Below are positions 1-64,000 of a stretch of DNA of 64,000 bases, piece after piece (positions within the stretch are counted from its first letter, which is position 1; each line of letters begins with the position of its first letter). The stretch comes from Litoditis marina. Its lineage: Eukaryota; Nematoda; Chromadorea; Rhabditida; Rhabditidae. The notes under the pieces were generated by a model. The model was given only the letters and a program-made list of their open reading frames with translations. It had not been told where the DNA came from and searched no databases. The stretch spans positions 26,581,485 through 26,645,484 of the forward strand of contig OZ038433.1 of assembly GCA_964036275.1 (NCBI GenBank). The letters run 5' to 3'. Position numbers and translations under genes: made by a program.

Positions 1-3000
1 TGGCGAAACATCGGCCGAAGTTACTCTTCATCTCAGAGGTCAATATCTTTTCTTTTGATGGAACAAATGCGAAGAGTAATGAAGATATGATCTAAACTAC
101 AGATTAACAAGCTTCACATATGTTCGTTTTGCTCTTCTACTACAGTATTTCTATCCCGTATCCCTGGTATCACTGAATCTGGTTGATACATTTTGCTCCT
201 TTGCAATAACATGAATCCGACTTTCGGTTTAGTTTTTGACTTTCTGTGTTTTGAGTTGGACACACCAGCAATATCAAGCAGTCGAAAATCTAGTTCTTTC
301 TGCTGTTTGAGTGTGGTTTCAACTAGTTTATCAGTGAGCTTTCTATATTCCTGGCCAATGGTTTTCACCACTCCGGAGAGGAAATGTGTGACTTGGTTAG
401 AGCAAGCTATACAGCAGTGAGCATATTATTGACAGTGCATTTCGTGGTATCAAATCTTGTTCGTGGTATCAAATCTTGTTCACTACAGATACCCCAACAG
501 TTCTGTTTCCACTGTCTGACCGTCTGGTTGCCTCCAAGTTCCCCTTTTCTCTCGACTGTCCTCTTTCCACGGCGGATCAAAGCTCAAGTGTCGAGTGGTT
601 CAAGGTAATTAACACGTATTTATGCAATTTAATTAGTTTTCGAAACTAAACTGCATCTCAAATTTGTTTATTTTTGTATCTGAATTTAATTCCAGGACTC
701 AAAACCAATCGTCCCCCTTCTAATGCCTGCTAACCAGAGAAAGAGGTTCCGAGTGGATCGTAACAAGTACGTTTTTTTCGAGATCATGGTTTTTTAACAA
801 CAAAAAAAAGTTAAACAAAAAATGCCCGTCAAAACATGTGAACAAATCAAGTGGCACTCCTCGCATCTACAGTAAATTTCAAATTGTCACACGTTTACGC
901 GAGTAACTATCAGTGAATTTAAAAAGTCATGGCGACGCTATCTCATCCTTTCTCCCTCATTTTCTATCGTTATCAGCCATAATGCACAAATTGAAAGTCA
1001 AACACGAGCAAACTACATCAGTACTGTACTTCTCGACGTTCGAGAAACAGTTCTCAGCAAGAAAAAAAACTTACGAATCGAATAACTCTGCGCCATAAAT
1101 AAGAACATAACAGTTTTTCGTTCCAGACTGCATGTCTCCTCAGCTGATGTGGCCGATTCGGGTGTCTATCAGTGTATGGTGAGCAATGAGATCGGAGTCT
1201 CTACAAGCTCCGCCCATATATATGTGCACGATTCGGCACCGATGTTTCCTTCCCAGGCAATGCCTGTTCGGGTATACGCTGTCAAAGGAACGAATCTAGT
1301 GAGTTGAAAGTCGTGAAGTCATGATGTTGGTTAAGTTCGATTAGTTCCATATCAAATCAATTCCTAAATAATCTTCAAATAGCAGAGGTTGTATTCATGA
1401 CGAACCCGGCTTTCCCATTACAAACTGCTCAAGTATAAGCTGTTTCCTGCTTCGGAATATCGCAAGGATACGCGTGGCGCAAAATAGTACGCAAATTGAG
1501 AGACGCACTATGGAATTACCGGGATGTACTCGCCTATACATAATCAGTTCTCACAAATGTTAATATACTTCTATAAAAAATATTTTCTAGTTTTTCGCCA
1601 ACATGGTTGTTGAATAACCCTCCTCCCTCAACTTTTTTCAATTATTCGTTCAGAGTATTCCGTGCATGTACCAAGCGTCTCCACGTGGTCATTCGCAATG
1701 GACAGACGCGGGTGGCAGCAGAATACCCAGGAACGGGCGGGTCCGGGACCACCAAGGTTCACTCGTCATTCACAATGTACTAGACGGTAGGTTGAGGAAT
1801 TAACTTTTCTTGGAGAATTTCTTAAAGTTGTTTATAAAGTTGTTGTAATCCTGAGAAAAAAAAACAGAATTTGACTCAGGGCGAAAACACGAGAAGTCTA
1901 CTGCTGCCCAATTTAACAGTTTGAAGAATTTCGTCACCGAGTTCGTAAATGTATACGGGGGGCTGTTCAATTACACTCAATTAAAGTAAAAACTAATAAG
2001 TTTGAGATAAGTGATTATATTCTCTCTCTCCCAATCTTTCAGTTTTCCTCTTCATCTCATACGCTACGCAATCATGAGCTTTTGTGGACACGTATTTATT
2101 TGTTCTTGCCTCTCAATCCAACGAGTGAACTTACAGACGATGCCGGCCTGTTCTTCTGCACTGCTCACAACCGACTTGGTAAAGCCCATTCGCAGGTCCA
2201 TCTTACCGTTCTGGGTGAGATGAATGTTTTTTTTCAGATTTAAGTGGATTCGTAAACTGAGACAGTATACGTAAACGGAAAGTTCTCTATGATCACTTTT
2301 TGTTGAAACGAATAGAGCCAATATCTTCTTGCGAAAAGAATCTGCGACATATGATGATCACCTCGTAACGAATCGACGTAAATTAACGAATTAGTGAAAT
2401 ATGGAATTTTTTCTGGTTCGCACTATTCCCTTTTCTTCAATCAGTGTCTATTTACAGACAGTCCACGAGTCCACGTCTCCTCCGTGGAAAAAGGTGTGGC
2501 TCGACGAGCGATGAATATTTCGTGTGAGATAGAAATGGAATGTCCCCCCTCGCAGCCCTGCCCCGAAGCCATGATTCAATGGACGGAAAATGATCGACCT
2601 GTACAGACGACTAATCAGTACAGAAGTAAAGTTAGTCATACAATCTAAAAGCTTTGTCATCTTAAAAGGACCGTTCCTCTCTAATTTGGAGGTTTAAGCT
2701 GATTAGTCGATATTGTAAACATTAAAAAACCACAATCATTCATCTCGGTCTCAACGTCCTGTTTTGATCCGTGTTCTCAAAAATGATACACCGCCGAGTT
2801 CACCTACGTACAAAATTTCCAAAATCAAAGCTGCGAAAAAAAGATTTGTAGATATCATGAAAACAACAAAGCAGTGAGAGATCAAGGATTGCTGCACTAC
2901 AGTAACCCAAATTCTGTTGGCTTCTAATTTGATCCGAAATAATGTGGTTGTTCGCACTTTCTGTATGTAACGTGTAAAACTTCCATCTCAAAACAGAATA

Positions 3001-6000
3001 AATTACTTTTTACATTTTTCACAAACTATTTACATTGTACATTATAGAGGTACGGTCCCTTTGAACACGACATAGCTCCTATTACTGTTGTTGTCTTGCA
3101 CTTGATAGCGCAACACCTTTGACTTCGAAGCACCGTATTAAAAGTGTTTGCCACACAACAACAGCATGGATCTCCTACTGAACCCGTGGTTTTACAATGT
3201 TCCACACGAGATTGGCCACAAAACAAATTAACTGTATCCCAGCTTTGCATTTGTACGCCTTCTTTTCCGGATAAAAGAGCAGTTATAGGGAGATTCCGGA
3301 CATGACAGCTATAGTTTTGTATAGACTTCGGAACTAATTTCGTCTGTTGTCAAAGTGTAATCAATCATTTCCAGGTATATGAACATTCCCGCAACAACGA
3401 TCGAGACCTCTTCGTGAATCAGAAAGTGGATTTAGAGGTGATCAACTTCTGTAATCAGTTTGTTTCAAAACCGATTGTTCAATCCATTTCATCATTCTGT
3501 AACGAATATGACAAAACATTACACTACCGAAAATCCAGGCAAGTATTGACGTATAAACGCCACTCATGTTAGTCAAAATATGCAGTCGTACTGCAATGAA
3601 TTCAAATACTCGTATTCAGGTACCCCGTGATGAGAACGGTCTCGGACGTTTTGCGTGCTCCTCTATTCTGGGGGGAACTTCCGTTGAGGTGACGCGGCGC
3701 CAGTTACCGCCGGCGCCGATATCACTACACGCCGAGAAGGAATCACAGGGAATTCGTTTGTCATGGAGAATGCCGCCCCAACACAGAGAGACTCGGGATC
3801 ATACCGTAAGTTTTCCTGCAGAACTCCTCTGTATTTCATGGAGGAATGAAGTTTAGGTTGGAGGTTTGGAATGGGCGTTGCCATTTTTTCTTGGACGAAA
3901 AAAGATAAGGAACTTGCCCTTGTTTTATTATTGTTCATCATTTGAAATGCGTAATAGTGATTGTCATGTTAAAATTCACGTATATATTGCCAATGAACCT
4001 TTTAGTTCTATACTTGAAATTATACAAATCATACAAATCGACTGCGCAAACACTTGAACTCCTCACAAACGTCAAACGATTTCTACAATAAAGTGTAACG
4101 CAATTTCATATCTAAAAATCGCCATTTAGGAGGTGGGCGGAGTGAACGGCTACCTGATTGAGATGCGAACTCGTTCACAACGAGGCTGGAGAGCAGCCCC
4201 GAGGAATATTGTTGGAAAATCAGAGGCCGATGGGTTCCTCATGGAGAACCTGGAACCAAATATGCCATATCAGGTTAGATAGCCTGTTTCTTATGAAAAT
4301 GGGGTATCATTAAGAATATGACTGAGAGCTTCTCAGGTTCTTGAGATCGTAAAAACACTTTCAGTGAACTGTGTAAAATTACACCAGTGTGCTTGGAAAT
4401 GGTCATTTTTTCCCGCACAAATTTCGTCGAAACCACTCCCTGATCATGTGATGCACCTGGCTTTAACGGCATATGACTATTATTTTTTTCGTTAATCGAG
4501 GGTGTTGATTTTTTTATTATTTTGTGCTCTTCATAATTTTCTATGGTGAAAATGAAATTCTCTTGCAGTTCCGTCTGCGATCGCTCGACGCGTCTTCAAT
4601 CGGAGACCCTTCTCCCCCTTCTGAATGGGTGCACACGCACCCATCCGTACCCAACGCATCCGTGGATGGGGTTAGATGGCGGCCATTGGATCCCAGCACT
4701 CTACTGGTAGAATGGAACCCCATTGAACAGGTAGGTCACGAGGAAACAACAAACACAAAAACAACAACGAAACAAACAACAAACATAAACAATTGATCAA
4801 AGAAGTTTGACTGTTACGAAAATAACCATTATCGAGAACAAAAACGAAAAAGGTTTCATGAATCATAACAAACATATAACTAGGTTTATTTGTTCAGAAA
4901 CATCAGTCGGGAAAGAACTTGCGCTACAGAGTTTCGTGGAGTGAGGGCAGTGCAGATTCGAAAGGACGTGATTTTGAGCCCTCTTATCATGCTCACTACA
5001 TAGGTATAGTCAATGTCAAAGGAATTTCGGGCTAACTGTGTACTTCAGTTTTTGATGTGTACGAGCACATACTTCCTACCGCAACGTCGTATTTAAGGTC
5101 GTATTCAGTAATTCCAGTAACCCGTAAGGGCTGTTCATCTTTGTTACAGTACGTAAGCACACATTTCTCAGGATTTTATTCATTTTTCATGAAAACAACT
5201 TTCATTACAAATTTCACTGGCCCGCTTCCAAAATTTCATCAGAAATAACGAAATACCGTATTTTACTGTTTCGTTGCAGATTCGAAGCACTCACAGGCCG
5301 TGGTTCATTTGAACTCGAGCCGCGGTTGCCGCGCAGTCACCTTGGCGGTTCGACCAATCAACGATGAAGGCCCCGCCCCCTCCAGCACGAATACGGTAGC
5401 ATTACTGAGCAGCACAGGTGAGGTCTACACCAGAATGAAGTATAATTGCCTGGGGAAATAAGGAGAAAAATCATCAAATGTACATGGTGTAGGTTAGTCT
5501 TTGTTGAAGTCTGTTCCTCCGAAATGAAACGGGAATCAGACTACAAATAAATATGGATAGCATACACCTCATACACGTGCTTTGCAAAGGACCAACCCTT
5601 ATGTGCCCTATAGTATGATATCATTTGCGTTTGGGATGTTTGTGTATGATGATATAGTTTATCAAGGTTTTCCGACATTGAATTTGAGTACAAGTTCATA
5701 CTCACTTCACGGAACTCAGAGAATGAACGGAGAGATGTCAGTGTTCGACCCTTATATTAACCAAAAAACACAAATAAAGGCAGGAATAGCAACTTTCGAA
5801 GTGTTTTCCACGTAATCATGAAATTTATTGCCATTCAAACCACAACTGACTATTCTTCAGGGAAAGTGCGAGACGTTCGTCTTGTTGACGTGTTTCCTCT
5901 CAATGCAACGCACGTGAACATCACGTGGGTGTGGGAAGAAGAGAACGATTGTCATACCACGCATGCCATAGAGGTAATTTCACTTCCACTGTAGTGTGTA

Positions 6001-8241
6001 TGTAGGAACATCCCGGCACCAAACTCAACTCTGCGTTTTCTCTTCAAATGATTGATATTCGATTTGACCCATAATTGTTCCATTGTCGTGTTTTGAACAC
6101 GACCTACATTGTTTCGATCGACCATCCCATTCGGGATTCTACTATATCTCATTATCCAGGTGGCGTGTTCCGATGATACCGGAGTCACTGTATCGAGTAC
6201 CATCTCAGCCGATGTTCTCAGCTGGCTACACGGGGGATTCCAGCCGGACACTCAATACAACTGCCACATACGCCCATTCGATGTCAAAGTTGGTATTGAA
6301 ATGAATTGAAGTGACCGCTTAAATCATTTATCACAAGTTGTAGAAAATCTCACGTTTCAGTACAAAACAATAACTATCCTATGTCGAATATACGTCAAAA
6401 AAAGTGCGCTTTGTTCTGATTTTGAGTGATTTTGCGAATTGTTAGAGCTGAAAATAGTCTAAAAATGTAGCTGTTTGTGTTGTTAATCAGACATGAGTTT
6501 TACTGACATGTTCAAGTTATCCAATACATCTTCAACGAACACTAACATTTCTTCAGGGTCACTATGGAAAAGCGAGTAATGAGATCGGAATTCGAACCAA
6601 GCAGAATCCGCCAAGAAAGTCGCCCACAATCAGGAGGTTGTCGCTGAAGCCATTGGTAAGTTCGACCTGTTCCCTACTCTCGAAAAATATTTCATGACGT
6701 GTGTTGGATCTATCAAACCGTTGTGGACAGTGCACTTTCTCTTCTGATAGCGAAGAACCAACAACCGCTCGCCACAGACTACTCAATCTACTGAGCACTT
6801 TGCGTTCATTGTGTGTGTGTGGGGGGGGGGGGTAGGGGGATGTAGACTGAAAATCATATGCAAGTTGAAACCGGAGGAAAAATGTTGAGAATGGCCTCTC
6901 TCCCAAGTTCAGGAACATATTTTGAAGGCTGATGAGAGCGGTTACACCACGGTTTTGGAATGGACCGCAGTGGAATTGCAACACGGGAATCTCAGTGAAG
7001 ACTCTGGTTACAAGGTGAATGAATGTTCCAAACATCATGACGTTCAAAATTTCAAAAAATAATGAAAGGAGAGAAAGTGATCGAGAAAGGAGAAGAGGAA
7101 GAGGGAGGGGGAAGACTTATAGTTACGAGTGTAGATGAAGTTAGAGAAAGAGGAATACAGAAAAAAAAACTGAATAGGCAAGATACAATTGTTCTCTTGT
7201 AGATTTTCATCTTCATATCGGAAACGGCTTCTGACGCTGTTGTGCTCTCGATGCCTTTTTCTCGTCTGATTGACCAGAATAGTCCATCTGCTAGACTGGA
7301 CGGTCTTCGCTTGATGTATATGTACACCATACAGGTGAGCCAACATCTAGGTTGACTAGTGTTTATGTGTTGGAATATTTGTCTCCCCAAATGCTTAAAG
7401 GGACCGTTCCTCTTCATTTTGGAGGTTCGAGCTGATTAGTCGATATTGTTCAAAAACCAAAATCATTCATGTAGGTGTCAACTTCATGTCTTGCTCCGTG
7501 TTCTCAAAAATGTGGCGCGACCACGCGCACGTACATACACCGCCGAGTTCACCTACGTACAAAATTTTCAAAATGTCCATAAAATTACGAAACCATATCA
7601 AAACATGGCCAAAATTACCATTATGAAATCTGTGAAAAAATATTTCTAAATATCATGAAAACTACACAGCAATGATAGATTAAGGATTGCTGCATTACAG
7701 TAGTCCAAATCCTGTTGGTTTCTATTTTGCTCCGTAATAATGTGGTTTTTTGAACTTTCTGTACGTAAGTTATGAACTTTCATCTCGAAACAGAATGAAT
7801 GAATTTTTTCATTTTCCAAAAATCACCTACATTGCACATTATAGAGGTACGGTCCCTTTAATAAAGTATTCTGAAGAAACCTAGGAGTTGGCATATCGTG
7901 AAGCCAAAGTAGCGCCCGAAGTTCGTGAACAAAACTGCCTTTGTTTAATTTGTAGTTTGATGCAAAATAAAGCAGCAGTTGCCGCTGTTTCCAGAAGATG
8001 GTCATTACTACGACACCTACCAGACGTTACATGTGATACATGATGATGATAACCGTGATATATGAAACTATAATGAATTTTCCAGGTGGCCGGCTACAAC
8101 AGCGGAGGTCTTGGTCCCCTCAGTCCACCCCGCTCCATCCGGTTGGGGTCCTCAGACAGTTACGAAAAGGGCACGGCGTCAAATCATATCTGTATCACTC
8201 TTATTACAATACTCATGATATTTGTCTTTTTCTCATTATAG
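1..8241 (+). CDS. contactin/RIG-6-like GPI-anchored Ig-FN3 adhesion protein (5' end outside window)
   Basis: Exons that join in phase: 1-38, 489-604, 696-766, 1127-1298, 1654-1786, 2137-2214, 2458-2630, 3375-3437, 3620-3805, 4130-4273, 4569-4730, 4898-5003, 5280-5417, 5861-5973, 6160-6288, 6557-6655, 6913-7014, 7203-7334, 8086-8241. The encoded chain has the G strand of one Ig domain and three full Ig domains (Cys/Trp core, DSGVYQC, DDAGLFFC and GRFAC signatures). Four fibronectin III domains follow (e.g. IRLSW, LLVEW...LRYRVSW, VNITW, VLEWTAV...AYNSGG-type end VAGYNSGGLGPLSP). It ends with small residues (GSSDS), a short spacer and the hydrophobic tail ICITLITILMIFVFFSL directly before TAG, a classic GPI signal. 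Ig plus four FN3 plus GPI is the contactin layout; the C. elegans member is RIG-6, a neuronal surface protein. Orthology is inferred from architecture. The Ig domains before position 1 are not in the window. Confidence 0.82.
2666..3060. mobile_element. piggyBac-like MITE, copy 1
   Basis: Non-coding element in a contactin intron. It begins next to TTAA (2662-2665) and ends at ACGGTCCCT followed by TTGA, a one-base decay of TTAA. Its termini match the inverted termini of the copy at 7399-7857, and the two share long internal blocks such as GCTGATTAGTCGATATTGT and TACACCGCCGAGTTCACC. TTAA flanks are the hallmark of piggyBac-type insertion. No transposase is encoded, so it is non-autonomous. Confidence 0.72.
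5049..5123 (+). other. possible cassette exon within contactin intron
   Basis: This 75-bp open segment lies between a good acceptor (TACTTCAG) and a good donor (GTAAGG). Its phase fits both neighbouring exons (4898-5003 and 5280-5417), so including it would add 25 residues without a frameshift. The FN3 domain is complete without it. The open frame may therefore be chance. Confidence 0.25.
6712..6790. repeat. dispersed repeat fragment (also at 26399-26549)
   Basis: This intronic stretch shares TCAAACCGTTGTGGACA at its start and an ACCAAC(A/G)ACCGCTCGCC block at its end with an intronic stretch of the SET gene near 26399-26549. The middle differs. The family is unknown and no termini were recognised. 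Confidence 0.45.
6811..6832. repeat. GT/G simple repeat
   Basis: A (GT)5 run passes directly into twelve Gs inside a contactin intron. It is a simple-sequence tract with no other visible role. Confidence 0.9.
7399..7857. mobile_element. piggyBac-like MITE, copy 2 (best preserved)
   Basis: The element is flanked by TTAA on both sides (7395-7398 and 7858-7861). It has inverted termini AGGGACCGT...ACGGTCCCT and lies in the last contactin intron. It is 459 bp against 395 bp for copy 1. The internal sequence has no transposase frame. Confidence 0.8.
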
Positions 8242-8956
8242 TAATGTTTCTGTATTGTTCCGCCTCCAGTCCTATTCTCAAAGTATGCTTTCAGGCACAA
8301 TCTCTTCGGGTATGGTTAACCCGTTGCTCATTTTATGTTATCTGATGTTTTTCGCGTTACTGCTAGTCCAATTCATAGTCATGTCAAATTTGATATGGGG
8401 TGGTTTGATCCCACTACTTTCAGATCATCATTCGAGCATATTTCTATGTAGATCAAACTAAAACTCATAAATAGTCATTCAGTATGCTGGTCGATGTTTA
8501 GTTTGCTGAGATTCACACGTTTGACCGTTTCACGTGACTTAACTATTAAATTCTAATATAATTCTGTACTTTATTATTATATGTCTGTAAGTCTCCTAGT
8601 CTTAACATTCTTCCTCAGTCTTCGCCGGTGAAATGTAAGTACCAAATGCTAAGAACCTTCTAAGATTGTACGTTTGTTAATTTCGCATATTTGAAAACAA
8701 AAGATTTGGTTAGAAAGTATCTTGGACATTAGTTTTCAACGTGATAATTCTGATATGAAACCAAAACAGTGAAAAAGTGTACTACAAACAAAGGTTTCGT
8801 TCACCTTACTATTTCATCATTCATGGTCAATGTACACCAAAGAATACTTTTCATCTCCGGTGAAATAAAACTTTATTATTGAGCTTCTTGAAACAAAATT
8901 ATTGTTTCGGATTTCATCGATTTACAACATTAAACACACAAAATAGATTACAAGCA
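8242..8956. other. convergent intergenic region between contactin and channel genes
   Basis: No coding exon is visible between the contactin stop and the channel stop. The region holds 3' UTRs of both genes and the shared polyadenylation signals at 8864-8877. Confidence 0.7.
8864..8877. terminator. back-to-back polyadenylation signals
   Basis: AATAAA at 8864-8869 reads for the plus-strand contactin gene. TTTATT at 8872-8877 is AATAAA for the minus-strand channel gene, about 80 bp past its stop. They are two bases apart. Another TTTATT lies at 8570-8575. Confidence 0.55.
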
Positions 8957-11900
8957 TCACATTGGATTGTCATCGTCCACTGCCGAGAGGTTCGACAGAT
9001 AGTAGCCCCAGTAACTGAAACATGATCACAGTTAGGGTTGTCCAAGTCAAACTAAAAACTGGACTCGTTTTCCAGATTGAAATCTACTCTCAAACTTTGA
9101 AAAACTCATGAAAACTCGTGCACTCCATTGTTCGCAAAATCCCAAAGTTCCCAGTAGAAGTGTGTCCCCTTTGGTCCGACCGCGCAGGTGAACTTTGGCA
9201 ACGTGTCAATGGAATTTCCAAACTGTTTTTCATTTCATTTAAGCGGTGAAGATAAAATAGTGTGTGAGAGCAGCGCTTCATTCTGGCACAACTTTGATCA
9301 AACTCACGAAATGTTGAAGATGCAGTAGGCAGTCGGGAAGAAAATTGCGCTGAAATGCAACAATTGAAATTGTAGTAATCTTCATATAACTCTTCGTATA
9401 ACGTGGAGAATCTCATGGTACCTCATAATTGCTGCACACCACTTCACCGAACTCATAAATTAGGTTAATATCATCATTTGGTTAGTTCTGATTATTGAGC
9501 CGATTTTGAAGAGTTACTATTTCAAAGTGGCGCAACCCGGAGAGTTCAACATTATGCCAAGGTTTATGAACGACAGAACGTCTCATGGGATATTTGGAAG
9601 CATTCTCCACAGACGGACTTTTCCCACCAAACGTATTTTGCTTAAACAAACAAATGATTGATGAACTGATCGGTTTTAGAAGGAAAAAACTGAAATATAT
9701 TTTGCTCAATACCTGTAGAAATCGACCGTTTCTGGTCGAAGAGGTCCGAGATTCCGCCATTTTTGTCGGAAAATAGCGAAACAAGATCTTCTATTCCGTT
9801 TTCGATGAGCCGTGGGATACGGGACTTCAATGGGCGACTCCGATAGAGTGGGTATCTGGAAAAAATTCAGTTCGAACTTCACCTATATTTAAACCATGTT
9901 CAAATGAAAGTGCTGGCTACCAACTTGATTCTCTTTTATTATAAACCCCGGTTGTGATAGGCATCAAAAACCCAACAATTGAGCTCACCTCTGAAATGAG
10001 CGATTTCAAAACTCAATTGAAAGCGATTTCCATTGTTTACTGCGGTTTTTTTTGCATTTGGATTTCAAGCGTCATACAAAATGAAGAATATGTCCTTGTG
10101 GTGTATTCCATGTTGTACTACAGTTGAAAGTTCAGATAATGTCTATTGAAAAATCAACAACTTCAACTGGTCAGTAAACTTGTTACTGTGCGCAGTTATA
10201 GTGCCTCACATGGGGTTTCATAGTAGGGTTGATAATCGAGTCCAAAATTTCGAGTTTTCGAGTTCTCGAGTTATGAAAATCTCAAGTTGTCGAGTTTTCG
10301 ATTTTTCGATTTTTGAGAAAATCGAGTTGTCGAGTTTTCGAGTTTGAAAAATCTAGTTTTCGTGTTTCAAAAGCAGAAAAATTTCCGAAAAATTTCATTT
10401 TTCAAGTTTCATTCCCAAAAATGGAATTTTCACATTTTTACCTTCCAAACATTCATTTTTCAAGTTTAAAATTGCGGGTTTCGAGTTTTCGAGTTCAAAT
10501 GTTCGAGTTTTTGAGTTATCAAGTTTTCGAATTTTTGAACTTCGAAAATATTTTCGAGTTCCGTCGTGTTTCGAGTTCGTCTTTAACAACCCTATTTCAT
10601 AGTCATAGTTATGTAAAATGATTCCAGGTCAGAATCAATTTGCTTGAATGTAAGAAAAACACTTTTAAATTAACTGTATTGAATAAACTCACATCGCTGT
10701 TGGTTCTCAGTGAGCTGACTCTCTTGTCCACCCAAAACTGAAACCAAATTGATCATTGTTTACCATCGTTAAAATGTTCACGCTAACCCCACAGAGATAG
10801 TTCGAGGGATATCAAGCGATGTTCTTCCACGGTTCGTCTCAAACTTGCATACGCAGATAGATCTTTTTAAATGCCAGAAACGTCAGCGGGATCAAACTAA
10901 AAACATTGCAGATGAAGAACACGCTCCGCTGCATTTTTGTTTGCAGATCGGGGATATGTATTCGGATCAAACTATAACAAAGGTAGATCCTTTTTATCGT
11001 CAAACGAGAATTCAAATGTATGTAAATCGATGTATGATTCACGTACAAAAACGAAATATACTCACCTGTCTGAGTTCGAGATGAGGACTGGTTTGAATTC
11101 CTTTCCAGGAAAATTCCATTTCATCCTCTTCCTCTTCGTCTCTTTTTCTTCTTTTCTTCGGTTTCGGGGGAAGACCGTCGTTTCGCGACATGAAACCGAC
11201 CACTGCCAGCTCGAGCAGAGACAAGAAAATGAACAACATGCCACTGAAAAGATCGAAACTATTTTTCAACGTTCTCTGTCTTTCTTCTTTCGTGAAAAAT
11301 TTGGCGGATTCTAGTGAGAAGACTTCTTGAGAAACGGTACAAGATCGATTGTCGCGCATTTTTCTCTCTCGCAAGAAATTCCATGGCGGTGATGCCCTGC
11401 TCTAATCCACTATTAGCTCCCGTGAGAGGGCGTTATTATTATAATCTTGTTTCTTCTCGATTTAGTTTTTCATTCTTGTTCAAGATTTTTATCACTGGTT
11501 TCCAACCATCTAGTATGTGGCGAACATACTAGCAATGATTCTTTCACATTCTTTCACATAACTTTACAAGAAAACAGTCAGGAGACATTTACTTTCAATG
11601 AAAAGATCCAAAATCTGTCTGCAATTCATCAAAAAGTACCTCAGCATCCAAACATCAATAGCCTTCACATAAGATACCCGAGGTAGGTTCCTGATAATAT
11701 TTCCAAATTGAAAGGTCATTGCCAACAAAGAGTTCACACCCAACATTGTACGTGCCGGGATCGCCCTGCAAAGGAAATTACAGACAGACGTGGGTTGCTG
11801 GATATGGATATGGTTGAAAAGGAAGACGTGATTAAGGGAACGTTTCTCTATGAGTTGGATTGATTGAAAAACATAATTTCACAATCACAACAAAAATCAA

Positions 11901-14900
11901 AACGGAAATCGGTCGATAATCAAGCTCTCTAAACTATCCTCAGGGTTATTGAATCGCAAAGCTTTTGACCGAATGATAAATTCTGTTTTGGAACACACAA
12001 TTTTCATCTTTATCGGAACAAAATTAGGATTAGGCAACTAAAACGAATTTGAAGACAACCCATTCTGTACAGATCACAGTTCGCTCCGAATCGAGGTCGA
12101 ACGAGGAAGAATTTCACAGTTTCAGAACGTTCTGGCGAAATGTTCGTTCGCAAAACCTTCTAAAATGTAGTAGTCAATCGACAAAATCTTTTCATGAATC
12201 GATCTTGCTCGAAGTTCTTCAGTAAAGTCTTTCTCAACAATTCACCTTGGCCCGAGGTAGAAAGAAATCCAAGAAATCACGATGGTGACCATGGTCGGAA
12301 TGTATCCTTGTAGTATATACCAACCATATCTTCTTTTAAATACAAAGGCTACAGTTAATTCGTCCCACCAGCCTGCTGGATACATCTGCAAAAGAAGCAG
12401 TCAGTATGAGATAGGAAGAGAGGGAAGAGAGAGATAGAAAGGGAGAGAGAGGAGAGAAAAAGGAGAGAGAGAGGAAAGAGAAAACTTCGAAAACCTTTTC
12501 AACAGTTCATGCGAGTTGAGATTGTCGCATTTGAAAGTCGCTAGCGGTTAATTAGTTATAGTTAATCAACATCAGACACCGTAGCAAAGTCTCCTAAAAA
12601 GGTCAGCTCCGAGCTGAACTATCTTGGACACTACCTGACCCAGGTTTGGGTCACCCCCACTATGCTTCAACATGAAACGTTGACTACCATGTGGCCAGAC
12701 TGTGATCAGGTCCTCAATGAGGTTGAGCTCACCACTTTCTTGATTTTGTTAAGGTGCCAGGTCTACACAATGTCTATTTTTGTCGTTTTTAGTGTACATA
12801 CGCGTAATTTCTCATGCAAAAACTGTTATTTTCTAATTGTTGTTAACACAACATTTCGTTTGAGAAAAAGGCCCACCTGTTCCACAGCAATTACACTGAA
12901 GTTGACCATTTCGAAGTCGGGTAGTTGTATTGTCTTGAGCAACATCACGGGATAGGGCTGATTCCACTGCATACGCACCTCACCAGTGTTGTAGTTGTAT
13001 CTGAAACAATGAAAAGAACAATTTTACCATAATCATTCTAACAAACTCCCAAATCAACTAAATATATGTTCATACGTGAAGGTGTTTTCTTGAAACGTGT
13101 ATTATTATTTTTTTAAACTAAAGGTTCTTACAGACTAAAAGATTTGCGGATTGAATCCATCGATTGAGTTTAATTTTACAATTACGATCAGCAGTAAAAA
13201 AAATCGAGTGTAAAAGGTTAACTCACGACTCGAAAGTGAGGAAACATTTCTGTTGGTCAAAGGGGAACCGCTTCAGGTTCATGTCACAGGGACCGGTCAA
13301 CTTCATTCGATAGTTCGTCCACAATGTACCATTCGCGAAAACCATCAGGAAAACGTTCCTGCAAAACTCATTATGATGAGAAACTGAAAAGTTTTGGGTA
13401 CCCATTAGGTTTCATTTTGTTATATGTATTATGAGTTCAATGCATTTTTTGAAATAAAATTTTCGAAACACTAGTTTTACTGTTATTTACTTTTTGAAAT
13501 GCAGCCTTCACTGAGATGGCAAGATATGGAAGAGTGAATTCACATGTGAATTATAAGTATCCTACATGTCCTACTATCAACGAACATGAGTATATTGTTA
13601 TATTTTTGGTTTCACTATTTGAACCAAACACTTATTGGATGTGGCGAGGTTTTGGTGGTGTTTGGTTCAAATAATGAAACCATGAATAAGTTATAAGTAT
13701 TTTCACATGTTTACTGTAAAGATATAGAAAACATGCACTACTAAAGTGTATGTTCGGTTTTGTCTCGGACCAATTAAATTCACGTACTTGAAGGGAGATT
13801 CGTGTATAGCCGCATTTTTCGAGTTAATGAAGCAAGTATTGGGAATCCACAGTTTCTGAAGAACCTTATCATCGAAAGAAATGTTCGATTTACACGGGTT
13901 CATGTAGTCGAAAATTAGGGCCGGATCCTCCCAAAACTCATTGATGTACAAATCTGGAATACATAGGCGATTAAGTTTTGTAGTTTATATGCAGAAACAT
14001 ACTTATACTACAAACACAGCATAACTAATCCAACTGACTAAAATTCCTTTGCTCGAACACACACTCCACGATTCTTTAAAATGAAACAAAATGGAGCATA
14101 TAAAACACGAGGTTCAGTATCGCAATGCAAAGTTTAGCGATATCGAGAAAATCCCAATAGAATATCACACATTCGAGATAGGAAACTCAATTTGGCAGCG
14201 CAGTAGCAATTTATCGTAAACGTCATGAGATCACGACATACACAATGTGTCTCGCGCACTTCACTGAGGGAGTGAAACGTATAGCTTTGGTTCAGTCGTG
14301 AAATGCAAAACTAGTCTCGCAGTTTGTCAACATTTTTCAACTATAAACTAGAACCACATTCGAATGAAACTGGATTGTCGTGACTGCCCGCATTATTAAC
14401 CTTTATTTCTGGGATTAGTTACTGATTACTTTTCGATCACATCGAGAGTGCGTGTCTAACGTATATGGTGTTCACGGGTTTCGCAGAAAACGACTTGTTT
14501 TTTTTAATAGATTGTTGCTGACCCCGAAACGTAGATAGTTTGACAAAGCACAGAATGGAATGGATTTCAATGGGTGAACAATCCTTGTTCAACGACGGGT
14601 AGTAATTTCTTCTCGTAGATTATTTTATATTCACATTCGGATTTCTTATTCCCGTCAGAGATCAAACTACAAACATAACAAGACAGGACCTCATATATGG
14701 TTATAACTTGCCTATTTCAAAGTCCTGCGTGAGTTCGGACACAGCTGTGACTTCCTGTACCCACATATCCACTCGCACCTGGGTAGGATGAGAGGGAAGA
14801 TAGTGCTGAAAAGCGAACGAGGACTGAATTAGTATCGATTATACTACAACAACTCTCTTTCGGTTTGCACGAGGTTCCCACAAAACAAATAAACGTGCCA

Positions 14901-15293
14901 ATATTCGAGTTTGTTTCGGATATCAATGATTTAGACCTGCGTTACAGTTTTTCGGAATTCAATTTAGTTTGTGTTTTTGTTTATATTCGAACGCATAATA
15001 AATAGGTCTAGCGAGCGCTGTTTGTAGTTTGATACTGAATACTGTTGCTGTTTGATTCAATTTCGAAACGATGGTATTTTTAGAGATCAACCTACAACGA
15101 ACATTTGTTTCCTCGCTATATAGACTTTTCTTTCTGGGCCGCTACGAAGTTATACCTTGTTGTAGGAGGCCTTGAGCAGAGTGTCAATGATGTCGGTGTC
15201 GGTCGCACAATCCCCGGTGGGCTTCCCCATCCCTCCATAAGAAGAAAGAAGTTCGGTCAGGAGAGAGACCATCACCCAGCCAGGATGACTCAT
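8957..15293 (-). CDS. Cys-loop ligand-gated anion channel subunit, ACC/LGC-46-like
   Basis: Twelve exons in 5' to 3' order: 15293-15156, 14805-14712, 13953-13788, 13358-13227, 13000-12877, 12385-12246, 11765-11640, 11243-11066, 10737-10693, 9855-9713, 9349-9308, 9014-8957. Every junction keeps frame and gives 461 residues. The chosen ATG directly follows TTCAG, as at a trans-splice site; the first residues are only weakly signal-like, so an upstream exon is possible. The Cys loop is Cys157-Cys171 ([15 protein letters not shown]). M1 spans about 238-262. AIPAR at 266-270 opens M2; Pro-Ala-Arg there marks anion selectivity. M3 ends near 322. The long M3-M4 loop is Lys/Arg then Glu/Asp rich, and M4 starts at 430. 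NIS at 101 is a glycosylation site. The M2-M3 stretch ([20 protein letters not shown]) resembles nematode acetylcholine-gated chloride channels, but the ligand is inferred. Confidence 0.85.
10224..10594. mobile_element. hAT-like MITE, copy 1
   Basis: The ends are TAGGGTTGATAA...TTAACAACCCTA, inverted apart from one base. Identical 8-bp direct repeats TTTCATAG flank it (10216-10223 and 10595-10602). Eight-base duplications with TAGGG-type ends are typical of hAT transposons. The inside is built from variants of CGAGTTTTCGAGTT and codes for nothing. It lies in a channel-gene intron. Confidence 0.82.
12412..12484. repeat. GA-rich low-complexity tract
   Basis: A run of AGAGAG/GGAGAG units lies in a channel-gene intron. 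A second GA-rich tract lies at about 15975-16030, upstream of the gene. Neither shows any other feature. Confidence 0.8.
13607..13682. repeat. near-perfect inverted repeat (hairpin) in intron
   Basis: The arms at 13607-13631 and 13658-13682 pair at 24 of 25 positions around a 26-base loop. It lies in the channel intron 13359-13787. It could be a tiny palindromic transposon remnant or a foldback transcript; no coding role is visible. Confidence 0.8.
14706..14711 (-). other. non-canonical GC-AG intron donor
   Basis: The exon ending at 14712 is followed on the minus strand by GCAAGT rather than GTAAGT. Frame and the channel sequence (...[13 protein letters not shown]...) are only continuous if this GC donor is used. 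Confidence 0.75.
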
Positions 15294-17992
15294 CTGAAGT
15301 CACTCAGAATGCAGAAAAGAACAGTATGTTTTCACTAAAACGTTGACTCTCCTACAGTATGAGGGTGGTCAATAGAGTCTGCTATTAGGAGTTTCACCGT
15401 TTCACGGCTTTTTGGTATCTGAAAGTCTTAGTTTTTTTGTTGTATTATTAACGATAATAGCCTATTTTTTTTGATAATTTCAATGTTTTTTTGTTCAGTT
15501 GAGTTGTGAAACATTTCTACAGCAAGACCGTGAGGTTCGAGATCTAATTGATTTTTCATCTTTCACACCATTCTAAAGAAATTCGGATACTCTGTTTCAC
15601 GAGACAATCACATCATGAAGTAGAAGCAAAAAGGCAGAAACAACTTTTCACTTTGGATGATGGGAATACCGTGATCGCGTGTTTTCAGGACTATACTAGC
15701 GGTCTCATATGACAGTAGCAACATTTATGTTTCTTTTTCCGGAACCGTTTCTATTCAAACTAGTATGACACTTTCGAGAAACTTACCCAGAAAGGTTGTC
15801 TCATTTTTGAGCATTTTGCGATAGAATGATGATAAGCAGCATTGGATATAGTTGAGAAAGGGGTGAAGGGTGACTAGTTGTAAATCGGAGGACGAGGAGA
15901 GGCAAATCGAATTACGACTATTGAACACTTCATAACATTGAGAGTCACAATCAAGCAGACACGAGAGATGCAACAGACAGAAATAGAGAAGAGGGAGGAG
16001 AAAGAGGGAGAGAAAGAGAGTTAGGGGAGAGTAATGGGTTGATGATTGAAGACAAGATGTGAACCAGATATAGTTGGTTGGTTTGAACTGCTTCTCACCT
16101 TTTCATATGCAAACGTACGTCCCACTCCACATCACTAATAGAAAAGATGAACGTTCGGCCAGTACCTGATTGAAACTATTTAGTTGTGGGAGAATCATCG
16201 ACGTAAAACAAACTTGAAAAAAATGAAAAAAAAAATGAAAAAATTGCAAAGAGTAAAGTACAAAAGTACACATGGATGGGTATTAAAACGAATAAGTGTT
16301 TACTTTTTGCCCTCTATACACTATACTGTAACTGTATGTGTAGATTTCGTTGGCACGCCTTCCTAGTCGATTGGGTAAATGTGAGGACAATACTAACTCT
16401 CATTTATGCCATAGATGGCCTCGTGAGGGATTCATTACATATGTTTGAAGAGAAGATAAATAGTAGCCTTTCGAAATTATTATCTGCTCTTTCTCTCTCA
16501 ACTTCACAAAATAGTGTTCGCTTCCTTATTCAATGCATTTTGCAATTGTTGGAACACAACAAGACAACCTGCTAAGATTCAAAAATTTTCGTGTCGAGAT
16601 AAGAAAAGAAAAAAAGGCTAGCTGAAAAACTGGTGCAAGCGTGATTAAAATTAGGTTTCTAGCATACTTTCATATTTCCGTTTATCACGTAATTTTTTAC
16701 AATTATGTTCATTTGACTAACACAAAACTTTCCACGTCATTTTCTCGAGATTGTTTGAGTTCCATCCATTTGGCGGAAGCTACTTCTGCTATTATATCGA
16801 TAGAGTCCTTCACCAGAAAGAAGCTTTTCACGTAGAGTTTTAGCGTACTATTAACTCATCAGCTCCACCGATTGGAAGGGGGAGTGGGGTGAAGTGAAAT
16901 AATTTAAAAATTTGGAGCGAAATAAGATTCGAAGTGGAGGAGGGTGATTGAGACTAATTAGAGTGGGGAAGAAAGTTGTGCCACCCCAAGGGAGCTAGTG
17001 TCAGCGAAAAAGGAATGCAGCTGATTGGAGTGACTTGGTCACACTTTTACGCAAATAAACATGAGGTATACATGTTTTATACGTTATGCTCAGATATTCG
17101 GAAACAACAGGCTAACCGACATATTTCCCATTTCTTTAAATCATGATAACTTTTTATATTCGACACCATTTCTACTAAGTGTCCTGCATTATACATTTGA
17201 ACTTTCTGATAACTGTCTTCTGGAGTGGTTCTGAACGTTGTATTGAACATTTTCCAACATTGTTTTCAGTTGATAATCAAAATTGAAACCGCGAAAATTG
17301 TTGATGTGTCCGATAAAATTCACGTCATTAAAACGGACCGACACTTTTTGTAATCGGACTGTGGGTGACAGTATAAATTACGAAGAAAACTGTATCAATA
17401 GAGATACTCTAGGTTCATGGGGATAATTATATTATAAAATCTTGAAATTATGATGAAAATGTTTCTAGCTATTAGTTGTGAATCAGAATGCAGAGTAACA
17501 TTTTCATATCTGTTCTTCATCAGTCTCTATTCTGGTTTGTTCAACATAAATACCCGTCCGTACATTCAATAATTTTGACTGACAGTATTTACTAATCTTG
17601 CTGAACTAATGTAATAGGTCAAGTAACAAATAAGTCATATAAACCTCTAGCGATATGCAATCTCACCGGAAATGTGTTGTTTAGTACACTAAAGCTAAAA
17701 AGAGTGTAAAGAAACAGTAGGGATAAATGAAATTTCAAGCGTGTGAAGAACGAGTGCACACTTATCGAAATATCTTCACATTTCACGAGATGTATATACT
17801 CACGTCAAAGTAATTTGAAGTTGGTTGTTTACAGATGGTGGAATGGGTGGCATATAGGTATGTAAATGGGACAGCCGCATAGAATCTGGCACATAGGAGC
17901 TGCGTATAATCCAATTCACTACGTACGCATACATATGACATATGACATTTGCTAAGTGTACTACTAATGAATCCGTTGACCCTAAAACCACT

Positions 17993-18179
17993 CTACTCAG
18001 AACATGCCTGGTTAAGTTACAGTATTTTACTGTACTTACAGTAAAATACAGCATGGTGGGAATACAAATCGAATTTTTGGCGTTTCGATAAAAAAATACA
18101 GCGTTTTTCCGAACCGTTCGGTTCTTGAACTGTTTCGACTAAACGCGATTTTGTAAAATACAGGGCATGCTCGGAGTAG
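17993..18179. mobile_element. candidate short inverted-repeat element
   Basis: The imperfect termini are CTACTCAGAACATGCC and GGCATGCTCGGAGTAG. Near the left end is a 12-bp perfect palindrome arm pair (18023-18034 and 18037-18048). AAACCA occurs on both outer sides. Only one copy is seen, so element status is tentative. Confidence 0.4.
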
Positions 18180-19846
18180 CAAACCAATGTAGACCACTAT
18201 CACTCAGATACAATCCGTTCCATTATCGAAAAATCGTCCACCGAACGCCTTCGCACGCTGAAATACAGTGAGTGCCAAATTCATAAATTTCTGTTTCTGG
18301 CCGGAATTTAACTTGTGAGCATCAGTTTTGGAGCAGGACGCAAACCACTGCGCTAATAGAGCACATAACGGCAAGCTTTGGAACCGAATACATGTGTGCG
18401 CACACAGCGGAAAGTGAGATATACAGTACCCTCCCGCCTTTCCGTTGGCAACGACTGTATCCGTATTTTTATGGTCTCAGAAACGTTTAGCACAGTATGA
18501 TTACGATGGCAGTATTTAGTATGAGAGAGAATTTGTTTCAGGAATTTAAAAACTTTTCAACAAAACTGTCACCTGTCGAAAACCGAGCGGAGGGCGAGCC
18601 GAAAATGGACAACCCAGAGAACTCTCGAAACTATCTCATAAAACTGCCAAAAGATTGAACAACTTAATAAAACGGGTAGAAAAAGCTCAATTAAAAAATA
18701 CAATCAAACATGGTTAATGAAGTACAACGTGGGCGAAAAATCGTTATGAGTGTGCAATGAAAAAGTATTCTGTTTTGGCTTGTTTTCTCAGTTGACTCGA
18801 ATAATGTAGATATCCCTCAGAAGGTGGTCACGTTATCATGGTTTACACTGATTATTCCGAAAACACGAGGTGAGGTCATTATGGAACGCGTATATTAAAG
18901 AGAACTTTATCGTCAATTGCATTGTTCCAAAGATTTTTTTCCGTAAGAAATTCGAATTTGAAGTTTTGAAAGTAATCAGTCATGTGCATGTTTGTCACTT
19001 TCGTTGCGGAGTTTGGTACACACTTCAAGAAATACGATAATGTGAACCAATTTCGTGTCAACGGTCCTTTAAATTGCAATTGAAAAATGTATTACAGTTT
19101 AAAGGACTGAACCGTTGCGATTGGACCACATAATTGTCCTTTTTCCAGTTTGACTATGACTATTGTACAATCTCTTAGTATATCTTGGATTTTGACTCTA
19201 TTGGGAAGTCTTGGAGCAGATTCTAAATCTTTTAGGTGTTCCTATTAGTGGTCAAAGACATCTCTCAGTCAACGTCCAATTCAATTATGTACGGCTAACC
19301 CTCTTTGAGGGAAAGCTATTGTGAGGTTAGAGTTTCGGGTGAGAAATACATGGAATCAATACAGAATCGGTGAAATTATTCAAATGTAGAACGCTTGAAA
19401 TCACTTCACTCGGTTTGAACACCCAATGCAAAGAATACATTAACAGAAAGTAGCCGATGTATAAATAAGGACTGAACGAAAAGTATGGCACAAAATCCCT
19501 TTGTATATCACATGCTTGCATGTAAATAAATAAATCAATCAATCAATAACTTTCAATAACTTTTCGTCAGTTCTGCGTCTGCTCTTGTTGTTATCCGTCA
19601 GTAGTTTCTTTATCGAGAGAGCTGTTGCAAAGGAAAAGCGGAGTTGTTCAGGCCTAAAAATGATTGAAATTTTTTTCCGGCATGTTAGATTGCAATTGTG
19701 CTAATTTCCATGAAGATATCCAATATTTTGACTGGTTAAATGGCAATTGCTAAAGAACAGAAATTAGGTTTTCGGAGTAAAGCCTCGTAAAAAGGCTACC
19801 TGGTGTTCACTTTAAGCCTTTGGTCCCAACTAACATTAATATTAAT

Positions 19847-19992
19847 TAGGGTTGTTAATCGAGTTCAAAATTTCGAGTTTTAGAGTTTTCAAGTTTTCGA
19901 GTTTGGCGAAAAATCAAGTTTTCGAGTTTCGAGTTGGACTCGACTCGAAATTTTTTTTCGAGTCGAGTCGAGTTTCGAGTTCAACAACCGTA
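19847..19992. mobile_element. hAT-like MITE, copy 2
   Basis: It opens TAGGGTTGTTAATCGAG and ends CAACAACCGTA, a one-base change from the inverted terminus. Direct repeats ATATTAAT lie at 19839-19846 and 19993-20000. The same CGAGTT-rich interior as copy 1 is shortened to 146 bp. Confidence 0.82.
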
Positions 19993-22451
19993 ATATTAAT
20001 CGTGATATTTACCAAAAACGTTGTGTGAAATTGATTACTATTATTATAAGCGAGAATATTCAAACCCGCAGACACATGTCGAAATTTTTGAATGTGAAAA
20101 GTCTGTTGCACTCAATTCACATTCATCAGTTAAAACTTCATGAATCTCAATGAGGCATGTAGTAGTTCTTTTAGGTGCTAAACTCATCAAATTTACCTCA
20201 CGATTCCTGTAGAACTGGAGTTTTCCAATATGTGAAATACCCCAAACGGAAAAACCACTCTCTAGTGAAGTCATTCCGCACATATTCTAGCCTCTGGATA
20301 AAACCACTATCCAAGTTGCATACGGTAGTTCCGAACTCAATCCTTGGACAAAAGTGTTAAATGCCTTTAACGACACACTTTGATTCCGAGTTCTCGACAC
20401 CTCTGAAGGATCATACGTTTGCTGTTTATCAGACCGAATCATGTACCTCCTCACATGATCTTGAAATGATAGGTTAGCATTGCACCACGCTGGGTTGAAC
20501 GAATGAGAAAAATTGTGATAACATATTGAACTTTCCATGTGGAGATATTCAATTCAGTTATTTATCAATCGATTTCGAATTTGAATAATGAAAACCCTCA
20601 ATATGAACTTCTATTATTAGTCTTGTATTAAAGAAGTGTTGGACACGAAATCATTGCGTCTTAGCAAACATGTGGCTTTAGGTTAGTTATTATGGATCAC
20701 ATCAGAACAATTCAGGAAAGCGCAAGAATGTATTTTAAGAAAAGCGATAGACTAACAATTTAACGCTTTTTCTAATTAGACGCAGCCTGCACTATCGAAA
20801 AAGGTCGAGTTGAACACACTACGAGACATCGGTATTCACATTTTGGTTCGGGCTGAGCCGAAACCAAAGAAAAAGAATATCAGTGGTATTGCATAGAACT
20901 ACAGCCATAAGCGAAGTGAATGAATGGTGTCCTTTGAAGGCTCATGCAGACAAGATTTAAGATTTGATTTTTATTTGATCACATCACATTTTCCCAAAGT
21001 CTCCTTGACTGCTCTTAAGATTTAAATGCATATGAATACTTTATTCCGTGGAAAAGTGAGTGGTAACAAAAAAAGGAAACAGCAAACTGTGAAGACTCAA
21101 TAAGGAGAAAACACAACAAGGAGAAATAGAACAGAACCGAATCTATATCCTCACATCAAACAAAAACAAAACAATATAGTATATTATGGTCTTGGTGCCA
21201 TAATGTAATATTAACACTGGCTCGGGCGCCAATCTCTCCACCACTATGACAGATCTCATGGGACTTAGCCGTGGAAAATCTGGTACCAAGCCTTGCGGTA
21301 ACGAACTCCGGACTAAGTACCTCCTTAAGTCCCATATTTTAAAAACAGAACTTATTTATCTTTCAACAAAAAATGAACAAGTATATGAATTTAGATCAAA
21401 TTTTGTCATCAATTTTCAATTTTTCACTCGAAATTCAGTTTTATCAACTCGAAACCCCAGTTTTGTCGCATTGAAGACTCAAAAACTGACGCGTGGCTTT
21501 TTTCTTCGACTCTTCGAGCGGGCCTGATCCAATAAGCGCTCCATTATGTCGCCCTCTAACTACCCTTGGTTCTGTCTGAGCAGGCCTGGAAATAGACATA
21601 CGCTAATGGAACATACAGGGAACCAGGGGAGGTCAGCTCGAGATTTGGGGCAAAGTGGGAATGAAACGCAAACTCGTTCGGATATCCGAATAGTTTTGGC
21701 TTTGCGTTTTGCAATTGATTCATTTGAGGTGAGTTTCGAGTGAAAGTCGTCTTTATATGAAGACAAAAAAGCGCAAAGAGTTAACTTACATCATAACTTT
21801 CACGGCTAACTTTTATTCTCACGCGGACTCGTACAGTACACGGGGAGTACACTGTAGGAGCCAACAAGACAATGTAGTTTGCTCTGCTTCTCTGTTTACA
21901 ATCGTTTATTATCAAATCAACCTTTCCGATGAGCAAACTACTAGTCTTCTAACTACTAACGTGAAGTCAAATCTTGATATTGACGTCAAATTCATGGGCG
22001 AACTATATGTGGTGCTAATGAACCATATGGATAGAAGAAGTTATTTCGTTTATTTCAGAATAACCCTGGTTTCAAGATACAGTGCATCGCGATGCGCGAA
22101 ATGCAACTCTTTGTAGAGCAGAACTTCAAGAATATTTCCAATGACGACTTCGAGTAGACTTCCCCCCTCCCCGGTCTATTTCATCTTTTTGTTTTCATGC
22201 TCATCCTGTTTTACGTGTTCTGAACTGGTTATTCAAATAAACATTGACAGAATTTCGTTTTCATTGAAGAGTATTCTCACTCTTGGACCGACATGGCCGA
22301 CCTAGACATGGTACGGCCATGTTCATAGGAAAAGCTTCACTACTATGGGCATTGGCATTCCGTACAAGTGTACCAGATTTACATACTGGTTTTGAAGATT
22401 TTCAGGAAACACGTAGTCTTCTGCGTTACAAAAACACGCTAACAACACAAG

Positions 22452-22463
22452 TGTTTATTTTAT
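22452..22463 (-). terminator. polyadenylation signal for minus-strand gene
   Basis: On the minus strand AAATAAAATAAA occurs about 55-65 bases beyond the TAG at 22516. It marks the likely 3' end of the histone-tail gene. Confidence 0.5.
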
Positions 22464-22515
22464 TTCATTCCCAACAACAATATCAACAAAACAAAAACAA
22501 ATACCGAAGAACATC

Positions 22516-23946
22516 CTATTGAGTGGAGCTCTTTTTAGTCTTGAGTTTTCCAACTCTGATACCGACGTGGTAACCCAGCTTGTAGCGTTCTTCCTCACTT
22601 CTTTGAAGCGCTTGCCGTAGGAGGTCATCTGCTTCCTCTTCCTTGGCTGCCCAGGCTTTTTGGGGCCTCCTTGAACCCCGACTTGTACGCGGACTTCAGC
22701 ATGGAGAATACACATGCCTTCGATGTACATGTGATTTCTGAAAAACATTCAGTAGTTAAATTTTGTGAACAAATGAGGCCATTGCCATGGCCAACATGGC
22801 CGCAATACACATGGTCCGGCCATGTCTTACCTACTTTGTGCAAAAAGGACATTATGGTTGCGTTAAGGTAACATTTTTACTTTGGTTTTTCACGGTGACA
22901 TGGCCGAACCACGTATGGCTCGGCCATGTCACCAGTGATCAATTGAACACAACGCACATTTTGACGTATACCTCAATTATTTTACTGCTGCAGCGATAAT
23001 GACACAGCGAATAGGGAAAACTACTTCCCCCCCCCATTGGAAACAGAATGTGAGACCTAGTTATGGTAATAATATATAGTTATCGAATGGCGAAGGGGGT
23101 CGGGGAGCCATTCAGTAGTTGAGATTTTTGATGGTATGATTGCGTTAAGGTAATATTTATAGGTGGTAGCTCGGTTCAAACTTCGTTATGCAGTGAGTGG
23201 AAAAAATGATGTCTTTCAGAAAAGGACATTGGAAATGTGAGGTTGGCACATGGGTGATAATCAAAGGAAACTTTATTGTGAAAAACGCATTTAAAAGGCC
23301 AGGTTTCATATGTCCAACAATATTTAGAATTTGGATGCATCACGACTTACCTTTAATCGGATCGCCACTTTACGTGGGGAAAGAAGCACAGAAGGAAGTG
23401 GTTCCGGGTCCGGACATCCAAACACCGTACGCTACTGATGTCGGCTGCGGCGGGCTGAATGACTAAAATGAGTGAAGCAAGTATATAGAAAACGCAATCT
23501 CTCAGAGTGGAACTTCCAGAGCAACGGTTAAAGCTCCCAGATTAATATAATCTTACAGATTTTTATCCGTTCAAAGATTACAAATCTTCCAGATGGGAAT
23601 TTCCGGAACGACACAAAAATTACATGTACGTACTCTTTAATCAGTTTAAGTGTTTTTTAACGGTGTTAGGGTGTGACTAAGGAACATTGGTTCACTCCAA
23701 GACATTTTTTTTCATATTTTTCCTACCTTTTTTCATCTCTTCTGCTTTTATTGTCTCCTCAGTCTCTGAACTTATGTCGAGTTCAGATTCTTCCGATTCG
23801 TCTTCATCCCACTCGTATTTTGTTTTCTTGCAGGCTCCGGTTGCGGGCATTGACTTTCGAGCAGCCAAGGTGGCCAGTTGCTTCCGCGGGGGTTTCTTGA
23901 GTGCCTCGCGACGGTCCCGCCAGGCGGTGAGTTTTGTACGACCCAT
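22516..23946 (-). CDS. histone H3-tail-like protein, structure after exon 1 unresolved
   Basis: Exon 1 (23946-23727, 73 codons plus one base) is clear. It begins MGRTKLTA, like the start of H3, then has PPRKQLATLAARKS and MPATGACKK, matching H3 residues around 16-37. Lysines corresponding to K4, K18, K27 and K36 are kept; K23 is Leu. From residue 41 the sequence turns acidic (WDEDESEESELD) instead of entering the H3 histone fold. The donor is G|GTAGGA. A plausible second exon (23462-23351) hits TAA near its end in the joined frame. A third block ending in TAG at 22516 is open and helix-like (EEEADDLLRQALQRSEEER, then a basic tail) and is followed by a polyadenylation signal. Either a model detail is missed or the gene is decaying. 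A nuclear role is inferred only from the tail. Confidence 0.55.
22856..23160. repeat. composite repeat, copy 1 (units a and b)
   Basis: Unit a (22856-23020) carries the extended palindrome and ends in a decayed copy of the KRVTF gene's second exon after CTGCTGCAG. Unit b (about 23053-23160) carries GGCGAAGGGGGTCGGGGAGC. Both units recur at 24540-25640. Confidence 0.75.
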
Positions 23947-24362
23947 TACGCTAAAATTAGGAGAAAATGAGGACACAATTATATAAAATTTATATAAAAT
24001 AGGAAATTATAATACAACAATATGCTATGCATGACTTCTATATTTAACACGTAAAAATTTACTTATTGCTCCAAAACGAATGGCTACCGTAGTTCTGTCA
24101 TTGGAGCGCCCTTTATCTATTCGCCCTTCAATCCACCGTTCAATTCGCTGCGTTTGTTTCTGCGGTTTCGCTCATTTTAAACTTATGTATACTGTTCACT
24201 TATTCCCAGCTACCTGTTCAATTCTAACTATCTCTAATTAGCCATTATTTCTTTTGTGTTCCTATACGTTTTTTTCCTTCGTCCCTTCATATTATTTACA
24301 ATGTCTTTTGATTCTGTCGATAACTATTTGACCATCACTCATTCAATATTGTCTTGTTCAGA

Positions 24363-25888
24363 ATGGCGAAACGAGTCGGGGAATCTATATTGTCGTCTCG
24401 TCCAAAGAAGGCACGAACATGTTCGAAGCGAGTGACATTTCCTCAATATTTGCAAGATAACTATGTGGCACGCACTCCCAGTCCCCCGCCGACGGTTGAA
24501 TATTTGAGGTAAGCTGATTCTGGATAAATCAGGGAGGGACCAGACCTAGGTATGGTGATAATATATAGTTATCGAGGTTGTTCAGAATGGCGAAGGGGGT
24601 CGGGGAGCCATTCAGTAGTTGAGAGTTTTCATGGTATGATTGCGTTAAGGTAATATTTATGTGTTGTCTGAGAGCAAAATACAAAAAAACAACCTAAAAT
24701 GAATTGAGAGAATTATGTTATATATAATATATAGTTGGTGTGTCCATGGTATGGTTGCGTTGAGGTAATATTTTTACTTTGGTTTTTTATGGTAACATGG
24801 CCGAACCACGTGTGGCTCGGCCATGTCACCAGTAATCAATTGAACACAAAGCACAGTTTGACGTATACCTCAGCTGTTTTACTGCTGCAGCGATGACACA
24901 GCGAATAAGGAAAACTCCCCCCCCCCAATGGAAACAGAATGTGAGATCTAGGTATGGTAATAATATATAGTTATCGAATGGCAAAGGGGGTCGGGGAGCC
25001 ATTCAGTAGTTGAGAGTTTTCATGGTATGATTGCGTTAAGGTAATGTGTTGTCTGAGAGAAAAATACAAAAAACACTTAAAATGAATTGAGAGAATTATG
25101 TTATATATAATATATAGTTAGTGTGTTCATGGTATGGTTGCGTTAAGGTAATATTTTTACTTTGGTTTTTACGGTGACATGGCCGAACCACGTATGGCTC
25201 GGCCATGTCACCTGTAATCAATTGAACACAAAGCACAGTTTGACGTATACCTCAGTTGTTTTACTGCTGCAGCGATGACACAGCGAACAAGGAAAACTTC
25301 CCTCCTGAATGGAAGCAAAATGTGAGAAACAGAATGTACGCACGTTCAACCGAGCCTGAGTTCAAGAAGAGGTGAGTCTTTGTAAAACTTACAATATAGT
25401 GGTTAGATGCGAATTTGAATCAGGCAGATTGCTTACAGTACACTATTGAGTAGTTCAGTTATCGAGTTGAATTGTATAATATATAGTTAGTGTGTCCATG
25501 GTATGGTTGCGTTAAGGTAATATTTTTACTTTGGGTTTTTACGGTGACATGGCCGAACCACGTATGGCTCGGTCATGTTACCAGTAATCAATTGAACACA
25601 AAGCACAGTTTGACGTATACCTCTATTATTTTACTAGATTGGTTACAGTACACTAATAGACACCTAATCTCTCAGTTTTCTGTAATCTGGCAGATATGTA
25701 ATGAGTTGGGATGTTTTCCTTGAACTATTATAAATCAGTTCAACCTTTCCAGGCGAAGATTGGAGAAAGCCCTCGTGAGAAAGCGGAGGGTGGAGATCGC
25801 TAACACGCTTCTCAAATTGGAGGACCATCCTCCGAGACCGTTCAACAAATTTTGCGGTTTGCGCTTTTTCCGTGATTTAGAGATTTAG
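24363..25888 (+). CDS. small basic protein with KRVTF motif, unknown function
   Basis: Exons 24363-24508, 25273-25371 and 25753-25888 join in phase to give 126 residues and a stop. The ATG lies one base after TTGTTCAG, a typical trans-splice acceptor. The protein is rich in Lys, Arg and Pro. Near residue 23 it has KRVTF, which fits the RVxF docking motif for protein phosphatase 1, and then a TPSPPP proline stretch. The C-terminal third (RRLEKALVRKRRVEIANTLL) is probably a basic helix. No known domain is recognised. It is divergent from the histone-tail gene, with 416 bp between the two ATGs, and lies upstream of the SET gene. AATAAA occurs near 26060. The second exon lies inside a locally repeated block. 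Confidence 0.65.
24540..25640. repeat. composite repeat, further copies within introns of the KRVTF gene
   Basis: Unit b copies lie at about 24540-24660 and 24945-25045. Unit a copies lie at about 24751-24915, 25131-25292 and 25499-25634 (last one truncated). Each unit a contains the 40-bp palindrome. The 25131 copy holds the functional second exon, and the 24751 copy holds a decayed version with a run of ten Cs. Confidence 0.78.
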
Positions 25889-26230
25889 GTAGTATATCTA
25901 AAATGTTCAATTTGAAATTGATCTAGTTTTTTGTTAGATTCGCCTATGGTGAAAAGTTGCTCTTTCGCTATTATGTCGTTTTTATTTTCGTTTTGTATCC
26001 ATGATGTTTGTATCCATTTGTATGCTTGTGTTAGTTGTCTATTGTTGTTTCTTGTTGTAATAAATTAGTGCAGAATACGCAAGTGTATGTTTCAAACAAT
26101 GTTCGATTCGTAATTACCTCACCCAGTCAATGTCGGACCAGATGTGGTCCGGCCAAGTATTTTTTGGCATTTTTCTGTGTACACGTAAATTATTTTTCTG
26201 TGTAAACGTAAATTGTCTTCATTTCTAGCT
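25889..26230 (+). other. short intergenic spacer, possible operon junction
   Basis: AATAAA lies near 26060. A decayed palindrome follows at about 26128-26159, then the acceptor TTTCTAG two bases before the SET gene ATG. The spacing from signal to acceptor is about 170 bp, within the range seen in nematode operons. Co-transcription is inferred. Confidence 0.4.
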
Positions 26231-29200
26231 ATGACACCAATACCCAGAAGCAGACGACCGCAAATCAGACGCGAGTGTGATGAGGCCATATCAGTGAGTG
26301 ATACCAAAGTGAAGCAGCGTAACCAAATAAACTGCCAAACCACAAAAGTCTATTGATGTTTAGGCGCAGTCAGAACAAAAATATCAGATATAGGATTTGT
26401 CAAACCGTTGTGGACACCGTACCATTGATTTTGTATGGGACGGGGTTTGGCGAGCAGCCAGTTCGTCTGCGTATCATTGATCTACACACTCTCTCAACTG
26501 CTGACACATAACCAACGACCGCTCGCCCCGCATCGCTCAATCAATTGAACCCTCTGCTGTCTTTATGAGGTAAATGGCGACTATAGAGACTTGGAACATC
26601 TCAATAAAGTATGTGTCCAATTATTCTGTTGTTTCAAACATTTGTATCTATAATCTGTATCTATAATCGTTTATACTCAAATCAAACGTTCCGATGAGCA
26701 AACTACAGTCAACAATCGCAGACTAACATGGCCGCACCATGTGTGGAGCGGCCATGTGATTTTAGGCTGCGTTAGGTTTTAATCTAAATGTAGCAGTGTG
26801 TTTTAAACTTAATTACTGTATGTTACAGAGAAAACACTATTCCATGGTACGCTCGGAAACACCATGTGCTATGAAGGCTTACGAAGACTACGTACAGAGC
26901 GCTCCTCCACGGACTACAGACCAGACGGAGTGTATGCTTCACATCGCGTCGATCAATTTTCCTTGGTGTGAACAAAAAAGAGTCCCTCTCTTAGGAGGAA
27001 AAGGTGAGCCACATGCAGTTATGCCCTTTTCAATACCTCCGTACAATGTCGTGAAGTCGTACCACAAATTTATGTTGCAGGACTGTTCGCGACGCGTCCC
27101 ATCCCTGACAGCTCTCTGGTTACGGGCCACTACAGCGACTTTGTCGCTTCATTCGAATCTGTCTCCGATTCCAGCTTTCTCGAATGTGGAAATCGCAGCA
27201 TAGACGCTGCGCGTTTGACGAAACTTGCTTCTAATGGTGAGTATCCTACAGTACTGATATCGCAGTTTGAGTATCTACAATGATCAGCACACAACTCATC
27301 GTGATGTAGGAACATTACGCTTGGCCGGAAACATGGCCGCGCCAGACATGGTGCGGCCATGTAAGTTGAATTGTTTGTTTCTTTGAATTGTAGATTTGAC
27401 TCGTTATATCCCATTCATATTGGTTCATCAACTGTCCGGAATGTGTAAGAAGTGGCTGCAGCTTATGTGCCCAGCCTATGCCAAACCATGGCTGAATCAG
27501 AACTAACCTTGATCTTCCGCTGTCTTTACTTTACTACGCTTCCAGATGCCGGATCACAATTTTTTGGAGGTTGTGCTAACCATTGTGTTCGCCACCAGAA
27601 TTGTCGCTTCACAACTATGAAGGGCATTCCGTTTCCTGTCCTTGTTTCAACCAAGCACATCGCCGCAGGCGAGCAAGTCACGGTAAATTATAATCCGGAC
27701 CGGACCGATCGCTTTGATTTCCACAACAAGTGCCCGTGTACGAGAAAATGGAGTGATGAGGAGAAAAATCTGTTCAGAATCAAGGTGATTTTTATTGACG
27801 TATTTGGTAGAGTTCGTTGCATTCAACTCTTCTCATAAGTGTTCAAATAAATATCGTTTCAGTTGCGTGAAGTGCAAGCGATAGCTAGAAAGAGGAGAGA
27901 AGACATGGAGAGAAAAGAAGTGATGGAAAGGTTGGCTTGATTATCTCTGCTTACATAGCCATTTTCTCGGTCTCTTAGAAAAATATTTGAATTGACGTTA
28001 TATATTTAATTAAGGAGAAGCACGTTGACGTGTTGTCAGAACCAGGGACGAAGAGACCAAAACTCATATCAGCACAGTCAAGGGTTCAGATGAGAAGGAG
28101 GAGGTGGAAGAGGTGAGCGTCTCGCAACATTGACACTACATGGGCTTGCATGGCCTGACCATGTATGGGCGGCCCACGTAAAACTAGGCATGGCCGAGTC
28201 ATGCTTATTTTTCAGTGTTGGTAGCAAAGTAGTATACAATAACTTGACCCTATTACAGGCCAGACACAACCACGCTCCGTATAATCCGCAACCATCTGAG
28301 ATTAGGGTAAGTGTGGTGCTATTTTTTATTGACTGCGCCGCAACGATGATGACATTCCCCTTTTTTTCATTTAGCTAGACTGTTATTTTTCTGCAGAAAA
28401 CACTTAACCCGTATTGAATTTAGTGAGGGTGGAATTGTAAATCATTTTATAGGAGGTGCCGAAACTGCGTTTCGATGTATTCCGCGATGACGACGATGAT
28501 TGGAGCGACGTCGACACAGAGTCCGAGATGTCTGATATATCCGACTACGATGATTGTGACGATCGCCGCACCGAAGGAGATGAAGGAGGGCTTGTGGAGG
28601 ATGGGGAGACGGGCGGGAAGATGGAGACGCAGTCGGAAGGCGAAGAAGAGGAGAAGAAGGTGAGCTATAAGGTTGAGATTGTTGTACCCATACAAAAATA
28701 AGAATGTTCAACTTGACTTTTCACAGTTTTCATTTTAAAAAAAGTTTTCACATGACATGGCCGCACCACGTGTGGTCCGGCCATGTCTCTTCTGTATTAA
28801 ACGTTTCATTCAGATCGCGCTCGGACAACAGATGCAGAATGAGAGAGAATGCGAAGAGCAGGAAAACAAGGTGAGAGAGTTCAATAAGGGGAGTGGTACA
28901 TTTCACGATGAGGTAAAGCATGCGTGGCTCAACCATGTTGTATCCATACAATTCACAACTTCATTTCAAATTTTCATTTGAAAAAAGTTTCCACATGGCC
29001 GCACCACGTGTGGTTCGGCAATGTCTCTGTTGTGTTAAACGTTTTATTTAGTTCTCGGCGTGGGAACGTTATCTGATGGCACCTTCTGAGAAGAGACCTC
29101 GAGACAAAACCTGGTGTGTAATTTGCAACAGGTTCAAGGATCATCGCATGCGTGGTTGTTTGGCAATGCACACTCTAATTGGATCAGATTCGGAATTTCT

Positions 29201-29356
29201 GGCCTTTTGTAGGTGAGTCGTCACGTATCGATCGATATAGATGTTTTTGGTGTTGCCGAGCCATGTTCAATCCAGCCACCTCCTATATGTTCAGTCTGGA
29301 TGATTTTCAGGCATGTCTCCTCCGCAGGCTTCCTCCCTCCCGACAACGCCGTTACC
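26231..29356 (+). CDS. divergent SET-domain protein, 3' end lost in gap
   Basis: Exons: 26231-26293, 26829-27003, 27081-27236, 27546-27784, 27863-27930, 28040-28112, 28259-28306, 28453-28659, 28814-28870, 29052-29212, and 29311 into the gap; all phases match, giving about 430 residues. The SET domain runs from GLFATRPIP (about residue 80) to a Cys-rich post-SET-like CPCTRKW. The core has GGCANHC...QNCRF in place of the usual NHSCxPNC, and GEQVTVNYN in place of GEELTxDY, keeping the tyrosine. A charged helical stretch and a very acidic segment (FRDDDDDWSDVDTESEMSD) follow. Near the gap is a possible zinc-binding WCVICNRFKDHRMRGC. SET domains methylate lysines, usually on histones; the altered NH motif leaves activity uncertain. 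Substrate is unknown. Confidence 0.8.
26399..26549. repeat. dispersed repeat fragment (partner of 6712-6790)
   Basis: It lies in the first SET-gene intron and shares end blocks with the contactin-intron copy. It is longer here because of extra central sequence. Confidence 0.45.
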
Positions 29357-29556
29357 NNNNNNNNNNNNNNNNNNNNNNNNNNNNNNNNNNNNNNNNNNNN
29401 NNNNNNNNNNNNNNNNNNNNNNNNNNNNNNNNNNNNNNNNNNNNNNNNNNNNNNNNNNNNNNNNNNNNNNNNNNNNNNNNNNNNNNNNNNNNNNNNNNNN
29501 NNNNNNNNNNNNNNNNNNNNNNNNNNNNNNNNNNNNNNNNNNNNNNNNNNNNNNNN
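29357..29556. other. assembly gap (200 N)
   Basis: Exactly 200 Ns separate the unfinished SET gene from the retrotransposon array. The round number suggests a placeholder, so true distance and adjacency are unknown. Confidence 0.98.
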
Positions 29557-29652
29557 GCCTTATTTGAAGGCAAAACGTTCAATGAACAAATCTGCCTCAT
29601 TTTAAGGCGGACTATTTGTTTTGTGTAGACACACTATTCTATTCCGTTTACC
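29557..29652. repeat. array-B tail next to gap
   Basis: The AAGGCAAAACGTTCAATGAA block and the following bridge to the LTR are the same as sequence preceding the LTRs at 35848, 48377 and 60227. The array probably continues into the gap. Confidence 0.85.
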
Positions 29653-29865
29653 TGTTAACATGTATACTGTTTAGCATATGAGAGTGCGCGTCACGTATGA
29701 AGTGACGTGTACAGGTTTTGTGTCTATCATTGCATTGTATCTTCTATCGACTCATAAAGCGGTTCTTCTACTCCCTCTCTCTCTTCGGTACTCAGGTATA
29801 ACAGTGTTTCATTATCTGTACATTATTGTGTATTCTAGCCACTATACAAGTCCAGGTATACAACA
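29653..29865 (+). mobile_element. LTR-like block, unit 1
   Basis: This 213-bp block starts TGTTAACATG and ends TATACAACA, giving the TGTT...AACA inverted ends of an LTR. Four bases later TGGCGATCAGG begins, where a tRNA primer site (starting TGG) is expected. Nearly identical blocks occur at 35848, 48377 and 60227. No polypurine tract is obvious upstream. The outer border is inferred, because all copies share the preceding sequence. Confidence 0.62.
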
Positions 29866-30257
29866 TAATTGGCGATCAGGATAGAAAAGTGGTTCTATTA
29901 GATAGTCCAGTATCAAATCCTAGCAAGATTTTGTAGGACGTCTAGGTCATAATTTGTGCTACTCTTCAAGAACTGTCTAGTGTCTTGAGAGTATAGAACG
30001 ATCTTTGAATTCAGAGCTGTAGAGAAAAGATTTCGCAAGACAGTCACGTGTCAAATCATAGCAAGATTTTGAAAGTCTGTTGTCGAATCTATGCAAAATC
30101 TCTGAAAGACAGTCTGGTGTCTTGAGAGTTTGAGGGTTAGCGAGATCAAACGTAGAGTGACAATTCTAGTTGTCAATACAAGAGATTTTGGTGGTCATTT
30201 CACTGAATAGAGAAGCTCACTGCAAATAATATCTGTCTGAGGTATTGATTGTGCAGA

Positions 30258-31748
30258 ATGGCTGAGCATATGTATGAAACTCTTGTTCAGTTGTTGCAAG
30301 GTCAACAACAACAGATGCAACAACAAGAAGAAAAGTTGAGACTTCAGGAAGACAATCAGAAAGAGCAAATAAGACAGCAAGAGGAGAGATTGAAACTCCA
30401 GCAAGAGCAGATAAACATGCAAAGAGAACAGCTCAATCTACTCCAGAATGGCATTGCAAATTCTCAAGATGATCGTAGTGGTACAAACATTGTCAGTCCA
30501 GTGACAAATGTAACGAGAATGATGACGGATCTGAATGCAAGGCTCACTACCTTTGTATTTGATCCAGAGGGTGGTCTAAGATTCTCAGATTGGTATGATA
30601 GATACGGTGAGGTGTTCAATATTGATGGTGCACTGTTGGATGACAAATCCAAAGTGAGACTACTTGTCGGGAAGTTGTCAAATGAGGTTTTTGATAGGTA
30701 CAAAAGTTATATGTTGCCTAAAACCACTGCTGATCTGACATTCGTTGAGACAAATGAAATCTTGAAAGAGATGTTCGACGTCAAGACATCCGTGTTTACG
30801 GAACGATACAACTGTCTGAAGTTGGAAAAGAAAGAGTCAGAAGACTATATGGAGTACACTGGCCGAGTGAATGAGCAGTGTGAAAGAGCAAAGCTCCAAG
30901 AACTTGACAAAGATGGACTGAAGGCACTGTTTTGGGTGTCCGGGTTGAAGTCAAGCAGAGATGGTGACCTGAAAACGAGACTGCTCATGTTTTTGGACAG
31001 GCAGTATGCTGACAAAAAGGCAGTCACATTGAGAGACCTTTACAAAGAGTGCGATTCATGGTTGAACATCAAGCGAGAAGCTAAGATGGTCGAGAGTGTA
31101 CCTCGTCATGTTAATGAGGTCAGTTCACAGGCTCGTGGTCGTGAACGAGTCAACCATGAATGCTGGAACTGTGGTATGAGCGGTCACCGAGCCAACAGTT
31201 GTCGAAAACAGAAATGGTCGTGCAAGAAATGCAAAGGCAAGGGTCATAAAGAGCAATTCTGTGAGAAGTTGTCGTCATTCAAGAACAAGACACGCTCACG
31301 GTCTCGAGGCAACCGTCAAAACAATCAGGTTGTTCTCATTGGAAAGACCGATGCAGAAGGCGTAGACGTTAACTCTGTACGCAAATACCTGGAAGTCAAA
31401 GTCAATGAATACCCTATTCAATTTCAATTGAATACTGGATCTGATATTACCTTGATGAATATCGATGAGTGGAAGAGAATGGGTAAACCTGCTTTGGAGA
31501 AATCCGATATTAATGTGCGCGACGCGAGCGGTGGCAAAATGGCCATACAAGGTAAGTTGAAATGCGATTTCAATATCCGAGGTGTTTTCGGATCGGGTTA
31601 TGCATATATAACACCGTGAGCCAGTCTGATGGACTCGAGTGGATTCAACAGAATGAATCAATAGCGCACTATCTCGATATGATGATAGTGTGCAAAGTCG
31701 AGAAAGAACTTTCGTTAGTCGATGAGTTGAAAACGAAGTTCAGTCCCC
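30258..31748 (+). pseudogene. Ty3/gypsy gag-protease remnant, unit 1
   Basis: The ATG at 30258 follows about 390 bp of leader. Gag starts with a Gln/Glu-rich coiled coil (residues about 10-65), then a capsid-like region (FSDWYDRYGEVFNIDG). Two CCHC zinc knuckles follow (CWNCGMSGHRANSC and CKKCKGKGHKEQFC). The protease motif reads LNTGSD, so the catalytic Asp is changed to Asn. The frame stops at TGA (31617-31619). Just after it one G is lost relative to other copies, and at about 31748 the sequence jumps into array B. It cannot make a working polyprotein. Confidence 0.88.
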
Positions 31749-34700
31749 GCCTTGAAATAAGGCAGAACACGTTTCGTCATAAAATACAACCGTTTTTAGA
31801 CAACGTCTCTGTCAATAGTTTTGACATAACCGTTCTTGGACAACGTCTCTGTCAATAGTTTTTACATAACCGTTTTTAGATAGTTTCGACAAAATCGTTT
31901 TTGGACAACGTCTCTGTCAATAGTTTTGACATAACCGTTTTTAGACAACGTCTCTGTCAATAGTTTTGACATAACCAATTTTTGGACAACGTCTCTGTCA
32001 ATAGTTTTGACATGACCGTTTTTGGACAACCTCTCTGTCAATAGTTTCGACAAAACCGTCTTTGGACAACTTCTCTGTCAATAGTTTTGACATAACCATT
32101 TTTAGGTAGTTTCGACAAAATCGTTTTCAGACAACGTCTCTGTCAATAGTTTTGACATAACCGTTTTTGGACTCATTTAAAGGCAAAACGTTCAATGAAC
32201 GAATCAGCCTTATTTTAAGGCAGACTTTTCTTCGGCAAAGTGTGTATAAAATAAAAGCAGATTCGTTTATTGAACGTTTTGCCTTTAAATACGGCACACT
32301 TTGCCTAAGAATAGTCCGCCTTGAAATAAGGCACAACACGTTTCGCCTTAAAATAAGGCACACTTTGCCGAAAAATAGTCCGCCTTAAAATAAGGCAGAT
32401 TCAATCCGACAAAATTTGCCTCATAGGCAAAACGTTTAATGAACGGTTCTGCCTTATTTTAAAGCGGACTATTCTCCGGCAAAGTGTGCCTTATTTAAAG
32501 GCAAAACGTTCAATGAACGAATCTGCCTTATTTTAAGGCAGACTTTTCTTCGGCAAAGTGTGTATAAAATAAAAGCAGATTCGTTTATTGAACGTTTTGC
32601 CTTTAAATAAGGCACACTTTGCCTAAGAGTAGTCCGCCTTGAAATAAGGCAGAACACGTTTCGTCATAAAATACAACCGTTTTTAGACAACGTCTCTGTC
32701 AATAGTTTTGACATAACCGTTTTTGGACTCATTTAAAGGCAAAACGTTCAATGAACGAATCAGCCTTATTTTAAGGCAGACTTTTCTTCGGCAAAGTGTG
32801 TATAAAATAAAAGCAGATTCGTTTATTGAACGTTTTGCCTTTAAATACGGCACACTTTGCCTAAGAATAGTCCGCCTTGAAATAAGGCACAACACGTTTC
32901 GCCTTAAAATAAGGCACACTTTGCCGAAAAATAGTCCGCCTTAAAATAAGGCAGATTCAATCCGACAAAATTTGCCTCATAGGCAAAACGTTTAATGAAC
33001 GGTTCTGCCTTATTTTAAAGCGGACTATTCTCCGGCAAAGTGTGCCTTATTTAAAGGCAAAACGTTCAATGAACGAATCTGCCTTATTTTAAGGCAGACT
33101 TTTCTTCGGCAAAGTGTGTATAAAATAAAAGCAGATTCGTTTATTGAACGTTTTGCCTTTAAATAAGGCACACTTTGCCTAAGAGTAGTCCGCCTTGAAA
33201 TAAGGCAGAACACGTTTCGTCATAAAATACAACCGTTTTTAGACAACGTCTCTGTCAATAGTTTTGACATAACCGTTCTTGGACAACGTCTCTGTCAATA
33301 GTTTTTACATAACCGTTTTTAGATAGTTTCGACAAAATCGTTTTTGGACAACGTCTCTGTCAATAGTTTTGACATAACCGTTTTTAGACAACGTCTCTGT
33401 CAATAGTTTTGACATAACCAATTTTTGGACAACGTCTCTGTCAATAGTTTTGACATGACCGTTTTTGGACAACCTCTCTGTCAATAGTTTCGACAAAACC
33501 GTCTTTGGACAACTTCTCTGTCAATAGTTTTGACATAACCGTTTTTGGACAACGTCTCTGTCAATAGTTTTGACATAACCGTTTTTAGACAACGTCTCTG
33601 TTAATAGTTTTGACATAACCGTTTTTGGACAACGTCTCTGTCAATAGTTTTGACATAACCGTTTTTGATAGTTTTGACATAACCGTTTTTGGACAACGTC
33701 TCTGTCAATAGTTTTGACATAACCGTTTTTAGATAGTTTTGACAAAATTGTTTTCAGACAACGTCTCTGTCAATAGTTTTGACATAACTGTTTTCAGACA
33801 ACGTCTCTGTCAATAGTTTCGACAAAATCGTTTTCAGACAACGTCTCTGTCAATAGTTTTGACATAACCGTTTTTGGACAACGTCTCTGTCAATAGTTTT
33901 GACATAACCGTTTTTAGACAACGTCTCTGTTAATAGTTTTGACATAACCGTTTTTGGACAACGTCTCTGTCAATAGTTTTGACATAACCGTTTTTGATAG
34001 TTTTGACATAACCGTTTTTGGACAACGTCTCTGTCAATAGTTTTGACAAAACCGTCTTTGGACAACGTCTCTGTCAATAGTTTCGACATATCCAATTTTT
34101 GGACAACTTCTCTGTCAATAGTTTTGACATAACCGTTTTTAGATAGTTTCGACAAAATCGTTTACAGACAACGTCTCTGTCAATAGTTTTGACATAACCG
34201 TTTTTGGACAACGTCTCTCTCAATAGTTTTGACATAACCGTTTTTAGACAACGTCTCTGTTAATAGTTTTGACACAACCGTTTTTGGACAACGTCTCTGT
34301 CAATAGTTTCGACAAAACCGTCTTTGGACAACTTCTCTGTCAATAGTTTTGACATAACCGTTCTTGGACAACGTCTCTGTCAATAGTTTTTACATAACCG
34401 TTTTTAGATTGTTTCGACAAAATCGTTTTTGGACAACGTCTCTGTCAATAGTTTTGACATAACCGTTTTTAGACAACGTCTCTGTCAATAGTTTTGACAT
34501 AACCAATTTTTGGACAACGTCTCTGTCAATAGTTTTGACATGACCGTTTTTGGACAACCTCTCTGTCAATAGTTTTGACATAACCGTTTTTGGACAACGT
34601 CTCTGTCAATAGTTTTGACATAACCAATTTTTGAACAACGTCTCTGTCAATAGTTTTGACATAACCGTTTTCAGACAATGTCTCTGTCAATAGTTTTGAC

Positions 34701-35847
34701 ATAACCAATTTTTGGACAACGTCTCTGTCAATAGTTTTGACATAACTGTTTTCAGACAACGTCTCTGTCAATAGTTTTGACATAACCGTTTTCAGACAAC
34801 GTCTCTGTCGATAGTTTTGACATAACCGTTTTTGGACAACGTCTCTGTCAATAGTTTTGACATAACCGTTTTTGGACAACTTCTCTGTCAATAGTTTTGA
34901 CATAACCGTTTTTAGATAGTTTCGACATTCAGACAACGTCTCTGTCAATAGTTTTGACATAACCGTTTTTGGACTCATTTAAAGGCAAAACGTTCAATGA
35001 ACGAATCTGCCTTATTTTAAGGCAGACTTTTCTTCGGCAAAGTGTGTATAAAATAAAAACAGATTCGTTTATTGAACGTTTTGCCTTTAAATACGGCACA
35101 CTTTGCCTAAGAGTAGTCCGCCTTGAAATAAGGCAGAACACGTTTCGTCATAAAATAAGGCACACTTTGCCGAAGAATAGTCCGCCTTAAAATAAGGCAG
35201 ATTCAATCCGACAAAATTTGCCTCATAGGCAAAACGTTTAATGAACGGTTCTGCCTTATTTTAAAGCGGACTATTCTTCGGCAAAGTGTGTATAAAATAA
35301 AAGCAGATTCGTTCATTGAACGTTTTGCCTTTAAATAAGGCACACTTTGCCTAAGAGTAGTCCGCCTTGAAATAAGGCAGAACACGTTTCGTCATAAAAT
35401 AAGGCACACTTTGCAGAAGAATATTCCGCCTTAAAATAAGACAGATTCGATCATTGAACGTCTCGCCTTTAAATAAGGCACATTTTGCCGAATAATGGTC
35501 CGCCTTAAAATAAGGCAGATTCGTTCATTGTTTTGCCTATAAATAAGGCACACTTTGCCGAAGAATATTCCGCCTTAAAATAAGGCAGATTCAATCCGAC
35601 AAAATTTGCCTCATAGGCAAAACGTTTAATGAACGGTTCTGCCTTATTTTAAGGCAAACTATTCTTCGGCAAAGTGTGCCTTATTTTAAGGCAAAACGTT
35701 TAATGAACGGTTCTGCCTTATTTTAAGGCGGATTATTCTTCGGCAAAGTGTGCCTTATTTGAAGGCAAAACGTTCAATGAACGAATCTGCCTCATTTTAA
35801 GGCGGACTATTTGTTTTGTGTAGACACACTATTCTATTCCGTTTACC
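31749..35847. repeat. satellite block of unit 1 (arrays A and B alternating)
   Basis: Approximate order: B tail to 31790, A to 32171, B 32172-32670, one A unit to 32727, B 32728-33226, A 33227-34972, B 34974 to the next LTR. Array A is a 40-bp unit containing GACAACGTCTCTGTCAATAG plus TTTTGACATAACCGTTTTTG, with variants such as CGACAAAATCG and shortened units. Array B is built from GGCAAAACGTTCAATGAACG and GCCTTATTTTAAGGC pieces. Open frames across it are by-products of the periodicity. Confidence 0.9.
33053..33160. repeat. example array-B foldback (30-bp stem)
   Basis: The left arm at 33053-33082 and right arm at 33131-33160 pair at 29 of 30 bases around a 48-base loop. The same arrangement recurs in the B modules, so single-stranded B sequence would form strong stems. 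Confidence 0.85.
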
Positions 35848-36060
35848 TGTTAACATGTATACTGTTTAGCATATGAGAGTGCGCGTCACGTATGAAGTGA
35901 CGTGTACAGGTTTTGTGTCTATCATTGCATTGTATCTTCTATCGACTCATAAAGCGGTTCTTCTACTCCCTCTCTCTCTTCGGTACTCAGGTATAACAGT
36001 GTTTCATTATCTGTACATTATTGTGTATTCTAGCCACTATACAAGTCCAGGTATACAACA
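35848..36060 (+). mobile_element. LTR-like block, unit 2
   Basis: It matches the unit 1 block end to end (TGTTAACATG...TATACAACA, then TAATTGGCGATC). It is preceded by array B and followed by leader and gag. Confidence 0.62.
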
Positions 36061-36452
36061 TAATTGGCGATCAGGATAGAAAAGTGGTTCTATTAGATAG
36101 TCCAGTATCAAATCCTAGCAAGATTTTGTAGGACGTCTAGGTCATAATTTGTGCTACTCTTCAAGAACTGTCTAGTGTCTTGAGAGTATAGAACGATCTT
36201 TGAATTCAGAGCTGTAGAGAAAAGATTTCGCAAGACAGTCACGTGTCAAATCATAGCAAGATTTTGAAAGTCTGTTGTCGAATCTATGCAAAATCTCTGA
36301 AAGACAGTCTGGTGTCTTGAGAGTTTGAGGGTTAGCGAGATCAAACGTAGAGTGACAATTCTAGTTGTCAATACAAGAGATTTTGGTGGTCATTTCACTG
36401 AATAGAGAAGCTCACTGCAAATAATATCTGTCTGAGGTATTGATTGTGCAGA

Positions 36453-39400
36453 ATGGCTGAGCATATGTATGAAACTCTTGTTCAGTTGTTGCAAGGTCAA
36501 CAACAACAGATGCAACAACAAGAAGAAAAGTTGAGACTTCAGGAAGACAATCAGAAAGAGCAAATAAGACAGCAAGAGGAGAGATTGAAACTCCAGCAAG
36601 AGCAGATAAACATGCAAAGAGAACAGCTCAATCTACTCCAGAATGGCATTGCAAATTCTCAAGATGATCGTAGTGGTACAAACATTGTCAGTCCAGTGAC
36701 AAATGTAACGAGAATGATGACGGATCTGAATGCAAGGCTCACTACCTTTGTATTTGATCCAGAGGGTGGTCTAACATTCTCAGATTGGTATGATAGATAC
36801 GGTGAGGTGTTCAATATTGATGGTGCACTGTTGGATGACAAATCCAAAGTGAGACTACTTGTCGGGAAGTTGTCAAATGAGGTTTTTGATAGGTACAAAA
36901 GTCATATTTTGCCTAAAACCACTGCTGATCTGACATTCGTTGAGATGAAATCTTGAAAGAGATGTTCGACGTCAAGACATCCGTGTTTACGGAACGATAC
37001 AACTGTCTGAAGTTGGAAAAGAAAGAGTCAGAAGACTATATGGAGTACACTGGCCGAGTGAATGAGCAGTGTGAAAGAGCAAAGCTCCAAGAACTTGACA
37101 AAGATGGACTGAAGGCACTGTTTTGGGTGTCCGGGTTGAAGTCAAGCAGAGATGGTGACCTGAAAACGAGACTGCTCATGTTTTTGGACAGGCAGTATGC
37201 TGACAAAAAGGCAGTCACATTGAGAGACCTTTACAAAGAGTGCGATTCATGGTTGAACATCAAGCGAGAAGCTAAGATGGTCGAGAGTGTACCTCGTCAT
37301 GTTAATGAGGTCAGTTCACAGGCTCGTGGTCGTGAACGAGTCAACCATAAATGCTGGAACTGTGGTATGAGCGGTCACCGAGCCAACAGTTGTCGAAAAC
37401 AGAAATGGTCGTGCAAGAAATGCAAAGGCAAGGGTCATAAAGAGCAATTCTGTGAGAAGTTGTCGTCATTCAAGAACAAGACACGCTCACGGTCTCGAGG
37501 CAGCCGTCAAAACAATCAGGTTGTTCTCATTGGAAAGACCGATGCAGAAGGCGTAGACGTTAACTCTGTACGCAAATACCTGGAAGTCAAAGTCAATGAA
37601 TACCCTATTCAATTTCAATTGGATACTGGATCTGATATTACCTTGATGAATATCGATGAGTGGAAGAGAATGGGTAAACCTGCTTTGGAGAAATCCGATA
37701 TTAATGTGCGCGACGCGAGCGGTGGCAAAATGGCCATACAAGGTAAGTTGAAATGCGATTTCAATATCCGAGGTGTTTTCGGATCGGGTTATGCATATAT
37801 AACACCGTGAGCCAGTCTGATGGGACTCGAGTGGATTCAACAGAATGAATCAATAGCGCACTATCTCGATATGATGATAGTGTGCAAAGTCGAGAAAGAA
37901 CTTTCGTTAGTCGATGAGTTGAAAACGAAGTTCAGTCCTGTCTTTGAGGAAGGTTTGGGTAGATGTGTGAAAGAGAAAGCCGAGTTGGCATTGCAGTCTG
38001 GTGCAAAACCCGTGTACATCAAGAAGAGACCCACTCCTCATGCAGCTGTTGAAACAGTAGAGAAGGAATTAGACAAATTGATTGGTATGCAAGTCATTGA
38101 ACCAATCACCCACAGTGAGTGGGCTGCTCCTATAGTGTGTGTGAAAAAGGCAAATGGCAAGATCAGAGTATGTGTTGATTTCTCGATATTACCTTGATGA
38201 ATATCGATGAGTGGAAGAGAATGGGTAAACCTGCTTTGGAGAAATCCGATATTAATGTGCGCGACGCGAGCGGTGGCAAAATGGCCATACAAGGTAAGTT
38301 GAAATGCGATTTCAATATCCGAGGTGTTTTCGGATCGGGTTATGCATATATAACACCGAGAGCCAGTCTGATGGGACTCGAGTGGATTCAACAGAATGAA
38401 TCAATGGCGCACTATCTCGATATGATGATAGTGTGCAAAGTCGAGAAAGAACTTTCGTTAGTCGATGAGTTGAAAACGAAGTTCAGTCCTGTCTTTGAGG
38501 AAGGTTTGGGTAGATGTGTGAAAGAGAAAGCCGAGTTGGCATTGCAGTCTGGTGCAAAACCCGTGTACATCAAGAAGAGACCCACTCCTCATGCAGCTGT
38601 TGAAACAGTAGAGAAGGAATTAGACAAATTGATTGGTATGCAAGTCATTGAACCAATCACCCACAGTGAGTGGGCTGCTCCTATAGTGTGTGTGAAAAAG
38701 GCAAATGGCAAGATCAGAGTATGTGTTGATTTCTCGACTGGTCTGAACAGAGCTTTGGAAGATTGTGAATATCCGTTACCGATACCAGAAGATATTTTCG
38801 CTTCGTTGAATGGTGGTACGGTGTTCTCACAGATTGATTTCTCAGATGCTTATCTGCAAGTCGAGTTGTCAGAAAAGTCTAAGTCACTGGTGGCGATCAA
38901 TACACATCGTGGATTGTTCAGATACAACAGATTACCGTTTGGTATCAAAACAGCACCAGCGATTTTCCAAAGGTTGATGCACAAAATGTGTTCCGGTCTG
39001 AAAGGAGTCACATGCTATCTTGATGACGTCATTGTCGTCGGGACAACTTTGGAAGAGCATAACGCGAACATCGAGGCATTGTTCGAACGTATCATGGAGT
39101 ACGGTTTCCGTGTACGACTAGAGAAGTGCTCATTTGCCAAGCCTGAAATCCGTTCTTGGGATTCATTGTTGATAGGAATGGTAGAAGACCAAATCCAGAG
39201 AAGATCAAACCCATCAAGAACATGATGGAACCTGTCAATGAGAGTGAGCTAAGGTCGTTTCTTGGTATGATCACTCACTATGGAAGTTTTATTCCTAGTA
39301 TGAAGTCACTTCGTGGACCTCTCGATGAGTTGATGGTCAAAGACAGAAAGTGGCAGTGGACAGCGAAACAGCAGAAGGCATTCGAGAAGTTGAAAGACAT

Positions 39401-39479
39401 ATTGTCAAGTGATCTGAATCTAACGCACTATGATCCAAAGCAAACGATCATCGTGGCTGCAGATGCGTGTGATTATGGC
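36453..39479 (+). pseudogene. Ty3/gypsy gag-pol remnant, unit 2
   Basis: The gag of this copy has lost four bases (near 36945) and shifts frame. The protease has LDTGSD. A TGA interrupts before reverse transcriptase (37808-37810). A 551-bp internal tandem duplication (about 37634-38184 repeated from 38185) then restarts inside protease, and its second copy reads AGA at the same codon. Reverse transcriptase follows with FSQIDFSDAY and the YLDD catalytic motif near 39017. A one-base deletion shifts the frame near 39150. The copy ends at about 39479 in RNase H (AADACDYG), where array A begins. Integrase is absent. Confidence 0.88.
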
Positions 39480-42400
39480 GGGCAACGTCTCTGTCAATAG
39501 TTTTGACATAACCGTTTTTGGATAGTTTTGACATAACCGTTTTTGGATAGTTCTGACATAACCGTTTTCAGACAACGTCTCTGTCAATAGTTTTGACATA
39601 ACCGTTTTCAAACAACGTCTCTGTCAATAGTTTTGACATAACCGTTTTTGGACAACGTCTTTGTCAATAGTTTTGACATAACCGTTTTTGGATAGTTTCG
39701 ACAAAATCGTTTTCAGACAACGTCTCTGTCAATAGTTTTGACATAACCGTTTTTGGACAACGTCTCTGTCAATAGTTTTGACATAACCGTTTTCAGACAA
39801 CGTCTCTGTCAATAGTTTTGACATAACCGTTTTTGGACAACGTCTCTGTCAATAGTTTTGACATAACCGTTTTTGGACAACTTCTCTGTCAATAGTTTTG
39901 ACATAACCGTTTTTAGATAGTTTCGACAAAATCGTTTTCAGACAACGTCTCTGTCAATAGTTTTGACATACCCGTTTTTGGACAACGTATCTGTCAATAG
40001 TTTTAACATAACCGTGTTTGGACAACGTCTCTGTCAATAGTTTTGACATAACCGTTTTTAGATAGTTTCGACAAAATCGTTTTCAGACAACGTCTCTGTC
40101 AATAGTTTTGACATAACCGTTTTTGGACAACGTCTCTGTCAATAGTTTTGACATAACCGTTTTTAGACAACGTCTCTGTTAATAGTTTTGACACAACCGT
40201 TTTTGGACAACGTCTCTGTCAATAGTTTCGACAAAACCGTCTTTGGACAACTTCTCTGTCAATAGTTTTGACATAACCAATTTTTGGACAACGTCTCTGT
40301 CAATAGTTTTGACATAACCGTTTTTAGATAGTTTTGACAAAATCGTTTTCAGACAACGTCTCTGTCAATAGTTTTGACATAACCGTTTTTGGACAACGTC
40401 TCTGTCAATAGTTTTGACATAACCATTTTTGGACAACTTCTCTGTCAATAGTTTTGACATAACTGTTTCAGACAACGTCTCTGTCAATAGTTTCGACAAA
40501 ACCGTCTTTGGACAACTTCTCTGTCAATAGTTTTGACATAACCAATTTTTGGACAACGTCTCTGTCAATAGTTTTGACATAACTGTTTTCAGACAACGTC
40601 TCTGTCAATAGTTTCGACAAAATCGTTTTCAGACAACGTCTCTGTCAATAGTTTTGACATAACCGTTTTTGGACAACGTCTCTGTCAATAGTTTTGACAT
40701 AACCGTTTTTAGACAACGTCTCTGTTAATAGTTTTGACATAACCGTTTTTGGACAACGTCTCTGTCAATAGTTTTGACATAACCGTTTTTGATAGTTTCG
40801 ACATAACCGTTTTTGGACAACGTCTCTGTCAATAGTTTTGACAAAACCGTCTTTGGACAACGTCTCTGTCAATAGTTTCGACATATCCAATTTTTGGACA
40901 ACGTCTCTGTCAATAGTTTTGACATAACCGTTTTTGGACAACGTCTCTGTCAATAGTTTTGACATAACCGTTTTTGGATAGTTTTGACATAACCGTTTTT
41001 GGATAGTTCTGACATAACCGTTTTCAGACAACGTCTCTGTCAATAGTTTTGACATAACCATTTTTGGACAACTTCTCTGTCAATAGTTTTGACATAACTG
41101 TTTTCAGACAACGTCTCTGTCAATAGTTTCGACAAAACCGTCTTTGGACAACTTCTCTGTCAATAGTTTTGACATAACCAATTTTTGGACAACGTCTCTG
41201 TCAATAGTTTTGACATAACTGTTTTCAGACAACGTCTCTGTCAATAGTTTCGACAAAATCGTTTTCAGACAACGTCTCTGTCAATAGTTTTGACATAACC
41301 GTTTTTGGACAACGTCTCTGTCAATAGTTTTGACATAACCGTTTTTAGACAACGTCTCTGTTAATAGTTTTGACATAACCGTTTTGGACAACGTCTCTGT
41401 CAATAGTTTTGACATAACCGTTTTTGATAGTTTCGACATAACCGTTTTTGGACAACGTCTCTGTCAATAGTTTTGACAAAACCGTCTTTGGACAACGTCT
41501 CTGTCAATAGTTTCGACATATCCAATTTTTGGACAACGTCTCTGTCAATAGTTTTGACATAACTGTTTTCAGACAACGTCTCTGTCAATAGTTTGGACAT
41601 AACCGTTTTCAGACAACGTCTCTGTCAATAGTTTTGACATAACCGTTTTTGGACAACGTCTCTGTCAACAGTTTTGACATAACCGTTTTTGGACAACTTC
41701 TCTGTCAATAGTTTTGACATAACCATTGTTAGATAGTTTCGACAAAATCGTTTTCAGACAACGTCTCTGTCAATAGTTTTGACATAACCGTTTTTGGACT
41801 CATTTAAAGGCAAAACGTTCAATGAACGAATCAGCCTTATTTTAAGGCAGACTTTTCTTCGGCAAAGTGTGTATAAAATAAAAGCAGATTCGTTTATTGA
41901 ACGTTTTGCCTTTAAATACGGCACACTTTGCCTAAGAATAGTCCGCCTTGAAATAAGGCACAACACGTTTCGCCTTAAAATAAGGCACACTTTGCCGAAA
42001 AATAGTCCGCCTTAAAATAAGGCAGATTCAATCCGACAAAATTTGCCTCATAGGCAAAACGTTTAATGAACGGTTCTGCCTTATTTTAAAGCGGACTATT
42101 CTTCGGCAAAGTGTGCCTTATTTAAAGGCAAAACGTTCAATGAACGAATCTGCCTTATTTTAAGGCAGACTTTTCTTCGGCAAAGTGTGTATAAAATAAA
42201 AGCAGATTCGTTTATTGAACGTTTTGCCTTTAAATAAGGCACACTTTGCCTAAGAGTAGTCCGCCTTGAAATAAGGCAGAACACGTTTCGTCATAAAATA
42301 CAACCGTTTTTAGACAACGTCTCTGTCAATAGTTTTGACATAACCGTTCTTGGACAACGTCTCTGTCAATAGTTTTTACATAACCGTTTTTAGATAGTTT

Positions 42401-45400
42401 CGACAAAATCGTTTTTGGACAACGTCTCTGTCAATAGTTTTGACATAACCGTTTTTAGACAACGTCTCTGTCAATAGTTTTGACATAACCAATTTTTGGA
42501 CAACGTCTCTGTCAATAGTTTTGACATGACCGTTTTTGGACAACCTCTCTGTCAATAGTTTCGACAAAACCGTCTTTGGACAACTTCTCTGTCAATAGTT
42601 TTGACATAACCATTTTTAGATAGTTTCGACAAAATCGTTTTCAGACAACGTCTCTGTCAATAGTTTTGACATAACCGTTTTTGGACTCATTTAAAGGCAA
42701 AACGTTCAATGAACGAATCAGCCTTATTTTAAGGCAGACTTTTCTTCGGCAAAGTGTGTATAAAATAAAAGCAGATTCGTTTATTGAACGTTTTGCCTTT
42801 AAATACGGCACACTTTGCCTAAGAATAGTCCGCCTTGAAATAAGGCACAACACGTTTCGCCTTAAAATAAGGCACACTTTGCCGAAAAATAGTCCGCCTT
42901 AAAATAAGGCAGATTCAATCCGACAAAATTTGCCTCATAGGCAAAACGTTTAATGAACGGTTCTGCCTTATTTTAAAGCGGACTATTCTTCGGCAAAGTG
43001 TGCCTTATTTAAAGGCAAAACGTTCAATGAACGAATCTGCCTTATTTTAAGGCAGACTTTTCTTCGGCAAAGTGTGTATAAAATAAAAGCAGATTCGTTT
43101 ATTGAACGTTTTGCCTTTAAATAAGGCACACTTTGCCTAAGAGTAGTCCGCCTTGAAATAAGGCAGAACACGTTTCGTCATAAAATACAACCGTTTTTAG
43201 ACAACGTCTCTGTCAATAGTTTTGACATAACCGTTCTTGGACAACGTCTCTGTCAATAGTTTTTACATAACCGTTTTTAGATAGTTTCGACAAAATCGTT
43301 TTTGGACAACGTCTCTGTCAATAGTTTTGACATAACCGTTTTTAGACAACGTCTCTGTCAATAGTTTTGACATAACCAATTTTTGGACAACGTCTCTGTC
43401 AATAGTTTTGACATGACCGTTTTTGGACAACCTCTCTGTCAATAGTTTCGACAAAACCGTCTTTGGACAACTTCTCTGTCAATAGTTTTGACATAACCAT
43501 TTTTAGATAGTTTCGACAAAATCGTTTTCAGACAACGTCTCTGTCAATAGTTTTGACATAACCGTTTTTGGACTCATTTAAAGGCAAAACGTTCAATGAA
43601 CGAATCAGCCTTATTTTAAGGCAGACTTTTCTTCGGCAAAGTGTGTATAAAATAAAAGCAGATTCGTTTATTGAACGTTTTGCCTTTAAATACGGCACAC
43701 TTTGCCTAAGAATAGTCCGCCTTGAAATAAGGCACAACACGTTTCGCCTTAAAATAAGGCACACTTTGCCGAAAAATAGTCCGCCTTAAAATAAGGCAGA
43801 TTCAATCCGACAAAATTTGCCTCATAGGCAAAACGTTTAATGAACGGTTCTGCCTTATTTTAAAGCGGACTATTCTTCGGCAAAGTGTGCCTTATTTAAA
43901 GGCAAAACGTTCAATGAACGAATCTGCCTTATTTTAAGGCAGACTTTTCTTCGGCAAAGTGTGTATAAAATAAAAGCAGATTCGTTTATTGAACGTTTTG
44001 CCTTTAAATAAGGCACACTTTGCCTAAGAGTAGTCCGCCTTGAAATAAGGCAGAACACGTTTCGTCATAAAATACAACCGTTTTTAGACAACGTCTCTGT
44101 CAATAGTTTTGACATAACCGTTCTTGGACAACGTCTCTGTCAATAGTTTTTACATAACCGTTTTTAGATAGTTTCGACAAAATCGTTTACAGACAACGTC
44201 TCTGTCAATAGTTTCGACAAAATCGTTTTTGGACAACGTCTCTGTCAATAGTTTTGACATAACCGTTTTTAGACAACGTCTCTGTCAATAGTTTTGACAT
44301 AACCAATTTTTGGACAACGTCTCTGTCAATAGTTTTGACATGACCGTTTTTGGACAACCTCTCTGTCAATAGTTTCGACAAAACCGTCTTTGGACAACTT
44401 CTCTGTCAATAGTTTTGACATAACCGTTTTTGGACAACGTCTCTGTCAATAGTTTTGACATAACCGTTTTTAGACAACGTCTCTGTTAATAGTTTTGACA
44501 TAACCGTTTTTGGACAACGTCTCTGTCAATAGTTTTGACATAACCGTTTTTGATAGTTTTGACATAACCGTTTTTGGACAACGTCTCTGTCAATAGTTTT
44601 GACATAACCGTTTTTGGACAACGTCTCTGTCAATAGTTTTGACATAACCATTTTTGGACAACTTCTCTGTCAATAGTTTGGACATAACTGTTTTCAGACA
44701 ACGTCTCTGTCAATAGTTTCGACAAAATCGTTTTCAGACAACGTCTCTGTCAATAGTTTTGACATAACCGTTTTTGGACAACGTCTCTGTCAATAGTTTT
44801 GACATAACCGTTTTTAGACAACGTCTCTGTTAATAGTTTTGACATAACCGTTTTTGGACAACGTCTCTGTCAATAGTTTTGACATAACCGTTTTTGATAG
44901 TTTTGACATAACCGTTTTTGGACAACGTCTCTGTCAATAGTTTTGACAAAACCGTCTTTGGACAACGTCTCTGTCAATAGTTTCGACATATCCAATTTTT
45001 GGACAACTTCTCTGTCAATAGTTTTGACATAACCGTTTTTAGATAGTTTCGACAAAATCGTTTACAGACAACGTCTCTGTCAATAGTTTTGACATAACCG
45101 TTTTTGGACAACGTCTCTGTCAATAGTTTTGACATAACCGTTTTTAGACAACGTCTCTGTTAATAGTTTTGACACAACCGTTTTTGGACAACGTCTCTGT
45201 CAATAGTTTCGACAAAACCGTCTTTGGACAACTTCTCTGTCAATAGTTTTGACATAACCAATTTTTGGACAACGTCTCTGTCAATAGTTTTGACATAACC
45301 GTTTTTAGATATATTAGGTTATTTATTTGAACAAAATATATTGTGTCACTAGGACGTTTTGGGTGTTATTGTTATATGAATGTGCTCAGTAAAAGATGTA

Positions 45401-48376
45401 CTCAAAAATCGTTTCGACCCTGATTCAAGACGATTTTTGGGTTGTTTTTCTCAGAGGGTTGGGTCATCATCAGTTGAACCCCTCTGAGAAAATGAAAACA
45501 GGACGAAAAGACTTACTGACCGTCTTCTAACGATGAGTTGAGAAAAATGGACATTGCTTTTACTTCATTGCACGTTTAGATAGTTTCGACAAAATCGTTT
45601 TCAGACAACGTCTCTGTCAATAGTTTTGACATAACCGTTTTTGGACAACGTCTCTGTCAATAGTTTTGACATAACCATTTTTGGACAACTTCTCTGTCAA
45701 TAGTTTTGACATAACTGTTTTCAGACAACGTCTCTGTCAATAGTTTCGACAAAACCGTCTTTGGACAACTTCTCTGTCAATAGTTTTGACATAACCAATT
45801 TTTGGACAACGTCTCTGTCAATAGTTTTGACATAACTGTTTTCAGACAACGTCTCTGTCAATAGTTTCGACAAAATCGTTTTCAGACAACGTCTCTGTCA
45901 ATAGTTTTGACATAACCGTTTTTGGACAACGTCTCTGTCAATAGTTTTGACATAACCGTTTTTAGACAACGTCTCTGTTAATAGTTTTGACATAACCGTT
46001 TTTGGACAACGTCTCTGTCAATAGTTTTGACATAACCGTTTTTGATAGTTTCGACATAACCGTTTTTGGACAACGTCTCTGTCAATAGTTTTGACAAAAC
46101 CGTCTTTGGACAACGCCTCTGTCAATAGTTTCGACATATCCAATTTTTGGACAACGTCTCTGTCAATAGTTTTGACATAACTGTTTTCAGACAACGTCTC
46201 TGTCAATAGTTTGGACATAACCGTTTTCAGACAACGTCTCTGTCAATAGTTTTGACATAACCGTTTTTGGACAACGTCTCTGTCAACAGTTTTGACATAA
46301 CCGTTTTTGGACAACTTCTCTGTCAATAGTTTTGACATAACCATTTTTAGATAGTTTCGACAAAATCGTTTTCAGACAACGTCTCTGTCAATAGTTTTGA
46401 CATAACCGTTTTTGGACTCATTTAAAGGCAAAACGTTCAATGAACGAATCAGCCTTATTTTAAGGCAGACTTTTCTTCGGCAAAGTGTGTATAAAATTAA
46501 AGCAGATTCGTTTATTGAACGTTTTGCCTTTAAATACGGCACACTTTGCCTAAGAATAGTCCGCCTTGAAATAAGGCACAACACGTTTCGCCTTAAAATA
46601 AGGCACACTTTGCCGAAAAATAGTCCGCCTTAAAATAAGGCAGATTCAATCCGACAAAATTTGCCTCATAGGCAAAACGTTTAATGAACGGTTCTGCCTT
46701 ATTTTAAAGCGGACTATTCTTCGGCAAAGTGTGCCTTATTTAAAGGCAAAACGTTCAATGAACGAATCTGCCTTATTTTAAGGCAGACTTTTCTTCGGCA
46801 AAGTGTGTATAAAATAAAAGCAGATTCGTTTATTGAACGTTTTGCCTTTAAATAAGGCACACTTTGCCTAAGAGTAGTCCGCCTTGAAATAAGGCAGAAC
46901 ACGTTTCGTCATAAAATACAACCGTTTTTAGACAACGTCTCTGTCAATAGTTTTGACATAACCGTTCTTGGACAACGTCTCTGTCAATAGTTTTTACATA
47001 ACCGTTTTTAGATAGTTTCGACAAAATCGTTTTTGGACAACGTCTCTGTCAATAGTTTTGACATAACCGTTTTTAGACAACGTCTCTGTCAATAGTTTTG
47101 ACATAACCAATTTTTGGACAACGTCTCTGTCAATAGTTTTGACATGACCGTTTTTGGACAACCTCTCTGTCAATAGTTTTGACATAACCGTTTTTGGACA
47201 ACGTCTCTGTCAATAGTTTTGACATAACCGTGTTTAGACAACGTCTCTGTCAATAGTTTTGACATAACCGTTTTCAGACAACGTCTCTGTCAATAGTTTT
47301 GACATAACCAATTTTTGGACAACGTCTCTGTCAATAGTTTTGACATAACTGTTTTCAGACAACGTCTCTGTCAATAGTTTTGACATAACCGTTTTCAGAC
47401 AACGTCTCTGTCGATAGTTTTGACATAACCGTTTTTGGACAACGTCTCTGTCAATAGTTTTGACATAACCGTTTTTGGACAACTTCTCTGTCAATAGTTT
47501 TGACATAACCGTTTTTAGATAGTTTCGACATTCAGACAACGTCTCTGTCAATAGTTTTGACATAACCGTTTTTGGACTCATTTAAAGGCAAAACGTTCAA
47601 TGAACGAATCTGCCTTATTTTAAGGCAGACTTTTCTTTGGCAAAGTGTTTATAAAATAAAAACAGATTCGTTTATTGAACGTTTTGCCTTTAAATACGGC
47701 ACACTTTGCCTAAGAGTAGTCCGCCTTGAAATAAGGCAGAACACGTTTCGTCATAAAATAAGGCACACTTTGCCGAAGAATAGTCCGCCTTAAAATAAGG
47801 CAGATTCAATCCGACAAAATTTGCCTCATAGGCAAAACGTTTAATGAACGGTTCTGCCTTATTTTAAAGCGGACTATTCTTCGGCAAAGTGTGTATAAAA
47901 TAAAAGCAGATTCGTTCATTGAACGTTTTGCCTTTAAATAAGGCACACTTTGCCTAAGAGTAGTCCGCCTTGAAATAAGGCAGAACACGTTTCGTCATAA
48001 AATAAGGCACACTTTGCCGAAGAATAGTCCGCCTTAAAATAAGACAGATTCGATCATTGAACGTCTCGCCTTTAAATAAGGCACATTTTGCCGAATAATG
48101 GTCCGCCTTAAAATAAGGCAGATTCGTTCATTGTTTTGCCTATAAATAAGGCACACTTTGCCGAAGAATATTCCGCCTTAAAATAAGGCAGATTCAATCC
48201 GACAAAATTTGCCTCATAGGCAAAACGTTTAATGAACGGTTCTGCCTTATTTTAAGGCGGATTATTCTTCGGCAAAGTGTGCCTTATTTGAAGGCAAAAC
48301 GTTCAATGAACGAATCTGCCTCATTTTAAGGCGGACTATTTGTTTTGTGTAGACACACTATTCTATTCCGTTTACC
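39480..48376. repeat. satellite block of unit 2
   Basis: Approximate order: A 39480-41797, B to 42302, A to 42684, B to 43189, A to 43571, B to 44076, A to 46415 with a foreign insert, B to 46919, A to 47575, B to the LTR. From 41800 an A+B module repeats with an 887-bp period (41800, 42687, 43574), a higher-order repeat. The opening A segment is nearly identical to that of unit 3. Confidence 0.9.
45312..45574. mobile_element. 263-bp insert in array A (copy 1)
   Basis: It interrupts a satellite unit and is flanked by TTTAGATA at 45304-45311 and 45575-45582, an 8-bp direct repeat. Inside are two hairpins: CAAAAATCGT/ACGATTTTTG and TTTTCTCAGAGGG/CCCTCTGAGAAAA. It has no coding frame and no clear terminal inverted repeats. 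An identical copy lies at 57088-57350. Confidence 0.7.
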
Positions 48377-48589
48377 TGTTAACATGTATACTGTTTAGCA
48401 TATGAGAGTGCGCGTCACGTATGAAGTGACGTGTACAGGTTTTGTGTCTATCATTGCATTGTATCTTCTATCGACTCATAAAGCGGTTCTTCTACTCCCT
48501 CTCTCTCTTCGGTACTCAGGTATAACAGTGTTTCATTATCTGTACATTATTGTGTATTCTAGCCACTATACAAGTCCAGGTATACAACA
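48377..48589 (+). mobile_element. LTR-like block, unit 3
   Basis: It is the same 213-bp block as in units 1 and 2, with the same primer-site-like sequence four bases after it. Confidence 0.62.
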
Positions 48590-48981
48590 TAATTGGCGAT
48601 CAGGATAGAAAAGTGGTTCTATTAGATAGTCCAGTATCAAATCCTAGCAAGATTTTGTAGGACGTCTAGGTCATAATTTGTGCTACTCTTCAAGAACTGT
48701 CTAGTGTCTTGAGAGTATAGAACGATCTTTGAATTCAGAGCTGTAGAGAAAAGATTTCGCAAGACAGTCACGTGTCAAATCATAGCAAGATTTTGAAAGT
48801 CTGTTGTCGAATCTATGCAAAATCTCTGAAAGACAGTCTGGTGTCTTGAGAGTTTGAGGGTTAGCGAGATCAAACGTAGAGTGACAATTCTAGTTGTCAA
48901 TACAAGAGATTTTGGTGGTCATTTCACTGAATAGAGAAGCTCACTGCAAATAATATCTGTCTGAGGTATTGATTGTGCAGA

Positions 48982-51900
48982 ATGGCTGAGCATATGTGTG
49001 AAACTCTTGTTCAGTTGTTGCAAGGTCAACAACAACAGATGCAACAACAAGAAGAAAAGTTGAGACTTCAGGAAGACAATCAGAAAGAGCAAATAAGACA
49101 GCAAGAGGAGAGATTGAAACTCCAGCAAGAGCAGATAAACATGCAAAGAGAACAGCTCAATCTACTCCAGAATGGCATTGCAAATTCTCAAGATGATCGT
49201 AGTGGTACAAACATTGTCAGTCCAGTGACAAATGTAACGAGAATGATGACGGATCTGAATGCAAGGCTCACTACCTTTGTATTTGATCCAGAGGGTGGTC
49301 TAACATTCTCAGATTGGTATGATAGATACGGTGAGGTGTTCAATATTGATGGTGCACTGTTGGATGACAAATCCAAAGTGAGACTACTTGTCGGGAAGTT
49401 GTCAAATGAGGTTTTTGATAGGTACAAAAGTCATATTTTGCCTAAAACCACTGCTGATCTGACATTCGTTGAGACAAATGAAATCTTGAAAGAGATGTTC
49501 GACGTCAAGACATCCGTGTTTACGGAACGATACAACTGTCTGAAGTTGGAAAAGAAAGAGTCAGAAGACTATATGGAGTACACTGGCCGAGTGAATGAGC
49601 AGTGTGAAAGAGCAAAGCTCCAAGAACTTGACAAAGATGGACTGAAGGCACTGTTTTGGGTGTCCGGGTTGAAGTCAAGCAGAGATGGTGACCTGAAAAC
49701 GAGACTGCTCATGTTTTTGGACAGGCAGTATGCTGACAAAAAGGCAGTCACATTGAGAGACCTTTACAAAGAGTGCGATTCATGGTTGAACATCAAGCGA
49801 GAAGCTAAGATGGTCGAGAGTGTACCTCGTCATGTTAATGAGGTCAGTTCACAGGCTCGTGGTCGTGAACGAGTCAACCATAAATGCTGGAACTGTGGTA
49901 TGAGCGGTCACCGAGCCAACAGTTGTCGAAAACAGAAATGGTCGTGCAAGAAATGCAAAGGCAAGGGTCATAAAGAGCAATTCTGTGAGAAGTTGTCGTC
50001 ATTCAAGAACAAGACACGCTCACGGTCTCGAGGCAACCGTCAAAACAATCAGGTTGTTCTCATTGGAAAGACCGATGCAGAAGGCGTAGACGTTAACTCT
50101 GTACGCAAATACCTGGAAGTCAAAGTCAATGAATACCCTATTCAATTTCAATTGGATACTGGATCTGATATTACCTTGATGAATATCGATGAGTGGAAGA
50201 GAATGGGTAAACCTGCTTTGGAGAAATCCGATATTAATGTGCGCGACGCGAGCGGTGGCAAAATGGCCATACAAGGTAAGTTGAAATGCGATTTCAATAT
50301 CCGAGGTGTTTTCGGATCGAGTTATGCATATATAACACCGTGAGCCAGTCTGATGGGACTCGAGTGGATTCAACAGAATGAATCAATAGCGCACTATCTC
50401 GATATGATGATAGTGTGCAAAGTCGAGAAAGAACTTTCGTTAGTCGATGAGTTGAAAACGAAGTTCAGTCCTGTCTTTGAGGAAGGTTTGGGTAGATGTG
50501 TGAAAGAGAAAGCCGAGTTGGCATTGCAGTCTGGTGCAAAACCCGTGTACATCAAGAAGAGACCCACTCCTCATGCAGCTGTTGAAACAGTAGAGAAGGA
50601 ATTAGACAAATTGATTGGTATGCAAGTCATTGAACCAATCACCCACAGTGAGTGGGCTGCTCCTATAGTGTGTGTGAAAAAGGCAAATGGCAAGATCAGA
50701 GTATGTGTTGATTTCTCGACTGGTCTGAACAGAGCTTTGGAAGATTGTGAATATCCGTTACCGATACCAGAAGATATTTTCGCTTCGTTGAATGGTGGTA
50801 CGGTGTTCTCACAGATTGATTTCTCAGATGCTTATCTGCAAGTTTTTTTTTATTTATTTATTTATTTATTTATTTAATACGCTCGAGGCGCGCTAAATGA
50901 GAAAAAAATACATGAAGAGAAATGCATACATAGGTTGATGTCTGATTAGTAAACTTGCATTGGGGCCAAATCAATATCAGTCGCACGAAGAGCAATATAC
51001 AAACACAAACTACGTGACAATTGTGACAAATCTGTTCAATATTAGCCAAAAATATAGCCAAAACAGTAAATTATTGGTGAAGGCGGAAATTATACAATTC
51101 GAAGTAACGATCAGATACAAACTTTTGGTCCTTATAATGCAGTTTACGGAATAAAGCATATAGGTCTGGAACATAGCCACCATTGTCCCAGATTTGGCGA
51201 AGACGTTTTACCATTTTATCATGAAAATCATCAAATTCGACAATATCTTCACTAGCAAGGGATTCATCATCACTAGATTCTTCTGTGGGTACTTTTACAG
51301 GCGAAGTTGTTTTTGCGACGCTTTCTTTTGTTTCTGCGGGGGCTGGCGTAGTTTGTAGTGTGGTCGGAACAGCTGCGGTGGCATCTCGTTTGGCCTGTCT
51401 GGCGAGGAATCCGGCCCTTCGCTGCTCCGGAGTTTCGAACTTGCGAACATGGAAAGTAGATAATGACGAATCACGTTTCATAGCATCAGATAGATCAATA
51501 AGACGTGGAAAGGGTACATCTTCTTTGATAGATATTTTGAGTGGACGTGGAGATTTATCTTGACGAGTTGTCAGAAAAGTCTAAGTCACTGGTGGCGATC
51601 AATACACATCGTGGATTGTTCAGATACAACAGATTACCGTTTGGTATCAAAACAGCACCAGCGATTTTCCAAAGGTTGATGCACAAAATGTGTTCCGGTC
51701 TGAAAGGAGTCACATGCTATCTTGATGACGTCATTGTCGTCGGGACAACTTTGGAAGAGCATAACGCGAACATCGAGGCATTGTTCGAACGTATCATGGA
51801 GTACGGTTTCCGTGTACGACTAGAGAAGTGCTCATTTGCCAAGCCTGAAATTCCGTTCTTGGATTCATTGTTGATAGGGATGGTAGAAGACCAAATCCAG

Positions 51901-52184
51901 AGAAGATCAAACCCATCAAGAACATGATGGAACCTGTCAATGAGAGTGAGCTAAGGTCGTTTCTTGGTATGATCACTCACTATGGAAGTTTTATTCCTAG
52001 TATGAAGTCACTTCGTGGACCTCTCGATGAGTTGATGGTCAAAGACAGAAAGTGGCAGTGGACAGCGAAACAGCAGAAGGCATTCGAGAAGTTGAAAGAC
52101 ATATTGTCAAGTGATCTGAATCTAACGCACTATGATCCAAAGCAAACGATCATCGTGGCTGCAGATGCGTGTGATTATGGCGGA
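48982..52184 (+). pseudogene. Ty3/gypsy gag-pol remnant, unit 3, split by an insertion
   Basis: Gag through protease is one open frame of about 450 residues with both zinc knuckles and LDTGSD. It ends at TGA 50341-50343, and the same frame continues into reverse transcriptase. At 50843 the RT palm (FSDAYLQV) is broken by a 721-bp minus-strand retroposed insert; RT resumes at 51564. A one-base loss near 51860 shifts the frame. The copy stops in RNase H at about 52184, at the same point as unit 2, and passes into array A. The shared break shows that units 2 and 3 descend from one deleted progenitor. Confidence 0.88.
50843..51563 (-). mobile_element. 5'-truncated retroposed sequence with (TAAA)n tail
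   Basis: On the minus strand the insert starts open at 51563 and encodes about 164 residues to a stop at 51071. Motifs include DVPFPRLIDLSDAMKRD, KFETPEQRRAGFLARQAKRD, a Ser/Thr/Pro/Ala linker, the acidic run ESSDDESLASEDIVEFDD, and DKMVKRLRQIWDNGG. About 230 bp of UTR-like sequence follow, ending in repeated TAAA and a short A run. This fits reverse-transcribed mRNA or the 3' end of a non-LTR element. No clear target duplication is seen. The source gene is not recognised. Confidence 0.7.
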
Positions 52185-55100
52185 CAACGTCTCTGTCAAT
52201 AGTTTTGACATAACCGTTTTTGGATAGTTTTGACATAACCGTTTTTGGATAGTTCTGACATAACCGTTTTCAGACAACGTCTCTGTCAATAGTTTTGACA
52301 TAACCGTTTTCAAACAACGTCTCTGTCAATAGTTTTGACATAACCGTTTTTGGACAACGTCTTTGTCAATAGTTTTGACATAACCGTTTTTGGATAGTTT
52401 CGACAAAATCGTTTTCAGACAACGTCTCTGTCAATAGTTTTGACATAACCGTTTTTGGACAACGTCTCTGTCAATAGTTTTGACATAACCGTTTTCAGAC
52501 AACGTCTCTGTCAATAGTTTTGACATAACCGTTTTTGGACAACGTCTCTGTCAATAGTTTTGACATAACCGTTTTTGGACAACTTCTCTGTCAATAGTTT
52601 TGACATAACCGTTTTTAGATAGTTTCGACAAAATCGTTTTCAGACAACGTCTCTGTCAATAGTTTTGACATACCCGTTTTTGGACAACGTATCTGTCAAT
52701 AGTTTTAACATAACCGTGTTTGGACAACGTCTCTGTCAATAGTTTTGACATAACCGTTTTTAGATAGTTTCGACAAAATCGTTTTCAGACAACGTCTCTG
52801 TCAATAGTTTTGACATAACCGTTTTTGGACAACGTCTCTGTCAATAGTTTTGACATAACCGTTTTTAGACAACGTCTCTGTTAATAGTTTTGACACAACC
52901 GTTTTTGGACAACGTCTCTGTCAATAGTTTCGACAAAACCGTCTTTGGACAACTTCTCTGTCAATAGTTTTGACATAACCAATTTTTGGACAACGTCTCT
53001 GTCAATAGTTTTGACATAACCGTTTTTAGATAGTTTTGACAAAATCGTTTTCAGACAACGTCTCTGTCAATAGTTTTGACATAACCGTTTTTGGACAACG
53101 TCTCTGTCAATAGTTTTGACATAACCATTTTTGGACAACTTCTCTGTCAATAGTTTTGACATAACTGTTTTCAGACAACGTCTCTGTCAATAGTTTCGAC
53201 AAAACCGTCTTTGGACAACTTCTCTGTCAATAGTTTTGACATAACCAATTTTTGGACAACGTCTCTGTCAATAGTTTTGACATAACTGTTTTCAGACAAC
53301 GTCTCTGTCAATAGTTTCGACAAAATCGTTTTCAGACAACGTCTCTGTCAATAGTTTTGACATAACCGTTTTTGGACAACGTCTCTGTCAATAGTTTTGA
53401 CATAACCGTTTTTAGACAACGTCTCTGTTAATAGTTTTGACATAACCGTTTTTGGACAACGTCTCTGTCAATAGTTTTGACATAACCGTTTTTGATAGTT
53501 TCGACATAACCGTTTTTGGACAACGTCTCTGTCAATAGTTTTGACAAAACCGTCTTTGGACAACGTCTCTGTCAATAGTTTCGACATATCCAATTTTTGG
53601 ACAACGTCTCTGTCAATAGTTTTGACATAACCGTTTTTGGACAACGTCTCTGTCAATAGTTTTGACATAACCGTTTTTGGATAGTTTTGACATAACCGTT
53701 TTTGGATAGTTCTGACATAACCGTTTTCAGACAACGTCTCTGTCAATAGTTTTGACATAACCATTTTTGGACAACTTCTCTGTCAATAGTTTTGACATAA
53801 CTGTTTTCAGACAACGTCTCTGTCAATAGTTTCGACAAAACCGTCTTTGGACAACTTCTCTGTCAATAGTTTTGACATAACCAATTTTTGGACAACGTCT
53901 CTGTCAATAGTTTTGACATAACTGTTTTCAGACAACGTCTCTGTCAATAGTTTCGACAAAATCGTTTTCAGACAACGTCTCTGTCAATAGTTTTGACATA
54001 ACCGTTTTTGGACAACGTCTCTGTCAATAGTTTTGACATAACCGTTTTTAGACAACGTCTCTGTTAATAGTTTTGACATAACCGTTTTTGGACAACGTCT
54101 CTGTCAATAGTTTTGACATAACCGTTTTTGATAGTTTCGACATAACCGTTTTTGGACAACGTCTCTGTCAATAGTTTTGACAAAACCGTCTTTGGACAAC
54201 GTCTCGGTCAATAGTTTCGACATATCCATATTTGGACAACGTCTCTGTCAATAGTTTTGACATAACTGTTTTCAGACAACGTCTCTGTCAATAGTTTGGA
54301 CATAACCGTTTTCAGACAACGTCTCTGTCAATAGTTTTGACATAACCGTTTTTGGACAACGTCTCTGTCAACAGTTTTGACATAACCGTTTTTGGACAAC
54401 TTCTCTGTCAATAGTTTTGACATAACCATTGTTAGATAGTTTCGACAAAATCGTTTTCAGACAACGTCTCTGTCAATAGTTTTGACATAACCGTTTTTGG
54501 ACTCATTTAAAGGCAAAACGTTCAATGAACGAATCAGCCTTATTTTAAGGCAGACTTTTCTTCGGCAAAGTGTGTATTAAATAAAAGCAGATTCGTTTAT
54601 TGAACGTTTTGCCTTTAAATACGGCACACTTTGCCTAAGAATAGTCCGCCTTGAAATAAGGCACAACACGTTTCGCCTTAAAATAAGGCACACTTTGCCG
54701 AAAAATAGTCCGCCTTAAAATAAGGCAGATTCAATCCGACAAAATTTGCCTCATAGGCAAAACGTTTAATGAACGGTTCTGCCTTATTTTAAAGCGGACT
54801 ATTCTTCGGCAAAGTGTGCCTTATTTAAAGGCAAAACGTTCAATGAACGAATCTGCCTTATTTTAAGGCAGACTTTTCTTCGGCAAAGTGTGTATAAAAT
54901 AAAAGCAGATTCGTTTATTGAACGTTTTGCCTTTAAATAAGGCACACTTTGCCTAAGAGTAGTCCGCCTTGAAATAAGGCAGAACACGTTTCGTCATAAA
55001 ATACAACCGTTTTTAGACAACGTCTCTGTCAATAGTTTTGACATAACCGTTCTTGGACAACGTCTCTGTCAATAGTTTTTACATAACCGTTTTTAGATAG

Positions 55101-58100
55101 TTTCGACAAAATCGTTTTTGGACAACGTCTCTGTCAATAGTTTTGACATAACCGTTTTTAGACAACGTCTCTGTCAATAGTTTTGACATAACCAATTTTT
55201 GGACAACGTCTCTGTCAATAGTTTTGACATGACCGTTTTTGGACAACCTCTCTGTCAATAGTTTCGACAAAACCGTCTTTGGACAACTTCTCTGTCAATA
55301 GTTTTGACATAACCATTTTTAGATAGTTTCGACAAAATCGTTTTCAGACAACGTCTCTGTCAATAGTTTTGACATAACCGTTTTTGGACTCATTTAAAGG
55401 CAAAACGTTCAATGAACGAATCAGCCTTATTTTAAGGCAGACTTTTCTTCGGCAAAGTGTGTATAAAATAAAAGCAGATTCGTTTATTGAACGTTTTGCC
55501 TTTAAATACGGCACACTTTGCCTAAGAATAGTCCGCCTTGAAATAAGGCACAACACGTTTCGCCTTAAAATAAGGCACACTTTGCCGAAAAATAGTCCGC
55601 CTTAAAATAAGGCAGATTCAATCCGACAAAATTTGCCTCATAGGCAAAACGTTTAATGAACGGTTCTGCCTTATTTTAAAGCGGACTATTCTTCGGCAAA
55701 GTGTGCCTTATTTAAAGGCAAAACGTTCAATGAACGAATCTGCCTTATTTTAAGGCAGACTTTTCTTCGGCAAAGTGTGTATAAAATAAAAGCAGATTCG
55801 TTTATTGAACGTTTTGCCTTTAAATAAGGCACACTTTGCCTAAGAGTAGTCCGCCTTGAAATAAGGCAGAACACGTTTCGTCATAAAATACAACCGTTTT
55901 TAGACAACGTCTCTGTCAATAGTTTTGGCATAACCGTTCTTGGACAACGTCTCTGTCAATAGTTTTTACATAACCGTTTTTAGATAGTTTCGACAAAATC
56001 GTTTTTGGACAACGTCTCTGTCAATAGTTTTGACATAACCGTTTTTAGACAACGTCTCTGTCAATAGTTTTGACATAACCAATTTTTGGACAACGTCTCT
56101 GTCAATAGTTTTGACATGACCGTTTTTGGACAACCTCTCTGTCAATAGTTTCGACAAAACCGTCTTTGGACAACTTCTCTGTCAATAGTTTTGACATAAC
56201 CGTTTTTGGACAACGTCTCTGTCAATAGTTTTGACATAACCGTTTTTAGACAACGTCTCTGTTAATAGTTTTGACATAACCGTTTTTGGACAACGTCTCT
56301 GTCAATAGTTTTGACATAACCGTTTTTGATAGTTTTGACATAACCGTTTTTGGACAACGTCTCTGTCAATAGTTTTGACATAACCGTTTTTGGACAACGT
56401 CTCTGTCAATAGTTTTGACATAACCATTTTTGGACAACTTCTCTGTCAATAGTTTGGACATAACTGTTTTCAGACAACGTCTCTGTCAATAGTTTCGACA
56501 AAATCGTTTTCAGACAACGTCTCTGTCAATAGTTTTGACATAACCGTTTTTGGACAACGTCTCTGTCAATAGTTTTGACATAACCGTTTTTAGACAACGT
56601 CTCTGTTAATAGTTTTGACATAACCGTTTTTGGACAACGTCTCTGTCAATAGTTTTGACATAACCGTTTTTGATAGTTTTGACATAACCGTTTTTGGACA
56701 ACGTCTCTGTCAATAGTTTTGACAAAACCGTCTTTGGACAACGTCTCTGTCAATAGTTTCGACATATCCAATTTTTGGACAACTTCTCTGTCAATAGTTT
56801 TGACATAACCGTTTTTAGATAGTTTCGACAAAATCGTTTACAGACAACGTCTCTGTCAATAGTTTTGACATAACCGTTTTTGGACAACGTCTCTGTCAAT
56901 AGTTTTGACATAACCGTTTTTAGACAACGTCTCTGTTAATAGTTTTGACACAACCGTTTTTGGACAACGTCTCTGTCAATAGTTTCGACAAAACCGTCTT
57001 TGGACAACTTCTCTGTCAATAGTTTTGACATAACCAATTTTTGGACAACGTCTCTGTCAATAGTTTTGACATAACCGTTTTTAGATATATTAGGTTATTT
57101 ATTTGAACAAAATATATTGTGTCACTAGGACGTTTTGGGTGTTATTGTTATATGAATGTGCTCAGTAAAAGATGTACTCAAAAATCGTTTCGACCCTGAT
57201 TCAAGACGATTTTTGGGTTGTTTTTCTCAGAGGGTTGGGTCATCATCAGTTGAACCCCTCTGAGAAAATGAAAACAGGACGAAAAGACTTACTGACCGTC
57301 TTCTAACGATGAGTTGAGAAAAATGGACATTGCTTTTACTTCATTGCACGTTTAGATAGTTTCGACAAAATCGTTTTCAGACAACGTCTCTGTCAATAGT
57401 TTTGACATAACCGTTTTTGGACAACGTCTCTGTCAATAGTTTTGACATAACCATTTTTGGACAACTTCTCTGTCAATAGTTTTGACATAACTGTTTTCAG
57501 ACAACGTCTCTGTCAATAGTTTCGACAAAACCGTCTTTGGACAACTTCTCTGTCAATAGTTTTGACATAACCAATTTTTGGACAACGTCTCTGTCAATAG
57601 TTTTGACATAACTGTTTTCAGACAACGTCTCTGTCAATAGTTTCGACAAAATCGTTTTCAGACAACGTCTCTGTCAATAGTTTTGACATAACCGTTTTTG
57701 GACAACGTCTCTGTCAATAGTTTTGACATAACCGTTTTTAGACAACGTCTCTGTTAATAGTTTTGACATAACCGTTTTTGGACAACGTCTCTGTCAATAG
57801 TTTTGACATAACCGTTTTTGATAGTTTCGACATAACCGTTTTTGGACAACGTCTCTGTCAATAGTTTTGACAAAACCGTCTTTGGACAACGCCTCTGTCA
57901 ATAGTTTCGACATATCCAATTTTTGGACAACGTCTCTGTCAATAGTTTTGACATAACTGTTTTCAGACAACGTCTCTGTCAATAGTTTGGACATAACCGT
58001 TTTCAGACAACGTCTCTGTCAATAGTTTTGACATAACCGTTTTTGGACAACGTCTCTGTCAACAGTTTTGACATAACCGTTTTTGGACAACTTCTCTGTC

Positions 58101-60226
58101 AATAGTTTTGACATAACCATTTTTAGATAGTTTCGACAAAATCGTTTTCAGACAACGTCTCTGTCAATAGTTTTGACATAACCGTTTTTGGACTCATTTA
58201 AAGGCAAAACGTTCAATGAACGAATCAGCCTTATTTTAAGGCAGACTTTTCTTCGGCAAAGTGTGTATAAAATTAAAGCAGATTCGTTTATTGAACGTTT
58301 TGCCTTTAAATACGGCACACTTTGCCTAAGAATAGTCCGCCTTGAAATAAGGCACAACACGTTTCGCCTTAAAATAAGGCACACTTTGCCGAAAAATAGT
58401 CCGCCTTAAAATAAGGCAGATTCAATCCGACAAAATTTGCCTCATAGGCAAAACGTTTAATGAACGGTTCTGCCTTATTTTAAAGCGGACTATTCTTCGG
58501 CAAAGTGTGCCTTATTTAAAGGCAAAACGTTCAATGAACGAATCTGCCTTATTTTAAGGCAGACTTTTCTTCGGCAAAGTGTGTATAAAATAAAAGCAGA
58601 TTCGTTTATTGAACGTTTTGCCTTTAAATAAGGCACACTTTGCCTAAGAGTAGTCCGCCTTGAAATAAGGCAGAACACGTTTCGTCATAAAATACAACCG
58701 TTTTTAGACAACGTCTCTGTCAATAGTTTTGACATAACCGTTCTTGGACAACGTCTCTGTCAATAGTTTTTACATAACCGTTTTTAGATAGTTTCGACAA
58801 AATCGTTTTTGGACAACGTCTCTGTCAATAGTTTTGACATAACCGTTTTTAGACAACGTCTCTGTCAATAGTTTTGACATAACCAATTTTTGGACAACGT
58901 CTCTGTCAATAGTTTTGACATGACCGTTTTTGGACAACCTCTCTGTCAATAGTTTTGACATAACCGTTTTTGGACAACGTCTCTGTCAATAGTTTTGACA
59001 TAACCGTGTTTAGACAACGTCTCTGTCAATAGTTTTGACATAACCGTTTTCAGACAACGTCTCTGTCAATAGTTTTGACATAACCAATTTTTGGACAACG
59101 TCTCTGTCAATAGTTTTGACATAACTGTTTTCAGACAACGTCTCTGTCAATAGTTTTGACATAACCGTTTTCAGACAACGTCTCTGTCGATAGTTTTGAC
59201 ATAACCGTTTTTGGACAACGTCTCTGTCAATAGTTTTGACATAACCGTTTTTGGACAACTTCTCTGTCAATAGTTTTGACATAACCGTTTTTAGATAGTT
59301 TCGACATTCAGACAACGTCTCTGTCAATAGTTTTGACATAACCGTTTTTGGACTCATTTAAAGGCAAAACGTTCAATGAACGAATCTGCCTTATTTTAAG
59401 GCAGACTTTTCTTCGGCAAAGTGTTTATAAAATAAAAACAGATTCGTTTATTGAACGTTTTGCCTTTAAATACGGCACACTTTGCCTAAGAGTAGTCCGC
59501 CTTGAAATAAGGCAGAACACGTTTCGTCATAAAATAAGGCACACTTTGCCGAAGAATAGTCCGCCTTAAAATAAGGCAGATTCAATCCGACAAAATTTGC
59601 CTCATAGGCAAAACGTTTAATGAACGGTTCTGCCTTATTTTAAAGCGGACTATTCTTCGGCAAAGTGTGTATAAAATAAAAGCAGATTCGTTCATTGAAC
59701 GTTTTGCCTTTAAATAAGGCACACTTTGCCTAAGAGTAGTCCGCCTTGAAATAAGGCAGAACACGTTTCGTCATAAAATAAGGCACACTTTGCCGAAGAA
59801 TAGTCCGCCTTAAAATAAGACAGATTCGATCATTGAACGTCTCGCCTTTAAATAAGGCACATTTTGCCGAATAATGGTCCGCCTTAAAATAAGGCAGATT
59901 CGTTCATTGTTTTGCCTATAAATAAGGCACACTTTGCCGAAGAATATTCCGCCTTAAAATAAGGCAGATTCAATCCGACAAAATTTGCCTCATAGGCAAA
60001 ACGTTTAATGAACGGTTCTGCCTTATTTTAAGGCAAACTATTCTTCGGCAAAGTGTGCCTTATTTTAAGGCAAAACGTTTAATGAACGGTTCTGCCTTAT
60101 TTTAAGGCGGATTATTCTTCGGCAAAGTGTGCCTCATTTGAAGGCAAAACGTTCAATGAACGAATCTGCCTCATTTTAAGGCGGACTATTTGTTGTGTGT
60201 AGACACACTATTCTATTCCGTTTACC
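52185..60226. repeat. satellite block of unit 3
   Basis: Approximate order: A 52185-54501, B to 55006, A to 55387, B to 55892, A to 58191 with the 263-bp insert, B to 58696, A to 59351, B to the LTR. It has one fewer 887-bp A+B module than unit 2 but is otherwise nearly the same, so the two blocks share a recent common origin. Confidence 0.9.
57088..57350. mobile_element. 263-bp insert in array A (copy 2)
   Basis: It is the same as the 45312-45574 insert, including the flanking TTTAGATA repeats (57080-57087, 57351-57358). Because the surrounding satellite is also duplicated, it was copied with the unit rather than inserted twice. Confidence 0.7.
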
Positions 60227-60439
60227 TGTTAACATGTATACTGTTTAGCATATGAGAGTGCGCGTCACGTATGAAGTGACGTGTACAGGTTTTGTGTCTA
60301 TCATTGCATTGTATCTTCTATCGACTCATGAAGCGGTTCTTCTACTCCCTCTCTCTCTTCGGTACTCAGGTATAACAGTGTTTCATTATCTGTACATTAT
60401 TGTGTATTCTAGCCACTATACAAGTCCAGGTATACAACA
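60227..60439 (+). mobile_element. LTR-like block, unit 4
   Basis: It matches the other three blocks apart from isolated base changes (for example CATGAAGCGG for CATAAAGCGG). It starts the longest pol copy. Confidence 0.62.
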
Positions 60440-60831
60440 TAATTGGCGATCAGGATAGAAAAGTGGTTCTATTAGATAGTCCAGTATCAAATCCTAGCAA
60501 GATTTTGTAGGACGTCTAGGTCAAAATTTGTGCTACTCTTCAAGAACTGTCTAGTGTCTTGAGAGTATAGAACGATCTTTGAATTCAGAGCTGTAGAGAA
60601 AAGATTTCGCAAGACAGTCACGTGTCAAATCATAGCAAGATTTTGAAAGTCTGTTGTCGAATCTATGCAAAATCTCTGAAAGACAGTCTGGTGTCTTGAG
60701 AGTTTGAGGGTTAGCGAGATCAAACGTAGAGTGACAATTCTAGTTGTCAATACAAGAGATTTTGGTGGTCATTTCACTGAATAGAGAAGCTCACTGCAAA
60801 TAATATCTGTCTGAGGTATTGATTGTGCAGA

Positions 60832-63800
60832 ATGGCTGAGCATATGTATGAAACTCTTGTTCAGTTGTTGCAAGGTCAACAACAACAGATGCAACAACAA
60901 GAAGAAAAGTTGAGACTTCAGGAAGACAATCAGAAAGAGCAAATAAGACAGCAAGAGGAGAGATTGAAACTCCAGCAAGAGCAGATAAACATGCAAAGAG
61001 AACAGCTCAATCTACTCCAGAATGGCATTGCAAATTCTCAAGATGATCGTAGTGGTACAAACATTGTCAGTCCAGTGACAAATGTAACGAGAATGATGAC
61101 GGATCTGAATGCAAGGCTCACTACCTTTGTATTTGATCCAGAGGGTGGTCTAACATTCTCAGATTGGTATGATAGATACGGTGAGGTGTTCAATATTGAT
61201 GGTGCACTGTTGGATGACAAATCCAAAGTGAGACTACTTGTCGGGAAGTTGTCAAATGAGGTTTTTGATAGGTACAAAAGTCATATTTTGCCTAAAACCA
61301 CTGCTGATCTGACATTCGTTGAGACAAATGAAATCTTGAAAGAGATGTTCGACGTCAAGACATCCGTGTTTACGGAACGATACAACTGTCTGAAGTTGGA
61401 AAAGAAAGAGTCAGAAGACTATATGGAGTACACTGGCCGAGTGAATGAGCAGTGTGAAAGAGCAAAGCTCCAAGAACTTGACAAAGATGGACTGAAGGCA
61501 CTGTTTTGGGTGTCCGGGTTGAAGTCAAGCAGAGATGGTGACCTGAAAACGAGACTGCTCATGTTTTTGGACAGGCAGTATGCTGACAAAAAGGCAGTCA
61601 CATTGAGAGACCTTTACAAAGAGTGCGATTCATGGTTGAACATCAAGCGAGAAGCTAAGATGGTCGAGAGTGTACCTCGTCATGTTAATGAGGTCAGTTC
61701 ACAGGCTCGTGGTCGTGAACGAGTCAACCATGAATGCTGGAACTGTGGTATGAGCGGTCACCGAGCCAACAGTTGTCGAAAACAGAAATGGTCGTGCAAG
61801 AAATGCAAAGGCAAGGGTCATAAAGAGCAATTCTGTGAGAAGTTGTCGTCATTCAAGAACAAGACACGCTCACGGTCTCGAGGCAACCGTCAAAACAATC
61901 AGGTTGTTCTCATTGGAAAGACCGATGCAGAAGGCGTAGACGTTAACTCTGTACGCAAATACCTGGAAGTCACCTGCTTTGGAGAAATCCGATATTAATG
62001 TGCGCGACGCGAGCGGTGGCAAAATGGCCATACAAGGTAAGTTGAAATGCGATTTCAATATCCGAGGTGTTTTCGGATCGGGTTATGCATATATAACACC
62101 GAGAGCCAGTCTGATGGGACTCGAGTGGATTCAACAGAATGAATCAATGGCGCACTATCTCGATATGATGATAGTGTGCAAAGTCGAGAAAGAACTTTCG
62201 TTAGTCGATGAGTTGAAAACGAAGTTCAGTCCTGTCTTTGAGGAAGGTTTGGGTAGATGTGTGAAAGAGAAAGCCGAGTTGGCATTGCAGTCTGGTGCAA
62301 AACCCGTGTACATCAAGAAGAGACCCACTCCTCATGCAGCTGTTGAAACAGTAGAGAAGGAATTAGACAAATTGATTGGTATGCAAGTCATTGAACCAAT
62401 CACCCACAGTGAGTGGGCTGCTCCTATAGTGTGTGTGAAAAAGGCAAATGGCAAGATCAGAGTATGTGTTGATTTCTCGACTGGTCTGAACACAGCTTTG
62501 GAAGATTGTGAATATCCGTTACCGATACCAGAAGATATTTTCGCTTCGTTGAATGGTGGTACGGTGTTCTCACAGATTGATTTCTCAGATGCTTATCTGC
62601 AAGTCGAGTTGTCAGAAAAGTCTAAGTCACTGGTGGCGATCAATACACATCGTGGATTGTTCAGATACAACAGATTACCGTTTGGTATCAAAACAGCACC
62701 AGCGATTTTCCAAAGGTTGATGCACAAAATGTGTTCCGGTCTGAAAGGAGTCACATGCTATCTTGATGACGTCATTGTCGTCGGGACAACTTTGGAAGAG
62801 CATAACGCGAACATCGAGGCATTGTTCGAACGTATCATGGAGTACGGTTTCCGTGTACGACTAGAGAAGTGCTCATTTGCCAAGCCTGAAATTCCGTTCT
62901 TGGGATTCATTGTTGATAGGAATGGTAGAAGACCAAATCCAGAGAAGATCAAACCCATCAAGAACATGATGGAACCTGTCAATGAGAGTGAGCTAAGGTC
63001 GTTTCTTGGTATGATCACTCACTATGGAAGTTTTATTCCTAGTATGAAGTCACTTCGTGGACCTCTCGATGAGTTGATGGTCAAAGACAGAAAGTGGCAG
63101 TGGACAGCGAAACAGCAGAAGGCATTCGAGAAGTTGAAAGACATATTGTCAAGTGATCTGAATCTAACGCACTATGATCCAAAGCAAACGATCATCGTGG
63201 CTGCAGATGCGTGTGATTATGGCATTGGAGCAGTGATCTGTCATAAGTTCGCTGATGGTTCGGAAAAACCTATATGTCATGCAGCAAGATCGTTGACTAC
63301 GGCTGAGAAGAACTATTCTCAGATTGAGAAAGAAGCATTGGGACTGATATTCGCTGTGAAAAAGTTCCACAAATACATATTTGGACGGAAATTCAAACTG
63401 TTGACCGATCACAAACCATTGTTGGCAATCTTTGGTAGCAAGAAAGGTGTTCCTGTTCATTCAGCGAACAGACTGATGCGTTGGGCAACGTTGTTGTTGG
63501 GATACGATTTCGAGATCAGTTACTTGAATACGAACTATTTTGGTCAAGCTGATGCATTGTCCAGAATGATTCAGAGATATCCCACAACTGAAGAAGATGT
63601 TGTCGTGGCTGCCGTCGAGACAGAAGTGCGAGCTGTGTTCTCTGACAAAATCAGAAAACTTCCGGTCACTGCGGATGATATCAGTACCAAGCGAGATCCT
63701 CTTCTGAGAAAGATTGTCAAATGTGTTCGAGAAAACAAATGGCCGAAGGTTATTTCTGAAGAGATGCAACCGTATCACAGAAAGAAAGATACGTTGTCAG

Positions 63801-64000
63801 TGGTCAAAGATTGTCTCATGACCGAAGACAGAGTTGTAGTTCCGGAGGAACTCAGCAAAGAGTCTTGAAGGAAATTCATGTCGGTCATCCTGGCATTTGC
63901 AGAATGAAAAGTCTTGCACGCAGCATAGTGTATTGGCCCAACCTTGACAATGATTGTGAATTGTTGGTCAAGAAGTGTGAAGCTTGTCAGAAGCATGGAA
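60832..64000 (+). pseudogene. Ty3/gypsy gag-pol, unit 4 (longest copy, runs off window)
   Basis: Gag is open from 60832 with coiled coil and both zinc knuckles. An 89-bp deletion at 61972/61973 removes the protease active site and shifts frame, ending that frame at 61998. Pol is open from about 61979 to 63868. It holds reverse transcriptase (YLDD at 62759-62770), then RNase H (AADACDYGIGA, KEALGLIFAV, TDHKPLL, QADALSR). The TGA seen in other units is AGA here. A frameshift at about 63857 ends the frame, after which the integrase zinc-binding region is readable in another frame (HVGHPGI, CEACQKHG). It is inactive as it stands, but it shows the parental element encoded integrase. No env-like gene is seen before the edge. 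Confidence 0.88.

Follow-up and report, generated by a model that had tools for sequence, protein, structure and literature searches.

A gene on the minus strand of the analysed stretch of nematode DNA (64,000 nucleotides, hereafter the window) joins, in its first exon, an N-terminal tail descended from histone H3 to an acidic segment that stands in the place of the histone fold. Descent of the tail from H3 was well supported by the sequence. The evidence for purifying selection on the tail since it left H3 was good but not conclusive. Of the readings considered, the most likely is that the product (called here the mimic) works in the nucleus as a soluble H3-tail decoy, or as a pseudo-substrate, for proteins recognising H3 residues 14-37; this reading is drawn from the sequence and we give it a probability of about 0.35. 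Coordinates of the gene and of its two neighbours are collected in Table 1.

Table 1. Features of the mimic gene and of the neighbouring genes (positions in the window; a slash marks the exon boundary)
Feature	Positions	Strand	Remarks
Exon 1, H3-like tail plus acidic stretch	23727..23946	-	220 nt; donor AAAG/GTAGG, phase 1
H3-derived tail, residues 1-41	23824..23946	-	MGRTKLTA + WRD insertion + RREALKKPPRKQLATLAARKSMPATGACKK
Acidic non-histone segment TKYEWDEDESEESELDISSETEETIKAEEMKK, residues 42-73	23728..23823	-	score 20 against H3
Possible SL trans-splice acceptor AATTTTAG	23947..23958	-	4 nt before the ATG
Intron 1 (model i)	22738..23726	-	contains D1-D3 repeats, of which neighbour P1 has copies too
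Exon 2, model i, EITCTSKACVFSMLKSAYKSGFKEAPKSLGSQGRGSR	22625..22737	-	acceptor TTTTTCAG; stop 22627-22625; protein of 110 aa
Exon 2, model ii, AKEEEADDLLRQALQRSEEERYKLGYHVGIRVGKLKTKKSSTQ	22516..22646	-	weaker acceptor GGGCAG; stop 22518-22516; protein of 116 aa
Two overlapping AATAAA polyadenylation signals	22454..22464	-	after both candidate stops
P1, divergent neighbour, MAKRVGESIL...	24363..25888	+	exon model by eye
SET-domain gene, acidic C-terminal part	26231..29213	+	exon model by eye

Exon 1 ran from an ATG to a proper splice donor (ATGAAAAAAG/GTAGG) and its translation read MGRTKLTAWRDRREALKKPPRKQLATLAARKSMPATGACKKTKYEWDEDESEESELDISSETEETIKAEEMKK(G/). The acceptor pattern YTYHAG, located at most 6 nt upstream of 36 of the 2,075 ATGs in the window, was present before the mimic (TTTTAG) and before the SET gene (TTCTAG) and was narrowly missed by P1 (GTTCAG). 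The SL1 sequence, when followed by GT, gave 756 exact matches in the 262-Mb genome as compared to none in the reversed control, which identifies the genome as that of a nematode. Codon usage was scored with a model built from 609 codons in exons of the window chosen by eye, the null distribution of log-odds having a mean of -12.5 and 95 and 99% points of 0.8 and 7.1, respectively. Both halves of exon 1 (36 codons each) exceeded the 99% point (8.8 and 9.0 for the first and the second half), and the score of the second one indicated that the acidic half also looks coding. For exon 2, the frame of model i scored 7.1 for its 36 codons and -9.6 for the part that follows, and the frame of model ii, whose protein has a Lys/Glu-rich end, gave -12.0 and then -1.7 from codon 36 onward. 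A third frame (22748-22455) was open throughout, with log-odds of 2.9 and 1.9 that lie above the null 95% point, and was set aside, though still a candidate, because splicing of the exon 1 donor to the acceptor at 22737 does not reach it in phase. Since the exon 2 frames disagree in acceptor and codon scores, the 3' half of the mimic protein is uncertain; a frame change or alternative splicing in exon 2 is possible. A middle exon (acceptor 23462, ATTTTAG; donor AAAG/GTAAGT) was rejected on account of a stop in every frame read by eye, and the PDB matches of the model ii ORF (the best one to a designed repeat protein, E = 1.6e-4) were considered compositional, no stretch passing alone.

Codons 1-41 of exon 1 (MGRTKLTAWRDRREALKKPPRKQLATLAARKSMPATGACKK) encoded the same residue as the genome's own replicative H3 at 26 of the 38 positions that could be aligned, the initiator Met being counted; identity rose to 19 of 24 in K14-K37 and to 16 of 18 in P16-G33, both blocks having been picked after inspection of the alignment. 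The latter, which was the best-kept block, holds the K18 and K27 contexts. Beginning at its start codon, the mimic followed H3 residues 1-37 in collinear order, apart from three residues inserted after A7. The first-pass annotation had read exon 1 as a copy of the H3 N-terminal tail with counterparts of K4, K18, K27 and K36 and with Leu replacing K23, and the searches and alignments bore this out. The top match of exon 1 among PDB sequences (phmmer) was histone H3.1 (E = 1.9e-5, residues 3-42); 119 sequences were obtained at E <= 1, and the best 60 of these 119 were H3, H3/CENP-A chimeras or one Cse4. The local alignment of the mimic with H3 scored 104; when the 84-aa ORF was shuffled 10,000 times the maximum was 56, and when its first 44 residues were shuffled as often it was 68. 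The window contains 2,220 stop-to-stop ORFs with a length of 20 aa or more; of these, the mimic ORF ranked first against H3 and the next one scored 40.

Counterparts of R2, T3, K4, K14, R17, K18, Q19, R26, K27, S28, K36 and K37 were found in the mimic tail, whereas K9, S10 and K23 of H3 were lost. Further changes with respect to H3 affected A1 (to Gly), Q5 (to Leu), A29 (to Met) and G34-V35 (to Ala-Cys). In the part that resembles H3 1-10, R2-T3-K4 and T6-A7 were kept, A1, Q5, K9 and S10 were altered, and R8 was matched only across the three-residue gap. The position of K27 was occupied by Lys, and not by Met or Ile, the Met sitting at 29; the ARKS around K27 was kept.

Net charge shifted from +12 for residues 1-44 of the mimic to -12 for residues 45-72. 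The acidic stretch that had been reported at the place where the H3 fold should start was confirmed as non-histone, its score of 20 against H3 corresponding to no noteworthy alignment, and no second copy or donor of the segment appeared in a search of the genome up to E = 10. A downstream exon capable of restoring the fold, the presence of which would have spoken against the annotation, was looked for and none was found: minus-strand ORFs of 15 aa or more in 21001-23850 all scored 32 or less against H3 from residue 38 on, and PF00125, the histone-fold family, had 66 matches in the genome, of which none fell in the window. No Pfam match was obtained for the mimic ORF at E up to 5, and no known domain in the non-tail remainder of the protein. 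Because it has no histone fold, the mimic cannot, according to established knowledge, replace H3 in nucleosomes, and its product could not form a nucleosome core. As a separate observation, a divergent H3 gene identified by eye as CENP-A-like lies at G000:C16:3050311-3051466 (L040), and an acidic ORF upstream of it (DSDESEEDELDENETEAG) resembles by eye the acidic part of the mimic.

When H3 residues 1-65 were searched against the whole genome at E values of up to 10 (only the best candidates being scored), 24 matches were returned. Eighteen of them corresponded to the replicative H3 array on C3 and four to two H3.3-like genes that contain introns, one on C18 and one on C19, with two exons each, the remaining ones being the mimic itself and one fold exon of the CENP-A-like gene on C16. 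The tail-acidic hybrid was found once in the 262-Mb genome, by whole-protein as well as by piecewise searches, and the other 18 matches of the hybrid protein search were the H3 array. In this tandem histone array (G000:C3:13133197-13208540), many of the H3 genes are spaced ~3,351 bases apart, with further PF00125 matches in between. The mimic carries A31 as replicative H3 does, the residue being Ser in both H3.3-like genes, and it does not contain the intron that both of these genes present after K23; these two sequence features suggest that it descended from replicative H3 rather than from H3.3. The term mimic, taken from the first-pass annotation, can be understood as implying convergence; match length, collinearity, A31 and codon pattern fit better with descent from a replicative H3 gene. 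Short linear motifs can converge; a chance or convergent likeness to H3 is, however, strongly disfavoured and we hold it to be extremely improbable, given a collinear match across H3 1-37 from the start codon that two sets of 10,000 shuffles came nowhere near.

Outside this genome, a protein database offered one candidate homologue and none at E <= 0.01, and the pattern stretches obtained (104 in genome_contigs and 26 in viral_contigs) included no relative; a DNA pattern of the H3 tail was absent from viral_contigs. These negative results say little because the three collections hold few animal genes. The same DNA pattern occurred in eight stretches of genome_contigs. Two of them (L001 and L007) look like chance, and the six others (L002-L006 and L008), which come from bacterial MAG records, contain H3 sequence of eukaryotic type, probably reflecting MAG contamination; in L006 the eukaryotic H3 sequence ends at the contig end.

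With respect to the genome's own H3, synonymous sites in the mimic tail were near saturation and amino acids were retained. Three-point distances were calculated against three of the genome's own H3 genes, any distance with p above 0.74 being set to 3.0. They gave, for the mimic branch, dS values of 1.80-1.85, 1.16-1.58, and 0.53-0.97 and dN values of 0.30-0.32, 0.18-0.21, and 0.12-0.15 for all 38 codons, K14-K37, and P16-G33, respectively, estimates based on no more than 38 codons in which synonymous sites are almost saturated. In a codon bootstrap that took the replicative H3 gene and the C18 gene as references, dN equalled or exceeded dS in 0.0000, 0.0010, and 0.0055 of 2,000 resamples for the same three sets, and the 5% lower bounds of branch dS were 0.85, 0.63, and 0.37. 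Under neutral simulation, the observed identity without stops was obtained in no more than 0.0002 of the 5,000 runs when the branch length was 0.5 or greater, in 0.030, 0.007, and 0.003 of runs at 0.3, in 0.24, 0.08, and 0.03 at 0.2, and in 0.65, 0.56, and 0.28 at 0.1; neutral decay at branch lengths <=0.2 is hardly excluded. The comparison of dN and dS that had been proposed as a check of the annotation had a mixed outcome: dN below dS and the bootstrap were signs of past purifying selection, whereas a stricter fourfold/nondegenerate test on sites unanimous in the three H3 genes, which was underpowered, did not reach significance (p = 0.11, 0.25, and 0.45). Similar values of dN and dS, as expected for a pseudogene, were not observed (branch dN ~0.3 vs. 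dS ~1.8), and this contrast suggests lasting constraint, against simple decay.

These data also bear on the idea that the gene is on its way out, that is, an old H3-derived gene that is decaying or lineage-restricted and has no present function. It occurs as a single copy in a locus rich in repeats, no relative was found in the protein database, genome_contigs or viral_contigs (all with few animal genes), and the unanimous-site test was without significance. Moreover, the best-spliced exon 2 frame stops after 37 codons, beyond which all frames score <=1.9, and the uncertainty of the exon 2 frame leaves room for recent decay. Exon 1, in contrast, is open, with no stops or frameshifts (the frame being ambiguous in exon 2) and a coding signal in both halves; dN is well under dS, and splice and polyadenylation signals are present. 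Balancing both sides, we rate the loss of function as rather unlikely.

In the decoy reading, a single-copy gene descended from a replicative H3 gene kept the N-terminal tail, best in 14-37, and has an acidic segment where the fold would be. The 14-37 part would dock into enzymes or readers of H3 K18, K27 or K36, such as an EZH-type K27 methyltransferase or CBP; in H3 this region is contacted by K27 methyltransferases, K18/K27 acetyltransferases, K27 demethylases, and importins. Once docked, the mimic would compete with nucleosomal H3. The acidic part would offset the charge of the tail and keep it off DNA, or would bind histones, and could help or restrain the occupancy of tail proteins by the free tail. 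Expression, nuclear location, partners and competition of the mimic are what we infer here. PreSET_CXC domains (PF18264), which we take to be of the EZH type, were located at two places in the genome, indicating that an H3K27 writer is probably present. Since K27 is kept and not changed to Met, the mimic would behave as a substrate-like competitor and would probably be a weaker one than EZHIP; the changes A1G, A29M, G34A, and V35C could weaken binding. Mimicry based on ARKS has been proposed for ORF8 of SARS-CoV-2 and has been disputed (PMC10833455). The wider proposal, in which a fold-less histone gene became an endogenous nematode H3-tail decoy, kept by selection and tuning H3K27/K18 enzymes (perhaps in the germ line) independently of mammalian EZHIP, is put forward from the sequence as a tentative and somewhat doubtful one.

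The tail could also function as an adaptor and not as an inhibitor. Methylated, acetylated or phosphorylated on K4, K18, K27, S28 or K36, it would recruit readers and bring them to the binding partners of the acidic or C-terminal part, as with methylated JARID2; automethylated G9a is another recruiter of readers. The modifiable residues are retained in the mimic, including the ARKS around K27, and methylated H3K27-like mimics in JARID2 and PALI1 are described as binding EED and activating PRC2 (PMC12713659). The remainder of the mimic protein, however, is without known domain, and we consider the adaptor unlikely. A different use of the same residues would be that of a nucleosome or DNA binder with a basic, DNA-contacting half and an acidic half, recognition by H3 enzymes then being incidental. 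The change in charge from +12 (residues 1-44) to -12 (residues 45-72) resembles that of HMGN-type proteins, but the 16 of 18 identities in P16-G33, uncharged residues included, are more than charge alone needs, and such a binder appears very unlikely.

The neighbouring gene raises another alternative, in which the tail would be a private substrate or regulator of the nearby SET-domain enzyme. The SET gene starts ~2.3 kb away and the SET part of its joined exons matched PF00856 (E = 4.8e-6, 27.4 bits vs. a cut-off of 22.4). Nevertheless, P1 intervenes between both genes; a region on C2 with copies of P1 and a diverged SET paralogue (C2:11935404-11935619, 37% identity) has no mimic; and the 18 PDB matches, all weak (best E = 0.013), did not point to one substrate class, with LegAS4, a huntingtin-interacting protein B, KMT5A, and a viral H3K27 methyltransferase among them. 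The proximity may be due to chance, and judged from the sequence a partnership of this kind is highly improbable.

Compared with known systems, the mimic shares with the replicative H3 of the C3 array the collinear tail (26/38), A31 and the absence of an intron after K23, and differs from it in having no fold, an acidic segment, a three-residue insertion and the loss of K9, S10, and K23. SNAG-domain proteins (SNAIL, GFI1) display an N-terminal H3-like pseudo-substrate that binds LSD1; SNAG domains resemble the first residues of H3 only, which in the mimic are the less conserved part. G9a has an H3-like lysine outside a histone, the mimic lysines of JARID2, PALI1, and G9a are placed in single short motifs of large enzymes or cofactors, and the histone mimic of influenza NS1 is short and convergent. 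EZHIP/CATACOMB, a K27M-like PRC2 inhibitor, is a non-histone protein that offers a tail enzyme a peptide resembling the H3 tail (PMC6513997, PMC12713659); this peptide, in a disordered protein, is reported to inhibit PRC2 competitively, with a Ki of ~2 nM (PMC6513997). EZHIP has Met at the position of K27, within a short motif at its C-terminus, and is absent outside placental mammals, whereas the mimic has the whole tail, N-terminal, H3-derived and with K27 kept. Influenza NS1 likewise has an H3-tail-like sequence in a non-histone protein, in this case viral and with the NS1 motif at the C-terminus (PMC12937675), and JARID2 and PALI1 have an H3-like lysine outside a histone (PMC12713659). The H3 mimics compared, EZHIP, NS1, and JARID2 among them, are motifs in proteins that are not H3-derived, and no fold-less H3-tail protein in nematodes was described among the matches listed from the open-licence literature. 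Histone mimicry is known as a kind; what is new here is a whole tail derived by descent, in N-terminal position and with a charge-matched acidic partner, in one genome. If the proposed reading is true, a fold-stripped and constrained tail inherited from H3 would constitute a natural separation-of-function histone, with which it could be asked which enzymes a free tail governs and whether the target can be read from the retention of K27 alongside the losses of K9 and K23.

P1 is oriented head to head with the mimic, the start codons being 417 bases apart, and carries KRVTF, which we take to be a possible PP1-docking motif. The intergenic stretch between the mimic and P1 has ~95% identical copies, twice on C2, and the stretch 25181-26128 has ~91% identical copies, also twice on C2; the likeness ends ~75 bases before the start of the mimic and no second mimic was found in that region. 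Partial copies of P1 are located at C2:11916270-11917505 and C2:11928365-11929597 (~91-95% DNA identity), the first exon not being found there. Many of the base differences between P1 exon 3 and the C2 copies alter amino acids (74% protein identity). Taken from its sequence, P1 seems to evolve fast or under relaxed constraint. Its single PDB match was a ribosomal death-associated protein (E = 2.1e-4). The D1-D3 repeats were located at 22826-23154, in intron 1 of the mimic, and at 24523-25045, 25105-25308, and 25475-25635, within P1, and they partly resemble, by eye, P1 exon sequence. The SET gene continues into a very acidic downstream exon and then a Cys/His-containing end (WCVICNRFKDHRMRGC). 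Further downstream, 200 Ns occupy ~29357-29556 of the window, and from ~30200 to 64000 repeated Ty3-like retroelement ORFs were recognised by eye, together with repeats reading 'NGYVKTIDRDVV'.
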